Shown in pieces: positions 1 to 64,000 of a stretch of DNA of 64,000 bases. Source of the DNA: Methanosarcinales archaeon Met12 (GTDB taxonomy: Archaea; Halobacteriota; UBA148; JAJOKI01); the NCBI GenBank assembly GCA_002813105.2, contig CP017966.2:558001-622000 (forward strand). Reading direction: 5' to 3'. The stretch's first letter is position 1. Each line of letters opens with the position of its first letter. The translations under genes were made by a program, and so were the position numbers. Below the pieces are notes generated by a model that was not told the origin of the DNA, did no database searches, and saw nothing but the letters and a program-made list of their open reading frames with translations.

Positions 1-55
1 CCGGTTGCTTTGGCTTATGTCGCGCCTTGAACTTCTTTTTTCTTTTCCTGCCCAT
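1..55 (-). CDS. N-terminus of a small, very basic protein (runs off the window)
   Basis: Only the first 18 codons are visible on the minus strand, beginning at an ATG and reading MGRKRKKKFKARHKPKQP. The peptide is almost entirely Lys/Arg with no hydrophobic core yet, so it could be a nucleic-acid-binding protein or the basic leader of a longer one. It lies 12 nt downstream of the small membrane protein gene in the same direction, which suggests co-transcription. I do not recognise the family. Confidence 0.35.
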   Translation of the reverse strand, partial: MGRKRKKKFKARHKPKQP

Positions 56-67
56 ATCATATCCTTA

Positions 68-265
68 TCATACAGATTTGATAATTGTCATTATGATCAA
101 CCACATCACCAGGAATATTAAGTACAATGGTATTATAAGTATCAATGTTGCCAAGTTCTGCCAGAATGTAGTTGGGCCCAGCCATAGTAATATATAGATG
201 GTTGGAACTAAGGGGACTCCCACTATAAGAACGAAACCTGCTACAGATCTTAAAAAGCCCATCAT
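68..265 (-). CDS. small two-helix membrane protein, unknown function
   Basis: A 65-residue protein made almost entirely of two hydrophobic segments (about residues 5-28 and 36-62), separated by a short polar stretch around FWQN. There are no catalytic motifs and no cleavable signal peptide. The start is one of two adjacent Met codons. It sits just upstream of a basic small ORF on the same strand and is separated by about 70 nt from the glycosyltransferase that follows. Function cannot be assigned; it may be a small accessory membrane protein of the glycan locus or belong to the next operon. Confidence 0.4.
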   Translation of the reverse strand: MMGFLRSVAGFVLIVGVPLVPTIYILLWLGPTTFWQNLATLILIIPLYLIFLVMWLIIMTIIKSV

Positions 266-334
266 CTTCTTTTTATATCCTTTAATCTATTAAAGGCTTG
301 TTGCTAAATGATATCACCAACTGTTTTGAAGATG

Positions 335-1492
335 CTATTTGTTGCCGATTCTGTTTATTACATCGCAGTACTTAGATGCAACCGTATCCCAGCCGAGGTC
401 TGCTAAATTACATTTGACCTCTATTGGGCGTTCATAACATTTAATGAGTGCCCTTGCAATCGCATCTGCATCCCCGGGTGGGATGAAGAGAGTCCCCTCG
501 TATTTGGACATGGACTCCTCCAGTCCGCCAACATTGGAAACGATGATGGGTTTTTTGTAGCACATTGCTATGTGGGCTGCGCCGCTCTGTGACGCCCTTG
601 TGTATGGAAAGACGATTACGTCGGCGGCTGAAAAATATAGCGGAATATCTTTATCGGAAACATATTTTGGCATCAATGTTATCTGGTCCCTGCGTTTTGA
701 TGCCGCAACTCGCTCAACCACTTCATCTCCACCTTCCCAGAGCTCTCCGACGATGAGCAGTCTTGCATTCTTCGCTACTTCTTCTGGCAATCGTTCGAAT
801 GCGTCAATGAGATATGGAATTCCTTTATATCTCCTGATCAACCCAAAACTCAAAATGACGAACTTTTCCTTAATTTTCAGCGCAGACCTGGCTTTTTTCC
901 TGTCGATTTGTTTGTAATGGTCGTAGAGCCCGAGTGGAATGGTGTGTATTTTTTCTTCATCGAGGCGATATTTCGATGCGATCAATTCCTTATCAAAGTT
1001 GGAGTGTGTGACGTATGCATCTGCCTTATGGGTCAATAGGCGGCCAGCTATACGTGAATATAACCTGATCGGCAAGATTGCCTCCTCTAACGGATCGACA
1101 ACCTCGTGAAACTCGATGATGAGTTTTGATTTCAGAGATAGAATATTTAACATCTTCAAGACAAGGTGCATGTGTGCCACAGAAGACGTCCACCATTGTA
1201 GTATAATCACATCAGGATTCTGCTTTTTGATAAAGTGAAATGCCCTAATCCAGCTCAATGGCGAATTGTAATCCATGCCATCATAAACCGTGACGTTAGG
1301 CAAGAATTCAAGGTCTGATATCTTTTTTCCAACGTGCTCTCGCCCCGGAAACAAAAATTGGGGCAATAATTTTCTTAAACAGACCACTGACACGTTATTT
1401 GATGTTGATAGTGCATTAGCGAGGCGGATTGTATAATAGCTCAACCCGCTGAGGAACTGCTTAGATGGACCAACGATGCATATGTTTCTCAT
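335..1492 (-). CDS. GT4-family glycosyltransferase
   Basis: A 385-residue GT-B fold glycosyltransferase that would transfer a sugar from a nucleotide donor to a glycan acceptor at the inner face of the membrane. The N-terminal acceptor domain begins with a Gly-rich loop (GPSKQFLSGLSYYTIRLANA). The C-terminal donor domain opens with ILSFGLIRRYKGIPYLIDAF, and the donor-site segment reads YFSAADVIVFPYTRASQSGA. The usual E-x7-E donor motif of GT4 enzymes is not intact: the first Glu is replaced in the ASQSGAAHIAM stretch, so the donor site is atypical. Length fits the family. It is the first gene of the glycan locus and has no close same-strand partner. Confidence 0.8.
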   Translation of the reverse strand: MRNICIVGPSKQFLSGLSYYTIRLANALSTSNNVSVVCLRKLLPQFLFPGREHVGKKISDLEFLPNVTVYDGMDYNSPLSWIRAFHFIKKQNPDVIILQWWTSSVAHMHLVLKMLNILSLKSKLIIEFHEVVDPLEEAILPIRLYSRIAGRLLTHKADAYVTHSNFDKELIASKYRLDEEKIHTIPLGLYDHYKQIDRKKARSALKIKEKFVILSFGLIRRYKGIPYLIDAFERLPEEVAKNARLLIVGELWEGGDEVVERVAASKRRDQITLMPKYVSDKDIPLYFSAADVIVFPYTRASQSGAAHIAMCYKKPIIVSNVGGLEESMSKYEGTLFIPPGDADAIARALIKCYERPIEVKCNLADLGWDTVASKYCDVINRIGNK

Positions 1493-1570
1493 CGTAACTT
1501 TAACACTAATGAAGCGGTGAGGATTTATAAGTAGCTCTTAGGAGTTAGTCGATTAAAAATAAACATAATA

Positions 1571-1988
1571 TCACTCAGAATTTAATAATAGTTCTTTTAT
1601 CGTTTTTTCGAACTCCTTTAATGCTCCCAAGTCGTTTTGGAGTACATTGTATATCTCATCAAGGTCTAATCTCCAGTAGATATGGACCAGCACGTTTCTG
1701 AGACCTGCCAGGTCGGACACGGACTCACATAGTTGGCGGGTAAGATGTCTGACTCGCGGAGTATTTCAAAAGTTAAGTCGCCGGCTTTCTCAATTTTTTC
1801 TTGACTATCAAGTGATTAGCTATATCGATGATGGACTGGATCGATACCAGCATGGCATGGAGCACCCCGTCCCTCTTGTCCCCGTCCCATTTCAAATCAC
1901 CAAGGCTTATCGACCTGTACCTGCCCCAATCTTTTAAAGTAGCATCAAGCTCCCTGAGGTGCCACATTGCTCCTTTTCTACCCAGCAT
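1571..1988 (-). pseudogene. HepT-like HEPN toxin, frameshifted
   Basis: The first 71 codons match the intact HEPN protein at 12158-12574 closely (HLREL, SISL, DKR..VLHA, SIQ..IDIANHLI, LRKP). The frame then breaks directly after LRKPAT. Homology resumes in another frame (TFEILRESDILP), and after a second shift continues to a stop at 1571 with RNVLVHIYW, which is the R-x4-H-x-Y ribonuclease motif of HepT. About four codons are missing at the first break. The gene follows its MntA-like partner by 3 nt, as in intact modules. The toxin is therefore probably inactive unless the shifts are sequence errors. Confidence 0.7.
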
Positions 1989-1991
1989 TAC

Positions 1992-2393
1992 CTACGCCTC
2001 CGCGAGAAATCGCTCATCCAGCCACATGCTTGTCTCCATATAGTCAAGATACTCTCTCATAGCCGCCTCCTCATATCCGATACGCCCATATTCATCCTTG
2101 CAAAAGACCAGTTCACTGCTGCTTATAACATTATACTGGAAATCGATAGGGGACGAGTCCAGAATTTTGACATCGAACTCATGCTTTGGCTTAATTTCGT
2201 CTTCCAATTTCCTCGCAACCTGTATGGGAAATCTGAAACGTTCGTATGGGCCAAGCTTTTCCGGGGTTAAAACGGCAACATCCACGTCCCTGAAGTCGTC
2301 ACTGACCAAAAAAGAACCGAAAACGTAGCCGAGGTCGACTTCCAATCCGGAAAGTACTTGTTCAATTCTCTTTATGATTGCTTTCTTTTCCAT
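1992..2393 (-). CDS. MntA-like nucleotidyltransferase antitoxin
   Basis: A MNT-fold nucleotidyltransferase of about 133 residues if started at the Met of MEKKAIIK; an earlier in-frame start exists but reads through a repeated sequence. The active-site signature is GSFLVSDDFRDVDVAVL (GS followed by D-x-D). In characterised MntA/HepT pairs the nucleotidyltransferase AMPylates the Tyr in the HEPN R-x4-H-x-Y motif and neutralises the RNase. Its own partner just downstream (1571-1988) is frameshifted, so this appears to be an orphan antitoxin. It is a close paralogue of the protein at 11739-12155. Confidence 0.75.
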   Translation of the reverse strand: MEKKAIIKRIEQVLSGLEVDLGYVFGSFLVSDDFRDVDVAVLTPEKLGPYERFRFPIQVARKLEDEIKPKHEFDVKILDSSPIDFQYNVISSSELVFCKDEYGRIGYEEAAMREYLDYMETSMWLDERFLAEA

Positions 2394-2414
2394 GAATATG
2401 CCTATCCCTACTTT

Positions 2415-2450
2415 AGTTGCATCACTATTCAAGCCCCTCGTCCACAAGGT
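2415..2450. repeat. dispersed repeat copy 1 (of 2)
   Basis: The stretch starting AGTTGCATCACTAT and ending CCTCGTCCACAAG recurs at 2941-2983 with an 8-nt insertion and one substitution. The two copies bracket the AbrB antitoxin and MazF-relic cassette. They may be duplicated cassette borders or the remains of an older gene. Confidence 0.5.
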
Positions 2451-2510
2451 CACTTGTGCCCTTGAATCTAGATAAGGTTCGTTAACATCTCTAACTTTTC
2501 TATTTGTATT

Positions 2511-2627
2511 TTAACCTCCTAAACTCTTTATTCCTAAACTCAACTTCAATCTTTTATCGATTTCCTTCATTGTTTCATCAGGTAAACGTCCCAACCTTCT
2601 CGTAACGAGTCTGCGTGGCACGATCAT
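2511..2627 (-). pseudogene. MazF/PemK-type toxin relic (start and C-terminus only)
   Basis: A 38-codon ORF whose ATG overlaps the stop of the antitoxin upstream (CTATGATC). After the first two residues it reads like the C-terminal end of MazF/PemK endoribonucleases: VPRRLVTRRLGRLPDETM, then a Lys/Leu-rich final helix. The catalytic N-terminal beta-barrel core is missing, while the start codon and its translational coupling survive, which points to an internal deletion. Family assignment rests on my recognition of the C-terminal pattern and is moderate. Confidence 0.5.
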
Positions 2628-2869
2628 AGTTCATAGACGTCTTCCTCTTCACTATCCCAAATATTCTTTAGCGCCTGTTGTTGTAGCAACAAAGAGCTCT
2701 CATCGATATAGGTATCGGTTTCTTCTTCATGCACAAGCCTTAAAACCAGAATATCATCCTCGTCAGCCAACAATTTGAACCGCATGCCTGCCCTTAACCG
2801 CATCTTCTCAAGGCTTCGCTTTGGGATTGATAAATATCCATCTTCCGTGATTTCTACGTACAGCGTCAT
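2624..2869 (-). CDS. AbrB/SpoVT-type (swapped-hairpin) antitoxin
   Basis: An 81-residue protein with an N-terminal AbrB-like DNA-binding domain (about residues 3-45: VEITEDGYLSIPKRSLEKM, RLRAGMRFKLL) and an acidic C-terminal tail (EETDTYIDESS, DSEEEDVYEL) of the kind that threads into a toxin. It would repress its own operon and neutralise a cognate toxin. The cognate reading frame directly downstream is only a MazF-like remnant, so this is an antitoxin left without a functional neighbour. The cassette is bracketed by a repeated sequence at 2415-2450 and 2941-2983. Confidence 0.65.
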   Translation of the reverse strand: MTLYVEITEDGYLSIPKRSLEKMRLRAGMRFKLLADEDDILVLRLVHEEETDTYIDESSLLLQQQALKNIWDSEEEDVYEL

Positions 2870-2940
2870 CTTTTATCTTTTCACCCCTATGTTATGTATT
2901 CATATTACCTCTTTTTAAGACTTTGCGTAATATTTTTCAA

Positions 2941-2983
2941 AGTTGCATCACTATATTAAACTTTCAAGCCCCCCGTCCACAAG
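2941..2983. repeat. dispersed repeat copy 2 (of 2)
   Basis: Second copy of the sequence at 2415-2450, same orientation, with an ATTAAACT-type insertion between AGTTGCATCACTAT and TTCAAGCC. It lies in the roughly 250-nt gap between the antitoxin cassette and the divergent VapBC module. Nothing else in that gap is recognisable except AT-rich promoter-like sequence before 3119. Confidence 0.45.
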
Positions 2984-3118
2984 CTTAGTAAATGCAAAAG
3001 AGATCGATAATATTTTCAGAGTGACTGGCTACGGCTCTTGCCAATTGGTACACTGGAAAAGTTTTGATAAACGATTAGGTATATATACATTTAGGTTAAT
3101 GTTGATGTAGGTGATAGC

Positions 3119-3313
3119 ATGTATGTAAGAACCACGATACAATTAAGGGAGGATGTGTATCAGATGCTCAAAAAAGACGCGGGTTCGAGGAGAATGTCAG
3201 AAAAGATAAATAAAATCCTTACTGAAGCACTTTTCAAAAAGAAGAAAACCCTCTTTGGAACGATGCCAAAAATAGGGATAGGTGATCTAAGAGATCACAA
3301 GGACAGGATATGA
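3119..3313 (+). CDS. vapB: VapB-type antitoxin
   Basis: A 64-residue protein starting MYVRTTIQLREDVYQML, a ribbon-helix-helix DNA-binding start followed by a basic tail (KKKKTLFGTMPKIGIGDL), which is the usual VapB layout. Its last codons overlap the start of the PIN-domain gene (ATGATG at 3310), indicating translational coupling. It should bind and inhibit the PIN RNase and autoregulate the pair. The AT-rich stretch 3060-3110 contains TATA-like sequence. Confidence 0.75.
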   Translation: MYVRTTIQLREDVYQMLKKDAGSRRMSEKINKILTEALFKKKKTLFGTMPKIGIGDLRDHKDRI

Positions 3314-3687
3314 TGTTGATCGATTCTTCTGCGTGGATTGAGTACTTTATGGGGACTGAAAAGGGTGAAAAGGTACGAAAAATTATCGATGATGATGAGC
3401 AAGTATACATCTCTCCGGTGGTATTGGCGGAAATATATTCGAAATCGATTCGAACAGATGGAAAACAGGATGAAAGAAGGGATTTTATGGTAAAAAGATG
3501 TGTGGTTGTTTCAATCGACGAGAGAATTGCCGTTCAGGCAGCCAAGATTCATGCAGAGGCGAAAAAGGATATAAAAAACTTTGGACTTGCAGATGCATTT
3601 ATACTTGCAACTGCCAGAGAAAGGGAGATAAAAGTGTTGACAGGAGACCGGCATTTCAGGAACTTCCCGGAGGGCGTAATGCTTTGA
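3310..3687 (+). CDS. vapC: VapC PIN-domain ribonuclease toxin
   Basis: A 125-residue PIN domain of normal family length. The acidic metal-binding residues are all in place: D5 in MLIDSSAWIEY, the Glu in VVLAEIYSK (about 41), the Asp in FGLADAFILATA (about 94) and the Asp in VLTGDRHF (about 112). The predicted role is Mg-dependent endoribonuclease acting on tRNA, rRNA or mRNA. It is coupled to vapB by a 4-nt overlap. The last 29 nt (3653-3681) recur with two mismatches at 12599-12627, which suggests a related vapC once stood there. Confidence 0.85.
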   Translation: MMLIDSSAWIEYFMGTEKGEKVRKIIDDDEQVYISPVVLAEIYSKSIRTDGKQDERRDFMVKRCVVVSIDERIAVQAAKIHAEAKKDIKNFGLADAFILATAREREIKVLTGDRHFRNFPEGVML

Positions 3688-3744
3688 GCCCGTGTTCAAA
3701 TACCATGAAGACAAAATCTGTCTCTAAGGGATGTGCCTTGATCA

Positions 3745-3774
3745 CTTTGACGGAATCGTCAGTAGAGGGTAAAA
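3745..3774. repeat. cassette-border repeat, left copy
   Basis: CTTTGACGGAATCGTCAGTA continues to a GTAAA-type end and is repeated at 4785-4813 in the same orientation with about four differences. It contains a small inverted repeat, TGAC GGAATC GTCA. The two copies flank the MNT/HEPN gene pair exactly. Confidence 0.6.
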
Positions 3775-3874
3775 TGGTGTAAAGAAAATGGGCGGTGGAG
3801 ACCCCCTAATATAAATGTTAACTAACCAAAAGCTTGAACAAGGTTTAGGTATAAACTTCATAGAAGGAATCTCG

Positions 3875-4318
3875 ATGACCATAATATCCGATCTAAAGAA
3901 AAAGTGCCAAGACAGATTCGGAGAGAATCTGTTATCTCTGGTATTATTTGGTTCTATTGTTCGGGGAGGAGCTACGGAAGGTTCTGACATAGATGGATTG
4001 GTGATAGTAAAAGGATTGGAGAAAGATTGGAGGGCCAGAGACAAAATTACTCTGGAATTAGAGGAACTGGGTTTTAGGTACGAAAAAACGATCCACCTAA
4101 CGTTGGTTGGGGAGAAAGACATGGATCTTTCGATAAACTTCGGATCCCCGCTAATGTTTGAAATTTATGATGCAAATGAAGTTATCTTTGACAAAAATAA
4201 TTTTTTTGAGAAGTCCATGGCCAAATTCGAAAAAAACATGAAAAAATGGAAAGCAAAAAAGACTGCTTATGGAGAATGGGACGTTCCTGGACTGGCGGTG
4301 ATTAGCAGTGGGACCTGA
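3875..4318 (+). CDS. MNT-domain nucleotidyltransferase (TA antitoxin-type)
   Basis: A nucleotidyltransferase of about 147 residues, started at MTIISDLKKK; an upstream in-frame Met at 3815 adds a stretch with no homology feel. The active-site signature reads GSIVRGGATEGSDIDGLVIV (GS then D-x-D). It overlaps the following HEPN gene by 11 nt, the typical architecture of MNT/HEPN modules. The likely role is antitoxin or nucleotide-transferring modifier of the HEPN partner. The pair is bracketed by a roughly 29-bp direct repeat (3745 and 4785), so it looks like an inserted cassette. Confidence 0.7.
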   Translation: MTIISDLKKKCQDRFGENLLSLVLFGSIVRGGATEGSDIDGLVIVKGLEKDWRARDKITLELEELGFRYEKTIHLTLVGEKDMDLSINFGSPLMFEIYDANEVIFDKNNFFEKSMAKFEKNMKKWKAKKTAYGEWDVPGLAVISSGT

Positions 4319-4754
4319 CACCAGAGCTATTGCAGAAGCCTTGATGATAGAAGCAAAGTCAGATCTAAACTCTGCACAAATTTTGTTTGAAGGGGGAGAG
4401 TACAGCAGATCTATCTATCACTCTCAGCAAGCGGTTGAAAAAGCCATGAAGTCATGTCTTGCACTGGCGGGAAAAATGATCACAGATAATCATTTTGTAT
4501 CAGATAGATTTACACACACGTTCTCAAACATGCCCAATGCTTTGAAAATCGCGAAAGATGCAAAATATCTGGAACGTCAAGGGACGAAAACGAGATATCC
4601 GATGTTCAGAGATGCGACAAGACCCATATGGATACCATCCAAGGAATATACAAAGTCAGACGCAGTAGAAGCTTTTGAAAAAGCCGAATCCGCTTTCGAT
4701 GCGATTATTGGATTCATGGAGGATGAATATAAAATAACGTTCGAGTTGGAATGA
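4308..4754 (+). CDS. HEPN-domain protein (MNT partner)
   Basis: A 148-residue all-helical HEPN protein starting at a GTG that overlaps the upstream nucleotidyltransferase gene. Family-like segments are DLNSAQILFEGGEYSRSIYH, SQQAVEKAMKSCLA (the conserved QQAxEKxxK helix), TRYPMF and the closing helix with DAVEAFEKAESAF. It belongs to the QQAVEK/RYP branch of HEPN proteins rather than the HepT R-x4-H-x-Y branch, so RNase activity is uncertain. It is co-encoded with its MNT partner between two copies of a short repeat. Confidence 0.7.
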   Translation: MGPDTRAIAEALMIEAKSDLNSAQILFEGGEYSRSIYHSQQAVEKAMKSCLALAGKMITDNHFVSDRFTHTFSNMPNALKIAKDAKYLERQGTKTRYPMFRDATRPIWIPSKEYTKSDAVEAFEKAESAFDAIIGFMEDEYKITFELE

Positions 4755-4784
4755 GGCATATTAACCAAGATACGAGTTCGATTG

Positions 4785-4813
4785 CTTTGACGGAATTGTC
4801 AGTAGAGAGCAAA
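4785..4813. repeat. cassette-border repeat, right copy
   Basis: CTTTGACGGAATTGTCAGTA continues to GAGAGCAAA and repeats the 3745-3774 sequence. It lies 30 nt after the HEPN stop and ends 7 nt before the GT4 start, so it may also carry the promoter or leader of the following glycosyltransferase gene. Confidence 0.6.
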
Positions 4814-4820
4814 GAATAAG

Positions 4821-5897
4821 ATGAAAATAGCCCAAGTTTGCCCCAGATACCATCCAGATATCGGTGGCGTGGAAACGCATGTAAAGGCGATCAGTGAGCG
4901 GTTGGTAAAATATGGATTGGATATTGAAGTTATATGCACAAACCCTTTTAGAAAAAGCGTTTACGGAAAAACGCCCCACAGGGAAGAAACAATCAATGAA
5001 GTAAAGGTAACACGATTCAGGTCAATCGCACCTAACGATGCCTTTTTCTTTGCACCGGGGATTTATAATTATCTTAAAAATCGAGACTACTACGTAATTC
5101 ATGCGCACAGCTATCATGCGTTTCCAGCGTTATTTGCCGCCTTTGCCAAAAAGGGTCGAAAATTAGTTTTCACACCCTATTATCATGGAGCAGGGCATTC
5201 ATTCATCCGAAATATACTCCTCAAGTCATATCGCCCGCTTGGAGCAAGGATATTTAAAAAAGCAGACAAAGTAGTATGCGTATCGCAGTTTGAGTTGAAT
5301 TTGATAAAAAAGCATTTCAACGTTCCTGCATCTAAGTTAATCCACATTCCTAACGGCATAAATTTAGATGAGTTCAGGGATGTTAAACCACTCGAAAGGA
5401 AGCATAAAACGATCTTGTTCGTAGGGCGTCTCGAAAAATATAAAGGTGTGCAGCACATCATCCAAGCGTTGCCGTTACTGGAAGAATATCGATTGGAGAT
5501 TGTAGGAACAGGACTATATGGGCAAGAATTGAAAAAATTGGCAAGTAAACTTGGTGTAAGCGAGAGGATTGACTGGATAAAGGAGCTTTCAAGAGCCGAA
5601 TTATTGCGACATTACAAATCCGCTGATGTTTTCGTCATGCCATCACAGTTTGAGGCATACGGGATTACGGTGGCAGAGGCGCTTGCAAGTGGGGTTCCTT
5701 GCATCGTGGCTACGGGAAGCGCTCTTGAAGAATTCGTGGACGATGAAACATGCATAGGCATGAGTCATCCGATAGAAAGTGCTCTCCTTGCCAGCACAAT
5801 AGAATCTGTGTGCAGCCGACGTGCAAATAAAGTCAAAAATTTAATGGATTGGGATGAAGTTGTGAATAAATTGACTAAGATTTACGATGAAAAGTAA
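4821..5897 (+). CDS. GT4-family glycosyltransferase
   Basis: A 358-residue GT-B glycosyltransferase. The N-terminal acceptor domain starts MKIAQVCPRYHPDIGGVETH with the typical GG loop. The donor domain starts ILFVGRLEKYKGVQHIIQAL and contains the E-x7-E donor motif in QFEAYGITVAEALASGVPC. It would transfer a hexose from a nucleotide-sugar to a lipid-linked glycan in the cytoplasm. It directly follows the MNT/HEPN cassette and is convergent with the FkbM-type methyltransferase that ends 3 nt beyond its own stop. Confidence 0.88.
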   Translation: MKIAQVCPRYHPDIGGVETHVKAISERLVKYGLDIEVICTNPFRKSVYGKTPHREETINEVKVTRFRSIAPNDAFFFAPGIYNYLKNRDYYVIHAHSYHAFPALFAAFAKKGRKLVFTPYYHGAGHSFIRNILLKSYRPLGARIFKKADKVVCVSQFELNLIKKHFNVPASKLIHIPNGINLDEFRDVKPLERKHKTILFVGRLEKYKGVQHIIQALPLLEEYRLEIVGTGLYGQELKKLASKLGVSERIDWIKELSRAELLRHYKSADVFVMPSQFEAYGITVAEALASGVPCIVATGSALEEFVDDETCIGMSHPIESALLASTIESVCSRRANKVKNLMDWDEVVNKLTKIYDEK

Positions 5898-5899
5898 AA

Positions 5900-6775
5900 T
5901 CAGTCTCTTATGCATAATAAATTTGTAGAATATACTTTTTCAGGAGTATATGTTTCTACTAACTTGGCGATTTCAACTGGTTCTATTTTCTTTTCTTGTG
6001 CATTTATTTCATAAAGCTTGAAACCGTGGTCTATGAGTAAATTTATATACTCTTTTGGCTCGATACCAAATTTTATAAGCCCCATGGGCCAAAATTCGGT
6101 GATTATTTTTAGATTTTTATTTTTCTGTAAAAGCAAGGGTGCCCCTTGAATCGCTTTTATTTCTGCCCCCTCAATATCCATCTTAATAAAGTTGATCTTC
6201 CCATCATAATTCTTGAAATAATCATCTAATCGTATAGATTCGATTTCGATAAACTTATGACAAGCATCAGGTGAGTCATGTATTCTGTGCTCATCTTTAC
6301 ATAAGTATGATTTGTTCTTTCCAGTTTTGTCTGAAACTGCTTTCTGTTCAAGAATGACATTTTTATACCCATTTATTTCGATATTTTTTTTAAGCAAGCC
6401 AAAAAAATCCGGATCCGGTTCAAAAGCATAAACCCTGCCAGTTTCTCCAACCAGATTTGCAGCGATTAAGGTGTAATATCCAATACCTGCTCCAACATCC
6501 AGGACGACATCACCCTTTTTAATTTCTTTCTTAAATTGTCCTGTTGTTAATGCTTCCCATACCCCCCATACGGACAATGCATACTGATCTCCAGGATCTA
6601 AAAACATTTTATGACCCTGAACAAGAGCAACATTTTTAGAACTCTTCAGATGAGAAATTATGAACTCATATACAACTCTGACAGGGTAAAGTTTGCCAAT
6701 TTTATGCTCTCTATGAACCGAAAAAAGTTTAACTCCACCTCTAAATATTGAAAGCTTTATTTCATGGATATTCAT
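5900..6775 (-). CDS. FkbM-family SAM-dependent methyltransferase
   Basis: A 291-residue class I methyltransferase. The SAM-binding motif is VVLDVGAGIGYYTLIAANLV at about residues 82-101, followed by the acidic motif YAFEPDPDFFGLLKKNI. The FkbM hallmark KMDIEGAEIKAI is present near residue 200. The FkbM family O-methylates sugars or alcohols of secondary metabolites and glycans; here the context points to methylating a glycan residue. It is encoded alone on the minus strand, convergent with a GT4 gene and divergent from the next methyltransferase, with a 160-nt AT-rich intergenic stretch (6776-6934) serving both promoters. Confidence 0.85.
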   Translation of the reverse strand: MNIHEIKLSIFRGGVKLFSVHREHKIGKLYPVRVVYEFIISHLKSSKNVALVQGHKMFLDPGDQYALSVWGVWEALTTGQFKKEIKKGDVVLDVGAGIGYYTLIAANLVGETGRVYAFEPDPDFFGLLKKNIEINGYKNVILEQKAVSDKTGKNKSYLCKDEHRIHDSPDACHKFIEIESIRLDDYFKNYDGKINFIKMDIEGAEIKAIQGAPLLLQKNKNLKIITEFWPMGLIKFGIEPKEYINLLIDHGFKLYEINAQEKKIEPVEIAKLVETYTPEKVYSTNLLCIRD

Positions 6776-6934
6776 AACTTAAACAGACCAAGCGGTTATT
6801 TTTATTATCACTACTGATATTACATGACTTAAGCATTTTTATTACTTTACAATTTACAAACCAAAAAAATCGTTAAAGTTTGAATCAAAAAGATTTTGTA
6901 CCATCAAACGGTAATCTTTTAAGTAATCATACAA

Positions 6935-7747
6935 ATGCAGAATAAAGTGTATGGTTTAATACTCAGGAAGGCATTTATGAGGATAAGTAAAATAATGAGA
7001 TCGGAACTCCAATCAGAATCTTTGAACATTAATAAGTTTTACAAAGATCATTATGCCAGTTACCTGGAAGATAATAAAGATCTTCTTGGCCCCAGACTTA
7101 AACGAATTTTAGAACTGTTCCAGAAAGAAAAACCTTCAAATATCCTTGATATTGGTTGCGGGAATGGTAAATTCGCATACTTGCTTGGTAAAGTCACAAA
7201 TGCCGAGGTTACTGGAATTGATGTTTCAGAGTCTGCGGTTGCTCTGGCATGTCAGAAGATAGAAGCTATCAGGGTCGATGTCGGGCAGGACATTTATCCA
7301 TTTAAAGATGGAGCTTTTAACAGCGTTTTTTGCGGTGAGATAATTGAGCACCTGTTCAATACCGACCATCTGCTGGACGAAATCTACAGGGTTATGGCAA
7401 AAGACGGGTTTTGCATTCTTACCACGCCAAATCTTGCCGCATGGTATAACCGAATAAGCCTTGCGTTGGGATATCAGCCGTTTTATACAGAGGTCAGCAT
7501 TTATCATAACGTTGGCAAGCTCAGCAGCAAAGGAGGGATGACGTCAACAGGGCACATTAGAGGATTCACATATCGCTCACTCAAAGAACTTATTGAAATA
7601 CATAACTTCAAAATAATAAAAGCTTATGGCGTACATGATCCTCATATTCCTTCACCCTTGAACATAATCGACAGAATAGCATCTTTCTTGCCATCAATGG
7701 GCAGCGATATTATTATAATGTTTAAGAAGGCAGAAGAACTCAATTAA
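6935..7747 (+). CDS. class I SAM-dependent methyltransferase (UbiE/Methyltransf_11 type)
   Basis: A 270-residue protein with the methyltransferase core at about residues 65-165: motif I ILDIGCGNGKFAYLLG, motif II VTGIDVSESAVALA, and the post-II motif FNSVFCGEIIEHLFNTD followed by a loop with TTPNLAAWYNR. The N-terminal 60 residues are helical and polar. In-frame Met codons at residues 15 and 21 are alternative starts. It begins a plus-strand run: methyltransferase, GT4, epimerase, methyltransferase, with gaps of 11 nt or less or overlaps. That context suggests modification of a sugar in the same glycan. Confidence 0.82.
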   Translation: MQNKVYGLILRKAFMRISKIMRSELQSESLNINKFYKDHYASYLEDNKDLLGPRLKRILELFQKEKPSNILDIGCGNGKFAYLLGKVTNAEVTGIDVSESAVALACQKIEAIRVDVGQDIYPFKDGAFNSVFCGEIIEHLFNTDHLLDEIYRVMAKDGFCILTTPNLAAWYNRISLALGYQPFYTEVSIYHNVGKLSSKGGMTSTGHIRGFTYRSLKELIEIHNFKIIKAYGVHDPHIPSPLNIIDRIASFLPSMGSDIIIMFKKAEELN

Positions 7748-7758
7748 TAGGAAACATT

Positions 7759-8910
7759 ATGAAAATCGCACTAATTGTTCCATATTTTCAGAAAGAATGG
7801 GGCAGCTACGAATATTATCTGGCAAAAAACCTGTCACTGCTAAACCAAGATGTGACCATAATAACTTCTGCCACAAAGGTAAGGAGATATTATCTGAATG
7901 ACAGGTCTGCTCTGACGGCAGATGAGCAAATAGAGGGTTTTTATGTAAAACGCCTGCCAATAAAATTCGAGATGAAAGAAGTGCCGTATATGCAGAACCT
8001 GAGGAAAAACCTTGAATCAGGCGGTTTTGACATTGTCCATTCAACCGAAGACTTCCAGCTATGCTCGTGGCAGGCAAGCTCGTATGCAAAAGAACATAAG
8101 ATTCCTCTGTTCATCACACGCTGGCTCTACTGGAAACCCAATATCAGGCTTGCCTCTCTGTTCCAATTTTACGACAGGTACATCTCAACAATCGTTAGAA
8201 ATCGTGCTGCAGCCATTATTGCACCCTCAGCTTCAATAAAAGAATATCTTCTTGATTATGGAGTAAATGAAGAGAAGGTCCACTGGATACCGAGCGGCGT
8301 TGATCTTGAAACATTTTCCCCAAATCCATCCTCCATGCTGCGGGAGAAACTCGGTCTGGGTGATGAAAAAATCATCCTGTCCATAGCAAGGTTACATCTC
8401 CTCAAGGGTCTCCATTACCTGATTCAAGCCTATGGGACTGTGGCAAGAAACTTTCCAAACACACGACTTGTAATTCTAGGTAAGGGTCCGCAGGAAAAAG
8501 AATTAAGAGATATGGCAAAGCAATTAAACATAGAGAAAAAGGTGAGCTTTTTAACAGAACACGTACCCCATGAAAAAATATCTCAGCTTTACAACAGCGC
8601 TGACATCTTTGCTTTTCCAAGCGTAGTTGAACCGTTTGGTATGGCAAATTTAGAAGCAATGGCTTGTGGGAAACCAACAGTTTCCTCTGATACGGGTGGG
8701 ATGAGGGACATGGTGCTTCACGGTAAAACCGGGTTTCTATTCAAAGTGGGGGATGTAAAAGGAATTGAAGATGCCTTGATGGCAATGCTCAGCGATGAAA
8801 AAAAGACAGAGGAAATGGGGTTGGAATCCAGAAAAAGAGCGCTTGAATATGATTGGAGGAAAATTGCCAGGCAAATATTGGAGAAATATGAAGAAGCTTT
8901 GCCAAAATGA
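7759..8910 (+). CDS. GT4-family glycosyltransferase
   Basis: A 383-residue GT-B enzyme. The acceptor domain starts [20 protein letters not shown]. The donor domain has [20 protein letters not shown] and the E-x7-E motif within [20 protein letters not shown], followed by [11 protein letters not shown] and a typical HGKTGFLF segment. It starts 11 nt after the upstream methyltransferase stop, and its stop overlaps an alternative start of the epimerase gene. All the canonical donor-binding residues I can check are in place, so I expect an active retaining transferase. Confidence 0.9.
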
Positions 8911-8930
8911 GTGAAATTAGAGGTATTAAA

Positions 8931-9998
8931 ATGAAAATCGCGCTGGTTACAGGTTCTGCGGGCTTGATAGGTGCCGAATCCGTCAGGTTTTTCAGTAAAA
9001 AAAGCTTTGATATTGTAGGAATAGACAACGACATGAGAAGGGTATTTTTCGGTGATGAAGCCTCTACTGAATGGAGCCGGAAAAAACTTGAATCTGAGAT
9101 AAAGAATTATATCCATTACAATGAAGACATCAGAGATAAAACTGCAATGGAAAATATTTTTAATAAATATGGCGAAGATATAAAAGTTATAATCCATACA
9201 GCGGCTCAACCCTCTCATGACTGGGCCGCAAAAGACCCATTTACAGATTTCACGGTCAATGCAAACGGAACGCTCACGCTGCTTGAAATGACAAGAAAAT
9301 ACTGCCCTGATGCCGTATTCATATTTACTTCTACCAACAAAGTGTACGGCGACCAGCCAAACAGCTTGCCGCTGGTAGAACTTGAAACAAGATGGGAAAT
9401 TGATGAATCACACCCGTATTACAAGAACGGGATTGACGAATCCATGAGCGTTGACCAGACAAAGCACAGCCTGTTCGGCGTGTCAAAATTGGCAGCGGAT
9501 ATACTCGTGCAGGAGTATGGTAGGTATTTTAATATGAAAACCGTTAGTTTCAGAGGAGGATGCCTCACTGGACCGGGACACTCTCCCACCGAGCTTCATG
9601 GATTTTTGGCTTATTTGATGAAATGCGCTGTTACAGGAAAACCTTATACTATATTTGGCTACAAAGGCAAACAGGTCAGGGACAATATCCACAGTTACGA
9701 CCTTGTAAACGCTTTCTGGCATTTTTATCAGAAACCAAGAATAGCTGAAGTATATAATATTGGAGGAGGAAGACAGGCTAATTGTTCAATGCTTGAAGCA
9801 ATTGAAATGTGCGAAGAGATTGCTGGAAATAAATTGAACTACTCATATACTGAGAATATTAGGATTGGTGACCATATATGGTGGATAAGCGATGTTAGCA
9901 GGTTCAAGTCCCATTATCCTGGATGGGGTTATAAATATGCTATTAGAGATATGTTGATTGAAATATTTCAAAATGGCGTTTTTACACCAATCCGATGA
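8931..9998 (+). CDS. NAD-dependent sugar epimerase/dehydratase (CDP-paratose 2-epimerase-like)
   Basis: An extended short-chain dehydrogenase of about 355 residues. I use the start [20 protein letters not shown] because AGAGGT lies 7 nt upstream; an earlier ATG at 8907 overlaps the previous stop. The NAD-binding GSAGLIG motif is present. The catalytic Tyr-x3-Lys appears as [12 protein letters not shown], with Phe where Tyr is usual, a substitution I recall from the CDP-paratose/tyvelose-epimerase-like branch. Further family-like segments are [18 protein letters not shown] and [20 protein letters not shown]. The exact nucleotide-sugar is unknown. Confidence 0.75.
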
Positions 9999-10041
9999 AA
10001 TTAATTTCACAGTTGTAGAAGATTTCTCAAAGGTGACAAAA

Positions 10042-10785
10042 ATGTATAAAATATGCTATTCTGAAGCATTTACATGGTATAAATTAAGAAAAATGATTTG
10101 CCAATATTTTTCCGAAGAAGCAAAGAAAGGCATGAAGGTTTTGGAGGTTGGTTGTGGTGCAGGCACGAATATTTGGATGTTCAATGACCTATTTTACGAT
10201 GCAAAAGGAATAGAATTTTATGGAATGGATATTTCACTAAAAGCAATAAAAGCGGCAAAAGAGTATGAAGTGGAAATGGAATCGAAAAACTGTTTTTTTA
10301 CAGTCGGGGATGCAGAAAGATTAGGATATAAAGACGATAGCTTTGACATCGTTGTTTGTACCGAAGTGTTAGAGCATTTACCAAATCCAAATGAAACTTT
10401 AAAAGAGATTCATAGGGTATTGAAGTTGGGGGGGGTCGCAATCATCACAACACCAAATAGAGAAAATATTTTAAAGAAAATAGCGGGAAAAATGATAGAA
10501 GAAAAGGTTGAAGCTGATTGTCAAAAAACAGAATCATATCAGAAGGTGGATGACTCCTTTGGACATATATCGGTATTAAGCAGCAAGGAGATAATTGAAT
10601 TATCAAAAGAAGTAGGGTTCAAGATAGAAAAAATAAGAAAAGGAAGTTTAGTATATGGTTTACCTTATTTTGACCGTCATCAAATATTATTTGGAGTAAT
10701 TCTCATCTTTGATGCAATTTTGGACCACTTACCTCATAATTATAATTTCTCTTGGCATGTAGTTTTGAAACTCAGAAAAATCTAA
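10042..10785 (+). CDS. class I SAM-dependent methyltransferase
   Basis: The open frame begins at 9958, inside the epimerase gene, but an AGGTGA ribosome-binding site lies 5 nt before the ATG at 10042 (MYKICYSEAFTW), giving 247 residues. The SAM motif is VLEVGCGAGTNIWMF, followed by FYGMDISLKAI, the acidic-loop DSFDIVVCTEVLEHLPNPNE, and ITTPNRENILKK. It is the last gene of the four-gene plus-strand run and probably methylates a sugar or lipid carrier of the same pathway; the substrate cannot be told from sequence. Confidence 0.8.
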   Translation: MYKICYSEAFTWYKLRKMICQYFSEEAKKGMKVLEVGCGAGTNIWMFNDLFYDAKGIEFYGMDISLKAIKAAKEYEVEMESKNCFFTVGDAERLGYKDDSFDIVVCTEVLEHLPNPNETLKEIHRVLKLGGVAIITTPNRENILKKIAGKMIEEKVEADCQKTESYQKVDDSFGHISVLSSKEIIELSKEVGFKIEKIRKGSLVYGLPYFDRHQILFGVILIFDAILDHLPHNYNFSWHVVLKLRKI

Positions 10786-10890
10786 TTGTTATCCAAATAT
10801 AATAAAGTAGATCTCTATGCATTACTTCGTAGGTTCTTTACCAAAAACTTTATAGTTTCCAAAAATAATTACTTACCATAAGTGATTAAG

Positions 10891-11127
10891 ATGGACTGTA
10901 TCGTTACCATGGATAAACAAGGAAGAATATACCTGCCCAAGGAGATGAGAGAGAAATTTGACTACAAAGTACTTAAGGGAGTCGTGGAAGGGGACAAACT
11001 CATCTTAAAACCCATGAATATTGCAAGGAAATCCAGAGGTATCTTCAAAGTGAAAAGGCCCATCGAGGATGTCGATGAATTGGCAAAGAAATACTCGAAG
11101 CAGGTAATCGAAGATGAAATACGTTGA
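10891..11127 (+). CDS. vapB: AbrB/SpoVT-type VapB antitoxin
   Basis: A 78-residue protein (ATG at 10891; a GTG three codons earlier is the alternative). The N-terminal swapped-hairpin DNA-binding domain reads VTMDKQGRIYLPKEMREKF, followed by a polar tail (KRPIEDVDELAKKYSKQVI) that would wrap the toxin. It overlaps the PIN gene by 14 nt. A TATA-like CTTTATAG about 35-45 nt upstream of the start fits an archaeal promoter. The module stands between the methyltransferase run and the next TA module. Confidence 0.7.
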   Translation: MDCIVTMDKQGRIYLPKEMREKFDYKVLKGVVEGDKLILKPMNIARKSRGIFKVKRPIEDVDELAKKYSKQVIEDEIR

Positions 11128-11503
11128 CGTAAACGTCTTTGTATATTGGCTCAGCGATCATCCCTTGTTCGGGGAGAGAGCCACTAACATCATAGAGAGA
11201 ATTGAAAAAGGCGAGAGATCAACCACGTCAGCTCTTACAATCTGGCTCCTTCATGTCATTCTTGAGAAAGAAGCAGAGGATTACTCGATAGGGGAACTGC
11301 TTCAGAGAATAGGGGACCTAAAGTACTTGAGAGTTGAACCATTGATATCTGAGGACTTCATCCTCGCATCAAAGAACAAGGATAATTACTCCATAGACCT
11401 TGAGGACGCATTACACTTTTCTGTTTGTGAGCGTCTGGGAATACGTGAAATATATTCAAATGATGATGATTTCGACAGAACGCCCTTGAAAAGAATGTTT
11501 TAA
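11114..11503 (+). CDS. vapC: VapC PIN-domain ribonuclease toxin
   Basis: A 129-residue PIN protein: MKYVDVNVFVYWLSDHPLFG supplies the first Asp, the central acidic helix has LEKEAED, and the last two acidic positions are in SIDLEDALHFSVCERLGI and IYSNDDDFDR. The start overlaps the antitoxin gene by 14 nt, so translation is coupled. The predicted function is RNA cleavage restrained by the adjacent AbrB-type antitoxin. Three nucleotides after its stop begins a 34-codon glycosyltransferase relic. Confidence 0.8.
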   Translation: MKYVDVNVFVYWLSDHPLFGERATNIIERIEKGERSTTSALTIWLLHVILEKEAEDYSIGELLQRIGDLKYLRVEPLISEDFILASKNKDNYSIDLEDALHFSVCERLGIREIYSNDDDFDRTPLKRMF

Positions 11504-11506
11504 TAT

Positions 11507-11611
11507 ATGGCATGTGCAAAGCCTAAAAGAGTTATTGGCACAAGAGTTGGCGGGACGCTCGACACCATAACAGACTGTGAAACTGGATTATTGAGGAAGA
11601 AACTAGGGTAA
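11507..11611 (+). pseudogene. GT4 glycosyltransferase relic (34 codons of the donor domain)
   Basis: A short frame reading MACAKPKRVIGTRVGGTLDT followed by ITDCETGLLRKK aligns with the conserved stretch AMACGKPVIGT..GG..D.I.....G.L of GT4 enzymes, for example the gene at 7759. It is far too short to work and is wedged between a VapBC and an MntA/HepT module. It shows that a glycosyltransferase gene was destroyed here, plausibly as these modules came in. Confidence 0.6.
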
Positions 11612-11738
11612 AAATGCAAGGGAGAGGATGATAAAGCATTTTGATTGGAAAAATAGGGATAGAATACCAGCCCTTCAAAAAGGTTTTTGTATGCACTGAC
11701 AATATATCCTAAACTCGGGAGTTAAAGGAAGAGTGAAA

Positions 11739-12155
11739 ATGAGAGCGAAAGTTCTGGAAAAGGAAGAAGTTCTACAAAAAATAGGCGAGGTTTTGTCCGG
11801 ATTTGAGGAAATAGACATTGGATATGTCTTCGGTTCTTTTCTCAAAGGAGAGTTTGAGGATATAGATGTCGCCTTGTTAGTATCAAAATCACCTTCTCCT
11901 TATGAGAGTATGAAATTTGCCATGAAAGTAGGAAGAGAGGTTGAGAGGACATTAAAATATAGTTTTGAGATTGACGTTAAGATCCTCAACTCATCTCCAA
12001 CCTATTTTCAGTATGAGGTAATTAAAAACGGGAAGGTTGTTTTTTGCAAGGATGAAACAAAGCGGATTAGATATGAAGCTAAAGTACTTTCTAACTACCT
12101 TGACTATAAGGATACCTTAGATTGGATTGACAAGAAACTGCTTGCGAGGGTTTAA
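11739..12155 (+). CDS. mntA: MntA-like nucleotidyltransferase antitoxin
   Basis: A nucleotidyltransferase of about 138 residues with the signature GSFLKGEFEDIDVALL and the supporting Asp in SFEIDVKILNSSP. The ATG at 11739 is preceded by AAAGGAAG; a GTG two codons upstream is possible. It lies 2 nt before the HepT gene. By analogy with characterised MntA/HepT pairs it AMPylates the toxin's motif Tyr. It is a close paralogue of the protein at 1992-2393, which shares YVFGSF, ILxSSP.xFQY and VFCKDE. Confidence 0.78.
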   Translation: MRAKVLEKEEVLQKIGEVLSGFEEIDIGYVFGSFLKGEFEDIDVALLVSKSPSPYESMKFAMKVGREVERTLKYSFEIDVKILNSSPTYFQYEVIKNGKVVFCKDETKRIRYEAKVLSNYLDYKDTLDWIDKKLLARV

Positions 12156-12157
12156 AC

Positions 12158-12574
12158 ATGTTTGACAAAGAAGGGGTAATTGACCACCTAAGGGAGCTTG
12201 AAGAGGCAACAGGAGACTGGAAGAGGTATCAATCCATCTCTCTGAAAGAGTTACGTTCAGATAGAGATAAGAGAAATATGGTGCTCCATGCTTTGCTTGT
12301 TAGTATTCAGACAGCGATAGACATAGCTAACCACTTGATAACAGAACGCGGCTTAAGAAAACCCTCTACATACAGGGAGAGTTTTGAAATTCTTTCTGAG
12401 GAGGGCATACTTCCTTCTGAGCTTGGCGATGCTCTTTCAGACCTGGCAGGCTTCAGAAATGTGCTGGTCCACATATACTGGAAACTCAATCTGGAAGAGG
12501 TTTATGGCGTATTGAAAAATGATCTGAAAATCATTAAAGAGTTCAGCGATATAATAAAAAAATTACTGAGGTGA
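12158..12574 (+). CDS. hepT: HepT-like HEPN ribonuclease toxin
   Basis: A 138-residue all-alpha HEPN/DUF86 protein. The catalytic R-x4-H-x-Y motif is intact in FRNVLVHIYWKL near residue 110. Other family segments are DKRNMVLHALLVSIQ and IDIANHLITERGLRKPSTYR. The likely role is an RNA-cleaving toxin held in check by the upstream MntA-like protein. It is the intact reference for the frameshifted copy at 1571-1988. Confidence 0.82.
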   Translation: MFDKEGVIDHLRELEEATGDWKRYQSISLKELRSDRDKRNMVLHALLVSIQTAIDIANHLITERGLRKPSTYRESFEILSEEGILPSELGDALSDLAGFRNVLVHIYWKLNLEEVYGVLKNDLKIIKEFSDIIKKLLR

Positions 12575-12598
12575 GATTAAAATAAACAAAGCCTCAAT

Positions 12599-12627
12599 AT
12601 TTCAGGAACTTCCAGGAGAGCGTAATG
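12599..12627 (+). pseudogene. vapC 3'-end relic
   Basis: Twenty-nine nucleotides match the 3' end of the vapC gene at 3653-3681 with two mismatches (ATTTCAGGAACTTCC then a GTAATG end). There is no reading frame to support it. It is best explained as what remains of a lost VapBC module, or as the footprint of recombination between module copies. Confidence 0.4.
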
Positions 12628-12664
12628 ATTCGAAATTTGATACAGTGCTTAGGAGAAGCATTAG

Positions 12665-13771
12665 ATGAAAATAGCATTTACTACAACTCGCTTGGTTGAA
12701 CATGATGCGGTGAGCAATTATACTATGGCGGTGATAGCGGAATTATCTAAGAATAATAAAGTAGATCTATATTCGTTTTGTACAGAAAGAGAAATACCAA
12801 AAAGAGTAGAACAATACAACTACACCGGAAAAAATGAACACAGTTTACTATCGGTTCTTTCTGCAATTACAAAGATACATAACTTAGCGAAGAAGCTCTC
12901 TAAATATGATATACTAGTTTTGGTTGGTCCTGATATCACAGTTTTGCCGAGTATTCATCTGGCAAAGCGCTTTAATCCGAATCTTAAGCTTGTTTGGGAC
13001 TTTCATGGTCTTACTCCTTCCCAATTCCTTGGGAGTAATAAACAGAAGCTTTTGACGAGAATTAGGCAAATAGCATATTTCTGGTCAATGAAACGGAGTG
13101 ATTGTGTAAAAGTAGATAGCAATTACATAAAAAAAGAAGTTGAAAGTAAGATTGGTAAAAAAGACATAGAGATAATACCAATAGGGATAAACCCCACTAG
13201 ATTTAAGAATGTGGATGGAAAAGTTATCAGAGAAAAGCGTCATCTGAATGGTAAATTTGTTATTATCTGTGTAGGTCGTCTTGCAACATCTAAACGGATC
13301 GATTTTTTGATTGAAGCAATACAAGCCTTAGATGGGGTGGCTCTTTTAGTTGTTGGTGGTGGTGAAGAGAGGGATAAATTAAATGATTTAGTACACTCAT
13401 TAAATCTCGAAGATAAAATAATTTTTGTCGGGAGAGTATCTGACGAAGATTTGCCAAAGTATTATGCTGCATCAGATGTTTTCGTAACCGCGAGTTTACA
13501 TGAAGGTTTTTGTGTTCCGATTATAGAAGCATTTGCAAGTGGCAAGCCGGTTATTGTGCCAAATAGAACCGCGATGCCCGAAGTAGCCGGAGATGCTGGC
13601 TTGGTGTATGAGTATGAATCGATGGATGATTTTGTATCTAAAGTAAAGATGCTTAAAAATGACTGTGATTTAAGAAAACAACTTTCAAGAAACGCCAAAG
13701 AAAGGTCTAAAGATTTTGATCTTAAAAACTCAGTGGAAAAATATGAGGATTTTTTAAAAAGATTGAAATAA
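12665..13771 (+). CDS. GT4-family glycosyltransferase
   Basis: A 368-residue GT-B enzyme. The donor domain begins FVIICVGRLATSKRIDFLIE, and the donor motif is HEGFCVPIIEAFASGKPVIV with both Glu residues of E-x7-E present; VPNRTAMPEVAGDAGLVYE follows. The N-terminal domain (MKIAFTTTRLVEHDAVSNYT) is divergent, as expected for the acceptor-binding half. It stands alone on the plus strand and is convergent with a GT2 gene, with 11 nt between stops. It acts in the cytoplasm on a lipid-linked glycan, by inference. Confidence 0.87.
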   Translation: MKIAFTTTRLVEHDAVSNYTMAVIAELSKNNKVDLYSFCTEREIPKRVEQYNYTGKNEHSLLSVLSAITKIHNLAKKLSKYDILVLVGPDITVLPSIHLAKRFNPNLKLVWDFHGLTPSQFLGSNKQKLLTRIRQIAYFWSMKRSDCVKVDSNYIKKEVESKIGKKDIEIIPIGINPTRFKNVDGKVIREKRHLNGKFVIICVGRLATSKRIDFLIEAIQALDGVALLVVGGGEERDKLNDLVHSLNLEDKIIFVGRVSDEDLPKYYAASDVFVTASLHEGFCVPIIEAFASGKPVIVPNRTAMPEVAGDAGLVYEYESMDDFVSKVKMLKNDCDLRKQLSRNAKERSKDFDLKNSVEKYEDFLKRLK

Positions 13772-13782
13772 GTTTTGGCTTT

Positions 13783-14676
13783 TTATAATTCGTTTCTATA
13801 TAATGAACTTAATAGAATAAATGGTGCTAATATCGCCATTACAGTCTTAAAAAATAAGAACCAAAAACTGGCGAAATCTTTCGTGTGCATATACATTTTC
13901 ACTGATATATACAAACAATACAGAACAAAAATTGGCAATGCTAAAAGTACTAAAAATCTAACTACAAAAAGTTTTAGAAAGGTATTGTTATAATGTGCCC
14001 GTTTTCCATGCCAGAAGGTATAATCTATTTCTTTTTTGAGCACTTCTTTAATGCTTGATGGCTGTTCTCTACTCATCAGGCAATCAGGTTCATAATAAAA
14101 GACATAGCCCTTTTTTGATATTTTTTCTGATAAATCACAATCCTCACAGCTCCATAATCTTACATCAAACCCACCAACCTCATCTAAAACGCTTTTCTTA
14201 ATCAGTGTGTTTCCAGTCCCTGCACCACGTGTAATCTGTCCACGAGTGAATATAGTCGTTGTTAAATAATCCCAATACCTGGCAATTGAGCTCTCAGAAT
14301 TAATTGCCTTACTTAATGAGAATACCGCCGCAATTTTTTCGTCTGTGAAATTGCTCAGCATCTTTTCTACCCAATTTTTATCGGTGATAAAACCGTCACC
14401 ATCTAACAAAGCAATATATTCGCCAGTTGCATTTTCAAGGGCTTTTTGGCGAGCCTGTCCTCTGCCTAGCCTCCCATCATTATGTATATACGTTATATCT
14501 CCATACTTTTTAACCAACTCTTTTATTATTTCATTAGTCCTGTCTGTGCTTCCGTCCTCTACAATTATAATCTCTTTGTTAGAATAAGTTAGATTGAGGA
14601 TGCTTTCTATGCATTTTCTTATCGTATCCTCGCAGTTATAAGCAGGAATGCAAAAACTTACTTTTTCATTCATCAT
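13783..14676 (-). CDS. GT2-family glycosyltransferase with C-terminal membrane anchor
   Basis: A 297-residue GT-A enzyme: the nucleotide-binding start VSFCIPAYNCEDTIRKCI, IIIVEDGSTDRTNEIIK, the D-x-D-type metal motif ALLDGDGFI, and the acceptor-side acidic motif LWSCEDCDLSEKI. A hydrophobic helix near residues 235-260 (VRFLVLLALPIFVLYCLYIS) and another near the C-terminus anchor it to the membrane. Its stop-start arrangement with the next gene upstream overlaps by 11 nt, so it is the last gene of an operon with two further GT2 enzymes and rmlB. Confidence 0.88.
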   Translation of the reverse strand: MMNEKVSFCIPAYNCEDTIRKCIESILNLTYSNKEIIIVEDGSTDRTNEIIKELVKKYGDITYIHNDGRLGRGQARQKALENATGEYIALLDGDGFITDKNWVEKMLSNFTDEKIAAVFSLSKAINSESSIARYWDYLTTTIFTRGQITRGAGTGNTLIKKSVLDEVGGFDVRLWSCEDCDLSEKISKKGYVFYYEPDCLMSREQPSSIKEVLKKEIDYTFWHGKRAHYNNTFLKLFVVRFLVLLALPIFVLYCLYISVKMYMHTKDFASFWFLFFKTVMAILAPFILLSSLYRNEL

Positions 14677-15577
14677 GCAACTTTATTCTCCGCCCTTCCC
14701 GATACGGTCTCCCCTTTTTCCACTCATCGGGGATGGCTTTCAGCGCATTCCAGAATGGTTTATAGTCTTTATCTTTTCTAAATGATTTCCAAACAATTGC
14801 TTTCATCATTCCAGCAAAATAATATACAGCTATACCAGCCATACCCAGAAGATTGGAGTTTTTAGATATGACCCACACGGCATCAATATTAGATTGGTCG
14901 TGCAGCTTTTTCCCTTTTACACTGCCCAACATCTTGTGATAACAGACTGAGGTGGGCACGTACATTGCCTTCCATCCAGCATTTTTTGCTCTCCATGAGA
15001 GGTCAACATCATCGTGACCAAAAAAGAATCTCTCATCAAATAGGCCAATTTCATCCAGCATTTTTTTACGATAGAGAGCTGAGGCAGCACATACACCATC
15101 TACTCTTTCTAATTTTTCATATCGCCCAACTTTTTTGCCTGGACCTCGATCGTATATAAAAGCATTCCATATTATAAAAAATCCCGCCGAATTATAAATG
15201 TTTGGCGTATCCATCAATATTAATTTTGAGCCGCATATTCCTATCCTTTCATCTGTTTCTGCCACCTTAACAAGCTCTTCAAGCCAGTTGGATTCCACCC
15301 TCGTATCATTGCTCAAAGCCACGATATAGTCTGGCATATTTGATGCACGTATCCCAACATTGCACCCTTTAGCAAAACCAAGATTATCTTTGGTTTCGAT
15401 GATTTTTACAGATGGATATTTCTCCTGCACATATTCCACAGAGCCATCGGTAGAGGCATTATCTACCATAATTATCTCGAAGTTCTTGTATGTCTGATTC
15501 GATGCACTGGAAAGACATGCATCTAGATAGTGTTTTCCATTCCAGTTTACGATGACGATTGAGGCTTTTGGATCCAT
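14666..15577 (-). CDS. GT2-family glycosyltransferase (rhamnosyltransferase-like)
   Basis: A 303-residue GT-A enzyme with ASIVIVNWNGKHYLDACL, MVDNASTDGSVEYV, the metal-binding VALSNDTRVESNWL and the acceptor-site FGHDDVDLSWRAKNAGW. The VNWNG...DNxSTDGS pattern is shared by the WbbL/RfbN-type rhamnosyltransferase group. This fits a locus that makes dTDP-rhamnose, but the sugar specificity is an inference. It overlaps the downstream GT2 by 11 nt and touches the upstream one at a shared nucleotide. Confidence 0.87.
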   Translation of the reverse strand: MDPKASIVIVNWNGKHYLDACLSSASNQTYKNFEIIMVDNASTDGSVEYVQEKYPSVKIIETKDNLGFAKGCNVGIRASNMPDYIVALSNDTRVESNWLEELVKVAETDERIGICGSKLILMDTPNIYNSAGFFIIWNAFIYDRGPGKKVGRYEKLERVDGVCAASALYRKKMLDEIGLFDERFFFGHDDVDLSWRAKNAGWKAMYVPTSVCYHKMLGSVKGKKLHDQSNIDAVWVISKNSNLLGMAGIAVYYFAGMMKAIVWKSFRKDKDYKPFWNALKAIPDEWKKGRPYREGRRIKLHDE

Positions 15578-16458
15578 TAGGATAAAAACTCCTTGAAAGC
15601 ACGTAGATAAGGCTTAATACCAACATTATTTTTCCCTAATAGCATTCCAATCCAGCTCATAGCAGCGGTTTTTGTAAATACTAATACAAATACAAATTTT
15701 TGTAACAGAGTTGCATGTCTCTTGACAGTTATTGCCCAGTTTCTTGCAAACAAAAAACCCATCTCGCGTTTAAGTTTTTTACTATTTTTGGTTGTTCCGC
15801 CACCTTCATGGTACACTATCGAATTAGGAACATATTTTGATTTCCATCCTTTTTTATAAGCCCGCCATGATAATTCGAGATCTTCGCAATATGCAAAGAA
15901 GCTTTCATCGAACAAACCAATATCTTCCAGCATTTCTCTTTTATATAAACAGGCTGTAGCATTCGCAGCATATATGTGATTACCATACTGCAATATATAA
16001 TATAAAGATTTTAATCGGTGAATTATTTTTCTCCAAATTTGCGCATTATCCATGGAGTAAATACTTTGACTGTTCATTGGTAATATTTTTGAAGCTGTGA
16101 TTCCAATCTTCTCATCTTTTTTTGCAACTTTGACTAATTCAAACAGCCAACTCTTATCAACTTTTGTATCATTGTTGAGTAAAGCAATGTATTTGACGCT
16201 ATTATCTTTTAGTGCCTCCTTTATTCCGATGTTGTTGCCTCCTGTAAAGCCATAGTTCTTCTTTAATGCTATAACTCTAACATTTGGGTAGTTCCCTCTT
16301 ACGAATTCCACAGAGCCATCGGTCGAGCCATTGTCTACAAGAATAACCTCGTAATTGGGATATGTTTGGTTAGAAATCGAAGTTAAACAATCTTTCAGAT
16401 ATTGTTTGCCGTTCCAGTTTACGATGATGATTGAAACTTTGGATTTACTCATAGGCAC
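15577..16458 (-). CDS. GT2-family glycosyltransferase (rhamnosyltransferase-like)
   Basis: A 293-residue paralogue of the next gene: VSIIIVNWNGKQYLKDCL, LVDNGSTDGSVEFV, ALLNNDTKVDKSWL and FAYCEDLELSWRAYKKGW. A hydrophobic segment near residues 255-275 suggests membrane association. Its start overlaps the 3' end of rmlB by 14 nt, which ties transfer of the sugar to dTDP-sugar synthesis. The catalytic pattern is complete, so the enzyme should be active; the sugar is likely a deoxyhexose. Confidence 0.87.
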   Translation of the reverse strand: MPMSKSKVSIIIVNWNGKQYLKDCLTSISNQTYPNYEVILVDNGSTDGSVEFVRGNYPNVRVIALKKNYGFTGGNNIGIKEALKDNSVKYIALLNNDTKVDKSWLFELVKVAKKDEKIGITASKILPMNSQSIYSMDNAQIWRKIIHRLKSLYYILQYGNHIYAANATACLYKREMLEDIGLFDESFFAYCEDLELSWRAYKKGWKSKYVPNSIVYHEGGGTTKNSKKLKREMGFLFARNWAITVKRHATLLQKFVFVLVFTKTAAMSWIGMLLGKNNVGIKPYLRAFKEFLS

Positions 16459-17392
16459 TTTCCCACCACCATTCGTTCTCCTTATACCATCTTATCGTCT
16501 CTTTCATCGCATCTTCAAATTTATATCTCGGTGCCCATCCCAATCCTCTTATCTTTTTCGTATCTAATGAATATCTGAAGTCGTGCCCAGCCCTGTCCTC
16601 AACGAATTCTATCAGGCTCTCTGGCTTGTTAAGTTCTTTTAAAATGAGCTTTGCTACCTCTATGTTCTCTCTTTCATCACCACTTGCTATGTTGTAGATT
16701 TCACCTAATTTTCCTTTCTGGAAAACGAAATCTATTGCCTCACAGTTATCTAAAACGAATATCCAATCTCTTACGTTTTTACCATCTCCGTAAATTGGCA
16801 ACGGTTTATCGTGCAAAGCATTAAGAATCAAAACAGGAATCAATTTTTCTGGATATTGATAAGGTCCAAAGTTGTTTGAACTTCGAGTTATCAAAACTGG
16901 CAAACCATAAGTCTTGTGATATGCCTTAACCAGAAGGTCTGCTCCTGCTTTGCTCGCGGAATAAGGAGAAGAAGGCTCTAATATATCTTCTTCTTTAAAA
17001 GAGCCTTTCTCAATGCTTCCATAAACCTCATCCGTGCTTATTTGGATATATTTTTTAACTTCATGCTTTCTTGCGTATTCTAATAGATTATAAGTTCCCA
17101 TGACATCTGTTTTTACAAAAACTCCCGCATCTATTATCGAGCGATCAACATGCGTTTCTGCTGCGAAGTTGAAGATAATATCGTATTCTTTTACCTTTTC
17201 AACATCTTCCTTATTGCAAATGTCTCCTTTGATGAACGTTATTTTATCCATTACATCCTGTAAATTCTCTATTCTGCCTGCATAAGTCAGTTTATCCAAA
17301 ACTACAATCTCTCCATCGGGATATTTTTCCAGCATATATCGAACAAAATTACTTCCTATGAAGCCCGCACCGCCGGTTATTAATATTTTCAT
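16445..17392 (-). CDS. rmlB: dTDP-glucose 4,6-dehydratase
   Basis: A 315-residue extended SDR enzyme that turns dTDP-glucose into dTDP-4-keto-6-deoxyglucose, the second step of dTDP-rhamnose synthesis. It shows the NAD-binding [20 protein letters not shown], the Asp-Glu dehydratase pair in QISTDEVYGS, and the Tyr-x3-Lys in PYSASKAGAD. NNFGPYQYPEKLIP and YGDGKNVRDWIFVLDNC are typical of RmlB. It is slightly shorter than many family members (about 320-360). A partial second copy of its 5' end, about 130 nt, lies 1.4 kb upstream at 18831, on the other side of an MNT/HEPN cassette. Confidence 0.93.
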   Translation of the reverse strand: MKILITGGAGFIGSNFVRYMLEKYPDGEIVVLDKLTYAGRIENLQDVMDKITFIKGDICNKEDVEKVKEYDIIFNFAAETHVDRSIIDAGVFVKTDVMGTYNLLEYARKHEVKKYIQISTDEVYGSIEKGSFKEEDILEPSSPYSASKAGADLLVKAYHKTYGLPVLITRSSNNFGPYQYPEKLIPVLILNALHDKPLPIYGDGKNVRDWIFVLDNCEAIDFVFQKGKLGEIYNIASGDERENIEVAKLILKELNKPESLIEFVEDRAGHDFRYSLDTKKIRGLGWAPRYKFEDAMKETIRWYKENEWWWESAYE

Positions 17393-17512
17393 TTTTTATC
17401 CATCTCTCCGTCAATCAACTCATCATTTTTATTGTGAGAACAAGGGGAATAAGTGTCACCGGGATGACAAATAGGCCTCCTCATCCAACATTTTTGACAC
17501 CAGAGTGACATC

Positions 17513-18112
17513 TCAGTGCCCCCATACTTTCTTCAATGAATACTTCACGTGAAACTTATCAAACAACTCTCTCACATCTTCAAACTTTTCTGCACTCACC
17601 GATATCGTACCTGGACCGAGTCTGTCAGTTTTCTTTTCCAACAACTTGTTTTTGGAGGTGTACAGTCTCCTCAGCAGCCTCCTTTTATCAGTTTCACTCA
17701 GACCTTCAACAGAATAATTAACCACAACCAAAGGCTTCAGGGACGGGTGGGGTTCCTTGCTTATAATATCTTCTGGCTTCCCCCAGACAACGATGCCTTC
17801 CCTGACAACATTCCACAAGAAATCTGATTCAATCTCTCTCAATTCTCTCAGGTTCACAAAAACAAAAGAGAACGGGAAAGCGAGATCGTGCCTCAATGAA
17901 ACATCAGATGATATCCCATGTGCGATGCGTGCCTCCTCACCAAGTTCAGGGTCATGATCGCAGTCAAAAAGAAGTAGAAGGTCAATATCACTCTTCTTGG
18001 AGACATCTCCTGTAACTGCAGAACCATAAAGCACTACACCCATAAGGTTCGGAATCTCATCTGCCCTACTAACGAAATCTATAACCGGCAGCTTGAATCT
18101 TTCCTCTATCAT
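17513..18112 (-). CDS. MNT-domain nucleotidyltransferase (TA-type)
   Basis: A protein of about 199 residues from the ATG at 18112, which overlaps the stop of the HEPN gene. The signature is VVLYGSAVTGDVSKKSDIDL (GS then D-x-D), followed by a longer C-terminal region with a basic helix (RRLLRRLYTSKNKLLEKK). Its layout (HEPN first, MNT second) is reversed relative to the other modules in this window. It is probably the regulator of the HEPN partner. The pair sits between intact rmlB and a chimeric rmlB-rmlC relic, as if inserted beside a duplicated rmlB 5' end. Confidence 0.7.
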   Translation of the reverse strand: MIEERFKLPVIDFVSRADEIPNLMGVVLYGSAVTGDVSKKSDIDLLLLFDCDHDPELGEEARIAHGISSDVSLRHDLAFPFSFVFVNLRELREIESDFLWNVVREGIVVWGKPEDIISKEPHPSLKPLVVVNYSVEGLSETDKRRLLRRLYTSKNKLLEKKTDRLGPGTISVSAEKFEDVRELFDKFHVKYSLKKVWGH

Positions 18113-18456
18113 CCCTGTGCCCACTCCTTGATTGTTTCTATGGATTCTATACATTTCTCCACGACATCACCATTACCCTTTGAACCATACCACCTCCCAG
18201 CCCTGAACGTGTTTATGGTTTCAAAAACCTCTGCCACCTTGCGTTCACCCAACCTCCTCAGCTCTCGTGGCAGACCAACATGCGTATCCATGTGCTTACC
18301 GAATTTCTTCTCCATACCAAAGGTAACCCAGTGCAACAAAATCCCAAAGGTCAATTCAACCACGGCAACAACGTGTCTGCCTCCGGGATCTGGTAGCAAC
18401 TCATTCAAGCTGTCCTCAATCTCGCCTGCTTTCTTTCTATGGCCATCTGTATTCAT
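18109..18456 (-). CDS. HEPN-domain protein (MNT partner)
   Basis: A 115-residue helical protein. The C-terminal RAGRWYGSKGNGDVVEKCIE resembles the conserved end of a HEPN subgroup typically encoded beside MNT proteins. It overlaps the MNT gene by 4 nt (ATGA). It lacks the canonical HepT R-x4-H-x-Y motif, so whether it is an RNase is unclear. Family assignment comes mainly from the pairing and the WYGxKGN segment. Confidence 0.6.
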   Translation of the reverse strand: MNTDGHRKKAGEIEDSLNELLPDPGGRHVVAVVELTFGILLHWVTFGMEKKFGKHMDTHVGLPRELRRLGERKVAEVFETINTFRAGRWYGSKGNGDVVEKCIESIETIKEWAQG

Positions 18457-18474
18457 ATACTACCACTACCCCCT

Positions 18475-18831
18475 CTACTTATATGGCGTATAGAACCAAT
18501 CCCAGGGCTTGTTACAACGAGGGTCATCTTGCTTTCCATTTATTACCTTTGGGACTATCGTTTTATCATTCCAGGGCCTTCTTTCTTCATCTGGTTCCTC
18601 ATAATCGTATAATTGGTTCACGAAGTAAACAAGATATGCCCTTTCACCTCCAATAACTTTGTATCCATGCCAGTAATGGCCTGGGATTCTAACAACTTGC
18701 AAATTCTCTAAACGACCAGCATAAGTCAGCTTGTCCAAAACAACGATTTTATCATTCGGATATTTATCTAACATATACCGAACAAAATTGCATCCCATAA
18801 ATCCCGCTCCACCTGTTATTAATATTTTCAT
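18475..18831 (-). pseudogene. rmlB-rmlC chimera (deletion product)
   Basis: A 118-codon open frame. Residues 1-45 match the N-terminus of RmlB ([20 protein letters not shown] ... AGRLENLQ), and the remainder matches the C-terminal third of RmlC ([36 protein letters not shown]). The junction falls at Leu-Gln, present in both parents (ENLQ in RmlB, EKLQ in the RmlC at 20843), so a short-homology deletion joined them in frame. Neither catalytic site is complete. It overlaps the next gene's start by 4 nt and is probably still transcribed. Confidence 0.8.
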
Positions 18832-19607
18832 TTTTTATCTCCTCTATTTGGTTTAACTCTTTTCAGAAAGCCTTTTGGATGAAATGTTAGGAGAAATTTT
18901 TCTATATTACGATCTACTTCAAAGTCATCTCTATTGCGTATAAACTCTTTAACAGCCTCCATTGGACCTTCCCCCCAACCAGGCAGAACAGGATGACCGT
19001 TTATATTTGTATCTTCTACGACCAAATAATTTCCAACAGAAACGAATTTACTATATAATTCCATTTCCTTTAAAACATGTTCTTTCTCATGACACGAGTC
19101 TAATATTACCATTCCTTTTCTTCCCTTAACAATTTCCTCCACTTTATTCACTGTTTTCTCTGAAACAGAATCTCCTGTAATTTTTGTTATTCTTGGGTGA
19201 GTTGGAATATTACAATTCTCAATGTCAATCGTTATTACTTCCCCCCCTACTAAATCACAAATGGATGCTAAAAATAATGCACTGCCCCCTTGAGCGGTCC
19301 CTGTTTCGATAATTACTTTGGGTTTTGTTTCATAAATTATTTCTTGATATACCCAACAATCAAGCGGGTTTTTTACTATCGGAACCCCCAGGTAACGGGT
19401 ACTTTCTGGTGCACTTTCGATGATAGAATAATAATACAATTTATGAAACCCCTTGACATAAAATCGAGAGAGAAGTCTGGTTATATACCTATCAAAGCGT
19501 GTACGTACGGATGCATATTTTTGTGCCTTCTTTATAAATGCTACCAAACCTTCCTCATGGATTATGTCTCTTGATCTCTTAAAATACCATGAAATTGGTC
19601 TTTCCAT
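18828..19607 (-). CDS. cephalosporin-hydroxylase (CmcI)-family methyltransferase-like protein
   Basis: A 259-residue class I methyltransferase fold of the CmcI/rhamnosyl-O-methyltransferase group. [20 protein letters not shown] is the SAM-binding motif; [30 protein letters not shown] and [13 protein letters not shown] carry the metal-binding acidic residues and His of this family. Family members O-methylate sugars such as rhamnose, which agrees with a rhamnose locus, but the substrate is inferred. It begins immediately before the 424-aa methyltransferase gene's end (1 nt gap), and its stop overlaps the chimeric relic. Confidence 0.82.
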
Positions 19608-19608
19608 T

Positions 19609-20859
19609 TCAGATCACCTTAGGTTCAGGAATTGGTAAAATAAATTTCCCGCCATTTTGTCTATATTTCCTCTCCTTTTGTAAAATCTCATTAGCATAAT
19701 TCCAAGCCAAGAGGAGAGAGTAATCGGGTGGGTCTTCATGGAACTCCTCCTCAGGAAATACAGGAATGTGCATACCTGGAGTGTAGCATCCCTGCTTGAA
19801 AGGAGTGGTATCGCTAATATAATCTAAAATATCTGTGCCGATCTTACAGTAGTTTAGTAAGGTATTTCCCTTAGCCGTAGCCCCATAGCCTGTTATCCTT
19901 ACTCCTTCATTTTTCAGTGCTTTTAAAAGCTTTACTAACTTTTCTTTTAGTGAATACACCTCTTCGCCAAATTTTGTGTAAGTCTTAAGAGAATCAAGTT
20001 TAGCTTCCTGTTCTATCAATAGTAGAGCGGTAACACGTTGGGATTGCTGCTTCGCTGCTTTTTGCACAAAGACACGAATTGAACCCCCGTGAACAGGAAC
20101 AACCTCCATGTTAAACTTTCGGAATAAGTAAATCAAAGGATAAACAGCAAAATACGAAAGATGCTCATGGTATATAGTATCAAATTCCAAATTATTTAAT
20201 AAATTTAAGAGATAAGGGACTTCGATAACGAAAGTACCGTTATCTGCTAATAAGTACTTTATGCCGCGTACAAATCCCTCTAAATCGTCAGTGTGGGCGA
20301 AAACGTTGGTCGCCAGAATAACGTCTGCATTGCCATGTTCTTCATGAATCTTTACAGCGCACTTCTCGCTGAAAAATTCGTTCACAGTCCGAAATCCTTT
20401 TGCCTCTGCTAACCGTGCGATATTCGAAGCTGGCTCGATGCCTAATGTTTGTAAACCTAATTTTGAAAAACACTGAAGTAACGTCCCATCATTGCTCCCA
20501 ATGTCTACTATTAAGCCATCTTCACTAATTTTGAAATTCTGAATTACATCTTCTACAAGGCCCGTAAAATGGGCTTGCATGGGCTTTGAAGCACCAGTTA
20601 CATACGCGTACTCCTTAAACAATACTTCAGGGGAAACCACATCCAATAATTGAACAAGATAACAGTTACTACAAAAGTACACATCAAGCGGATAATATGG
20701 CTCTACTGCCTCTAGTTGATTTTCTCTCAAAAAACTATTAGCTAATGGAGTTGGGCCAAGCGAGAGGAATTTATGTAACTTTTCACTTCCACAGACTCTG
20801 CATGTTGTCCTGTGTGTGAAATTGTCTTTTGCTATCTCTATTTTATTTATTCCAGTCAT
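19609..20859 (-). CDS. zinc-binding SAM-dependent sugar C-methyltransferase
   Basis: About 416 residues in three parts: an N-terminal Cys-rich zinc domain (TTCRVCGSEKLHKFLSLGP, then YFCSNCYLVQL), a central SAM domain (GLIVDIGSNDGTLLQCFSKL, ILATNVFAHTDDLEGFVRGI, TIYHEHLSYFAVYP), and a C-terminal domain (RITGYGATAKGNTLLNYCKI). This is the architecture of TylC3/NovU-type deoxysugar C-3 or C-5 methyltransferases acting on dTDP-4-keto sugars. The first ATG at 20883 would overlap rmlC more deeply; I chose the ATG at 20859. It supports a branched-chain deoxysugar in the glycan. Confidence 0.85.
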   Translation of the reverse strand: MTGINKIEIAKDNFTHRTTCRVCGSEKLHKFLSLGPTPLANSFLRENQLEAVEPYYPLDVYFCSNCYLVQLLDVVSPEVLFKEYAYVTGASKPMQAHFTGLVEDVIQNFKISEDGLIVDIGSNDGTLLQCFSKLGLQTLGIEPASNIARLAEAKGFRTVNEFFSEKCAVKIHEEHGNADVILATNVFAHTDDLEGFVRGIKYLLADNGTFVIEVPYLLNLLNNLEFDTIYHEHLSYFAVYPLIYLFRKFNMEVVPVHGGSIRVFVQKAAKQQSQRVTALLLIEQEAKLDSLKTYTKFGEEVYSLKEKLVKLLKALKNEGVRITGYGATAKGNTLLNYCKIGTDILDYISDTTPFKQGCYTPGMHIPVFPEEEFHEDPPDYSLLLAWNYANEILQKERKYRQNGGKFILPIPEPKVI

Positions 20860-21322
20860 ATCGCTCGCCTGTTTTTGAATCAATTATCGAAGGATCATTC
20901 CATGCTTTTCTCTCTTCATTGGGTTCTTCGTAGTCGTAAAGCTTTGTTACATTATAAAGAACCAATGAAGGCTCATTACCTATGCATTTTGTACCATGCC
21001 AGTAAAATCCAGGAATCCTGACAATTTGAAGCTTTTCACTATTTAGAATAATCTCATCTAATTGCCCTTTTGTTTTAGAATTCTTTCTATCGTCGTACGC
21101 ACAAACCATAAGAGATCCTTTCACAGCACAGATATAGTCAACTTGACCTCTTGAATGGCGATGCCATGCCCTAATTACTCCAGGACAACTCATTGAAAGA
21201 TTTACTTGTACGATATTATCGTCTTCAACAAAATCCTTCCAATCGAGTCTGAGAAGTTCGGCAAAAAAGCCTCTTTCATCTATATTTTTCTTTATATCAT
21301 AAACTCTTACTCCGGGTAACAT
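20843..21322 (-). CDS. rmlC: dTDP-4-dehydrorhamnose 3,5-epimerase family protein
   Basis: A 159-residue cupin-fold epimerase. Segments of the family are KNIDERGFFAELLRLDW, VIRAWHRHSRGQVDYICAVK (with the catalytic His region), and IVRIPGFYWHGTKCIGNEPS followed by LYDYEEPNEERKAWNDPSI. It corresponds to the R-W-H-R-H variant rather than the textbook RmlC and is somewhat shorter than the usual 180 residues, so it could act on a related keto-sugar. Its start overlaps the frameshifted methyltransferase ORF by 16 nt, and its 3' end overlaps the C-methyltransferase gene. Confidence 0.82.
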   Translation of the reverse strand: MLPGVRVYDIKKNIDERGFFAELLRLDWKDFVEDDNIVQVNLSMSCPGVIRAWHRHSRGQVDYICAVKGSLMVCAYDDRKNSKTKGQLDEIILNSEKLQIVRIPGFYWHGTKCIGNEPSLVLYNVTKLYDYEEPNEERKAWNDPSIIDSKTGERYDWNK

Positions 21323-22385
21323 GAGTTCTCCTCCTTTTTATATAATGCTTCAAAAAATCTTGTTTGAATAGGATGTTCTCTGAAAAATATTAATTTCCAA
21401 TTAGAAGGAATCGGATAATCTTTGTAAGAAATTGTTAGATTATCATGAGGATTTGTCCAATTCAGCCACTGCTTTGTAAAAAAGTATCCGTTGAAATAGT
21501 CGTTGATAAGATGAAAGTAATGCTTTATTGTCTCTAATGTCATTTCGTGCAGTGAACTAATATTTATACAAAGATTAAATTGGCGCTTGGGCAAAAGCTC
21601 CATTTGATTCGGGGTAAAGAAACATATATCCGCATTTTCATATTCTGATTTAATTTCTGAATATTTCTGGAAATCCCTGAATTTAAATATTTTGAGTTCA
21701 GGGAAAACTGCGCTTAAATATCTTTGACATACATATAGAGCTGGTGGAATGTCAAAGAGAACATACTTACATTTTATGGCTTTCAAAAACACGAATGCAC
21801 ACCTCCCATACCCCCCCCAAGTTCGGATATTGTTAAATTCTCCTTTTCATCAGAGGGTACATGATTCATAATACTATAATATTCCAAAATTGAATTGCAT
21901 AAATCCTGCGAAATTAATTTTCCTTTGTAAGATATTCTTAGTGGATTTCCTTCTATCGGTTCTTCGAGTTTTTCTAATAAATTTTCTTTATCAATCGTTC
22001 CTGTATATTCCCACAACATGGAAACAAACAATTTATAGAAGAACTGTTGGATCGGGTTAAGCTTAAATTTATGTTCAAAACATTCAAGGTATTTGTCTCC
22101 TTCAAATCTTGACGTAAATACTCCTAATTTTGGATTTTTCAGCCATTTCAAAAATAGACTTATAAATTGATCATTTATGGGACTCGTAACTAAAAAATTA
22201 AAATAATTCTGGTTAACAGTTCTTTTGAAATTTTGATAGCCTGATGTTTGTAGTTGTTGAAGGTTGATTTTATTTAATTTCTCCCAAAACAAAGAAGGAT
22301 GATAAATAACCTCAGATTTTTTAATAACTTCAATCATGCTATTCAACGTTTTTATTCCTTCTTCTTCGCTTATTGATTGATTCAT
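21307..22385 (-). pseudogene. sugar O-methyltransferase split at a poly-G tract
   Basis: Two overlapping frames make one protein of about 358 residues. The upstream part (MNQSISEEEG onward) runs to TISELGG, then breaks in a run of eight G (minus strand; C8 at about 21811-21818). With one more G the reading would be ELGGGYGRCAFVFLKAIKCK, an ordinary SAM motif that joins the downstream part (LFDIPPALYVCQRYL, CINISSLHEMTLETIKHYF). The overall sequence resembles putative sugar O-methyltransferases. The G run makes this either a phase-variable switch, a recent inactivation or a sequencing error. Confidence 0.72.
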
Positions 22386-22387
22386 AA

Positions 22388-23284
22388 TTATTTGACGCCT
22401 CCTGTTCTTTCTCTCAAATAATCCTTTAAAGCATCTTCCCAACTTCTCATCTCAAGCCCATATTTTTTTAGTTTTGTACTTTCAAGTGCTGAGAACTTCG
22501 GTCTCCTCGCTTTTCTATTAAGCTCATCAGGCTTTATCGGAAAAAGCTTTGCATTGTGGGGCTCTGCCCCACGACCCCGCAAGCCCTGTAAGGGCTTAAT
22601 ATCCAAAAATTCAAAAATTTTCTTTGCAAAATCAAACCAACTGCAATATCCTTGATTAGTAACGTGATAGATGCCATAAGGGAGTTCCTTTTCAATTATA
22701 TTTTTTATCATTTTAGCAATGTCTTTTGTATAAGTTGGGGACATTACCACATCGTCTACCACTTTAATTATTTCATTATTATTCGCCTTCTTAATCATCC
22801 ATTCAACGAAATTTCCACCCTTCCCTCTTGCACCCTTTGTTCCATAGAGACTTGCAGATCGGATAACATAGGGTCTACTGCAATAGTTTCTTGTAAATAT
22901 TTCCCCTGCATATTTGCTCAACCCGTAGGTATTAATCGGGTTTGGATCATCATCTTCATTATAAGGCTCTTCTTTCTCACCATCGAATACAAAATCCGTG
23001 CTTATATAGACATTTTTTAGATGTTCTTCATTGCATACTATAGCTACATTCCTTGCTCCAATCGCATTTATCATAAAAGCCTCATCTGGATGGTCTTCGC
23101 TGTCATCCACCTTTACATACGCTGCACAATTTATCACAGTATCAGCATCTTTTAAGGCTTTTCTGCAGCTATTAATATCTTTTACTTCTATCTCATCGTG
23201 TGAGAGAGGTAAAGCTTCCTTTCCAAATACATTAGAGATATCACTTCCAAGCTGACCAGTTGACCCAATAATAGCCACTTTCAC
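22388..23284 (-). CDS. rmlD: dTDP-4-dehydrorhamnose reductase
   Basis: A 298-residue SDR enzyme that makes dTDP-L-rhamnose. It has GSTGQLGSDISNVF for NAD(P)H, the VYISTDFVFDGEKEEPYNED loop, the catalytic Tyr-Lys in TYGLSKYAGEIF, and the C-terminal NRKARRPKFSALEST. Between residues of the substrate domain there is an odd in-frame insert, PLQGLRGRGAEPHN, encoded by a GC-rich double hairpin (22556-22597) that neighbouring family members would not have. It starts 44 nt downstream of rmlA and ends 2 nt before the split O-methyltransferase, so they form an operon. Confidence 0.92.
   Translation of the reverse strand: MKVAIIGSTGQLGSDISNVFGKEALPLSHDEIEVKDINSCRKALKDADTVINCAAYVKVDDSEDHPDEAFMINAIGARNVAIVCNEEHLKNVYISTDFVFDGEKEEPYNEDDDPNPINTYGLSKYAGEIFTRNYCSRPYVIRSASLYGTKGARGKGGNFVEWMIKKANNNEIIKVVDDVVMSPTYTKDIAKMIKNIIEKELPYGIYHVTNQGYCSWFDFAKKIFEFLDIKPLQGLRGRGAEPHNAKLFPIKPDELNRKARRPKFSALESTKLKKYGLEMRSWEDALKDYLRERTGGVK
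22556..22597. repeat. double-hairpin palindromic element inside rmlD
   Basis: Two perfect 7-bp hairpins lie in tandem: GTGGGGC-TCT-GCCCCAC (22556-22572) and AAGCCCT-GTA-AGGGCTT (22581-22597), separated by GACCCCGC. Total 42 nt, which is 14 codons, so the rmlD frame is kept. The element is GC-rich in an AT-rich gene, as expected for an inserted palindromic unit. Confidence 0.65.
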
Positions 23285-23327
23285 CTTCTATCACAACTTT
23301 TGCTTTATATTATTTTTAACTTCCTTA

Positions 23328-24389
23328 TTATAGTTCCACTTGAGAACTATCTCCGATAATAAATCTATAGCCTTTCGGCATTTTTTCCTTATCGCATATC
23401 TTGACGTTCTTTCCTATTATGCTGTCGATGATTTTTTTATTGCAATTTATCTTTGTACCGCTCATCACGATAGAAGATTCAATCTCTCCGTTTATTATCT
23501 CACAAGAATTTCCAATGCTTGTGTAGGGGCCTATGTACGTGTTTGGTCCTATCATACAATTTGCTCCAATTACTACAGGTCCTTTAATTACTGATTTTTT
23601 TATTATTGTGCCCTCTTCAATAGCAACTCTCCCGCTTATTTTCGCGCCATCTTCCAGAATTCCTTCGTTGTAAGGTTTTAACTCATCCAAAACAAGATGA
23701 TTTGCCTCTAATATGTCCTCTGGTCTTCCTGTATCCTTCCACCAACCGCTTACTATATCAGAATCAACTTTTAAGTTATTATCAATCAAGTACTGTATGG
23801 CATCCGTTATCTCAAGCTCATTTCTCCAAGAAGGCTTTATATTTTTAACTGCTTTAAATATCGAAGGTCTGAACACGTATATCCCAACTAAAATAAGATT
23901 GGAAGGTGGTTTCTTGGGCTTTTCTATTAGCCTTTTAATGGAGCCATCTTCATTGAGCTCTGCACATCCAAACAGGCTTGGATTCTCATGGGTGGTTAAA
24001 AGTATGCTGGCATCCATATCGCCTTCTTTAAAGCGTTTAACATATTTCATTATTCCGCCTTTTAGTATGTTATCGCCCAAGTACACAACGAATGGCTCAT
24101 CGCCTATAAAATCCTCAGAGATTTTTACTGCATGTGCAATACCTAATGGTGCTTCTTGCTCTATGAAAGATATCTCTGCATCAAAATAGGCATTATTTAC
24201 TGCTTCCATGACATCCTTTCTATTTGGTCCAACTATGATACCAACGTCTTTTATTCCTGCTTCTATAACGTCTTCTATTGCATAGAACAGAATTGGTTTG
24301 TTTGCAACAGGTATTAATTGCTTTTGCTGCGAATATGTGATTGGACGGAGTTTAGTTCCATGTCCGCCCGATAAGATTAAGCCTTTCAT
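23328..24389 (-). CDS. rmlA: glucose-1-phosphate thymidylyltransferase (long, hexapeptide-repeat form)
   Basis: A 353-residue nucleotidyltransferase that makes dTDP-glucose. The N-terminal domain has LILSGGHGTKLRPITYSQQK, the substrate loop QLIPVANKPILFYAIEDV and PFVVYLGDNILKGG with the metal Asp. From about residue 245 there is a left-handed beta-helix of hexapeptide repeats (ISGRVAIEEGTIIKKSVIKG, IGANCMIGPNTYIGPYTSIG). This archaeal long form differs from the 290-residue bacterial RmlA. It heads the operon rmlA-rmlD-methyltransferase-rmlC. Confidence 0.9.
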   Translation of the reverse strand: MKGLILSGGHGTKLRPITYSQQKQLIPVANKPILFYAIEDVIEAGIKDVGIIVGPNRKDVMEAVNNAYFDAEISFIEQEAPLGIAHAVKISEDFIGDEPFVVYLGDNILKGGIMKYVKRFKEGDMDASILLTTHENPSLFGCAELNEDGSIKRLIEKPKKPPSNLILVGIYVFRPSIFKAVKNIKPSWRNELEITDAIQYLIDNNLKVDSDIVSGWWKDTGRPEDILEANHLVLDELKPYNEGILEDGAKISGRVAIEEGTIIKKSVIKGPVVIGANCMIGPNTYIGPYTSIGNSCEIINGEIESSIVMSGTKINCNKKIIDSIIGKNVKICDKEKMPKGYRFIIGDSSQVEL

Positions 24390-24467
24390 ATTAAGTTCCT
24401 CATCTTTTTAACCCTTTCGTTAATATTTAAATTCATCGACTTTTTAAGTTTATTTATTGCCTCAAAA

Positions 24468-26030
24468 CTACAAAAATCTTCCAATCACATTCCTGATCCA
24501 TTCTGATTTTACTCCTGACTTCGCTTCTATCGCCTTCATTATCACAACATCCTCTTTTTCGAATGTTCTCATGATTAAAAGTAGAATGAAATATATGCCC
24601 ATATACAGCAAGAACATAAGAACTAAAACGGTTATGGGGATGCTCTCAAAAAATGCTCTTGTCAGTGCATAAACAAACACGGCCGAAATTATAGCGGCAA
24701 AAAATATCTTCGCATAATTCAATCTCATCGGTTGGATACCAGTAATTGCACGAACCATGATAAAAGCAAGCGCACTCACTACTAAAAGTGAAAACCCAGT
24801 TGCGATAGCTGCACCGTTTATTCCGTAGATAGGAATCAACAAGAAATTTAATATAACGTTGAGAACAGCACCAACACTTGTGTTGATCATTATTAGTTTC
24901 GTTCTTCCTATCACTGAAATAAGCTGGTTTGTAGGACCAAAAATAGATATGATCAAGTTTCCTACACTTAGAATACTCAGTACCATCGCTCCTGCCATAA
25001 ATTCAGCACCATATAAAATATATAAGACCTGTTTTGAAAAAAGCATCATCAAAAGAACCAGCGGAAGTACGCTCATAAGGCTCCATTTTGTGACAGCATA
25101 ATTTGTATTTTCTAAATTTCTTCTCTCTCCTCGTGAATAGAACTCTGTAATAACAGGAAAGTAAATGGCTCCAAGTGAGCTGGGTACAATCATTAATAGG
25201 GCAGCTGTTGATAACGAAGCCCTGTATATTCCAACATCTGCTGCCGTGAGAAAATAACCAATCATTAGCGTATCAATCCAGCCCATCACCAGTCCAAGAA
25301 TTCCAGCGAACATCAATGGCCAGGAAAAAGAGAATAGCTCCCTTTTCATTGAAATCGAGCTTATTTTTTTACTAAATACTGGAAAAATCTTGTTTAAGTA
25401 GTATAGGGCGACGAAGGGTGTTGCAATAATCGCAAAAGTATAGGCAAATACAGCTCCATATACGCCATATCCAAGAAGCAACAAAATTATGAGCAAAATG
25501 AGCCTGACACCGTTCTGGAATACATCTCTGACATACACCACATACTTCATTTCCTGAAATCCACCGATAGCATGAACAAAAATAGAAAATAAACTATAAA
25601 AGGGAACGGTTAACGAAAATATTTTTAATATCGGCGTCAGGTTCGGTTCATTGAATGCCCTAACAGCAATTAAATCTGCAAATAAAAACAAGAGTATTCC
25701 AGCGATTATCCCCAACGGCAAAACAATTCCCATCGCTGATACGATCACACCTTTGACACGGCCTGGGTCATTCTTTCCATTATACAAAGCAACAAATCTC
25801 ACAACACCCCCAGGTATTCCAACCAACACAATAGTGGACGCAATTATTGCAACAGTAGATGCCAGTGATATCAAGCCAAAATCAGCTGGTCCCAAGAGTC
25901 TGGCAACGGTCATCATGCCAAGATAAGCAAAGAACAGACCAATGCCTGTGCCGATGAAGACGGTACCTGCCCCTTTAGCAATTTTCCTCAGATATCCATC
26001 TAGATATGAAATTTCTGTGCTCGATGTCAT
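24468..26030 (-). CDS. polysaccharide flippase (Wzx/MATE-like, MVF superfamily)
   Basis: A 520-residue integral membrane protein with about 14 hydrophobic helices. The N-terminal segment GAGTVFIGTGIGLFFAYLGM followed by RLLGPADFGLISLASTVAII is characteristic of the polysaccharide biosynthesis exporter group. It probably flips lipid-linked oligosaccharide across the membrane to the outside. It lies between the membrane glycosyltransferase (26060) and rmlA, all on the minus strand. No soluble domain is added. Confidence 0.88.
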   Translation of the reverse strand: MTSSTEISYLDGYLRKIAKGAGTVFIGTGIGLFFAYLGMMTVARLLGPADFGLISLASTVAIIASTIVLVGIPGGVVRFVALYNGKNDPGRVKGVIVSAMGIVLPLGIIAGILLFLFADLIAVRAFNEPNLTPILKIFSLTVPFYSLFSIFVHAIGGFQEMKYVVYVRDVFQNGVRLILLIILLLLGYGVYGAVFAYTFAIIATPFVALYYLNKIFPVFSKKISSISMKRELFSFSWPLMFAGILGLVMGWIDTLMIGYFLTAADVGIYRASLSTAALLMIVPSSLGAIYFPVITEFYSRGERRNLENTNYAVTKWSLMSVLPLVLLMMLFSKQVLYILYGAEFMAGAMVLSILSVGNLIISIFGPTNQLISVIGRTKLIMINTSVGAVLNVILNFLLIPIYGINGAAIATGFSLLVVSALAFIMVRAITGIQPMRLNYAKIFFAAIISAVFVYALTRAFFESIPITVLVLMFLLYMGIYFILLLIMRTFEKEDVVIMKAIEAKSGVKSEWIRNVIGRFL

Positions 26031-26059
26031 TTAGATTACCCTATTTAACATATTCTAAG

Positions 26060-27463
26060 TTAGCACTGGAAAAGCTTGGTACACACATGTGCGATTTTTC
26101 CTCGATTCATTATCAAATAAATGCAAACGAGTGTCAATATGACTATCATTATTATCGTATATGAGTGGTCTGGCTCACTATGAGTTACAAAAAATTCTGG
26201 GAGCCAATCAGGCCAGTAGATGCTTTGGGATGGAAACCCTAAGGCAACATTTTGAACTGCATCTTGTAGATCTGAAATATGAACGTACTTATTCCCTTCC
26301 CAGCGTTGCCTTGGGTAGAGAAACAGTGGTCTCAGGGAAAGTAGTATCTTAGGGATTCCTTCATATCCTAAGCCTTCTACAACTCCTCTAATTCCAAGTG
26401 GAGGAGATAAATTTGTGGATAACAACGCTAAAATGATAAGTGGAAACCCCTTACGACCTATAACTTCAGCAACTCTTATCAACCCAACAGCAGATATGAT
26501 TAAAAAAATGGGGGTAAAATGGACCATATATTGGTCATACGGTCCAAACGGTATAACGAAAACATAGATTCCGAGGCAATACAACCCCCATGCCGGAAAA
26601 AGAAATTTTCTTTTCCGAATCAAGTAGAACAAGCCAGCAAGGAGAAATGGAAAAACAATGAGACCCACCGAAATGGGTAACGCTTCCAAATAAAATGTGT
26701 TAAATAGTGTGTTAACGTGCTCTTGGGGTAGCGCGGCTTGCTGAAACTGTACGACTCTGGCTACAAAAGGAGCAAGCGGATGTCCATATCTTAAACTACA
26801 AACCAAAGAAAATGGTAGCGTAGCGAGAACAAATCCTACGAAGAAGACGAGCGCTTCACGTATCTTGGTTTTGTTCACAACCGCTAGCATTAAGATAAAT
26901 GGCGGGAACAAATACAATGCAGAGGTTTTTGTCCATATAGCGAGTGCAGCTGCAACCCCAGATGCGCACAAATATCGCCGGTCACCACCACGTAAGAACA
27001 AGGTGTAGAGGGCGATGCTGAGGAACATGAAAGATACCATTGATACATCATCTACCAATTCTTGCCCCCATGCTGCCACATGCCAATTGAGGCCGATTAA
27101 GAGCGCTGCGATGAATGCTGTATTTCGATCGAAGTAATATTTTGCTATTATAAATGTACTGAATATTAGGATGCCCATGGTCAGGGCATTCCAAATCCAA
27201 AGAAAATAAAAGAAGGATGGAAAGCCCATGGATTTGTAAAGAATGCCCATAAAGAGGGGGAGCGTCATTTCTTTTTCAACAAAAAATTGGATACCTGTAT
27301 GTTCCATTCCGACCAGATTAAGTCCAGTTCCAAAGCTATACCATACATCAGGCTCGATCAGTTGAAAAGGATTACCACCGTAGAATATTGCAAAAAGTAC
27401 ATGATATAGAACCAAACTAACAATCACCCATGCTCTAAACCTTTTAATTGTTATATGCATCAT
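26060..27463 (-). CDS. GT39-like polytopic membrane glycosyltransferase
   Basis: A 467-residue multi-spanning protein with about 11 hydrophobic helices. The first extracytoplasmic loop holds EPDVWYSFGTGL, where PMT/ArnT-type enzymes carry an acidic metal-binding residue. GLNWHVAAWGQELVDDVSM follows a helix in the third quarter of the N-terminal half. The likely role is transfer of a sugar from a polyprenyl-phosphate donor on the outer face of the membrane. It lies next to the flippase and a polyprenyl-phosphate sugar synthase-like fusion, which agrees with that function. Sequence similarity is weak, so the assignment is to the superfamily only. Confidence 0.7.
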   Translation of the reverse strand: MMHITIKRFRAWVIVSLVLYHVLFAIFYGGNPFQLIEPDVWYSFGTGLNLVGMEHTGIQFFVEKEMTLPLFMGILYKSMGFPSFFYFLWIWNALTMGILIFSTFIIAKYYFDRNTAFIAALLIGLNWHVAAWGQELVDDVSMVSFMFLSIALYTLFLRGGDRRYLCASGVAAALAIWTKTSALYLFPPFILMLAVVNKTKIREALVFFVGFVLATLPFSLVCSLRYGHPLAPFVARVVQFQQAALPQEHVNTLFNTFYLEALPISVGLIVFPFLLAGLFYLIRKRKFLFPAWGLYCLGIYVFVIPFGPYDQYMVHFTPIFLIISAVGLIRVAEVIGRKGFPLIILALLSTNLSPPLGIRGVVEGLGYEGIPKILLSLRPLFLYPRQRWEGNKYVHISDLQDAVQNVALGFPSQSIYWPDWLPEFFVTHSEPDHSYTIIMIVILTLVCIYLIMNRGKIAHVCTKLFQC

Positions 27464-27505
27464 GTTTGGTTTTCCTCACATGTTTTGTTCAATTCTCTTC
27501 AAAAG

Positions 27506-28768
27506 TCATACGTTTTTCATCGCCTTGACAACAAGCTCTGAATTACAAATATATTCTCTCTCTATAATCTGAAAACCACTCTCCTTTAAAATTTTGTTCA
27601 AAGACGGCAAATCATATTGGGAGATGTGTTCTTGTTTATATCCGCCTCTTAACTTCACTATGTCATATACGTGCTCAACTACTCTCCATGTGATTTTACC
27701 ATAATCAGGTGTTGCAACAATTAGGGTTCCGCCTGCTCTAAGTATTCTATTGATCTCTGACAGTATTGAGCCACATCGGGGAACGTGCTCAATGACGTTT
27801 GAAAAGATCACAGTGTCGAACGTGTTATCTTTAAACGGCAGTGCCCTCACATCGCCGCAGACCAACAATTTATTGTTTTGCTGGAGGTATCTCAGTCTGC
27901 CCATTGATATATCACATGCAACTGCATCTGGTAGATCTTGTATGATTTTACTAGTCCCACACCCGATATCGATTATATCATCGTTTTTATCAAGCATGCC
28001 AGTAATTATCCCGTGTCTTTTTCTTTGCCAGAATCTCTGAAGTGGTATTCTACTATAATATGCCCGGCTATCGTAATCAACCGATTCCACCGAGTTTCTC
28101 AATAACCATAATCTGAGAAAACTTTTCAGGTAAGACATGCCAAATTTGATTAACCTGAGTTTGGACTGCCCATGCTCCCTGGGCCTATATCTAAAAGGTA
28201 TTTCGGACACGCTATAGCCATCTGAATATGCTCGGACCAATATTTCTTGTAGCACGTCAAAGTTTTGTCCGGTGATGTTCATGCTTTTTATCGACGATGC
28301 CTTATATAACCTAAAACCGCTGGAGATATCTTTTACTGGAATGGACAAGAAGTAGGTGAAGAATTTGTTAAGGGCGAGACTTAAAAATTTTCTAAAATAG
28401 GGCATGTCTGCCGAGCCGTTTTTTATGTATCGAGATGCGATAACGATATCAGACTTATTTCTCGACTTCCAAAGGTCCCGAATCACAACGGGGTCGTGAG
28501 ATAAATCGCCATCCATGGTGATAATATAGTCTCCTCTTGCAGCGCCAAATCCCTCCTTTAAAGCGTTCCCATATCCCGGGTTTCTCTGTACGAAAACTTT
28601 GGCACCCGCACTTTGTGCATTTTCCGCCGTCCCATCTTCTGAGCCACCATCGACTATGATAATCTCATAATCATTGGAGAAATCACGTATCGCGTCGTGC
28701 AATTTAAAAACTAATTTAGATATATTTTTACCTTCCTTGTATGTTGGTATAACAACGGAAAGATCCAT
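27506..28768 (-). CDS. fusion: polyprenyl-phosphate GT2 glycosyltransferase + SAM methyltransferase
   Basis: A 420-residue two-domain protein. Residues 1-230 are a dolichyl-phosphate sugar synthase-like GT2: DLSVVIPTYKEGKNISKLVF, IIIVDGGSEDGTAENAQ, ITMDGDLSHDP (D-x-D) and SSGFRLYKASSI, with the Arg-rich EIPFRYRPREHGQSKLRLIK. Residues 240-420 form a class I methyltransferase: DDIIDIGCGTSKIIQDL, FDTVIFSNVIEHVPRCGSIL and LIVATPDYGKITWR. It would load a sugar onto a polyprenyl phosphate, while the second domain methylates the product or another substrate. It has no C-terminal membrane helices, so the fusion replaced the usual anchor region. Confidence 0.88.
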   Translation of the reverse strand: MDLSVVIPTYKEGKNISKLVFKLHDAIRDFSNDYEIIIVDGGSEDGTAENAQSAGAKVFVQRNPGYGNALKEGFGAARGDYIITMDGDLSHDPVVIRDLWKSRNKSDIVIASRYIKNGSADMPYFRKFLSLALNKFFTYFLSIPVKDISSGFRLYKASSIKSMNITGQNFDVLQEILVRAYSDGYSVSEIPFRYRPREHGQSKLRLIKFGMSYLKSFLRLWLLRNSVESVDYDSRAYYSRIPLQRFWQRKRHGIITGMLDKNDDIIDIGCGTSKIIQDLPDAVACDISMGRLRYLQQNNKLLVCGDVRALPFKDNTFDTVIFSNVIEHVPRCGSILSEINRILRAGGTLIVATPDYGKITWRVVEHVYDIVKLRGGYKQEHISQYDLPSLNKILKESGFQIIEREYICNSELVVKAMKNV

Positions 28769-28847
28769 AGCGTCACCATCTTAGAGATATTCTTAGTTGT
28801 ACACGGCGTGGTATAAGTATTATGATGTCTCAACGTTTATCAAAGAT

Positions 28848-29801
28848 TCAAACCAGTTCTCTCCAATAATCCAACAACTCTTCCATGGACCGCTCAAACG
28901 GTATCGTCGGCTTCCAGCCAGTTTTTTTCCTGAACTTAGAGCAGTCCCCTAATAGTATTTCAACATCGGACGGGCGCATCTTCTTCGGATCTTGTTTAAC
29001 TTTGATGTTTACTTTTGATTTCTCCAATAGAAGGTCTAAAACAGATTGAATCGTCCGTGATTTTTCAGAACATATGTTGTATACTTCTCCGAAATCGCAT
29101 TTTTGTAAACTCAACCAATAGGCTCTAACAATATCCCTGACATCTGTAAAATCCCTTTGTGCATTCAGATTGCCGACATGTATGATGGGGTCTTTTAATC
29201 CTTTTTCGATTTCTGCGATTTGCTTTGAAAAATCAGAGCAGACGAATACTTCTCCCCGTCTAGGTCCAGTGTGATTGAATGCTCTCGTCCTCACTATTTT
29301 CAGTCCATAACTCTGATGATACTGAAAACCCAGTAAATCCGTTGTAACCTTGCTGACTGCATACGGACTCAACGGTCTCAGTGGATTTGTCTCTTTTATA
29401 GGAAGCTCGTCTGGATAAACCAAACCATACTCCTCAGATGAACCCGCAATTTGAATTTTTGGATCTACATTCGAATTTCGCACCGCTTCAAAGAGGTTCA
29501 ACGTGCCAATGATGTTTGTGTCTAAGGTCTCAGATGGGGCCTTCCAGGAAGTCGGTACGAAGGATTGGGCCGCCAGATGAAAGATATAATCTGGCTCAAC
29601 TTCATCTATTGTTTTTTTCACCGAGTGGGCATCCCTTATATCGGTGTCAAGTAGCCCCAGTTTATTTTTGATGTGCTGGATGTTGTCCAGCCTGCTTCTC
29701 CATCGTATCGTCCCGGATACTTCTAAATTTTTCTCTAACAAAAACTCCGCCAAGTGGGAGCCGACGAAACCAGATATTCCTGTTATTAATGCTTTTTCCA
29801 T
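28848..29801 (-). CDS. GDP-mannose 4,6-dehydratase / RMD-like epimerase-reductase
   Basis: An extended SDR of about 317 residues. The start MEKALITGISGFVGSHLAEF follows AGGTGGAG at a proper distance; the upstream GTG is less likely. Features are the NAD loop GISGFVGS, the catalytic Ser-Ser-Glu in IAGSSEEYG, and YAVSKVTTDLLG. The closest group I recognise is GDP-mannose 4,6-dehydratase/GDP-4-keto-6-deoxymannose reductase (RFNHTGPRRGE-like segment AFNHTGPRRGEVF). It should feed a deoxyhexose to the glycan locus; donor nucleotide is inferred. Confidence 0.8.
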   Translation of the reverse strand: MEKALITGISGFVGSHLAEFLLEKNLEVSGTIRWRSRLDNIQHIKNKLGLLDTDIRDAHSVKKTIDEVEPDYIFHLAAQSFVPTSWKAPSETLDTNIIGTLNLFEAVRNSNVDPKIQIAGSSEEYGLVYPDELPIKETNPLRPLSPYAVSKVTTDLLGFQYHQSYGLKIVRTRAFNHTGPRRGEVFVCSDFSKQIAEIEKGLKDPIIHVGNLNAQRDFTDVRDIVRAYWLSLQKCDFGEVYNICSEKSRTIQSVLDLLLEKSKVNIKVKQDPKKMRPSDVEILLGDCSKFRKKTGWKPTIPFERSMEELLDYWRELV

Positions 29802-29840
29802 TTTCTCCACCTTGCCTTTCTTTTACAAACTCTCCTTTTA

Positions 29841-30257
29841 TCACCAACTTTCTTTGGGGTCGACTCGCCGAATGTCTGGCAGGACATCAAAATCATGGTC
29901 ATATGAGAATATCCGCTCTATATCATTTTCTATCATGCATTGATATGCCAATGCATCATCGAAACTCAGCCCAAAATCTTTCATATGAGATGTTGCGCAT
30001 ATCCTACTGTATAGAGTCATTGGCAGTACAGTCAATCCCTCATATCTGAGAAGCCCGGAAAGAAAGATTGCAATGTCCTTCCATCTCAATTTGTAGTTCT
30101 CCATGACCACTACCACTGCATCGACATGGAAATCGGTTATCACTCCCTTTAATTCGCCGTTTTTGAATCTGGTTAGAACGTTTTTGGCGTGCACGCCCCT
30201 GGATTGACCCAATTCAACCTCCAAGAAGATATTGGCATCAACCAGATACCTCTCTAT
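29841..30257 (-). CDS. vapC: VapC PIN-domain toxin with non-canonical or damaged start
   Basis: The PIN sequence is YLVDANIFLEVELGQSRGVH with the first catalytic Asp, then acidic positions in ITDFHVDAVVVVME, LSFDDALAY and SYDHDFDVLP. The only standard start in this frame is a TTG at 30224, which lies after the catalytic Asp and would remove it. Extending to include that Asp leads to ATAGAGAGG at 30257, where ATG is replaced by ATA. Either a rare start is used or the gene lost its start codon. It overlaps the antitoxin gene by 20 nt. Confidence 0.6.
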   Translation of the reverse strand: MERYLVDANIFLEVELGQSRGVHAKNVLTRFKNGELKGVITDFHVDAVVVVMENYKLRWKDIAIFLSGLLRYEGLTVLPMTLYSRICATSHMKDFGLSFDDALAYQCMIENDIERIFSYDHDFDVLPDIRRVDPKESW

Positions 30258-30534
30258 TTTGCCCCATAGCTCTTTTTGCTCTGATTTTAGTCACCTCATG
30301 TTGTAACTCGACGCCGGACATATCTACATGCGAGAGCATGCCCCAGATCGACTCCACTGGGTCTTCTGGTGGCTCCATTATTTTGAGGGCTTCCTTCGTT
30401 CTATTGGCCCATTCGCCTAGAGCTTTTTCTGCAGCAATACTAATAGCTCCCTTTTTATACCCAAAGCTACTCATAGCTGCCTCCCTAAACTTTTTTTCCA
30501 CGTCATCTGAGATACAAACTTTTATACCACTCAT
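30238..30534 (-). CDS. VapB-like antitoxin
   Basis: A 98-residue protein from the ATG at 30534 (MSGIKVCISDDVEKKFREAA). The longer open frame to 30618 has no support and runs into the neighbouring HEPN gene. The N-terminal half resembles the ribbon-helix-helix-like start of archaeal VapB proteins (FGYKKGAISIAAEKALGEW), and the C-terminal half (PPEDPVESIWGMLSHVDMSG) is the toxin-binding tail. It immediately precedes the PIN gene on the same strand. Confidence 0.65.
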   Translation of the reverse strand: MSGIKVCISDDVEKKFREAAMSSFGYKKGAISIAAEKALGEWANRTKEALKIMEPPEDPVESIWGMLSHVDMSGVELQHEVTKIRAKRAMGQNREVSG

Positions 30535-30589
30535 CTTAATTCCTAATGACATTAAGGTAATAAGATATAAAAACCTTTCTTCGATGACG

Positions 30590-31024
30590 CTATGCACATC
30601 CTTTTTTGGATATCTCATCTTTCACAATGTCCACAAATTGCTTGACCACCTTTATCCTCTTAGACACATCGAACACGTCTTTTTCTGTCAGGTCATAGTA
30701 CTCATGTGATAACAAGTTTCTATAAAATACTAAATTGGACAGCCTCTTCTCCAATCTCCTATCGATAAATTTATTTTTTGCCAATAATCTAAAAATCTCT
30801 CTGTAGGTAGAGGGCATGCCGATATCGTTCGCCACCACCACTTCTTCTCCCAAATTTATAGTTCTATTGATGGCAGAGAACAAAACCATCGAAAGAGAAT
30901 AAAAATTTTTCTTATCTTCCAAATCCTCTATTTTCTTTATATCTAATTCTTCCAAATCTCTGAAATATTTTTCAATATCGCTTATTATCTTCCCAATTCT
31001 CTCTGTATCATACATTTCATTCAC
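30590..31024 (-). CDS. hepT: HepT-like HEPN ribonuclease toxin
   Basis: A 144-residue HEPN/DUF86 protein with the intact catalytic motif in FYRNLLSHEYYDL (R-x4-H-x-Y) around residue 105. The helix preceding it contains GMPSTYREIFRLLAKN, matching the other HepT proteins of the window. It follows the MntA-like gene with an 8-nt overlap, so the pair is translationally coupled. The predicted role is an RNA-cleaving toxin. Confidence 0.82.
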   Translation of the reverse strand: MNEMYDTERIGKIISDIEKYFRDLEELDIKKIEDLEDKKNFYSLSMVLFSAINRTINLGEEVVVANDIGMPSTYREIFRLLAKNKFIDRRLEKRLSNLVFYRNLLSHEYYDLTEKDVFDVSKRIKVVKQFVDIVKDEISKKGCA

Positions 31025-31394
31025 CCAAGATGTGGGAGCAGTGCCTCTTAATCATCGGCTGAACGTCCAGATAGGATTTAAGTGTGTCTACTTTAGCCCT
31101 CTGCAATGTTAGATCGTCTTTTTTATACAAAATTTCCCCCTCTTTTAAAACCCTAAACCTTATCGTCGGTGGAAGGTCCCAGAATATGGATATGTCTATT
31201 TTCTTAGATGAATTGCTCAATATTTCTTCTTTTACTTTTTTGGAGATATCCTTCTCTGTGAGCACACAGAGGTCTATGTCGGAAAATGGTTTTACACTAC
31301 CTTTGGCCATAGAGCCAAACAGGTATATTGCCTCAATCCCATCTCTCTTCAATTCATCTATTACCTTATCGATCTCCATCTCATCATCTCTCAT
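31017..31394 (-). CDS. mntA: MntA-like nucleotidyltransferase antitoxin
   Basis: A protein of about 125 residues (ATG at 31394; TTG five codons earlier is possible). Active site: YLFGSMAKGSVKPFSDIDL. The third acidic residue is in KKIDISIFWDLPP. It probably AMPylates and silences the HepT partner downstream. The module sits directly against a truncated glmS gene (31438-31623), which suggests that its arrival or a later deletion removed the rest of glmS. Confidence 0.78.
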   Translation of the reverse strand: MRDDEMEIDKVIDELKRDGIEAIYLFGSMAKGSVKPFSDIDLCVLTEKDISKKVKEEILSNSSKKIDISIFWDLPPTIRFRVLKEGEILYKKDDLTLQRAKVDTLKSYLDVQPMIKRHCSHILGE

Positions 31395-31437
31395 ATAATT
31401 TCTAATCAAATTTTGAAATACTTAAGCCTTCTCCAGT

Positions 31438-31623
31438 TCATCCCACCGTTTCATCTGCCAGAAGTTGGTCCACCCTTCCGACGACTTTTTTGGTGCGAAG
31501 CTGACTGTCTGATATTACAGCGACTCCTGCAGAGTCGTATCCACGATACTCGAGATTTTTTAACCCCTCCTGTATAATGGGCAACGCGGTCTTTGAACCG
31601 ATGTATCCGATTATTCCACACAT
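31438..31623 (-). pseudogene. glmS: glmS stub (glutamine-fructose-6-phosphate aminotransferase N-terminus)
   Basis: A 61-codon frame that is an excellent match to the start of Glm[21 protein letters not shown] with the Cys nucleophile, [12 protein letters not shown] and a stretch corresponding to residues up to ADETVG. It then stops where the family continues with IGHTRWATHG. The remaining roughly 540 residues are missing, so glutaminase and isomerase functions are gone. Its start overlaps the 3' end of the UXS-like gene by 13 nt, showing that glmS was once part of that operon. Confidence 0.85.
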
Positions 31624-32549
31624 AATTTAAACCACTCTATCGTATTACTCAAACCTACATCTAAATCAACCTTTGGCTCCCAACCCAGGATTTTCCTTGC
31701 TCTTGAAATATCCGGACACCTGCGTTTGGGGTCATCTATTGGCAACTCCTTGAAGACGATTTGTGAACTCGATCCAGTGAGTTTCTTGATCCTTTTGGTC
31801 AACTCGAGTATTGTGATTTCATCTGGATTGCCGAGATTGATTATTTCGCCCCCCGCTTTATTAGAGAAGACCATCTTGCATATGCCGTCCACCATGTCGG
31901 ATATGTAGCAGAAACTTCGGGTTTGCGAACCATCACCATAGGCAGTAATCGGCACATTGGCAAGAGCCTGCGTGATGAAATTGGGAATTGCCCTTCCATC
32001 GTCTTTTTTCATCCTTGGCCCATATGTGTTGAATATTCTGACGATTCGCACATCCATAGCATGTTTACGGTAATATGCCATCGTTAATGCCTCTGCGAAT
32101 CGCTTCGCCTCATCATAACAACTTCTCGGCCCCACGGGATTTACGTTTCCCCAGTAATCCTCTCGCTGGGGATGAATCTTCGGATCGCCATAAACCTCGG
32201 ATGACGATGCCAGCAGAAATACAGCATCTTTTTCCTTAGCAAGTTCCAATGTATTATGAGTGCCAGATGAGCCGACTAATAATGTCTCTATTGGCATATT
32301 TTGATAATCCACCGGGCTGGCAGGGCTTGCGAGGTGAAACAGGTAATCGATATTCTCCTTGAGCGTCAACGGCTCAGTTATATCATGCTGTAGATAGGTG
32401 AAATTTTTATTGTTCAACAAGTTGACGATGTTCTTTTTGTCGCTCGTGCACAAATTATCGAGACAAATAACCTTGTGGCCATCGTCTAATAATTTTTCAC
32501 ATAGATGTGAACCTATGAACCCTGCACCGCCTGTTACGAGTATCTTCAT
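31611..32549 (-). CDS. uxs: UDP-glucuronate decarboxylase (UDP-xylose synthase)-like
   Basis: A 312-residue extended SDR. The UXS signature segments are clear: [40 protein letters not shown], the Ser-Ser-Glu of [26 protein letters not shown] with the catalytic Tyr-Lys, and [11 protein letters not shown]. It would turn UDP-glucuronate, made by the dehydrogenase at 35171, into UDP-xylose. It is a short (bacterial/archaeal) form without N-terminal membrane anchor. It is followed by the glmS stub. Confidence 0.87.
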
Positions 32550-32593
32550 GTTATTGCCCCAAGTCCCCTAGGCTCTTTTAACACAACAAAAGA

Positions 32594-32833
32594 TTAAGCC
32601 TTAGCCTTCATCCTTATATGAGCTTTCATATAACTCTCTGGCAACCTTCGTGAGGCGTTGAAGATTTCAATCCCGATGATCTCGCCCTTTGCATCCAATT
32701 CTATGTTAACGCCTTCAGCTATCTCAACAAACTCTTCTTCTTCGCCCTCTTTTGCTATAATATAAAGGACATCATGCTCTTTATCATAATGAAACTCTGG
32801 GGCGGCTTCAGACTCTACTTTTTTTATCACCAT
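32594..32833 (-). CDS. DUF2283 family protein (possible antitoxin)
   Basis: A 79-residue protein with the DUF2283 pattern: FHYDKEHDVLYIIAKEGEEE, then VEIAEGVNIELDAKGEIIGI and EIFNASRRLP. It overlaps the upstream gene by 7 nt. DUF2283 proteins are commonly encoded next to a small basic partner, and the pair has been proposed as TA-like; I treat that as inference. It lies between the UXS gene and a stretch of relics. Confidence 0.7.
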   Translation of the reverse strand: MVIKKVESEAAPEFHYDKEHDVLYIIAKEGEEEEFVEIAEGVNIELDAKGEIIGIEIFNASRRLPESYMKAHIRMKAKA

Positions 32834-33126
32834 TCTTTATCCCTCACTTCAATCCATCTTCCAAATTTAACTCTATTTTCTTTTTGTCCCCTCTTAAGAG
32901 GATGAATAGTAATCAATTCAATAATCTCATCAACATCGAATACGACCATCATCTCTCGTTCTTTCTCTTTGGATACTATTTTTGTGACTGCTATATAATG
33001 GTTTGTTTTGATGTCATAAAAATACTCTTTGGCTTTCTCAAATACTTCAGTTGGAAGCTTTTGGGGGATATTTCTTATTTTCAAACGGAAAGTTAAATGA
33101 GAAGTATATCTGATTGGTTTAGTCAT
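32827..33126 (-). CDS. small protein paired with DUF2283 (possible toxin)
   Basis: A 99-residue alpha/beta protein, basic overall: RYTSHLTFRLKIRNIPQKLP, then FYDIKTNHYIAVTKIVSKEK, MMVVFDVDEIIELITIHPLK and a C-terminal RVKFGRWIEVRD. This layout (H-x-F.R...R.I, NHYIAV, VVFD.D..I.LITIHP) resembles small toxins of the DUF4258/RelE-like kind that pair with DUF2283. It overlaps the DUF2283 gene by 7 nt. Function is not proved by any motif I can name. Confidence 0.55.
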   Translation of the reverse strand: MTKPIRYTSHLTFRLKIRNIPQKLPTEVFEKAKEYFYDIKTNHYIAVTKIVSKEKEREMMVVFDVDEIIELITIHPLKRGQKENRVKFGRWIEVRDKEW

Positions 33127-33178
33127 CTAAACAACCTTGCCCAAATCCTGCACCGCCTGTTATGAGCATCGTTTTCAT
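33119..33178 (-). pseudogene. NAD-dependent epimerase N-terminal stub
   Basis: Nineteen codons, [19 protein letters not shown] then stop. The first 12 are the start of an SDR sugar epimerase (compare [16 protein letters not shown] at 32549), after which the sequence runs straight into the start of the DUF2283 partner gene. This is the upstream end of a deleted sugar-epimerase gene. Confidence 0.55.
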
Positions 33179-33608
33179 TAGATGCCTATATTTATCTATT
33201 CGTATATTAAAGCAATATTATAATCTCTCAAATCGTCTAATCTTTCTTGATATAAATAATGCAGTTACCGATATTCCCGTCAATAAAGGAATTAGCAAAT
33301 AAATCATTGGATAGATGATTTTTCTACATCAAACTAGGAAAATTACGATAAACAGTACTAAAAACATAACTGTGGATATAATTGTTCTTCCTGGAAATAA
33401 AGTTAGCTTTGATGCGTAGGAGGATGGAGAGTTTTTTGCTTATCCTGATAATGATACCGTGACGCTGACGGCTGGCGTGAAACACGAGATATGGATCTTT
33501 CATTATACAAGTAACGGTCTTGATTCCGGAGAGTATAGTGTCAGAGTAATGATAGTAGATTGAAGATATATAGTGATTCAATATATGCATGAGTCAAACC
33601 CAGTTATG
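33179..33608. other. 430-nt relic-rich gap
   Basis: No intact gene. On the minus strand (33218 to about 33316) a hydrophobic peptide MIYLLIPLLTGISVTALFIS plus a basic tail looks like the C-terminal membrane anchor of a lost protein. On the plus strand a frame with one amber codon occupies 33315-33563 and is listed separately. The rest is AT-rich. Confidence 0.4.
33315..33563 (+). pseudogene. beta-rich domain fragment interrupted by an in-frame TAG
   Basis: Reading from ATG 33315, ITINSTKNITVDIIVLPGNK continues to SFDA, then TAG at 33417, then EDGEFFAYPDNDTVTLTAGV, KHEIWIFHYTSNGLDSGEYS and VRVMIVD before a TGA. Both halves have alternating hydrophobic beta-strand character, like a surface-protein beta-sandwich domain, so the frame was coding. 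The TAG either marks a pseudogene or, less likely, a pyrrolysine codon. No signal peptide remains, so it is a fragment. Confidence 0.4.
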
Positions 33609-34022
33609 TCACGTAATCTTCATTTCATCCAATTTTATTCTTTGTATCTCATTTACCCTATCAAAGTCGCTGTCATCGCTCACAATAGTGCCTATGGCAT
33701 TTTCTACAACTAGGGCGGCATGAATGGCATCTCTCGGCCTCAACCTGTACTTATCCATCAGACTTGGTGCTTTAACAGCGATATTTTCATCTATGGATAC
33801 TATCTTCAGATTGGGGACTTCTAGGATATCACCCCATACCTTCATCCCAGTATTGAAGTCCCTGTGCTTGCTCACGGCCCATGCCACCTCATCCAAAACA
33901 AGGCAACTTATTGCACATGATAGCTTGCCCCTCCCCAACATTTCCATCATCTTTCTGCACCTCTTTCCTTTCTCTTCTCTGTTCAGAGCGGCATAGATGA
34001 ACACATTTGTATCAAGGTACAT
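33609..34022 (-). CDS. vapC: VapC PIN-domain ribonuclease toxin
   Basis: A PIN protein of about 137 residues (the ATG at 34022 begins MYLDTNVFIYAALNREEKGK; an ATG three codons earlier is equally possible). Acidic residues: Asp of LDTN, Glu of CLVLDEVAWAVSKHR, Asp of RLRPRDAIHAAL and Asp of SDDSDFDRV. It overlaps a small antitoxin gene of 48 codons. The predicted role is a Mg-dependent RNase toxin. Confidence 0.82.
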   Translation of the reverse strand: MYLDTNVFIYAALNREEKGKRCRKMMEMLGRGKLSCAISCLVLDEVAWAVSKHRDFNTGMKVWGDILEVPNLKIVSIDENIAVKAPSLMDKYRLRPRDAIHAALVVENAIGTIVSDDSDFDRVNEIQRIKLDEMKIT

Positions 34023-34158
34023 CGATACCAATCCTTCGCATCCTCTCTTCTATCTGTTCTTCATACTCTCTATCGAGATCGATTTTTGAGATGCTCTTTC
34101 CTTGCGCTGCAATCTTCTCAAACTCCTTCTTTATGTTCTTCGCCTTCTTGATGACCAT
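34012..34158 (-). CDS. vapB: short VapB-like antitoxin (48 codons)
   Basis: A 48-residue frame from ATG 34158: MVIKKAKNIKKEFEKIAAQG, then KSISKIDLDREYEEQIEERM and a short end. It is charged and helical, with the size and position of archaeal VapB antitoxins, and it overlaps the PIN gene start by about 11-20 nt. It starts 12 nt after the stop of the nucleotidyltransferase gene, so it may be co-transcribed with the UDP-sugar genes. Confidence 0.6.
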   Translation of the reverse strand: MVIKKAKNIKKEFEKIAAQGKSISKIDLDREYEEQIEERMRRIGIDVP

Positions 34159-34169
34159 CTTATCCCTGC

Positions 34170-35165
34170 CTAAAACTCTATCGTCGACGAGTCGCCTATG
34201 TTGAGCGAATTTGGTTTGCCAGCGAGATTGACATCGTCCCCAAGTATACTTGTCTGGAGATTCATGTTCACTATCTTTGCACCAGAGCCTATGATGCCGT
34301 CAGCAATGATCGAGTTTTTGACGATGGTATTGTCTGCAATGGACACGTTCGGACCGATGATGGAGTTGACGATTTTCACACCAATTCCGACCATTACCGG
34401 CCGCATAATGATGGAATTGACAGATGCGATATCATTGCCTGGCTTCTCGGCCAGGAGCACCCTATTTACCTCCAGCAGCGTATCTGCTCTGCCGCAGTCA
34501 TACCAATCATGCACTGGAAACGTTTTCAGCACTGCGCCAGCGTTCACCATGAGCTGAAGCGCATCCGTGAGTTGGTACTCGCCTTTTTTACTACTCCTAA
34601 TTAGTTTGTCCAATGATTCGAACAGGAGAGATGTATTCTCTATGATGTAGATGCCAGCGATGCCAAGATTGGATGCTGAGCGCTTGGGTTTCTCGACCAG
34701 TTGGGTGATAACACCTTCCCTGGTGTGCACGATACCGTAGTGCTCTGGCGCATCCACAGTTTTAACTCCAATCGAGCCAGCGCATTTGCCATTGCCGTGA
34801 TGACTATTCAGGAAATCCTTATAACCAGCTTTGAAAATCATGTCGCCCAGCGCTATCATCACAGGCGAATCTCCGATAACATCTTTGGCGACGCATATGG
34901 AATGTCCCAATCCAAGTGGCTCTTCCTGCGTGACATAGGAGAGCTTGTCAAAGAGCTCAGAGTAGTTCGCATCGATGTAAGAGGTCATCTTATTCTTCAT
35001 ATAGCCCACGACGATGATGACCTCCTCTGGCTGAACATCGACCAGCCTATCCAGAATATGCCCGATGATGGGCTTGCCAGCCACGAACACCATCGGTTTT
35101 GGTTTGGTGTGAGTATGAGGATACAGTCTCTTGCCAACGCCTGCTGCAGGTATGATTACTTTCAT
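34170..35165 (-). CDS. sugar-1-phosphate nucleotidyltransferase with hexapeptide repeats
   Basis: A 331-residue enzyme. The N-terminal Rossmann-like domain has VIIPAAGVGKRLYPHTHTKP and PMVFVAGKPIIGHILDRL, with the metal Asp in PVMIALGDMIFKAG. The C-terminal 90 residues are left-handed beta-helix repeats (VGIGVKIVNSIIGPNVSIAD, NTIVKNSIIADGIIGSGAKI). With the UDP-sugar dehydrogenase and decarboxylase nearby, UTP:glucose-1-phosphate uridylyltransferase activity is a reasonable guess, but TTP use cannot be excluded. It lies 6 nt downstream of the dehydrogenase gene. Confidence 0.8.
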   Translation of the reverse strand: MKVIIPAAGVGKRLYPHTHTKPKPMVFVAGKPIIGHILDRLVDVQPEEVIIVVGYMKNKMTSYIDANYSELFDKLSYVTQEEPLGLGHSICVAKDVIGDSPVMIALGDMIFKAGYKDFLNSHHGNGKCAGSIGVKTVDAPEHYGIVHTREGVITQLVEKPKRSASNLGIAGIYIIENTSLLFESLDKLIRSSKKGEYQLTDALQLMVNAGAVLKTFPVHDWYDCGRADTLLEVNRVLLAEKPGNDIASVNSIIMRPVMVGIGVKIVNSIIGPNVSIADNTIVKNSIIADGIIGSGAKIVNMNLQTSILGDDVNLAGKPNSLNIGDSSTIEF

Positions 35166-35170
35166 TCAAA

Positions 35171-36463
35171 TCACCAGCATAGCCCTTCATAATCGATATG
35201 CTCTCTAAAAGCAATTATATTTCGCCCATCAATGACGATTCTGTTTTTCATCACCTTGAACTCGTCACCCAGTTTTTTAAACTCATCCCACTCGGTCATC
35301 ACCAGGCAGGCATCCACATCCTTGAGTGCGTCTTTTGCGCTTGAATGATATCGAATATTTGGAAAGATGGGGCGCATGTTCTCATTTGCTAAAGGATCGT
35401 ATGCTGAGACGATGGCTTTTTTCTCGATCAAGCTGTGAATGACTGGAATCGCTCTGGATTCCCTGATGTCATCGGTGTCATTCTTGAAGGCGAGCCCGAG
35501 TACTGCGATTTTTCTCCCTGAAAGGTTGCCTAATTTTCGCTCAAGCAGGCGAATCATTCTCTTCGGCTGCCCCTCGTTTACGTCCATCACGGACCTTAGC
35601 AGTTTTGGCCGATAGCCGAGCTCTTCGGCTTTATGAATCAACGCTCTCATATCCTTTGGAAAACAGGAGCCTCCAAAGCCTGCGCCAGCCCGCAAGAAGC
35701 TCGGCGAGATTCGATGGTCCAAGCCAACCGCATGCATGACCTCATAGGTATCGATGCCGAGCTCTTTACAGATGTTGCCGATTTCATTTGCAAACGATAT
35801 CTTCGTCGCTAGAAATGCATTGGAAGCGTACTTGATCATCTCAGCCGTCTTTAGTCCGGTTCGAATCAATGGGCAGTCAAAACCTTCATATAACTGCGCC
35901 ACCACCCCTCCAGAGCGCTTATCCAGCTCGCCGATGACGATGCGGTCTGGATTCATGAAATCATGGACTGCCCTGCCCTCTCTAAGGAATTCTGGATTCA
36001 CAGCAACGCCGAAGTCTGTCCCTGCCCTTTTTTGAGAGTATTCTTCAACAATCGGTATTACGACGTTTTGGGTAGTTTCTGGAACCACCGTGCTCTTGAC
36101 CGCGATCACATGATACTTCTCGTTGTTTCTTAGCGATATGCCAATGCTTTTACTTGCAGTCTTGATGACCGATAGGTCAATTTCGCCATCCTGGGCAGAT
36201 GGAGTGCCCACGCAGATAAAGGAGACGTCCGAGTCAGCGACGGAAGTATAATCAGTCGCAGCCACCAACATTTTACCAGCGTGTTTTTGAAATAATTCTT
36301 CCAATCCCTCCTCATGGATGGGTGGAATACCGGCGTTGATATTGTCCACCTTTTCTGCATCAACGTCTATGCAACATACATTATGGCCTAATTCAGCGAG
36401 GCACGCTGCCGTTACCGCTCCGACGTAACCAGCCCCGATAATCGAGATGCTACTGTCACCCAT
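35171..36463 (-). CDS. UDP-glucose/GDP-mannose dehydrogenase family protein
   Basis: About 430 residues; start MGDSSISIIGAGYVGAVTAA with GGTGA just upstream. The NAD site is GAGYVGAVTAACLAELGH. The catalytic Cys is in GFGGSCFPKDMRALIHKAEE. The C-terminal UDP-binding domain begins VLGLAFKNDTDDIRESRAIP. It oxidises the C6 hydroxyl of a nucleotide-sugar twice, giving a uronic acid; UDP-glucose to UDP-glucuronate is likely because a UXS-like enzyme is encoded 2.6 kb downstream. It lies head-to-tail with two nucleotidyltransferase genes, with gaps of 6 and 12 nt. Confidence 0.9.
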   Translation of the reverse strand: MGDSSISIIGAGYVGAVTAACLAELGHNVCCIDVDAEKVDNINAGIPPIHEEGLEELFQKHAGKMLVAATDYTSVADSDVSFICVGTPSAQDGEIDLSVIKTASKSIGISLRNNEKYHVIAVKSTVVPETTQNVVIPIVEEYSQKRAGTDFGVAVNPEFLREGRAVHDFMNPDRIVIGELDKRSGGVVAQLYEGFDCPLIRTGLKTAEMIKYASNAFLATKISFANEIGNICKELGIDTYEVMHAVGLDHRISPSFLRAGAGFGGSCFPKDMRALIHKAEELGYRPKLLRSVMDVNEGQPKRMIRLLERKLGNLSGRKIAVLGLAFKNDTDDIRESRAIPVIHSLIEKKAIVSAYDPLANENMRPIFPNIRYHSSAKDALKDVDACLVMTEWDEFKKLGDEFKVMKNRIVIDGRNIIAFREHIDYEGLCW

Positions 36464-36475
36464 GATATTCACCAA

Positions 36476-37477
36476 TCATCGCATCTTATAAAAATCCTTT
36501 ATCCTGATGCTGTCGTCCAGATGCGGCGTGGAGACCTCATGAAGTATCGTGTTCTCGAGCGCAACAATGGTGTGGGGGGTTCCTGGTTCAATTCTGATGA
36601 CGTCATTGCGCTCAAATTGCTCCTTGTGGTCCTCAAATTCAATGTAACCGATGCCGTCCATTATAAGCATGGTTTCATCCTTTTTCCCATGGTAATGATA
36701 TGATGTTTGATATCCTTCGCGAATGAATAACTTCTTGGTCAGATATTTGTCAGTGCTGATCAGGATTTTCTCATATCCCCATGGCTTATCAGTTCGGTTC
36801 TCGTACTCTTTTCGGATGTCCTCAAGGTCCTTACTCGTATCGATTGACATCCAGAGCAAACCATCTTCTCGATAATAACCGAGACGCCCCATCTTGGCAA
36901 GCGATGGAAATAAGGTATTCTCTATGGCACCGGTTTCAAAGTCCTCGAAAAACGACAGACATGCATTATCAAAACAATATATGCCACCATTTATGTAATG
37001 GTCCAGAAGGGGCTTCTCCTTGAATGCCTTGATATGCTCCTCGCCCAACATCACGATTCCATATGGGCTTTTCATCTTGGTGACGAACATCGATACGGAA
37101 TACTTCGACATGTCAAATTCATCCATCATCTTTTTCAGATTCAGGTCTGCGATCACGTCACCGTTACTGACCACGACGTCCTCATCATCGGTCGTCTCCA
37201 AACCTCTGCGTATGGCGTTTAGAGTGCCCAACGGCTCATCTTCTACGAGATACCTGATATTCACTCCTTTGTATTTTTGGCCATACCGCTCCTTTATTTT
37301 TTCATTTAAGTGACAGGCTAATAAAATGACCTCATCGATTCCTGCACTCGCAAAATCAAATATCTGTTTATCGAGAATTGTGTAACCCTTCTTGATATCG
37401 ATGAGGGGTTTGGGGACCTCATATGTAAGTGGCCTGAGGCGCTTCCCATACCCTCCGCATAGAATCATTCCGATCAT
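36476..37477 (-). CDS. fusion: sugar nucleotidyltransferase + cupin (isomerase/epimerase-like)
   Basis: A 333-residue protein. Residues 1-225 are a nucleotidyltransferase: [35 protein letters not shown] and [13 protein letters not shown] with the metal Asp. Residues 232-333 are a cupin: [40 protein letters not shown] and [12 protein letters not shown], with the metal-binding His and Glu. The order resembles mannose-1-phosphate guanylyltransferase/mannose-6-phosphate isomerase fusions but is shorter. GGGTG lies 5 nt before the ATG. It probably activates a sugar for the same glycan pathway. Confidence 0.82.
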
Positions 37478-37511
37478 TTGGCACCCTTCATATAGTAGAA
37501 GTAGATTCTAA

Positions 37512-37934
37512 CTACCTCTCTTTAACTTGTCTCTTATACAAATAAAATGCCGCATCCTTATAGTTTACCAAAGATTCTACAAAATATTTGTCAATATTGG
37601 CTCTCTCAGACGCAAATGGTCTGATAATCATGTCTGCATCAACTTTCCTCGCGACCGACGCGATCGCACACTGAAGGTCGATTGGCGGCCTGATCGAATA
37701 TATCAGACTTGCACCTTTGTATATTTGTATATCCGGATTGAATATATCGTCTCTGATGAAGCGTATGCCATGAATACGGGGGCACATAACATCAGTTACG
37801 GTCACATCCAGACGGTCTTTTAGCAGGAGTGCTACCTCGGGATGTTTACCTATGCCGACCTCTACGATTTTGCCCCTGTATAATCTGAGAATATATTCCG
37901 CCAGATCCTTATGGCCAGTAATTGCCATAGACAT
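37512..37934 (-). CDS. UPF0146 family protein
   Basis: A 140-residue archaeal protein with a Rossmann-like nucleotide-binding start: LYRGKIVEVGIGKHPEVALL, then RLDVTVTDVMCPRIHGIRFI and SLIYSIRPPIDLQCAIASVA. It resembles a minimal methyltransferase fold but lacks a complete SAM motif; no function is established that I know of. It lies between the glycan-locus nucleotidyltransferase and a UPF0058 gene, so it marks the boundary to the housekeeping region. Confidence 0.78.
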   Translation of the reverse strand: MSMAITGHKDLAEYILRLYRGKIVEVGIGKHPEVALLLKDRLDVTVTDVMCPRIHGIRFIRDDIFNPDIQIYKGASLIYSIRPPIDLQCAIASVARKVDADMIIRPFASERANIDKYFVESLVNYKDAAFYLYKRQVKER

Positions 37935-38005
37935 CCCTACGCAGCATCTTGCATATAAATCTGAACGAGAAAAAGAAGCTTAATTTTGAGAGTGCAATTC
38001 AAAAT

Positions 38006-38272
38006 TTAACGGCATCGGTCTACTAATTCCTGCATGCGTGCGGAAACCCCTGCGCCCTGTCTGGACAACCCATCATCGGATACAATCAAGGCTAATTCGT
38101 TACCAAGTACGAAAATAGCCTTTTTGTGGTCTGCTTTACTCCTATGTATGTGAACCGGGCTTATATGTAAAGACTGATATCTCTGGAAATTATTGCAGTG
38201 ACCTGTATTCTCGAAGAATCTTTTAACCTGCACCAATATTGTATGGATATGTATCAGTTCATCCTTGTGCAT
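38006..38272 (-). CDS. UPF0058 family protein
   Basis: An 88-residue archaea-specific protein: MHKDELIHIHTILVQVKRFF, YQSLHISPVHIHRSKADHKK and AIFVLGNELALIVSDDG. The family is widely conserved in Euryarchaeota and has several conserved His residues suggestive of metal binding, but its role is unknown. It is upstream of UPF0146 on the same strand, 72 nt apart. Confidence 0.82.
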   Translation of the reverse strand: MHKDELIHIHTILVQVKRFFENTGHCNNFQRYQSLHISPVHIHRSKADHKKAIFVLGNELALIVSDDGLSRQGAGVSARMQELVDRCR

Positions 38273-38368
38273 TTCAAACCCCTATTCAACCAACGCAATC
38301 AATCACAGTACGATACACTAAGGAGAGTTAGAGCTTTACCATACTAAAGCTTTTGGTCGCCTTATTTA

Positions 38369-39601
38369 TTATTTGAGCTCCTCACTGGTAAGGACCTTGA
38401 GGGAGGGCGGCCTATTGGCAATATTGCCCAGTTTTACGCCTACCAGATAGTCCAGCTTCTTTTCTGCAGCGATATCGATGATGCGCTGGGTGATCACGCC
38501 ATCAAAGATGACACCTTTGACATCGCTGTTTGCCTCTCTTAAAACGTTGGCGAGGTCTCTCACTGCAACGTCTCCAATTGCCTTTTTATCGGCATTCAGT
38601 AATTTTGCACTCAAGGTACCGCTGAGCTCTTCTGCGTATGTCTTGAGTGCTTTTTCATTTGTTGCACTCACCGGTGGCGTATCCTCTTGCTTGGGCTTCT
38701 CTACACGGCGTCGAATACTGCTCAGATTCAAGATTCTCCTCTTTACCACTCCCTCTTTCTTCTGCACCCGGTGACCTGTAGAGACTTCCATGGCCTGTTC
38801 TGCCGGCACCTTGTTTCGCAACGCCTTGATGACCTCTTTTTGAGTCAAATCCTCGACACTCTTGCCTTCGGGGGCGCGTGCAACATAGTTGATGTCGGCA
38901 ATCTGAAGCAGTTCTTTTAATAATAAATCTCCGCCCCGGTCTCCATCAAGGAAAACTGTAACTGTTTTATTTTTACTGAGGTCTCCAATCGTCAGTGAGA
39001 CATTGGTCCCCTCGACTGCGATCGTGTTCTTGATGCCGTAACGCAATAGATTTAAAACGTCGGCACGCCCCTCTACTATGAGTATTGCATCCGAATCGGT
39101 CACATTAGGACCTGCCGGCAGGGCATCGTCACCATAAGATGTGATGCCCTCGATGCGCATAGCATGCTTCACCGATTCAGCGATCTCCTGGCTTTCTGGA
39201 ACATTATCATCGAATTTATCGGTTAGTATGTATTTTGCCCGGTCTATTACCTGTTTTCGCTTAACCGCCCTGATATCTTCTATCTTCGATACTGTGATGT
39301 TAGCGGTACATGGACCGATCCGCTCTATGGTTTCCAATGACGCCGCCATAATCGACGTTTCGACCTTACCAAGACTGGATGGAATCATGATTGACCCGCT
39401 TGACTTGCCGGATTTTGCATTGATATTAACTTCGATCCTGCCCACCCTTCCTGACTTCTGCAGGTCCCTAAGGTCCATGTCATCGCCGAGCAGACCCTCT
39501 GTTTGGCCAAAAATGGCCCCAACCACATCGGGCTTCTCTACAATGCCATCGGCATTTATATTTGCATAAATAATGTATTTCGTGGTATCGGAATTTTGCA
39601 T
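38369..39601 (-). CDS. dnaG: archaeal DnaG (Toprim primase / exosome subunit)
   Basis: A 410-residue archaeal DnaG. The N-terminal domain begins MQNSDTTKYIIYANINADGI. The Toprim domain (about residues 170-260) shows ILIVEGRADVLNLLRYGIKN, TVTVFLDGDRGGDLLLKELL and YVARAPEGKSVEDLTQKEVI, holding the conserved Glu and D-x-D. The C-terminal domain follows a Lys/Arg-rich linker. Archaeal DnaG is known as a primase-related protein that also associates with the RNA exosome. It is monocistronic as far as I can see. Confidence 0.93.
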   Translation of the reverse strand: MQNSDTTKYIIYANINADGIVEKPDVVGAIFGQTEGLLGDDMDLRDLQKSGRVGRIEVNINAKSGKSSGSIMIPSSLGKVETSIMAASLETIERIGPCTANITVSKIEDIRAVKRKQVIDRAKYILTDKFDDNVPESQEIAESVKHAMRIEGITSYGDDALPAGPNVTDSDAILIVEGRADVLNLLRYGIKNTIAVEGTNVSLTIGDLSKNKTVTVFLDGDRGGDLLLKELLQIADINYVARAPEGKSVEDLTQKEVIKALRNKVPAEQAMEVSTGHRVQKKEGVVKRRILNLSSIRRRVEKPKQEDTPPVSATNEKALKTYAEELSGTLSAKLLNADKKAIGDVAVRDLANVLREANSDVKGVIFDGVITQRIIDIAAEKKLDYLVGVKLGNIANRPPSLKVLTSEELK

Positions 39602-39893
39602 TGAAATCCTCTCCTTGATACAAAAACAGCCAAAGGCGTCAAGGTAAGATGGTCACACTTGACTTGTTTCAACCACACAGCGAACTCAATGAAGATAGTA
39701 TTGCACTTACTACTATATTTTTATGAAAACTATGTATACCTTCATACACCATATTTTGATTAATCTTAATCTATCCGCTATGAATTTTGAAACTACCTTT
39801 TTATCTTGGCTATTTTCTTAATATTACATTATCGATTACGCATTTGGACATAATAAACTTATGGTATGGGCTGCAAACCAAAGAGCTGGAACG
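39602..39893. other. intergenic region upstream of dnaG
   Basis: About 290 nt, AT-rich, with no ORF that resembles a gene and no tRNA or other RNA I recognise. It must contain the dnaG promoter on the minus strand. Confidence 0.5.
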
Positions 39894-40304
39894 CTAACAT
39901 CTGCACACTTTGTGGCGAAGCGTTTGGATGTAGGTGTCTATATTCTCCACCTCTTTTATCTCCTTTTGTACAAGCTTTTTGAGTCTCCCCCTAAGTCTGG
40001 CATTCGGCTTCGTACCGGATGCGCGTAGATATTTAAAAATCTTATTTGCCATTTCATTTCCCTTTGAATCCCAGTCAGTCAGTATGATCACAGTATCGGC
40101 TTTTCTGGAAATCTCCTCGGCAAAGCACAATAATGGTGGATGGGACGCAAGCATGATTTGACCAGAAATGCCCAGTTCATTCAATGCGAACCTATCCTTC
40201 ATACCCTCGACGATTATGACTGCGCCCTCGTCTAACAATTCCTGAATTTCGGCGAGAATCCACTCAATCCGCTGCAATCGTTCAGCATCTTCCATCTCAA
40301 TCAA
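39894..40304 (-). CDS. UPF0292 family Toprim-domain protein
   Basis: A 136-residue single Toprim domain: ELLDEGAVIIVEGMKDRFAL with the conserved Glu, VIILTDWDSKGNEMANKIFK with the D-x-D, and a basic C-terminal end (RLRGRLKKLVQKEIKEV). The Met three codons downstream is also possible. Toprim domains cleave or transfer nucleic-acid phosphodiesters or bind RNA; this small archaeal family has no settled function. It is followed by dnaG on the same strand. Confidence 0.82.
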   Translation of the reverse strand: MIEMEDAERLQRIEWILAEIQELLDEGAVIIVEGMKDRFALNELGISGQIMLASHPPLLCFAEEISRKADTVIILTDWDSKGNEMANKIFKYLRASGTKPNARLRGRLKKLVQKEIKEVENIDTYIQTLRHKVCRC

Positions 40305-40319
40305 TCCCGATTCAAGGGG

Positions 40320-40575
40320 ATGTTATAAGAATATAAATTAGATGTACCCTGACGCACTAACTCCGAGAGATCATCCGCTGGAATAATCCGCAGTCCTCCT
40401 CAGTTACCCTCATGCCAGGGTTTGTTCCACATTGGGGTTGGCTATACGGTCATCGATAGGCTTTGCCAGTAACTCCCGCAAGGACCTATACAATGCGGAT
40501 TTGTCGCCCCCATTTTGCACCGATGGTCACCGTATCCAATGGAATCCTCGCACCAGTCCTCGTAGAGGGCAATTA
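40320..40575 (-). other. unexplained structured region (possible ncRNA or relic) upstream of UPF0292
   Basis: The 345-nt gap 40305-40649 contains no intact gene. On the minus strand a TATA-like TTTATATAAG (about 40590-40600) precedes it by the right distance for a promoter. The transcript would contain ATACGGTGACCATCG pairing with CGATGACCGTAT (a 12-bp helix with a 3-nt bulge) plus smaller helices. One frame reads ALYEDWCEDSIGYGDHRCKM and then GATNPHCIGPCGSYWQ, Cys-rich, but has no standard start. I cannot decide between a small RNA and a gene remnant. Confidence 0.3.
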
Positions 40576-40649
40576 TATTATTTCATGCCACTTATATAAA
40601 GATGTGTTGTCGGTCAAATGGTGATTTAATGGAGACTTCCTTTATCTGC

Positions 40650-40995
40650 TCATAGCGTTTTGAATTCCGTGGTGATTAAAATCGCCTTGGTTTCGCTAGC
40701 GGTCGCTGCAATCAATGCATCCTGTAAATTCGCCCGTATTTCCTTCTGTACTCTCCTGCCTTTTTGCAATATCTGGGCAGACATTGATTTTATTAATGGT
40801 GTTTATGAGTGTTTCAGTTTTCTGTCCGACATCAAGACGTTCACAACTCTTGCCGCTAAGTAGCTCTGCTTCTATTATGACTGATGAGAATATGATGTCT
40901 CCACAACTCCACAGTTTGCCGAAGAATTTCACCGCCTCTGCATTGCCACGTAGGAAGTCGATAAAAATATCAGTATCGATGAGAAGTCGCCTCAT
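40650..40995 (-). pseudogene. vapC: VapC PIN-domain toxin, frameshifted
   Basis: From ATG 40995 the frame reads MRRLLIDTDIFIDFLRGNAE and has the second acidic site in IIEAELLSGKS. At a run of five A (minus strand, T5 at 40761-40765) the frame is lost; a shift restores NLQDALIAATASETKAILIT and TEFKTL before a stop at 40650, which supplies the third catalytic Asp. The toxin is therefore broken or mis-sequenced. I see no antitoxin beside it. Confidence 0.65.
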
Positions 40996-41087
40996 AAGCC
41001 GAGCCTTTTCATCCTTTTTTACACTAGGGGCTGACTTAGGCTCTTCTTTCCAACAGCCAACACACCCATCTATTATCAACTATAAAT

Positions 41088-42383
41088 TTAATCGGAAAAT
41101 CCGCTCCCCCTGATGAAGCGCCCGCTCCCCTTTTCACCGACGATTTCCCCATCAAGCACAACTTCGCCCCTGAGCATCGTCATCTTTGGGAAAATCGCGT
41201 TCATTCCTTCAAATGGCGTCCAACCAGCCTTGCTGTGCAGGTTCCTGTCCTTGATAGGCTTCATGTCATTTAAATCGACAAACACGAGATCGGCATCGTT
41301 TCCAACCTTAATCTCGCCTTTTCCGTTCAATCCGAAAACCCTCGCTGGATTGGTAGCCATGAGCTCTATCAGGCGCTGAAGTGATATGCGCCCTGCTTTT
41401 GCGGCAGACAGCATCAATGGTAATGAAGTTTCAACGCCAGGAACGCCAGCAGGGGCACTCCATATATCCTGCTCTTTTTCCTCCTCTGTGTGGGGTGCGT
41501 GATCAGAGGCGATCATGTCGATGCGGTCCAGCGCCGCCCAGAGTGCTTGCCCATCCCCCTCGCTTCTCAGCGGCGGATTCATCTTGCCGAACGTACCAAG
41601 TTTATCCCAGTCTTTTTCAGCGAGGAATAGGTGATGTGGCGTGACCTCACATGTCACATTTGTCCTTAGGAGGCGCAAACCTTCCCTGGTGCTGATGTGA
41701 CATATATGTAACTTGGTGCTTGTAACATTGGCGAATTGAACTGCTCTTGCGATGGCAATAGCTTCGGACTCATTCGGCCTGGATGATGAATAGGCGCCGG
41801 GGTTGGTCTTATCCCTCAACTTCTCGGTGCATCTCTTTATGACGCGCTCGTCTTCTGCATGTACGCAGGCGATGGCGTTCAATTGTGCAATGGTCTGAAA
41901 CGCATTGGACAACGCATCGTCATCGATGTTCAACCTGCCCACCGATTCAGCCATGTAGATTTCGCCAAAGGCGGTTACGCCTGCCCTCCACAATAGTTCG
42001 AGTTCCGCGCCTTCAACCACACCGGCATTGATGCCGAAATCCACGATCGAGCTCCTTGAAGCCTTCAGCTTAGCCTCAAATGATTTTAATGTCGTAGTAG
42101 GTGGAATCGTGTTTGGATGGTCTATAACGGTGGTCACGCCGCCAGCTGCGGCAGCACAGGAGCCTGAATACCAGTCTTCCTTATGCGACATACCCGGGTC
42201 GCGGAAGTGCACGTGCACATCTATCGCTCCAGGCAAAACCAGCAAACCATGCGCGTCGAGTACATCGTCTGCACGAATGTCCTTCGCAATCCTGGATATC
42301 CTGCCATCCGTTATCGCCAGCTCGGCTTCCAGAACATCCCCGTCGAGGAATAATTTCGCATTTTTAATCACAAGGTCCGGCAT
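41088..42383 (-). CDS. pyrC: dihydroorotase
   Basis: A 431-residue amidohydrolase of pyrimidine biosynthesis that cyclises carbamoyl-aspartate. The metal-binding start is AIDVHVHFRDPGMSHKEDWY, followed by GGVTTVIDHPNTIPPT; later metal His in CVHAEDERVI and LHICHISTREGLRL; and the catalytic Asp in IASDHAPHTEEEKEQD. Length and motifs match type I dihydroorotases. Its stop lies 9 nt from the regulator gene upstream, so the two may be co-transcribed. Confidence 0.93.
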   Translation of the reverse strand: MPDLVIKNAKLFLDGDVLEAELAITDGRISRIAKDIRADDVLDAHGLLVLPGAIDVHVHFRDPGMSHKEDWYSGSCAAAAGGVTTVIDHPNTIPPTTTLKSFEAKLKASRSSIVDFGINAGVVEGAELELLWRAGVTAFGEIYMAESVGRLNIDDDALSNAFQTIAQLNAIACVHAEDERVIKRCTEKLRDKTNPGAYSSSRPNESEAIAIARAVQFANVTSTKLHICHISTREGLRLLRTNVTCEVTPHHLFLAEKDWDKLGTFGKMNPPLRSEGDGQALWAALDRIDMIASDHAPHTEEEKEQDIWSAPAGVPGVETSLPLMLSAAKAGRISLQRLIELMATNPARVFGLNGKGEIKVGNDADLVFVDLNDMKPIKDRNLHSKAGWTPFEGMNAIFPKMTMLRGEVVLDGEIVGEKGSGRFIRGSGFSD

Positions 42384-42392
42384 TGTATCTCT

Positions 42393-43418
42393 TTATGTCC
42401 ACCTTTCCGGTTCTTTGACGCTCATGTTGATCATCATCTCTGATATGTCAACCCCATATTCTGCCATCCTTTTCAAGCTCTCTAAAGCGGATCGCAGGTG
42501 TATTTGATTTATGGTGTCGTGACGATTCTTTAATACTCTCTCGCTCACAGCCGTCACCAGCTCCACAGCCTCTTGAGACTCTGCTATTGCTTTGTTCGCG
42601 GCTTTTACATCCTTTTTGAATAGACACGCAAACACGTTATCGAATGAATTCAATACAAAATCTCCCGCCTCAGTTATTTCTGCAGTTAACTTCGGGTCAA
42701 TGCCCTTCATTTGAGTTGCGTCTTTCGCAATTTTTTCAGCATGGTCAGCTATCCGTTCCATGCTCTTCGCGATGAGCCTGTATCCCATACATTCTCTCTG
42801 GTGCTCGATGCCCATTTTTTTAGCCACTTTATAATCTCCGATCGCTGCCTTGAGCTGCCTCACGATCAGCAGATAGAATCTATCCACTTCGTTATCCCGC
42901 TGTATGACGTCTCGTGCAAGCGCTACGTTCCCGTCCTTCAGAGCCGTTATGGAATCCTTTTGCATCGATTTGAGGATCCTCGCCATTCGTTGAAATGTCT
43001 TTTCAAGTGACAACTCTTCATAGTTTAACAGGCTTTGCAGGATTAATTCATCTCCCGATTCATCGACCACTTCGAGCCCTATCAGTCCCTGTCTGACCGA
43101 GTCTTTTATCCATTTTCTGTCCTGTGTGCTGAATCCTTCCCTGGAGATCAGTTTTATTATGTCATAGCCGACCAGGTAGTTTGCTATTAGCAATCTGAGT
43201 ATGTCCTCCGGCTTTTCATCGGGAAATAGTTCTATAACTGTACTGAACGCCTCTTGCTTTTTTGTCCCAGTGGTGATGAGAATCGAGTTATCCGCTCCAC
43301 GTATAAGCGTTACTTCGTCTCCCTGGTTTATCCCCACGCTTCTTGCCCAGTCTATTGGCAGAGATACTATCAGTGTCGATCCGCCTGTCATCTGGACCTT
43401 TCGCTTCTCTTCTTCCAA
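42393..43418 (-). CDS. AbrB-domain PhoU-like phosphate-uptake regulator
   Basis: A 341-residue protein starting at TTG with GAGGT 7 nt upstream. Residues 8-50 form an AbrB/SpoVT DNA-binding domain (VQMTGGSTLIVSLPIDWARS, VGINQGDEVTLIRG). The rest contains two PhoU-like helical bundles (RDNEVDRFYLLIVRQL, RLIAKSMERIADHAEKIAKD). Such proteins are thought to regulate phosphate uptake in archaea. It is divergent from a small zinc-ribbon gene and lies 0.8 kb from the pst operon. The intergenic region shares the motif TCTATATTGGGATA with the pst leader. Confidence 0.85.
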   Translation of the reverse strand: MEEEKRKVQMTGGSTLIVSLPIDWARSVGINQGDEVTLIRGADNSILITTGTKKQEAFSTVIELFPDEKPEDILRLLIANYLVGYDIIKLISREGFSTQDRKWIKDSVRQGLIGLEVVDESGDELILQSLLNYEELSLEKTFQRMARILKSMQKDSITALKDGNVALARDVIQRDNEVDRFYLLIVRQLKAAIGDYKVAKKMGIEHQRECMGYRLIAKSMERIADHAEKIAKDATQMKGIDPKLTAEITEAGDFVLNSFDNVFACLFKKDVKAANKAIAESQEAVELVTAVSERVLKNRHDTINQIHLRSALESLKRMAEYGVDISEMMINMSVKEPERWT

Positions 43419-43456
43419 TTCTTTTACCTCTATATATGGACTATTGAGTAGATATA

Positions 43457-43470
43457 TCTATATTGGGATA
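43457..43470. promoter_or_regulatory. putative phosphate-regulon operator (regulator/zinc-ribbon intergenic)
   Basis: TCTATATTGGGATA lies between the divergent AbrB-PhoU gene and the zinc-ribbon gene and reappears as TCTATATGGGATA at 44267-44279 in front of pstS. A plausible binding site of the nearby regulator, which would make it autoregulated. Confidence 0.4.
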
Positions 43471-43522
43471 AAGTATATATAGTTATCTGTCGTGTGACCA
43501 TATGTGAAGGAGGCAGATAAAT

Positions 43523-43741
43523 ATGGATGTGAACAGTATCGAGCGCCGAATATGTGGTGCAAAACATATGGCCATACTTGCAGATGATTTAGATGATGGT
43601 ATAGGCAAGACAACGAGAGATGCTGGAGCTGGCAGGCACTGCGTCATGGTGTACCGTTGTGGATGCGGCAAACTGATAGACAGCAGTGACAAATTCTGCT
43701 CTTTTTGTGGGCACCAGCTGGAATGGCATGAAATAAGATGA
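43523..43741 (+). CDS. small zinc-ribbon protein
   Basis: A 72-residue protein whose last 30 residues form a treble-clef or zinc-ribbon: VYRCGCGKLIDSSDKFCSFC followed by GHQLEWHEIR, with two C-x-C/C-x2-C knuckles. The N-terminal half is helical and polar. It could be a transcription or RNA-associated adaptor. It is followed by the two short ORFs at 43766-44235 on the same strand. Confidence 0.65.
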   Translation: MDVNSIERRICGAKHMAILADDLDDGIGKTTRDAGAGRHCVMVYRCGCGKLIDSSDKFCSFCGHQLEWHEIR

Positions 43742-43765
43742 ATCTTAAAGAGCATGGCGATGTAA

Positions 43766-44056
43766 ATGGCGCAAAAGACCTATGACATTGGGATTCGTGG
43801 CAGGACATACCCACTCAGAAAGGAGCTAAAGGAGCTTGGCCTGTGGTGGGACAGGAGTACATACAAGTGGGTAGGATTGACCGTCGAATACGAACGAATG
43901 ACACAGATACGCCGGTTTGCGTGGAAAGTAGGCCTGCACCTAAATGTCAGAGAGACGAACATGAAGATGGGAAGATATATTTCATTATTGCGCCATGGTC
44001 AGCAGACTCTAAAGGCATATGCGGCCATAAACGCGTTCCATGGCTCTGGAAGTTGA
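43766..44056 (+). CDS. small DUF5710-like protein (N-terminal part)
   Basis: A 96-residue frame. The first 65 residues read MAQKTYDIGIRGRTYPLRKE, LKELGLWWDRSTYKWVGLTV and a helical continuation, similar in pattern to small DUF5710-type domains that carry YPVK..LK.LGGRWD...K.W. The last 28 residues look non-native and overlap a better-looking stretch in another frame (see 43843-44235). One gene broken by a shift near 43960 is possible. Confidence 0.5.
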   Translation: MAQKTYDIGIRGRTYPLRKELKELGLWWDRSTYKWVGLTVEYERMTQIRRFAWKVGLHLNVRETNMKMGRYISLLRHGQQTLKAYAAINAFHGSGS

Positions 44057-44235
44057 ATGAAATCTTGATAGTCAATGCTGGAACCGCTACGACAAGACAG
44101 GTTAAGGCGAGGATAACATCGTCTTTCAATATAATGGAAGTCGGCGAGGAGGGACGTGTCGTCAGGCGAATCTCTTCTAAAACCATCGAGGAAGTGGTGT
44201 TTTACAATGGAATCTCTCAAAAGCCCATGAGATGA
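43843..44235 (+). CDS. hypothetical protein, overlapping frame
   Basis: The first 45 residues overlap the previous ORF and look like a shadow, but from GKIYFIIAPWSADSKGICGH through LWKLNEILIVNAGTATTRQV to ISSKTIEEVVFYNGISQKPM the composition is protein-like. It may be the true C-terminal part of the DUF5710-like gene after a frameshift, or a separate gene with an unrecognised start. Function is unknown. Confidence 0.35.
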   Translation: MVGQEYIQVGRIDRRIRTNDTDTPVCVESRPAPKCQRDEHEDGKIYFIIAPWSADSKGICGHKRVPWLWKLNEILIVNAGTATTRQVKARITSSFNIMEVGEEGRVVRRISSKTIEEVVFYNGISQKPMR

Positions 44236-44238
44236 TTG

Positions 44239-44279
44239 TCTATATAGTCTATATTGTTCTATATATTCTATATGGGATA
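44239..44279 (+). promoter_or_regulatory. four-fold TCTATAT operator array upstream of pstS
   Basis: TCTATATAG, TCTATATTG, TCTATATAT and TCTATATGG start at 44239, 44248, 44258 and 44267, i.e. every 9-10 bp, about one turn of DNA. The final unit continues as TCTATATGGGATA, matching 43457-43470. The array is 55-95 nt upstream of the pstS start and may be a phosphate-responsive operator for the AbrB-PhoU regulator. Confidence 0.5.
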
Positions 44280-44333
44280 TTATTATATATTAGTAGTGCA
44301 AACAAATATGTAATAGTTAAAAGGAGGATAAAC

Positions 44334-45043
44334 ATGAACAAAAAAATAGTGGCATTAGTAGTAGCAGTAGGAATGATAATGTCAATCGTAGCAGGATGTA
44401 TCAATGTTCCAGAGGCTCCCATAGAGGCTCCAGGACTAACAGGCACACTGGTAATAGCAGGATCTACTTCGGTGGCGCCTATAGCTGAGGAACTAGCCAG
44501 GGCATTTGAAGCGATACACCCTGAGGTACGAATCGATGTACATAGCACAGCATTGTGGCGATAGTCCATCCTGCCAATCCAGTCATTGATCTGACGACAG
44601 AACAGCTTCGACAGATATATGCTGGGGAGATCACCAACTGGAGAGAGGTCGGCGGAAGAGATGCACCGATTATGGTCATAACCAGAGAAGAAGGCTCAGG
44701 AACAAGGGGTGCATTTGAGGACATGGTAATGGATGATAACCCTATTTTCCCCGGCGCTATCACTATGGTGGGGGCAGGCGGTGTTAAAGCTGCTTTGGTC
44801 GGTGCTGAACGTGGAATCGCCTACATCTCATTATGGGGTGTAGATGAGACCGTAAAAGTAGTTAAGATAGATGGAGTTATGCCGACTGCCGAATCAGTGC
44901 TGGCAGGCGATTTTGGAATCGCAAGACCATATATATTCCTGACCTTGGGTGAAGAAGTGCTCGAAAGGGCGTTCATAGACTTTGTCTTAAGCGACGCTGG
45001 CCAGGATATAATCAGAGAAAAAGGACTTGTGCCGGTTCGCTAA
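44334..45043 (+). pseudogene. pstS: phosphate-binding protein PstS, internally deleted and frameshifted
   Basis: The start MNKKIVALVVAVGMIMSIVA followed by GCINVP is a lipoprotein signal peptide with a lipobox Cys, and AAAAGGAGG lies just before the ATG. Family residues continue: TLVIAGSTSVAPIAEELARA and VRIDVHS. Then the frame shifts, and after a gap of about 60-70 residues relative to other PstS proteins (where the GGSSAGIKA-type phosphate loop belongs) homology resumes with VAIVHPANPVIDLTTEQLRQ, ITREEGSGTRGAFEDMV and a normal C-terminus. The protein should not bind phosphate. The junction lies near 44550. Confidence 0.8.
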
Positions 45044-45062
45044 AAGCCACCAAAAACAGTAT

Positions 45063-45122
45063 TATCGCTCACTATCACTACAACACCAATATGTGGGTGG
45101 TGGTTGAGCGATAGAGTTTTTT
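45063..45122 (+). terminator. intrinsic-terminator-like hairpin between pstS and pstC
   Basis: TATCGCTCA (45063-45071) pairs perfectly with TGAGCGATA (45105-45113), with further partial pairing of CAACACCA with TGGTGGTTG inside, followed by TTTTTT at 45117-45122. It may reduce read-through into pstCAB or stabilise the upstream transcript. Confidence 0.55.
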
Positions 45123-45174
45123 ATTCTAAAACTATGATATAATCTAAGGGGAAGCAATAGAGGGTTAAGCAAAG

Positions 45175-46029
45175 ATGTATCGCCATTATAAGGAACGAAT
45201 TGTCAAGTCCGTCTTATTCATAAGCGCACTTGCTGCTATTTTTGTCCTCGGTCTTATTACGGTGGTTATTTTCAGCGAAGGTTTGCCACTTATAGCCAAA
45301 GTTGGACTTTTTGATTTCATTCTTGGAGCTGAATGGCGACCGTTGGCAGGAATATTCGGGATCGCCCCCATGATAGTTGGTACTTTTTATGTTATCTGTG
45401 GTGCTATGCTGCTTGGTGTGCCTCTGGGGATCGCCTGTGCTATATTTTTGGCTGAAATCGCACCTAAAAGAATAAGGTCGGTGATTAGACCCTCCATCGA
45501 ACTATTGCTTGGAATCCCTTCGGTGGTATATGGCTTCTTTGGGCTGGTGATACTTGTTCCAATAATAAGAGAGCATTTTGGTGGACCTGGCTTTAGCATA
45601 TTGGCTGGCTCAATTATACTGGCAATAATGTTATTGCCTACGGTTATCGCCGTATCTGAAGATGCTATTCGTTCAGTGCAGCGTACCTATAAAGAAGCAT
45701 CATTAGCATTGGGGGCAACTCATTGGCAGACCATTAGAAACGTTATTTTGCCTGCCGCACGCTCCGGTATTACGGCAGGGGTGATTCTTGGTTTTGGGCG
45801 CGCTATAAGTGAAACCATGGCCGTCATAATGGTCTTGGGCAATGCCCCAATCTTTCCGCGGTCCATATTAGATCCGGTAAGGGCGCTTACTGCTAACATT
45901 GCTTTGGAGATGGCTTACGCCACCGGAGATCACCGTCAAGCATTATTTGCCACCGGAATTATCTTGTTCGTAGTAATATTGCTCTCTATTTCCTTAATCA
46001 ACATAGTACAAAAGAGGGATATGGCATGA
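45175..46029 (+). CDS. pstC: phosphate ABC transporter permease PstC
   Basis: A 284-residue inner membrane permease with six predicted helices. The cytoplasmic coupling loop is [20 protein letters not shown], the EAA-type motif that contacts Pst[14 protein letters not shown] and [20 protein letters not shown] are conserved PstC segments. Its stop overlaps the pstA start by 4 nt. With pstA it forms the phosphate channel. Confidence 0.92.
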
Positions 46030-46850
46030 ATTCAGGTAAAATTGCGATGGGCGTATTGTGGGCTTCTGGCCTGATAACGCTCGCTATTTTAGTCATTGTG
46101 ATTGGCCATATACTTCTGAATGGTATGGGCATGATAAGCATAGAGTTCTTGCTGGATTCGCCGCGAGCTTTGGGGCGAGAAGGTGGCATATTTCCAACAA
46201 TAATCGGAACAATAGCTCTGGTAGTAGTAGCTCTAGTGATAGCGACACCAATTGGGGTGGGTGGTGCGATATATTTGGCTGAGTATACACACCGGGGTAC
46301 CATAACTAAAATAATCAGAGCAGGGGCAGAATGTTTAGCTGGCATACCATCTATCTTGTTTGGTCTGTTTGGGTTCGCTTTTTTTGTTATTTTTTTGGGA
46401 TTCGGGTGGTCAATTCTATCGGGCGGATTGACCGTGGCATGTATGATTTTGCCAATGATTCTCAGGACCACTGAAGAGGCTTTAAAAGCCGTGCCTAACT
46501 CATACCGAGAGGGCAGTCTATCTTTAGGAGCGACTAAATGGCAAACTATACAAAATGTTGTCTTAAAAAGTGCTGCCGCAGGCATATTTACAGGCATAAT
46601 ATTGGGAGCGGGGAAGGTTGCCGGGGAGACGGCAGCAATCATGCTCACTGCCGGCAGCGCTCTAAGACTGCCAACATCGTTGTTCGACTCAGTTAGGCCA
46701 ATGTCATTTCATTTATATATATTGGCCATGGAAGGGTTATCTATGGAACGTGCCTATGGTACTGCTGCAGTATTAGTTTTGACTGTGCTGTTCATAAATC
46801 TCACTGCAAACTTGATTATGAGATACTATACCAGGGCTCTAAGGGGATAA
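46026..46850 (+). CDS. pstA: phosphate ABC transporter permease PstA
   Basis: A 274-residue permease paralogous to PstC. The coupling segment is [20 protein letters not shown], followed by [20 protein letters not shown], the conserved PstA GETA stretch. Hydrophobic helices span the rest. It overlaps pstC by 4 nt and is followed after 2 nt by a small membrane protein that is not usual between pstA and pstB. Confidence 0.92.
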
Positions 46851-46852
46851 AA

Positions 46853-47326
46853 ATGAAACGAGAAAGTTTACGGGTAAGTTTTGCAAGCGTTCTGGTGATT
46901 TCTTTGATAGCGATTGGCCTTTTATCGATAACTATACAATACAAAATCATGATGGGACCTACCCTCATCCTCCTGGCACTTTTATCGCTAATTCCTCTAA
47001 AACTCGCCGGAAGAACGATAAAATCATGTTCAGCCGACATCGTATTTGGCTCGGTTGATACCTTCTTCCTGGGAATCGCCGCTCTTATAGGCGCGAGTTT
47101 TGCAGGGGTTCTGGGGGCAATTGTTGGGGCAGCTGCGGGTGATGCCATCACCGATGGATTTGCAGGTTTATGGGAGGGAAGAGTGGCGCAATACTTGAGA
47201 GAACATGGAATTGAGGAAGCTAGAACTCCCCTGTCGGCGTCTCTCGGCAAAATGTCCGGGTGCTTTCTGGGAATCGGGGTGCTGTTGACATTGGTCTGGA
47301 CAATTAGGGATGTGAGATTATTATGA
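46853..47326 (+). CDS. small membrane protein inserted in the pst operon
   Basis: A 157-residue protein with two N-terminal hydrophobic helices, a Gly/Ala-rich helical hairpin ([40 protein letters not shown]) and a C-terminal hydrophobic helix. It begins 2 nt after pstA and overlaps pstB by 4 nt, so it is tightly co-translated. Not a standard Pst component; it could modulate the channel or have another role in phosphate transport. I do not recognise a named family. Confidence 0.65.
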
Positions 47327-48084
47327 CCACAAACAAAATGGAGACAGCAAATCTAAGCCTCTGGTATGGGGGGCATCAAGCTCTGACGGATGTGAGCATT
47401 AAGATTAAGAAGAATATGGTTACCGCACTGATTGGGCCATCTGGCTGCGGGAAAACGACGTTCATAAGGGCGTTAAACCGCATGAATGACCTGATAGATG
47501 GTGTGCGCATCACGGGAGGCGTTTTGCTCGATGATGTAAATATATATAGCGACCATATAGATGTGGTGCAGCTCAGAAAACGAGTTGGCATGGTTTTTCA
47601 GCAGCCAAATCCATTTCCGATGAGCATCTACGACAATGCGGCATATGGTCCAAGAATCCATGGGATAAAAGATAGGGAAAAGTTAGATGAAATAGTGGAG
47701 AGAAGTATAAAAGAGGCGGCCCTGTGGGAGGAAGTAAAAGATAGATTAAACAAACCTGCGCTGAAATTGTCTGGCGGTCAGCAGCAGAGGCTCTGTATTG
47801 CGAGAGCCCTGGCAGTAGAGCCAGAAGTTATATTAATGGACGAGCCCTGCTCCGCATTGGACCCGAATGCCACCTCTAAAATAGAGGACCTGATTCAGGA
47901 CCTTAAAAAAGAATATACCATCGTAATCGTGACACACAACATGCAGCAGGCGGCAAGGGTATCAGACTATACCGCATTCTTCTTTACTAAAGGGGAATTA
48001 ATAGAGTATGGGCCGACTTCTAAAATCTTCGAAAGTCCACAGGATAAACGCACTGAGGATTATATAACCGGGAAATTTGGATAA
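47323..48084 (+). CDS. pstB: phosphate ABC transporter ATP-binding protein PstB
   Basis: A 253-residue ATPase: Walker A in [21 protein letters not shown]-loop region [20 protein letters not shown], signature [20 protein letters not shown], Walker [21 protein letters not shown] and the His switch in [12 protein letters not shown]. All catalytic residues are present. It overlaps phoU by 8 nt. Confidence 0.95.
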
Positions 48085-48754
48085 GGGGGCGATGTCGATG
48101 ATAAGGAAAACGTATCATCAGAGTTTAGAGGAATTAAAACAAGACGTTTTAAAAATGGGGGATATGGCCAAAAAGGCAATTCACGATTCCGTCCAATCTC
48201 TGGCTAAGCAGGACAAGGAATTAGCTGCCAAAGTCATTGAAGAGTACGATCCCCTGGTCGATAAGATGGAGTTTGAGATAGAGAACAAATGCATGAAACT
48301 GATAGCACTACAGCAGCCGATGGCAGGGGACCTGAGGGTTATCGGTACTTGTATGAAGATGATAACAGACCTGGACAGGATGAGCGACCTTGCCACAAAT
48401 ATTGCCGAAATCACGCTTGCAACGGCTGACAAACCATTGGTTAAGCCGCTCATCGATATCCCGCGCATGTCTGAGCTCACATTGGAAATGCTGGAAGACA
48501 GCTTAAAAGCATTTGCAACGTATGACGCCAGGTTGGTGGGAAGCGTATCAGATAAAGATGATATAGTGGATGCGTTATATGACCAGGTTCGCAGGGAATT
48601 GATAACTCTCATGATCGAAGACCCACACACGATTGGCGGCGCATCTCATCTCTCATTTGCAGCGAGCCACATAGAGAGAATGGCAGACCATGCATGCAAT
48701 ATTGCTGGCAGGGTCGTCTACATGGTTACCGGTGAAAGGGTAAAATTGGGGTAA
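48077..48754 (+). CDS. phoU: phosphate-signalling protein PhoU
   Basis: A 225-residue protein of two three-helix bundles: [40 protein letters not shown] (the metal-binding E/D-x3-D-type repeat) and [20 protein letters not shown]. It is the last gene of the pst operon and should damp uptake when phosphate is ample. It is convergent with AMMECR1 (28-nt overlap of coding ends). Confidence 0.9.
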
Positions 48755-49343
48755 TTTTCTTTTCCACAACCGCTCCATTCGGCTCAACCTCGGCAAAAAT
48801 CTGACCTTCGAATGTGTAGACATTCACTCTTTCATCCAGCCACATGTCTGGCGTCAGCCCTGTCTTGATGCACGTCTGGGATAAAAATTTTTTTGCATCA
48901 AAGCGGTATTCGGTCGCCACCTGAGGGAGCAACAGGCCAGAAAGCGTGGCAAACTTTACAAGCAGTCCATGTTTGCCAATTTGTATTTTCTCAGGCCGTT
49001 CATTTGCCTTGCCCTCTATTAATTTGGGCGGTGCGAGTATCGTAATCTCTATCGTAATCTCCTTCAATTCGTTTATTTGAACGGGAGAAAACCGCGGATC
49101 CCTAACTGCAGCGCTTATGGCGGAATCCACGATAGCATCACCAAGGAACATATCTGGATATGGCTGGCCGATGCAACCTCGCAAACCCTCTTTGTGTAGT
49201 GTTACAAATACCCCTCTCTTCTCCATGAACTTTCCGGAAAGCCTCGGTGATATTGTGGTACGTTCGTTTAAATATCCCTCAATCGCTTCTCTAGCGAGTT
49301 TTATCGCAAGTTCGCCATCTTTTAATCTTAACATGTTGTTCAT
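48726..49343 (-). CDS. AMMECR1-domain protein
   Basis: About 205 residues from MNNMLRLKDGELAIKLAREA (the ORF extends further upstream without support and would run towards the RNase P RNA). The AMMECR1 hallmark is LRGCIGQPYPDMFLGDAIVD (LRGCIG motif), followed by FSPVQINELKEITIEITILA and VATEYRFDAKKFLSQTCIKT. The family is found in archaea, bacteria and eukaryotes. Its biochemical role is unresolved. It is divergent from the RNase P RNA gene. Confidence 0.88.
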   Translation of the reverse strand: MNNMLRLKDGELAIKLAREAIEGYLNERTTISPRLSGKFMEKRGVFVTLHKEGLRGCIGQPYPDMFLGDAIVDSAISAAVRDPRFSPVQINELKEITIEITILAPPKLIEGKANERPEKIQIGKHGLLVKFATLSGLLLPQVATEYRFDAKKFLSQTCIKTGLTPDMWLDERVNVYTFEGQIFAEVEPNGAVVEKKITPILPFHR

Positions 49344-49403
49344 GACTCCTCGGTTATGTTTAAAAGTTACGAAAGGTATATGATTCTTCTGGATAATAAC
49401 AAC

Positions 49404-49812
49404 TTGTGAGAGAGGAAGGGCGGCTGCCGACACCTTTTCCGTCAACGCTTTTGCGCTTGCCTCGAATCAGAGATTCGCAGGCAGTTTCAGATATTCCATC
49501 TGGAACAAGCGGAAAAGGGTTGTTGAGGAAAGTCCCCCCACCATCTGGACATATGAGTGTGTGCAAGCACACAAGGCGAGAGTCTTGGCTCTGGAACAGA
49601 AACGATACCACGCTACACCAATGCGATGATTCGAGTATGGGAATCGCTTTTGCGATTTTTGACGATGAGGTCGTGCATGTCGTGGCTGGAACGGCGAAAC
49701 CTCGTAGGTGCAAGCCAAAGATGGGCAGATAAGGAGTCCAGCCGATGCCCAAAGTATGGCGCTTAGATGAATGCCGCTGAAACAGAAGGGGGCTTACTCC
49801 CCTCACTCACAA
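49404..49812 (+). ncRNA. rnpB: RNase P RNA (archaeal type A)
   Basis: About 409 nt that matures tRNA 5' ends. Conserved regions are in place: GAGGAAAGTCC (CR I) near 49525, ACAGAAACGATACC near 49596, and ACAGAAGGGGGCTTA (CR V) near 49782, which pair to form P4. The termini TTGTGAG (49404-49410) and CTCACAA (49806-49812) close helix P1, which sets the boundaries. A TATA-like GGTATATGA lies about 25 nt upstream. Several apparent ORFs in this stretch are chance frames. The gene is divergent from AMMECR1. Confidence 0.93.
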
Positions 49813-49996
49813 TGACTTTTAAGGGATTAAAAATAGAAGTAAACGCTTTAAATCATAGAGGGCAATCTTTCTAAGAGCAGATTATAACCCCAAAATAAAC
49901 CTAAACATCGCTTTAAATAAACAATAGAATTTAAAGTAAAACAGGAAAAGCCACAAACCAAAACATTTAAATATATGGTGAAATAACCATAATATT

Positions 49997-50569
49997 ATGG
50001 TAAAAAGGAATAATATTGAGATTATTAAAGTATTGATAGAGAAACAGGAAGAGGAGCTTAACATAGCCAAGATAGCCAAATATTCTGGAATTGATTATAA
50101 AAATGCCTATCTGACAATCAGAAATCTTGAAAAAGAAGGATTGATAACTCTGAAATCATTTGGCAAAAATAAAAAAGCAACTCTGAACAAGAAGATTCAT
50201 CCTCTTATTTTTGAAGCAGAATACAAAAGAAAAGAAGATTTGTTTAGGAACAAAGATTTTTTGGTGCTTCACAGGAGACTCTTTGAATTGCCGTTCCTAT
50301 TTATAGCCCTGTTGTTCGGCTCCCATGTTAACGGAAAAGAAACAAAACATTCGGACATTGATTTATTGATTATAGGTGGAGATGAAAAAGAGATTCAATC
50401 AGTTATCTCTTTATGGCCTGAAAAAATTCATTTAACGTTTGTAACCTATAAAGAGTTTATTCATATGGCAAAAACTAAGGAATTTACAGTAGTAAGCGAA
50501 GCTATTAAAAATAACATAATTTTAATTGGAATAGAAGAATATTACAGGTTGTTGGAAAATGCTGAGTGA
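49997..50569 (+). CDS. winged-helix + MNT nucleotidyltransferase (TA-type)
   Basis: A 190-residue protein. Residues 1-65 form a winged-helix domain (EIIKVLIEKQEEELNIAKIA, then LEKEGLITLKSFGKN). Residues 95-160 are a MNT nucleotidyltransferase: ALLFGSHVNGKETKHSDIDL with GS and D-x-D. The HTH could autorepress the operon. It overlaps the HEPN gene by 11 nt. This domain order (HTH-MNT) is distinct from the MntA modules in the glycan region. Confidence 0.75.
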   Translation: MVKRNNIEIIKVLIEKQEEELNIAKIAKYSGIDYKNAYLTIRNLEKEGLITLKSFGKNKKATLNKKIHPLIFEAEYKRKEDLFRNKDFLVLHRRLFELPFLFIALLFGSHVNGKETKHSDIDLLIIGGDEKEIQSVISLWPEKIHLTFVTYKEFIHMAKTKEFTVVSEAIKNNIILIGIEEYYRLLENAE

Positions 50570-51098
50570 AAAAAGGATAAATGAAGCTGAGAGCAATGTT
50601 AAATCCTACTTAGCAGAAGGACTATTGAAAAAAACAAGAGTAGAAAATAATGTTATAAATATCTTTTTAAATAATGCAAAAGAAAGTCTGCGAGTTGCTG
50701 AAGAAATTCAAAAAAGAGGACTTTCTGATTTATGGACTATTGTCTGCTCCTATTATGCTATGTTCTATTATGCCAATGCTGTTCTTTCAACATATGGTTA
50801 TAAAGTTGGAGAAAAAATTGTTCATAAAGTTACAGCCGATGCGTTGATAGTTTACGTTAGGAAAAAACTAAAAGAATCTTTAATTGAGAATTATGAAGAA
50901 ACAAAAGAAGAAGCATTAAATTTAGCAGGCATAAGGGCTGACCAAATAATTGAATCTTTTGATTTTGAGAGGAGCAAGAGAGGGATGCTTCAGTATAAAA
51001 CAGTTGAATTTGAAAAGAAATCCAAAGCAAAAACTTCATTGCAAAGAGCAAAAGAATTTGCAAAAGAGATGGAAAAATTAATGGTTGGTGAAAGGTAA
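50559..51098 (+). CDS. HEPN-domain protein (MNT partner)
   Basis: A 179-residue helical protein. Recognisable segments are NNAKESLRVAEEIQKRGLSD, WTIVCSYYAMFYYANAVLST and FDFERSKRGMLQYKT near the C-terminus. The SYYAMFYYANA helix is typical of HEPN proteins, but the R-x4-H motif is not evident, so toxin activity is uncertain. It starts within the upstream HTH-MNT gene, confirming the module. Confidence 0.72.
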   Translation: MLSEKRINEAESNVKSYLAEGLLKKTRVENNVINIFLNNAKESLRVAEEIQKRGLSDLWTIVCSYYAMFYYANAVLSTYGYKVGEKIVHKVTADALIVYVRKKLKESLIENYEETKEEALNLAGIRADQIIESFDFERSKRGMLQYKTVEFEKKSKAKTSLQRAKEFAKEMEKLMVGER

Positions 51099-51099
51099 A

Positions 51100-51407
51100 A
51101 TGCCAATCCCAAAAGAAATCATAGACAACAGTGAAGGAAACAAATTAATTAGTTTCCTGAATGATGATTCAATAGAAAAGTTTTGGGAACCTCTAAAGAA
51201 TAAACTTATATATATATTCCTCAAATCAAGAAAAGACTGCAAGTATCAAGACGCATTTGGAGGCAATATATAAAGGTTAATAACTGGAAGAGACTGATTA
51301 AAGAAGTAAGCAATTTCTTGATGGAAAAGGGAGTATTCAAGAAAAGTATCGTAGAGTCGTTTGATAAATCAAAATTACAGTTAATAACAATAGATTTTGT
51401 TTCGTGA
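51100..51407 (+). pseudogene. relic of a larger gene, frameshifted
   Basis: From ATG 51100: MPIPKEIIDNSEGNKLISFL, DDSIEKFWEPLKNKLIYIFL, stopping at 51273. One nucleotide shift near 51265 restores YIKVNNWKRLIKEVSNFLME, KGVFKKSIVESFDKSKLQLI to a stop at 51407. The start pattern (IIDNSEGNKLIxFLN) reminds me of large helicase-like proteins, but the body is missing, so this is a deleted remnant fused to another piece. Function is not assignable. Confidence 0.5.
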
Positions 51408-51456
51408 TAAAGTAAACGGAGGACCAATACGCCTTTAAGGGGTTCATTAAATATAT

Positions 51457-51771
51457 CTATCCCCCACTCACCACTTTCAAGACCCTTAATTCGCCTGCTT
51501 CTACAACATCATCCAGTGGTACTGGAACCCCATTTTTTAGAACGACGACAATTTCTGGATTTAGATTGAAGCCCAGGAGCATATCATCATACCTCGTCTT
51601 TGCAGAAACGTCAAAACGTTTTGTTGCACCGCCTGGCAAAATTACAGTCACTTTCGTGTGATCTTTTATCCCCTCCGACCCTTCCAGATTTTCTCTCATA
51701 AGCTTCCCCTCTATCTCTCTCTGTTTTTTTGCACCTTTTCGCTCGGCATCTTTCTTTTTATACTTGGACAT
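51457..51771 (-). CDS. ubiquitin-like/MoaD-type protein with C-terminal Gly-Gly
   Basis: A 104-residue protein. A basic N-terminal extension (SKYKKKDAERKGAKKQREIE) precedes a ubiquitin-like beta-grasp domain: TKVTVILPGGATKRFDVSAK, NLNPEIVVVLKNGVPVPLDD, VVEAGELRVLKVVSGG. The terminal GG is required for adenylation and transfer by E1-like enzymes, so this is a SAMP/ThiS/MoaD-like sulfur carrier or protein modifier. It lies upstream of, and opposite to, tRNA-Ser. A role in tRNA thiolation or protein conjugation is plausible but unproven. Confidence 0.75.
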   Translation of the reverse strand: MSKYKKKDAERKGAKKQREIEGKLMRENLEGSEGIKDHTKVTVILPGGATKRFDVSAKTRYDDMLLGFNLNPEIVVVLKNGVPVPLDDVVEAGELRVLKVVSGG

Positions 51772-51829
51772 GATAAACCTTTCAAACGTACACTCGATAG
51801 CTATTTAAATTTAGTGTTTTTAGATATAT

Positions 51830-51915
51830 GCCGGGATGGCAGAGCGGACTAACGCGGCAGGCTCGAGACCTGTTGTCTCATTCGAGACACTTGGGTTCAA
51901 ATCCCAATCCCGGCG
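51830..51915 (+). tRNA. tRNA-Ser(CGA)
   Basis: 86 nt with acceptor stem GCCGGGA/TCCCGGC, discriminator G, T-arm TTGGG-TTCAAAT-CCCAA, a long variable arm typical of class II tRNA, and anticodon CGA at 51864-51866 in the loop CTCGAGA. No intron and no encoded CCA. A TTTAAATT box lies 20-27 nt upstream. The open frame that begins inside the tRNA belongs to the radical SAM gene downstream. Confidence 0.95.
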
Positions 51916-51940
51916 CTCACTTCGTCTGCTGGCGGAAGAA

Positions 51941-53131
51941 ATGGTTGAAATAGGGATTTACAAGAAAAAGGGGTTGGAAATTTGGCTCGAAATCGCCGAG
52001 GATAACATTGAGCTCAAGTCATCAGGCGTATTTTCTAAATTGGCCTATCCTTTATTGAAAAAAGTAAATAAGATGCTGAGGAATGAGAGGCCAATTAAGG
52101 CGACCGAGGAAGAAGTGGTTTTAAGCACATGGCTTCCACCGATTCCAAGCGAACCATTCCGAAGAGCTATAAAAGCCGAGATAGATATATTGCTGAGAGG
52201 AAAATTCTCTCCCCAGGCAGTCTCAATGAATATTTCCGATTGTACGCTTGAGTGTAGTGAATGTAACATAATTGAGCATGGGGAAGAGCTCAAAACAAAA
52301 GATGTGAAGAATTTTATAGGGCAAGTCCAAGACCTTGGGGCGATTACAATTGGATTTGCAGAAGGGGACCCGCTTTTAAGGGAGGACCTTTTCGAACTCA
52401 TAGATTACGTGGACAAGAAAAAGTCCATTGCAAGCGTTTTTACCCCTGGTCCCTTATTGACAGATGAGGCAGCAGCGGAACTGAAAGAGCACGGAGTATA
52501 CGCTGTAATAATAGGTATTAAAAGCCCCAACCCGGAAGAGCATGATGCTGCGAGGGGACAAAAAGGAGCATTTGATAAGGCTATAAACGGCATGAAAAAT
52601 GCGGTGGAGAACGGCCTCTATGTCTCCATGCATACACACGTGACCCCAAAACTTGTGGAGAGCGGAAGACTTGTGGGGATATATAAACTTGCATCCAGGG
52701 TCGGAGTTCATGAGTTATCCATCTGGGAAAGCCACCCAACCTGGAACTACAAAGATAGGAAGGATATAATTCTGGAGGATAAGCACAGAAGGGTAATCAG
52801 GGAACTGTACTGTAAAGCAAACTCTTCTAAAGAGGGGTCGAGAATATTCTACAACGGCGTCTTTGAATCTCCAGAGCTCTTTGGCTGTATGGCAGGCAGG
52901 AGATGGCTGAACTTGATACACTCAGGAGATTTGACTCCCTGCACATATGTGCCAATCTCTTTTGGGAATATCAGGGAAGAAAGTGTGGAAAGGATATGGA
53001 GGCGGATGTGTCAATTTAAGGAATTTAAGCAGAAGAGGTCCTGCGTGATGCTCGATGCGGAATTCAGGTCGAAATATATCGATAAATTTTCCGCTTCCGA
53101 GCTTCCCATTAACTACAAAGACATCATTTGA
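51941..53131 (+). CDS. radical SAM protein 1, with unusual N-terminal domain
   Basis: About 396 residues from MVEIGIYKKKGLEIWLEIAE; earlier in-frame starts lie inside tRNA-Ser and are rejected. The first 110 residues form a domain shared with the proteins at 53144 and 56461 (LPPIPSEPFRRAIKAEID segment). The cluster motif is CTLECSEC (C-x3-C-x2-C), preceding GAITIGFAEGDPLLREDLFE. The C-terminal part GCMAGRRWLNLIHSGDLTPC then VPISFGNIREESVERIW resembles a SPASM/twitch-like extension with further Cys. It begins a run of three plus-strand radical SAM genes. Confidence 0.82.
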   Translation: MVEIGIYKKKGLEIWLEIAEDNIELKSSGVFSKLAYPLLKKVNKMLRNERPIKATEEEVVLSTWLPPIPSEPFRRAIKAEIDILLRGKFSPQAVSMNISDCTLECSECNIIEHGEELKTKDVKNFIGQVQDLGAITIGFAEGDPLLREDLFELIDYVDKKKSIASVFTPGPLLTDEAAAELKEHGVYAVIIGIKSPNPEEHDAARGQKGAFDKAINGMKNAVENGLYVSMHTHVTPKLVESGRLVGIYKLASRVGVHELSIWESHPTWNYKDRKDIILEDKHRRVIRELYCKANSSKEGSRIFYNGVFESPELFGCMAGRRWLNLIHSGDLTPCTYVPISFGNIREESVERIWRRMCQFKEFKQKRSCVMLDAEFRSKYIDKFSASELPINYKDII

Positions 53132-53143
53132 AGGTTGATTAAT

Positions 53144-54334
53144 ATGAAATTTGTCGCGTATAATTCAATCCTATTTAAGCTGATTTTGGACTATACAGGC
53201 ACCGGGATGAGAATAAAGACCAAAGGGCTACTTTCTCCCTTCCTCGGAAAAGTGGAGAAGAAGTTTGATGAGTATTTGAAAAGCGTCCCAGCTGACATAA
53301 GAGGGGACAAACTATATCTTTCAACCGCCTTCCCTCCTGTGCCGAGCGCACCTTTTAAAAGGCTGGTATTCTCTCAAATAAAAAGAGCCTTTGGACTTCA
53401 TAGTCCGGACAACCTGACGATTATGGTTACAGGAGAGTGTCAGTGCAATTGCGAGCACTGTCTGGCGCATAAAATGGATGAAGGAGTAGAGCTATCTAAG
53501 AACGAGATATTCGATGTTATTGACCAGGCACTGGAGCTTGGCGTATCTCAAATCACTTTTGAGGGCGGCGAGCCAACTTTAAGAAAAGACCTCACCGACC
53601 TTATCGAGTATATCGACAAAAGCAAGGCCACTTCAATGATTGTGACAAATGGCCAGCATTTATCCAAGGATTATGTCAAGAAGCTCAAGGAGCACGGGGC
53701 GGATTACATAAATGTAAGTATAGATAGCCCCTATCGGGAGAAACACGATGAGTTCAGAGGCGTTGAAGGGCTTTTTGATTGCGCTACAGAAGGGATAAAA
53801 AATTCTGTAGATGTGGGAATTCTAACTGGCGTTTTATATATCGCAAATCCAGAAAATTGTGATAGAAAGAGTTTGGAAAGGATGGCGGATTACTGTGAAG
53901 AGCTCGGCGTCTTTGAGCTGATGATCGACAAAATTGTTTCAGGTGGAAAATGGGCAGGTAAAGACGTCTTAGGTGAAGAGCAGGAGGAAGAAATAATCAG
54001 GTTTCAGAAAGAGGTAGCCGAAAAGAAAGGGAAGAATTTTATCACGAACCTTTTCCAGTTAAGAAGACCTGGTTTTTTTGGATGCTTTGCAGGCAGAAAA
54101 TGGTGCTACATCTCTCCCAGCGGAGAGGTCATGCCCTGCATGCATACTCCCATCTCCTTCGGCAATGTGAGGAAGGAAAAATTATCAAAGATTTGGAGTA
54201 AAATTAGAAAGCACCCACTCTTCAGCAAAAAGCCAGAGAAATGTGCACATGAGGACTCCGCATATAGGGAAAGATATCTAAAAAATATTCCAGAAGACGC
54301 TGTTTTACCTTATCCTATTGAGGAGTTTGTTTAA
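53144..54334 (+). CDS. radical SAM protein 2, paralogue of protein 1
   Basis: 396 residues from MKFVAYNSILFKLILDYTGT. Cluster motif CQCNCEHC, then ITFEGGEPTLRKDLTDLIEY (the GGEP motif for SAM binding). The C-terminal half has GCFAGRKWCYISPSGEVMPC, MHTPISFGNVRKEKLSKIW and Cys-rich KKPEKCAHED, indicating an extra iron-sulfur cluster. It lies 12 nt downstream of protein 1 and just overlaps (by one codon) the start region of protein 3. All cluster and SAM residues are present, so activity is expected. Confidence 0.87.
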   Translation: MKFVAYNSILFKLILDYTGTGMRIKTKGLLSPFLGKVEKKFDEYLKSVPADIRGDKLYLSTAFPPVPSAPFKRLVFSQIKRAFGLHSPDNLTIMVTGECQCNCEHCLAHKMDEGVELSKNEIFDVIDQALELGVSQITFEGGEPTLRKDLTDLIEYIDKSKATSMIVTNGQHLSKDYVKKLKEHGADYINVSIDSPYREKHDEFRGVEGLFDCATEGIKNSVDVGILTGVLYIANPENCDRKSLERMADYCEELGVFELMIDKIVSGGKWAGKDVLGEEQEEEIIRFQKEVAEKKGKNFITNLFQLRRPGFFGCFAGRKWCYISPSGEVMPCMHTPISFGNVRKEKLSKIWSKIRKHPLFSKKPEKCAHEDSAYRERYLKNIPEDAVLPYPIEEFV

Positions 54335-54335
54335 T

Positions 54336-55322
54336 ATGAGGACTCCCGCATACCCTATCTGGTTAAAAGCTCTTTGGCGGTTGAAAATTGAAAACAGGCC
54401 CCTAATTCTTTCTCATGGAATCAATTCGAAATGCAATCTGCGCTGTAAATTTTGCCCATACTGGAAAGAAGACAGGGGAGAAATGAGCAGAGAGGAGATA
54501 TTTAGTCTTCTTAAAGCGGCAAAATCTTTGGGAATACTACTCTACAACGCATGGACCACAGAACCTCTCTTGAGGAAGGATCTTCCAGAAATCCTTGAAC
54601 ATGCTCATCACCTTGGGATGATGACATCCCTTGTAACCAATGGAGTCCTGTTGAAAAAAAGGATTGGGGAGCTCTCAGACCTTGACTACCTGTCTGTTTC
54701 TGTGGATGGCTATCAATCCTTCGAGGAACTGAGGGGCATCAAGTTGGATGAGGTGCTGGATGGAATCAAAGGGGCAAGAGATATGAAAATCCCCACCTTA
54801 ATCAACTGCGTCATCAGCGGAAAGAATTTGGACGAGATTGAGGAGCTGATATATTTAGCCCGAGAGATGGGAGGATGGATATCATTTGAACCCATCTATG
54901 AATACCAGGGAATCTCTCAAGAAGTGTGGGAAGAGATAGGGATAAGAGATATAGACAGATACGGGAAGACCGTTGACAGGATAATTGAATTGAAAAAAGA
55001 GGGCGCCCCGATTATTAACTCCAACACATATCTTAAAATTATAAAAAATCTAAGCCCAGATTTCAAATGTCACGCCAATAAAGTCATTCTTCATGTTTCA
55101 TCGGATGGCAGGATAGAAAACTGCAGGGTTCACAGAGAAAGCATGGGCAACATCAAGGATGGGCTGGGCAATGCATGGAGCTCTTCAAAAGAGAGGAGGG
55201 AAAAAATATCGATGAAATGTAAAGGGTGTCTGTTTTTTGGACATGTTGAATTAAGCCTCCTCTATTCATTAAAACCTGAAGCAATACTAAATGGCATTAG
55301 AATACTGAATGGCATCAGGTAG
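54336..55322 (+). CDS. radical SAM protein 3, shorter type
   Basis: About 328 residues from MRTPAYPIWLKALWRLKIEN (a TTG six codons upstream is possible). The cluster motif CNLRCKFC is in SHGINSKCNLRCKFCPYWKE. It lacks the extra 110-residue N-terminal domain. The downstream half contains NCRVHRESMGNIKDGLGNAW and MKCKGCLFFG, further Cys for a second cluster. Its stop is 1 nt from the convergent geranylgeranyl-reductase-like gene. Confidence 0.85.
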   Translation: MRTPAYPIWLKALWRLKIENRPLILSHGINSKCNLRCKFCPYWKEDRGEMSREEIFSLLKAAKSLGILLYNAWTTEPLLRKDLPEILEHAHHLGMMTSLVTNGVLLKKRIGELSDLDYLSVSVDGYQSFEELRGIKLDEVLDGIKGARDMKIPTLINCVISGKNLDEIEELIYLAREMGGWISFEPIYEYQGISQEVWEEIGIRDIDRYGKTVDRIIELKKEGAPIINSNTYLKIIKNLSPDFKCHANKVILHVSSDGRIENCRVHRESMGNIKDGLGNAWSSSKERREKISMKCKGCLFFGHVELSLLYSLKPEAILNGIRILNGIR

Positions 55323-55323
55323 T

Positions 55324-56445
55324 CTAAAGAAGATATTTTGCAAATCTTATCAACTTTGGATTCTTCCATAGAAGGAGGAGCCCCATGCTCATGGTGTTAT
55401 GTTTTGAGAGCACCTGGGATATGTTCACGCCCTTTAAAGCCTTCATCGTCTCATCAAGCTCTGCATCAGACATCTTTTCTATGGTCTTTAAGCCAAAACG
55501 TCCAGCCTTATAATGATTTAAAAACCTCTTCTTCCACTCCTTCTCGTACTTAGAAAGGAACCTCTTGGAAGGGTCTCCTATCTTCACAGCTTCTGCAGCG
55601 ACCTCTCCGCAAAGCATGCCAGCAGCCATTCCGTAAGGAATGCCGGCCTGTCCAGCAGCCCCCCCTACAACCATCAGCCCATCACCCACTATCTCATTGG
55701 GCATTGTGATTATTTGGTCTGCTCCATGCGATATGCTAAGGACTTTGGACCTGTCAAACATGTCGCGCTGCATAAATATATCAAAATACTTTTTTGGCCC
55801 AGCTCCCCTTACAAATGCTCCAACGCTTGCTTTGCCGTCTCCTTTTGGAGAAATCGTGGCTTTCCAGCCAGGCGCAACGTCCTTACCTAAGAAGTAGTGG
55901 AAATAATTTTCGTCGACATCCACCTCCTCAATCTCAGCCTGGATTGCATATGCAAGGTCTTTCGGATGCCTCATCGTCTTTAACCCCGCTTTTTTAACGA
56001 TTTCGGAGTTGCCTGAAGCACATATAACAATATCTCTCTCGTATTCTTTCTTGATCCCCTCCTCTTTCACAACCACTTCTCCACCATTGAAGGATATGGC
56101 CCTGGAATCCATTTTGATTTCTGCACCGGCATCTCTTGCCATCTCAGCATAATGGGCGTCAAACTTTTTCCTATCCATTGAGAATCCAGGGGCATCTATT
56201 GTTATGACCGTCCCAAAGGGAGAGACTATATTCATTCCTTTGACCCTGTGGATGATGTATTCTTTTTTGGGCTCAAGTCCGATCATCTTAAAAAAGCCAT
56301 CAAAAGAGGTATCTGCTGGGCTTTGGTCGGAGTTGAAACTTTCTCTCCCCTCCAGGAGCAGGACTTCGGCCCCGTCCCTTGCGGCTCTCCATGCGGCCAT
56401 CAGTCCGGCAGGACTTGCCCCCATCACTATTACATCGTATTTCAT
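55324..56445 (-). CDS. geranylgeranyl-reductase-like FAD oxidoreductase
   Basis: A 373-residue flavoprotein: FAD motif YDVIVMGASPAGLMAAWRAA, DGAEVLLLEGRESFNSD, and DGLMVVGGAAGQAGIPYGMA with the second FAD contact (GDG..VVGDAAG-type). The family saturates double bonds in isoprenoid chains or in lipids and tocopherol/chlorophyll side chains. In archaea it saturates membrane lipids. The context of a UbiA prenyltransferase and radical SAM enzymes suggests that it reduces the prenyl group of a cofactor or lipid made by this cluster. It lies 15 nt downstream of radical SAM protein 4. Confidence 0.85.
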   Translation of the reverse strand: MKYDVIVMGASPAGLMAAWRAARDGAEVLLLEGRESFNSDQSPADTSFDGFFKMIGLEPKKEYIIHRVKGMNIVSPFGTVITIDAPGFSMDRKKFDAHYAEMARDAGAEIKMDSRAISFNGGEVVVKEEGIKKEYERDIVICASGNSEIVKKAGLKTMRHPKDLAYAIQAEIEEVDVDENYFHYFLGKDVAPGWKATISPKGDGKASVGAFVRGAGPKKYFDIFMQRDMFDRSKVLSISHGADQIITMPNEIVGDGLMVVGGAAGQAGIPYGMAAGMLCGEVAAEAVKIGDPSKRFLSKYEKEWKKRFLNHYKAGRFGLKTIEKMSDAELDETMKALKGVNISQVLSKHNTMSMGLLLLWKNPKLIRFAKYLL

Positions 56446-56460
56446 GGGATTCGTCCCTGT

Positions 56461-57741
56461 CTATTTCCCCGTCCTGTATGGTAAAGTTTCTTCTTTAAGT
56501 GCGGTCTCAATTTGGTTTGAATGAGCCCTATACATCGGGTCTCTCCATGCGCATGTTTCGGGTTTTTTACTAAACAAAGGGTCCCCTCTTATCTTTTTCC
56601 AGATGCTCTTCAGGCTTAGATCGCGCACATTTCCAAAGGAAAGATGGACATGCAGACAGGGCATCACTTCACCAGTTGACGTTACCCATACCCATCTTCT
56701 GCCCGCGAAACATCCCATGACCTTCGGGTCTCTGTATGAGAAAGAAGTAGATACTCGTGGGCCATCTTTTCTCTTATTTGCCTCATCTCTAAACGCAACT
56801 ATCCCATCATAATCCTCTTTCTTTACAATATTGTCTTCATGGTGTTCCCACCTCCCTCCTGGAACCACATCACTAATTAAAATCTCATGTACTCCGAGCG
56901 ACCTGCAATGTCCGTATAGCTCTTCTAACGTTTCAAAATCAGAGTTGTAGGGGGTGGCGGTATATTCGACTATCCCTATCAACCCCTCTTCGACACCATA
57001 CTTAACTCCTGCAGAGGCCTTTTCAAACGTCCCTTCAACCCCTCTGAACTCATCATGTCCCTCTTGATAGGGGCTATCAAGACTGACGTGAAGGTATTCG
57101 AGTCCTGCCTTCTTCAGCTTCCGTACATATTCTTTTGTCAAGCGGAGGCCATTCGTTATCAGGTGGGTAGAGGCCATATTTTTATCGACATGATCGATCA
57201 AATCAAATATATCGTCCCGGAGCGTTGGCTCCCCGCCCTCAAAGCTTACGTGGTACGCTCCAAGTTCAAGGGCCTGGTCTATCACGCTATAAAATTCTTC
57301 AGTGGAAAGCTCGCGTCCTTTTTCAAAACCGTGAAATATACAATGCTTGCATTTGCATTGGCATCTGGCCGTGACCAATAACATCAAACTCTCTGGCATG
57401 GAGCTTCGCAAAAGGAGGCGATTAATCTGTGCCTTCACAAGCCTTTTAAAAGGTGCGCTCGGCACGGGCGGCATTGCATAAGAGATTACGACGTCTTCTT
57501 TCCGAACAGCTGCTATCTTTTCCAGTGATGCACTCCTATTAAACCCTTTGGGGATATATCCTACTACTTTTGAGAGCGGACCTCTTGCCTTCATCTGGGC
57601 ATTTCTGCCCGTCACTTCAAGTAAAATCTCAAAGCCCGGACCCTTATAGATTGATAATTCCAGTGTAACTCCCCCTGCAGTTTCTATTAAGTTGGACAAT
57701 TCAATTGGAAAAAGCTTTCGATGATTAATGGCGTCACTCAC
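56461..57741 (-). CDS. radical SAM protein 4, paralogue of proteins 1 and 2
   Basis: 426 residues. The N-terminal domain contains YKGPGFEILLEVTGRNAQMK and MPPVPSAPFKRLVKAQINRL, which match protein 2. The cluster motif is CQCKCKHC; VSFEGGEPTLRDDIFDLIDH carries the GGEP motif. The C-terminal half has GCFAGRRWVWVTSTGEVMPC, LHVHLSFGNVRDLSLKSIW and KKPETCAWRD with additional Cys. It overlaps ubiA by 4 nt, so it is part of the SBP-UbiA-rSAM-GGR operon. Confidence 0.87.
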   Translation of the reverse strand: MSDAINHRKLFPIELSNLIETAGGVTLELSIYKGPGFEILLEVTGRNAQMKARGPLSKVVGYIPKGFNRSASLEKIAAVRKEDVVISYAMPPVPSAPFKRLVKAQINRLLLRSSMPESLMLLVTARCQCKCKHCIFHGFEKGRELSTEEFYSVIDQALELGAYHVSFEGGEPTLRDDIFDLIDHVDKNMASTHLITNGLRLTKEYVRKLKKAGLEYLHVSLDSPYQEGHDEFRGVEGTFEKASAGVKYGVEEGLIGIVEYTATPYNSDFETLEELYGHCRSLGVHEILISDVVPGGRWEHHEDNIVKKEDYDGIVAFRDEANKRKDGPRVSTSFSYRDPKVMGCFAGRRWVWVTSTGEVMPCLHVHLSFGNVRDLSLKSIWKKIRGDPLFSKKPETCAWRDPMYRAHSNQIETALKEETLPYRTGK

Positions 57742-58664
57742 ACGGAAGCGAGAATATTATAAGCCGCAGCCATATTGATTATGATGAGCATGATAGTGTA
57801 GTTTATAACGCCTACGTGTGTCAGTTTAATATGGGCTTTATGCTCTCCATGGTGATTGTAAGCACGGGAAATCGCCCTAATTTTGAAAATTGCCAGCCCA
57901 ACGTACAGCATTAAGAACGCCCAGTTCAATGCAAAGGTTTGCCAGAGCACCATGAGCCATAAGTATTCAAATATGCTCATAACAACCGTGAATGATATCG
58001 TTTCCTTTGGCGTTAACGGTGTAAAGCGCATCGAATCTTTATCGTGGTAGGACAGGCAGCCTATTATAATTGCCAGAGAAACCACAAAAGTTTCCCATGA
58101 GATAATCCTTTCTGGGGCCACCATGGCGATGCCGCCCAGAACTATAAGCCCGCTCAGGGAGCGGTAAATGCGCCGTTGCAGTTCTGTCAGCCTTTTTAAA
58201 GGTGGGCTTGCGGAGTATGTCAGCCCCCAGATGAGCATTAGGACCGCCAACAAAAAGGTGGTTGGATTAAATATGAAGAGGGCAACCCACAGACAGAATA
58301 TCGTCTCAACTACCATGAAGAAGAAGACGGTTTTCGGTGAGAGGAGCCCGGTTACCAGAGGGAGGGTTGAATTTGGCGGACCAAGGCGTTCATCCTCCCC
58401 TGTCCACCAGTCGTATAACATATCGGCCTGAGAAATCACTCTTGTAAGTAAGCCTGCTGCAAAGATGCCCAAAATAAGCTTCCATAATGGGAGAAGGGGG
58501 GCTCCCTGTGCCATAAATAGAAGTGCTCCGGTGCTGGCACACAGAGCGCCCCAGGGAAGCCACAGCACTCGATGGACGCAAAGGATTGCAAGAATTTTGC
58601 TCCACGGTCCCTTGCCTGTCGGTCCAGCTACACCAAACCCTATATCCAAAAGAGATTGCCCCAT
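57738..58664 (-). CDS. UbiA-family prenyltransferase
   Basis: A 308-residue membrane protein with about eight hydrophobic helices. The first polyprenyl-diphosphate-binding motif appears as DMLYDWWTGEDERLG, and the second as YHDKDSMRFTPLTPKETIS. UbiA enzymes attach a prenyl chain to an aromatic or other acceptor in the membrane, as in menaquinone, ubiquinone, heme O or archaeal lipid synthesis. The first motif is divergent from NDxxDxxxD, so the acceptor cannot be predicted. It overlaps the downstream radical SAM gene by 4 nt and is preceded by the SBP-like gene with a 2-nt gap. Confidence 0.87.
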   Translation of the reverse strand: MGQSLLDIGFGVAGPTGKGPWSKILAILCVHRVLWLPWGALCASTGALLFMAQGAPLLPLWKLILGIFAAGLLTRVISQADMLYDWWTGEDERLGPPNSTLPLVTGLLSPKTVFFFMVVETIFCLWVALFIFNPTTFLLAVLMLIWGLTYSASPPLKRLTELQRRIYRSLSGLIVLGGIAMVAPERIISWETFVVSLAIIIGCLSYHDKDSMRFTPLTPKETISFTVVMSIFEYLWLMVLWQTFALNWAFLMLYVGLAIFKIRAISRAYNHHGEHKAHIKLTHVGVINYTIMLIIINMAAAYNILASV

Positions 58665-58666
58665 GA

Positions 58667-59545
58667 CTACTTCAACTCAGCTATTGCCTTTTTGAGCAAT
58701 TCGAAATTATAAAAATCTTGAGACATCGTTTCGATATATCTCAACTCTTTCATCAGTCTTACAATTCGCATCATCGCGTCTATGCTGCCGGTTATATCAA
58801 TGCGGGGCTGATTGTATTTTAGAGCCTCTCGTATAATCTCGGCGGAAATTCCGGTGTATTTGGAGCTGATTTCTGCTGCCTCTACTGCCTCTTTATTACA
58901 AAATTCCTCTGCTTTTAGGATCGCCTTTAAAAAATTTAACGTCATCTCGGGGTGGTCTTGAATAAACTCATTGGTAGTAGTGATGCTACAGCCTGGCGTT
59001 TTTGGTAACACGTCTTTACCTCTGGCGATTACCTTGCCTATTCCTAGTTTAACTGCCATTGTGGCATAGGGCTCTACGTTGGTTGTGGCATCTGCCCTGC
59101 CGCTTAGCAGAGAAAGCATGGCCGCATCCCCACTTGGAAGCCGTATAATTTCTGTGTTCTCTGGAGTTATATCGTATTTTTTGAACAAAGCTTGTGATGT
59201 CAGGTCCTTCATACCACCTTCGGCTGGAAGTGAAATTCTTTTTCCCTTTAGTTCGGAAAGGCGGGTTATCCCAGAGTCTCTTCGAACTACCGTAGCCGCC
59301 TCCTCATATCCGGAACCAGCGATTACGACCATGTCGTCTCCATTATCTCTCGCGCTCACTGTCCGTGTCCAGGGAATGATTCCAAAGGATATCTCACCAG
59401 AAATAAGTTTGGCGGGCAATACCCAAGCTGCGGGGTTAATGGAGTATGAGATATCCAAGCCCAGCTCTTTGAAAAACCCCTTCTCGTGTGCTATGTATGC
59501 GGGCATCTGGCATACTCCCCTGATAAGTCCAATATTGATTAACAA
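58667..59545 (-). CDS. NMT1/THI5-like (SBP-fold) protein without signal peptide
   Basis: A 292-residue two-lobe periplasmic-binding-protein fold: INIGLIRGVCQMPAYIAHEK, DISYSINPAAWVLPAKLISG, SELKGKRISLPAEGGMKDLT, then DATTNVEPYATMAVKLGIGK. There is no signal peptide or lipobox, and no permease or ATPase gene is adjacent, so it is unlikely to serve an ABC importer. Some SBP-fold proteins are cytoplasmic enzymes (MqnA, MqnD, THI5). Being the first gene of the operon with UbiA, radical SAM and GGR, it is a candidate biosynthetic enzyme. Confidence 0.75.
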   Translation of the reverse strand: MLINIGLIRGVCQMPAYIAHEKGFFKELGLDISYSINPAAWVLPAKLISGEISFGIIPWTRTVSARDNGDDMVVIAGSGYEEAATVVRRDSGITRLSELKGKRISLPAEGGMKDLTSQALFKKYDITPENTEIIRLPSGDAAMLSLLSGRADATTNVEPYATMAVKLGIGKVIARGKDVLPKTPGCSITTTNEFIQDHPEMTLNFLKAILKAEEFCNKEAVEAAEISSKYTGISAEIIREALKYNQPRIDITGSIDAMMRIVRLMKELRYIETMSQDFYNFELLKKAIAELK

Positions 59546-59691
59546 TGTAGTACCTCCAAGAGTTGGAATTAGTTAGTGTTTTCGCTTTAAAAGTTTACCG
59601 ATTATTCCGTGCCCATTCAACATCAAATTTCCACAAAATATGTTTTAGAGCAAAAGCTTATTTTAGTGTAACGCATTGGATGTGTGCACAT

Positions 59692-60074
59692 GCCGGGGTG
59701 GGGTAGTTGGCTATCCTATGGGACTGTGGCACAACCTTTTTAAATAAAAAGGTCGTTCCTGCTTTGCAGAAACAACTTTACTCTGCGTAGCAGAGGTAAA
59801 GGTTGATCAAAAACGCCCTACGTTCGTTCGCATATGCTCGCTCAGTAGGACCATATGACGTATCGAGCGGAGCGAGATACGTCGTTCTGATGATTAACCT
59901 GCTCACTGCTCCGTGTGGCAGATGGAACATCTGCCACTCCGTCTAAATCTCCGGATTTAGTCGGCAGTGAGAGGGTCTCTACGAAGTAGAGACTCCTGTC
60001 TGCAGGTTGACGATCAACCCTTTTGAGGGATGTGCAGAGATCCTATGACCCGGGTTCAAATCTCGGCCCCGGCC
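59692..60074 (+). tRNA. tRNA-His(GTG), split by a 310-nt intron
   Basis: Exon 1 (59692-59729): acceptor GCCGGGG, D-arm GGGT-AGTTGGC-TA-TCCT, anticodon stem TGGGA, anticodon GTG at 59726-59728. Exon 2 (60040-60074): A-TCCTA completing the anticodon stem, T-arm CCGGG-TTCAAAT-CTCGG, acceptor CCCCGGC and discriminator C. The intron is 59730-60039, in the canonical 37/38 position. The splice motif is a textbook BHB: central helix CTGT (59724-59727) with GCAG (60034-60037), 3-nt bulges GG|C and AG|A, intron helix ACA/TGT. No G precedes position 1, so the His G-1 must be added later. No CCA. Confidence 0.92.
59730..60039 (+). other. 310-nt structured intron of tRNA-His
   Basis: At least eight perfect or near-perfect hairpins: CCTTTTT/AAAAAGG (59735-59752); CTTTAC..TCTGC (59776-59801); GACGTATC/GATACGTC (59857-59883); CTCACTGC/GCAGTGAG (59902-59971) enclosing GTGGCAGATG-GAA-CATCTGCCAC (59915-59937) and CTAAATC-TCCG-GATTTAG (59943-59960); and GTCTCTAC-GAA-GTAGAGAC (59975-59993). 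Long-range closing helices are GGTTGATC/GATCAACC (59801-59808 with 60012-60019) and AACCTG/CAGGTT (59896-59901 with 60003-60008). It has no ORF. This looks like a folded RNA rather than a homing-endonuclease gene. Confidence 0.8.
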
Positions 60075-60124
60075 TCATGGTTACCGTAACTCTTAAATAC
60101 TGGCATAGAGTAGGTAATGCACGC

Positions 60125-60133
60125 TTTATATAA
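60125..60133 (+). promoter_or_regulatory. TATA box of the rRNA operon
   Basis: TTTATATAA sits in the 236-nt gap between tRNA-His and 16S rRNA, giving a predicted start near 60155. The leader 60155-60310 contains the 5' strand of the pre-16S processing stem and no gene. Confidence 0.55.
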
Positions 60134-60260
60134 GCGATTCAAATAGCATTTCTGAGGTCCTACATGGTCCCAGGATAGCAAAATCATTATATGGTCATAA
60201 ATCATATACAATGGTGTCAAGTGGAGACGTGAGCTATTTCATGTCTGACGTTTACCCCCA

Positions 60261-60283
60261 ACAATTCGGTCAATTCCGATCGG
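60261..60283 (+). other. 5' strand of the 16S processing stem (BHB type)
   Basis: ACAATTCGGTCAATTCCGAT plus CGG pairs with 61848-61869 (CCGATCGGAA, CCG, AAA, AATTGT): a 9-10-bp helix, a CGG/CCG core with unpaired TCAA and AAA on either side, then CAATT/AATTG. This is the bulge-helix-bulge that the archaeal splicing endonuclease cleaves to release pre-16S rRNA. Confidence 0.75.
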
Positions 60284-60310
60284 TAAAATACTTCCAGTAC
60301 AGGATAATCA

Positions 60311-61833
<1,523 letters not shown>

Positions 61834-61847
61834 AACGAAATTAAACG

Positions 61848-61869
61848 CCGATCGGAACCGAAAAATTGT
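61848..61869 (+). other. 3' strand of the 16S processing stem
   Basis: CCGATCGGAACCGAAAAATT plus GT pairs with 60261-60283 and completes the BHB that releases pre-16S rRNA. It lies 14 nt after the mature 3' end. Confidence 0.75.
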
Positions 61870-61942
61870 CGCGGGGTAGACATGATAAAACATGGGATGA
61901 GCCCTTGTTAGTATGAGCACGAGCAATTAGCGAGTTGTGCTA

Positions 61943-62144
61943 GGGCTCGTAGCTCAGCGGAAGAGCGCCGCCTTTGCAATCCACCAGATGTTCCATCACC
62001 TGAAACCCCATAGGAGTTGCAGGTCCACCACTTCTTTGAAATGGTGCAGGGTGCATCTTCGAACTGTGACACAGTGCATTAGAAAACCAGCAGGTTTTCG
62101 CACAAAACAGGCGGAGGCCCTGGGTTCAAATCCCAGCGAGTCCA
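61943..62144 (+). tRNA. tRNA-Ala(TGC), split by a 130-nt intron, in the 16S-23S spacer
   Basis: Exon 1 (61943-61978): acceptor GGGCTCG, D-arm GCTC-AGCGGAA-GAGC, anticodon stem CCGCC, anticodon TGC at 61975-61977 and A37. Exon 2 (62109-62144): A38, GGCGG, variable AGGCC, T-arm CTGGG-TTCAAAT-CCCAG, acceptor CGAGTCC, discriminator A. Intron 61979-62108; the BHB core is TTTG (61973-61976) with CAAA (62103-62106) and bulges CA|A and AC|A. The intron contains hairpins AAAACC/GGTTTT and ACTGTG/CACAGT. Spacer tRNA-Ala is usual in euryarchaeal rRNA operons; the long intron is not. Confidence 0.93.
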
Positions 62145-62305
62145 TCAATGCACCTGACGAAAATATTGTCAGGGAAGGGCAAATAGCAGACTAAATGATA
62201 TTACTGTGATATATTTCATAATATAGAACATTTCTTTTGCTAAATGAAGCCACGTATAAGTTTGCGACCCAGACGCTCACTGAGTTTAGTGAAGTGAAAA
62301 TATGG

Positions 62306-64000
62306 CAAATATGCCATCCAGTGAATGGCTCGGCTCAAGAGCCGATGAGGGACGTGCCAAGCTGCGATAAGCCTCGGGTAGGTGCATGGAACCATTGAAC
62401 CGAGGATTTCCTAATGGGAATTCCTGCCTCCTTCGGGAGGCGATCCGTAAGGATCGGGAACGCCCCGGATTGAAACATCTTAGTAGGGGCGGGAAAAGAA
62501 ATCAAAGAGATGCCGTTATTAAAGGCGATCGAACACGGCACAGTTCAAACTGAATCCTGCTTCGAGAGAAGTCAAGGAGATGTAGTGTTGTAAGCCAAGC
62601 CATAATACAGTCCAAACTAATTAAGCCGAAGTCCCCTGGAAAGGGGCGCCGAAGAGTGTGATAGCCACGTAGACGCAAGTTAGTGGATTGTGGTTTGGTC
62701 TTGAGTACCGTGGGTTGGATATCTCGCGGGAATTTGGGAGGCACCAACTTCCAAAACTAAATACATTCTTGAGACCGATAGCGCAATAGTACCGTGAGGG
62801 AAAGCTGAAAAGTACCCTAAAAAGGGGGGTGCAAAGAGCCTGAAATTGGGTGGTGATGGAGCGATATGGCATAAAAGGAACTTCATCGTGAAGGAATATG
62901 GGGCGACCCATTAGTACGAGCGATGTTGCCAGTGTCATATCATACGTTTTGAAGAACGGGCCAGGGAATGTATCCAAGTGGCGAGACTAAGTTGAGACCA
63001 ACGAAGTCAAAGCGAAAGCGACAAGCGCGCAACCTTCGGGTGAGGCGCGGCGTGTATAAGCGCGTGAAGTCACTAGGTTACGACCCGGAACCAGGCGATC
63101 TAGGCGTGGGCAGGATGAAGCGTGACGAAAGTTGCGTGGAGGTCCCTAGCGGTGTTGATATGCAAATCACTCGTGTGACCTGCGTCTAGGGGTGAAAGTC
63201 CAATCGAGCTTGGAGACAGCTGGTTCCTTCCGAAACATGTCGCAGCATGACCTGATCAGAGATAGTCAGCAGAGTAGAGCGCACTGATTAGAGGAGCTGG
63301 GCGGGAAACTGCCCGCCCTCTTGTCAAACTCCAAAACTGCTGTCGTCGTAGAAGATCGGAGTCCGGGCTGGGGGGTAAGCTTCTAGTCCGTGAGGGAGAC
63401 AACCCAGACCATGGTTAAGGTCCCCAAGTGTCGGCTAAGTGTTAACACTAAAGGGCGTCCCAAGCCCCAGACAACTGGGAGGTGAGCTTAGAAGCAGCTA
63501 TCCTTTAAAAAGTGCGTAACAGCTTACCAGTCGAGGTTTGGGGCCCCGAAAATGGACGGGGCTCAAGCCGACCACCGATACCATCAATGGAGCATCGCAA
63601 GATGATCTTGTAGGAAGGCGTCCCGTGTGGGTAGAAGCATGGCTGTAAGGTCATGTGGACCGCATGGGAACGAAAATCCTGGCAATAGTAGCAGCATAGT
63701 TCCGTGAGAATCGGAACCGCCGAAAGGGCTAGGTTTCCTCGGCAATGTTCGTCAGCCGAGGGTTAGTCGGTCCTAAGACATATCGTAATTCGAGTATGTC
63801 AAATGGAAAACAGGTTAATATTCCTGTACCACTCAACCGTATCGCATTAGCGACCTGACGCCTCAGGGCAGACCAGGCAGCGCCGTCGCGCTGTTCAAGC
63901 GTTGAAATCCACGGAGAGCCGTAATGGTGAGAAGTGGATGAATGCGTGATGACGAAAGCTGGTTGACCCCAGGGGCCCGTGAAAAGGGGGGTCGAGTGGC
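62306..64000 (+). rRNA. rrl: 23S rRNA, 5' part (runs off the window)
   Basis: Starts near AAATATGCCATCCAGTGAAT, the archaeal 23S 5' end with GGATGG-type continuation, and runs 1.7 kb to the window end. Conserved stretches include GACAGCTGGTTCCTTCCGAA, GCGTAACAGCTTACCAGTCG and GTAATGGTGAGAAGTGG. I saw no break in conserved segments that would mark an intron in this part. The start is uncertain by a few nt. ORFs predicted within it are chance frames. Confidence 0.93.

Follow-up and report, generated by a model that had tools for sequence, protein, structure and literature searches.

The puzzle of palindromic elements lying in frame in protein genes has concerned mainly Rickettsia and Wolbachia, and to our knowledge their mode of movement is not known. 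We know of no earlier family of this type in archaea. In the mitochondrial DNA of Allomyces, double-hairpin elements form small mobile units of two hairpins located in RNA genes and introns. The Rickettsia palindromic elements (RPEs) occur in frame in conserved protein genes and also in the genes of tmRNA and RNase P RNA (PMC2229807). The CGTC-tagged families, some RPEs included, apparently have no dedicated transposase; CGTC repeats are found in five bacterial phyla, REPs are 20-40 bp long, and the GTAG types are linked to RAYT transposases (PMC3733652). Archaeal tRNA introns are described as shorter than 100 nt in a review (PMC4033280), and large-scale transposition of tRNA introns is reported for Thermoproteales (Fujishima 2010, as cited in PMC4090602 and PMC4033280). 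In the open-access literature we found no description of palindromic elements in archaeal tRNA introns.

The window, a stretch of 64,000 nt from the genome of Methanosarcinales archaeon Met12, contains a tRNA-His(GTG) gene at positions 59692-60074, with the 16S rRNA gene downstream (Table 1). The gene is interrupted at position 37/38, where the intronless tRNA-His genes of the phylum join, and removal of the intron leaves an intact tRNA with the anticodon loop CUGUGGA. The borders of the intron are exactly those of the original prediction, and the canonical BHB proposed at both ends is present, with bulges of 3 nt each and a central helix of 4 bp, one of them G-U (the tRNA finder scores 4/4 central and 3/3 outer pairs). 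The tRNA halves pair as proposed in the acceptor (7/7), anticodon (5/5) and T (5/5) stems, and in 3/4 positions of the D stem. The length is indeed unusual: 310 nt against the general description cited above and against 45-62 nt in relatives. The intron nevertheless belongs to the archaeal class of BHB introns spliced by EndA, since short length is a usual property of this class and not its definition. The genome encodes a tRNA splicing endonuclease whose two PF01974 domains lie in a single frame, presumably as in the alpha2-type endonuclease suited to canonical BHBs.

Standard programs do not recover this gene. ARAGORN with default settings reports no tRNA at the locus, and in the intron mode it reports tRNA-Tyr(GTA) with the junction slid by 2 nt. 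The tyrosine identity was rejected given the BHB register, C73, the homology to intronless tRNA-His genes and a separate tRNA-Tyr gene at G000:217161-217375 (here and below G000 is the genome of the window, 1.07 Mb, G001 is its sister species, and the other codes denote the relatives compared). The default search with RF00005 also missed the locus, and recovered most tRNAs with giant introns only as 3' halves. Thus tRNA finders can miss or misname genes with such introns, and the ARAGORN result is a warning. Position 59691, the -1 position of tRNA-His, is T rather than G, so that G-1 would need post-transcriptional addition; T is also present in G002, G004, G006 and G010, and G in G003 and G008.

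Table 1. Features of the tRNA-His intron and of related loci in the window (positions of the window).
Feature	Position	Strand	Evidence
RNase P RNA, P3 extended by nested hairpins	49428-49528	+	RF00373 match with 87-nt insert in P3; z -6.1; P3 loop minimal in G002
tRNA-His(GTG) 5' exon	59692-59729	+	homology to intronless tRNA-His
BHB, 5' side	helix CTGT 59724-59727; bulge GGC 59728-59730; outer ACA 59731-59733	+	
310-nt intron, position 37/38	59730-60039	+	BHB, fold, tRNA finder
H1 hairpin, AACCTTTTT/AAAAAGG, ancestral core of short intron	59734-59754	+	common to 45-62 nt tRNA-His introns of G003, G005, G007
Double-hairpin element 1 (H2+H3, 50 nt), inserted at H1 base	59753-59802	+	present/absent series of 49-51 nt in paralogous and orthologous introns; covariation; copies in G003 hisD and in G008 RNase P P3
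E2 hairpin module (CCTAC..GTAGG)	59814-59849	+	copies in other G000 tRNA introns
E3 hairpin module (GACGTATC/GATACGTC)	59857-59883	+	5/8 pairs with compensatory changes, 13 copies
Three-level nest: outer hairpin AACCTG..CAGGTT holding 46-nt and 51-nt elements	59896-60008	+	level 0/1/2 copies in same genome
Double-hairpin element 2, 46 nt (59902-59913 and 59965-59998), split by 51-nt element	59902-59998	+	uninterrupted copies at G000:685150, 756815, 769091
51-nt double-hairpin element Pab, in loop of element 2	59914-59964	+	homologous uL10 insertion in G001; covariation; 13 second-hairpin copies in G000
H4 hairpin, 3' part of intron frame	60017-60029	+	fold; tRNA-His introns of relatives
BHB, 3' side	outer TGT 60031-60033; helix GCAG 60034-60037; bulge AGA 60038-60040	+	
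tRNA-His 3' exon, C73, CCA not encoded	60040-60074	+	sequence, tRNA finder
BHB intron of 45 nt in 16S rRNA gene, short type like the tRNA introns	61336-61380 (ends +/-1 nt)	+	empty site in 16S of G005, G007
tRNA-Ala(TGC) in 16S-23S rRNA spacer, 130-nt intron partly of related hairpins	61943-62144	+	tRNA finder

The relatives have a much shorter intron at the same site. The DnaG-like primase encoded in the window shares 90% identity with its counterpart in a Methanocellales MAG (MAG-838) and ~71% with the one in Met33H (CP061209.1). Among relatives of this order, the tRNA-His intron is 45 nt long in G005, 46 nt in G007, G004 and G006, and 48 nt in G010; it is 49 nt long in G002, 62 nt in G003, and absent in G008. 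Thus the 310-nt intron is an expansion in this lineage. The frame of the ~45-nt short form comprises the H1 hairpin, a ATCAAAAA linker and a GGTTG end, and the frame CACAAACTTTTT..AAAAAGTTTGA[T/C]CAAAAA..TGTGCAGA is common to the G000 intron and the three introns of family f3 (G003, G005, G007). The tRNA-His introns of relatives outside this family contain a different short hairpin.

The steps of the expansion can be observed within one genome. The 16-nt hairpin AACCTG-TTTG-CAGGTT occurs, with small variants, in ten copies in G000; the version that holds a 46-nt double hairpin occurs in three copies, and the version in which the first loop of the 46-nt unit holds in turn the 51-nt double hairpin occurs in three, that of tRNA-His included. 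Independently, introns of the same family differ in whether the H2+H3 unit (49-51 nt) occurs at the base of H1; in the tRNA-Gly(CCC) intron, G003 lacks it and G000 and G009 carry it. These steps are insertions of defined units, and the units form a family of elements of ~46-51 bp with two hairpins and short loops. There is no target-site duplication at the 51-nt unit and none consistent across units; possible short flanking repeats (CTG at the 46-nt unit, AAGG at H2+H3) could be due to chance. An accumulation of palindromic elements, the second of two readings in the original prediction, is strongly supported by this series of empty sites, the exact unit of insertion and the dispersed copies.

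The first of these readings took the intron for a folded RNA domain that may function on its own. The intron folds at -125.2 kcal/mol compared to -85.6 +/- 5.0 in dinucleotide shuffles (z -7.9; none of 100 shuffles was as good), and the structure of minimal free energy contains ten hairpin loops, in agreement with the predicted minimum of eight. Of the two long-range helices that were said to close the domain, AACCTG/CAGGTT is a part of this structure, whereas GGTTGATC/GATCAACC (59801-59808/60012-60019) is complementary but lies outside it, in competition with local hairpins. GGTTGATC also coincides, at 60317-60324, with a part of the 5' end of the downstream 16S rRNA (TGGTTGATCC), and GATCAACC is its complement; at 8 nt this match is probably due to chance.

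The individual hairpins do covary. Compensatory double changes were counted in 18 cells of the E1 alignment (15 rows; 5.3 in shuffles), 14 cells of the E3 alignment (13 rows; 3.8) and 14 cells of the Pab alignment (9 rows; 4.7). None of 500 shuffles reached the observed value and slid controls were far lower; since the rows are related, partly paralogous copies, these shuffle values are not probabilities. In a hand count in the three alignments, wobble pairs exceeded A-C mismatches on the transcribed strand by ~14 to 4, which weakly hints at a constraint on the RNA level. However, covariation of palindromes alone is no proof of RNA function.

A dedicated structured RNA, stable, perhaps circular and with its own cellular function, would agree with the strong fold, the compensatory changes and the wobble excess. 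It would also agree with the existence of circular tRNA introns in Halobacterium and other archaea (PMC12558985), by analogy with which a circular form of the excised 310-nt intron is plausible. However, the structure is not kept in orthologues: the architecture is unique to the tRNA-His copy, the orthologous introns being 45-62 nt long or absent, and the modules are interchangeable among tRNAs and present in coding genes. The Rfam search found no known RNA family, group I and group II introns included, in the intron at E<=1. The claim of a functional domain is therefore not supported for the intron as a unit, and we consider such an RNA very unlikely. We regard the excised RNA as a probable by-product that may be circular for a time.

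The interior of the intron is homologous to the introns of at least nine other tRNAs of G000, up to 366 nt in length. The DNA search with the tRNA-His locus produced many matches in this genome, nearly all inside or beside tRNA genes. In an incomplete census, made with a purpose-written finder on stretches around the matches, the introns at position 37/38 are 15-366 nt long, and 13 of 21 exceed 100 nt. The longest are in tRNA genes Gly-TCC (366 nt), Arg-TCT (303 nt), Lys-CTT (295 nt) and Met (290 nt), followed by Gln-CTG (227 nt), Gln-TTG (199 nt) and Ile (197 nt); most large introns fold with z below -4. The Leu-GAG, Leu-CAG and Ser-GGA genes contain introns in the region of the D loop. For Leu-GAG, by inspection, the sequence allows a canonical BHB, and the product of splicing is identical to an intronless tRNA-Leu(TAG) across the D loop.

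The tRNA-Leu(CAG) gene with the D-loop intron (G000:C1:701696-702180) has a 3' end apparently copied from tRNA-Thr(TGT), which leaves the acceptor stem unpaired, and is followed by an 83-nt tandem duplication; it is possibly a recombined, dead gene or an assembly problem. The tRNA-Arg(CCT) gene (G000:C1:548936-549040) has an apparent intron in an unusual position between the D arm and the anticodon arm. The tRNA-Ala(TGC) intron is partly similar to dispersed hairpins near G000:471200.

These introns might result only from intron transposition or from gene conversion among tRNA genes, as in Thermoproteales, with the hairpins as mere intron sequence. The two cases share similar introns in many tRNA species, canonical and other positions, and BHB junctions. 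Interiors common to many isoacceptors, also in the D-loop region, and the short-type intron of the 16S rRNA gene are in line with this explanation. So are the arms matched to their hosts: in ten introns the 3' arm forms on average 3.7 of 4 pairs with its own host exon and 2.9 of 4 with swapped hosts (permutation p=5e-5). Since the interiors are shared, either they moved with the junctions left in place or the junctions were re-adapted. The intron copies in tRNA-His, Gln-TTG and Gly-TCC are 97-100% identical over 100 nt, and thus gene conversion probably adds to the spread. On the other hand, the introns here grow up to 366 nt, against the described length of less than 100 nt, by elements that are also found outside introns, and the host is a methanogen of the Halobacteriota type with a two-domain endonuclease.

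Copies of the elements outside introns, some of them in frame in essential protein genes, argue against intron movement as the whole explanation. The uL10 gene of the sister species G001 contains an in-frame unit of 51 bp (17 codons), homologous to the 51-nt element and of the same length; it encodes extra residues compared to solved structures. The uL10 gene of G000, whose protein is 93% identical to that of G001, has a clean empty site. In G000, related hairpins lie in frame in the IMP dehydrogenase gene (25 extra residues relative to the solved homologue), and related hairpins lie in frame in the N-terminal insert of DNA polymerase B, as seen by inspection; the solved homologue aligns only past this insert. 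HisD of G003 contains H1+H2+H3 in frame, as an insert relative to the solved structure. No matching arms of a BHB were seen at the hisD insert, and thus it is probably not an mRNA intron. A composite hairpin element lies inside the last repeat shown of a CRISPR array of G001 (G001:C31:1-300), and related hairpin units occur in tRNA flanks. The second hairpin of the 51-nt element has 13 exact-pattern copies in G000, five in G001 and none in five relatives from other genera; the reversed control pattern has no copies.

The RNase P RNA (49408-49808) provides one more location. Within the order, P3 varies from minimal to more than 100 nt, and the RNA is 294 nt long in G002, with a P3 loop of 4 nt, and 401, 420 and 432 nt in G000, G008 and G003, with nested hairpins in P3. 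The G008 insert is the reverse complement of the three-hairpin module. Intron movement or conversion alone could account for the intron copies, but not for those in uL10, IMP dehydrogenase, DNA polymerase B or the CRISPR repeat. The 51-bp and H2+H3 units in genes and in RNase P RNA have no BHB arms, units were inserted stepwise within introns, and the uL10 site is occupied in one species and empty in its sister. We therefore regard it as an unlikely sole explanation.

The elements thus resemble RPEs and the Wolbachia palindromic elements, being palindromes that lie in frame within protein genes and also occur in RNA genes. As with RPEs, an in-frame unit is present and absent at one site in close relatives (uL10), and copies reside in RNA genes (tRNA introns, P3 of RNase P RNA). 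Unlike RPEs, they have an archaeal host, consist of units of 46-51 bp instead of 105-146 bp, are located mainly in BHB tRNA introns and are nested. The likeness is in the way of working; homology is not claimed. With REPs and the CGTC- and GTAG-tagged palindromes they share the small size, dimers and occasional intragenic copies, but the REPs are shorter, and, unlike for the GTAG types, a Y1/RAYT transposase was not found in the five genomes searched for the Y1 family. The double-hairpin elements of Allomyces are alike in form by description, but their host differs, being fungal mitochondria.

As the units are short, palindromic, dispersed and have no coding capacity, they could be ordinary MITEs whose transposase is encoded elsewhere or has been lost. 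However, target-site duplications are not consistent, and each unit is a pair of hairpins, not a spacer flanked by terminal inverted repeats. A Y1/IS200 transposase, the one family searched for, is absent in G000, G001, G003, G005 and G009, and it was rejected as the driver. This origin seems rather doubtful. Spread by viruses was also rejected, the exact patterns of two modules having no match in a viral collection.

The modules also form tandems: a triple H1 in the tRNA-Met intron (G000, 333843), and repeats of E3 in two places of G000, the Met intron at 756643 and the stretch between tRNA-Val and tRNA-Ser (1053217-1053413). Tandem copies such as the triple H1, and the near-perfect arms, would be expected if replication slippage or template switching at hairpins had produced the palindromes locally. 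For the 51-nt and H2+H3 units this is contradicted by homologues at unrelated loci and in the sister species, and as a general origin it is most improbable; slippage or template switching may still be the source of tandem copies.

The explanation that we consider highly likely is that the 310-nt intron is a short protein-spliced BHB intron turned into a nest for lineage-specific palindromic double-hairpin elements: it would have grown from ~45 nt by repeated insertion of small hairpin elements into the intron and into each other. The elements would spread by copying on the DNA or RNA level that favours or tolerates hairpin loops, and ectopic gene conversion between introns would add to it. Insertions would persist where they are harmless, as EndA takes out the introns, and loops of proteins and of RNase P RNA tolerate extra length. 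The complementarity of the hairpins may be kept either because the two splice sites must still meet in the pre-tRNA, or because copying and repair treat a palindrome as one unit.

More tentatively, the elements could represent a new class of archaeal mobile hairpins, copying themselves without an encoded transposase. Their preferred targets would be hairpin loops, whether in RNA genes, introns or CRISPR repeats or in elements of their own kind, a preference seen in few independent events. If so, nested hairpins would be a record of successive insertions, and BHB introns would be safe nests because the endonuclease removes whatever lands there.

Whichever the mode of copying, insertion of elements would explain how archaeal tRNA introns grow to at least 300 nt. 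The genome offers an independent archaeal case of palindromic elements with ordered steps, as empty, once-filled and twice-filled sites coexist in it, and with the sister species it forms a presence/absence pair at a ribosomal protein gene. Thus the choice of targets, the borders of the units and the mode of spread become testable by comparison of more genomes.
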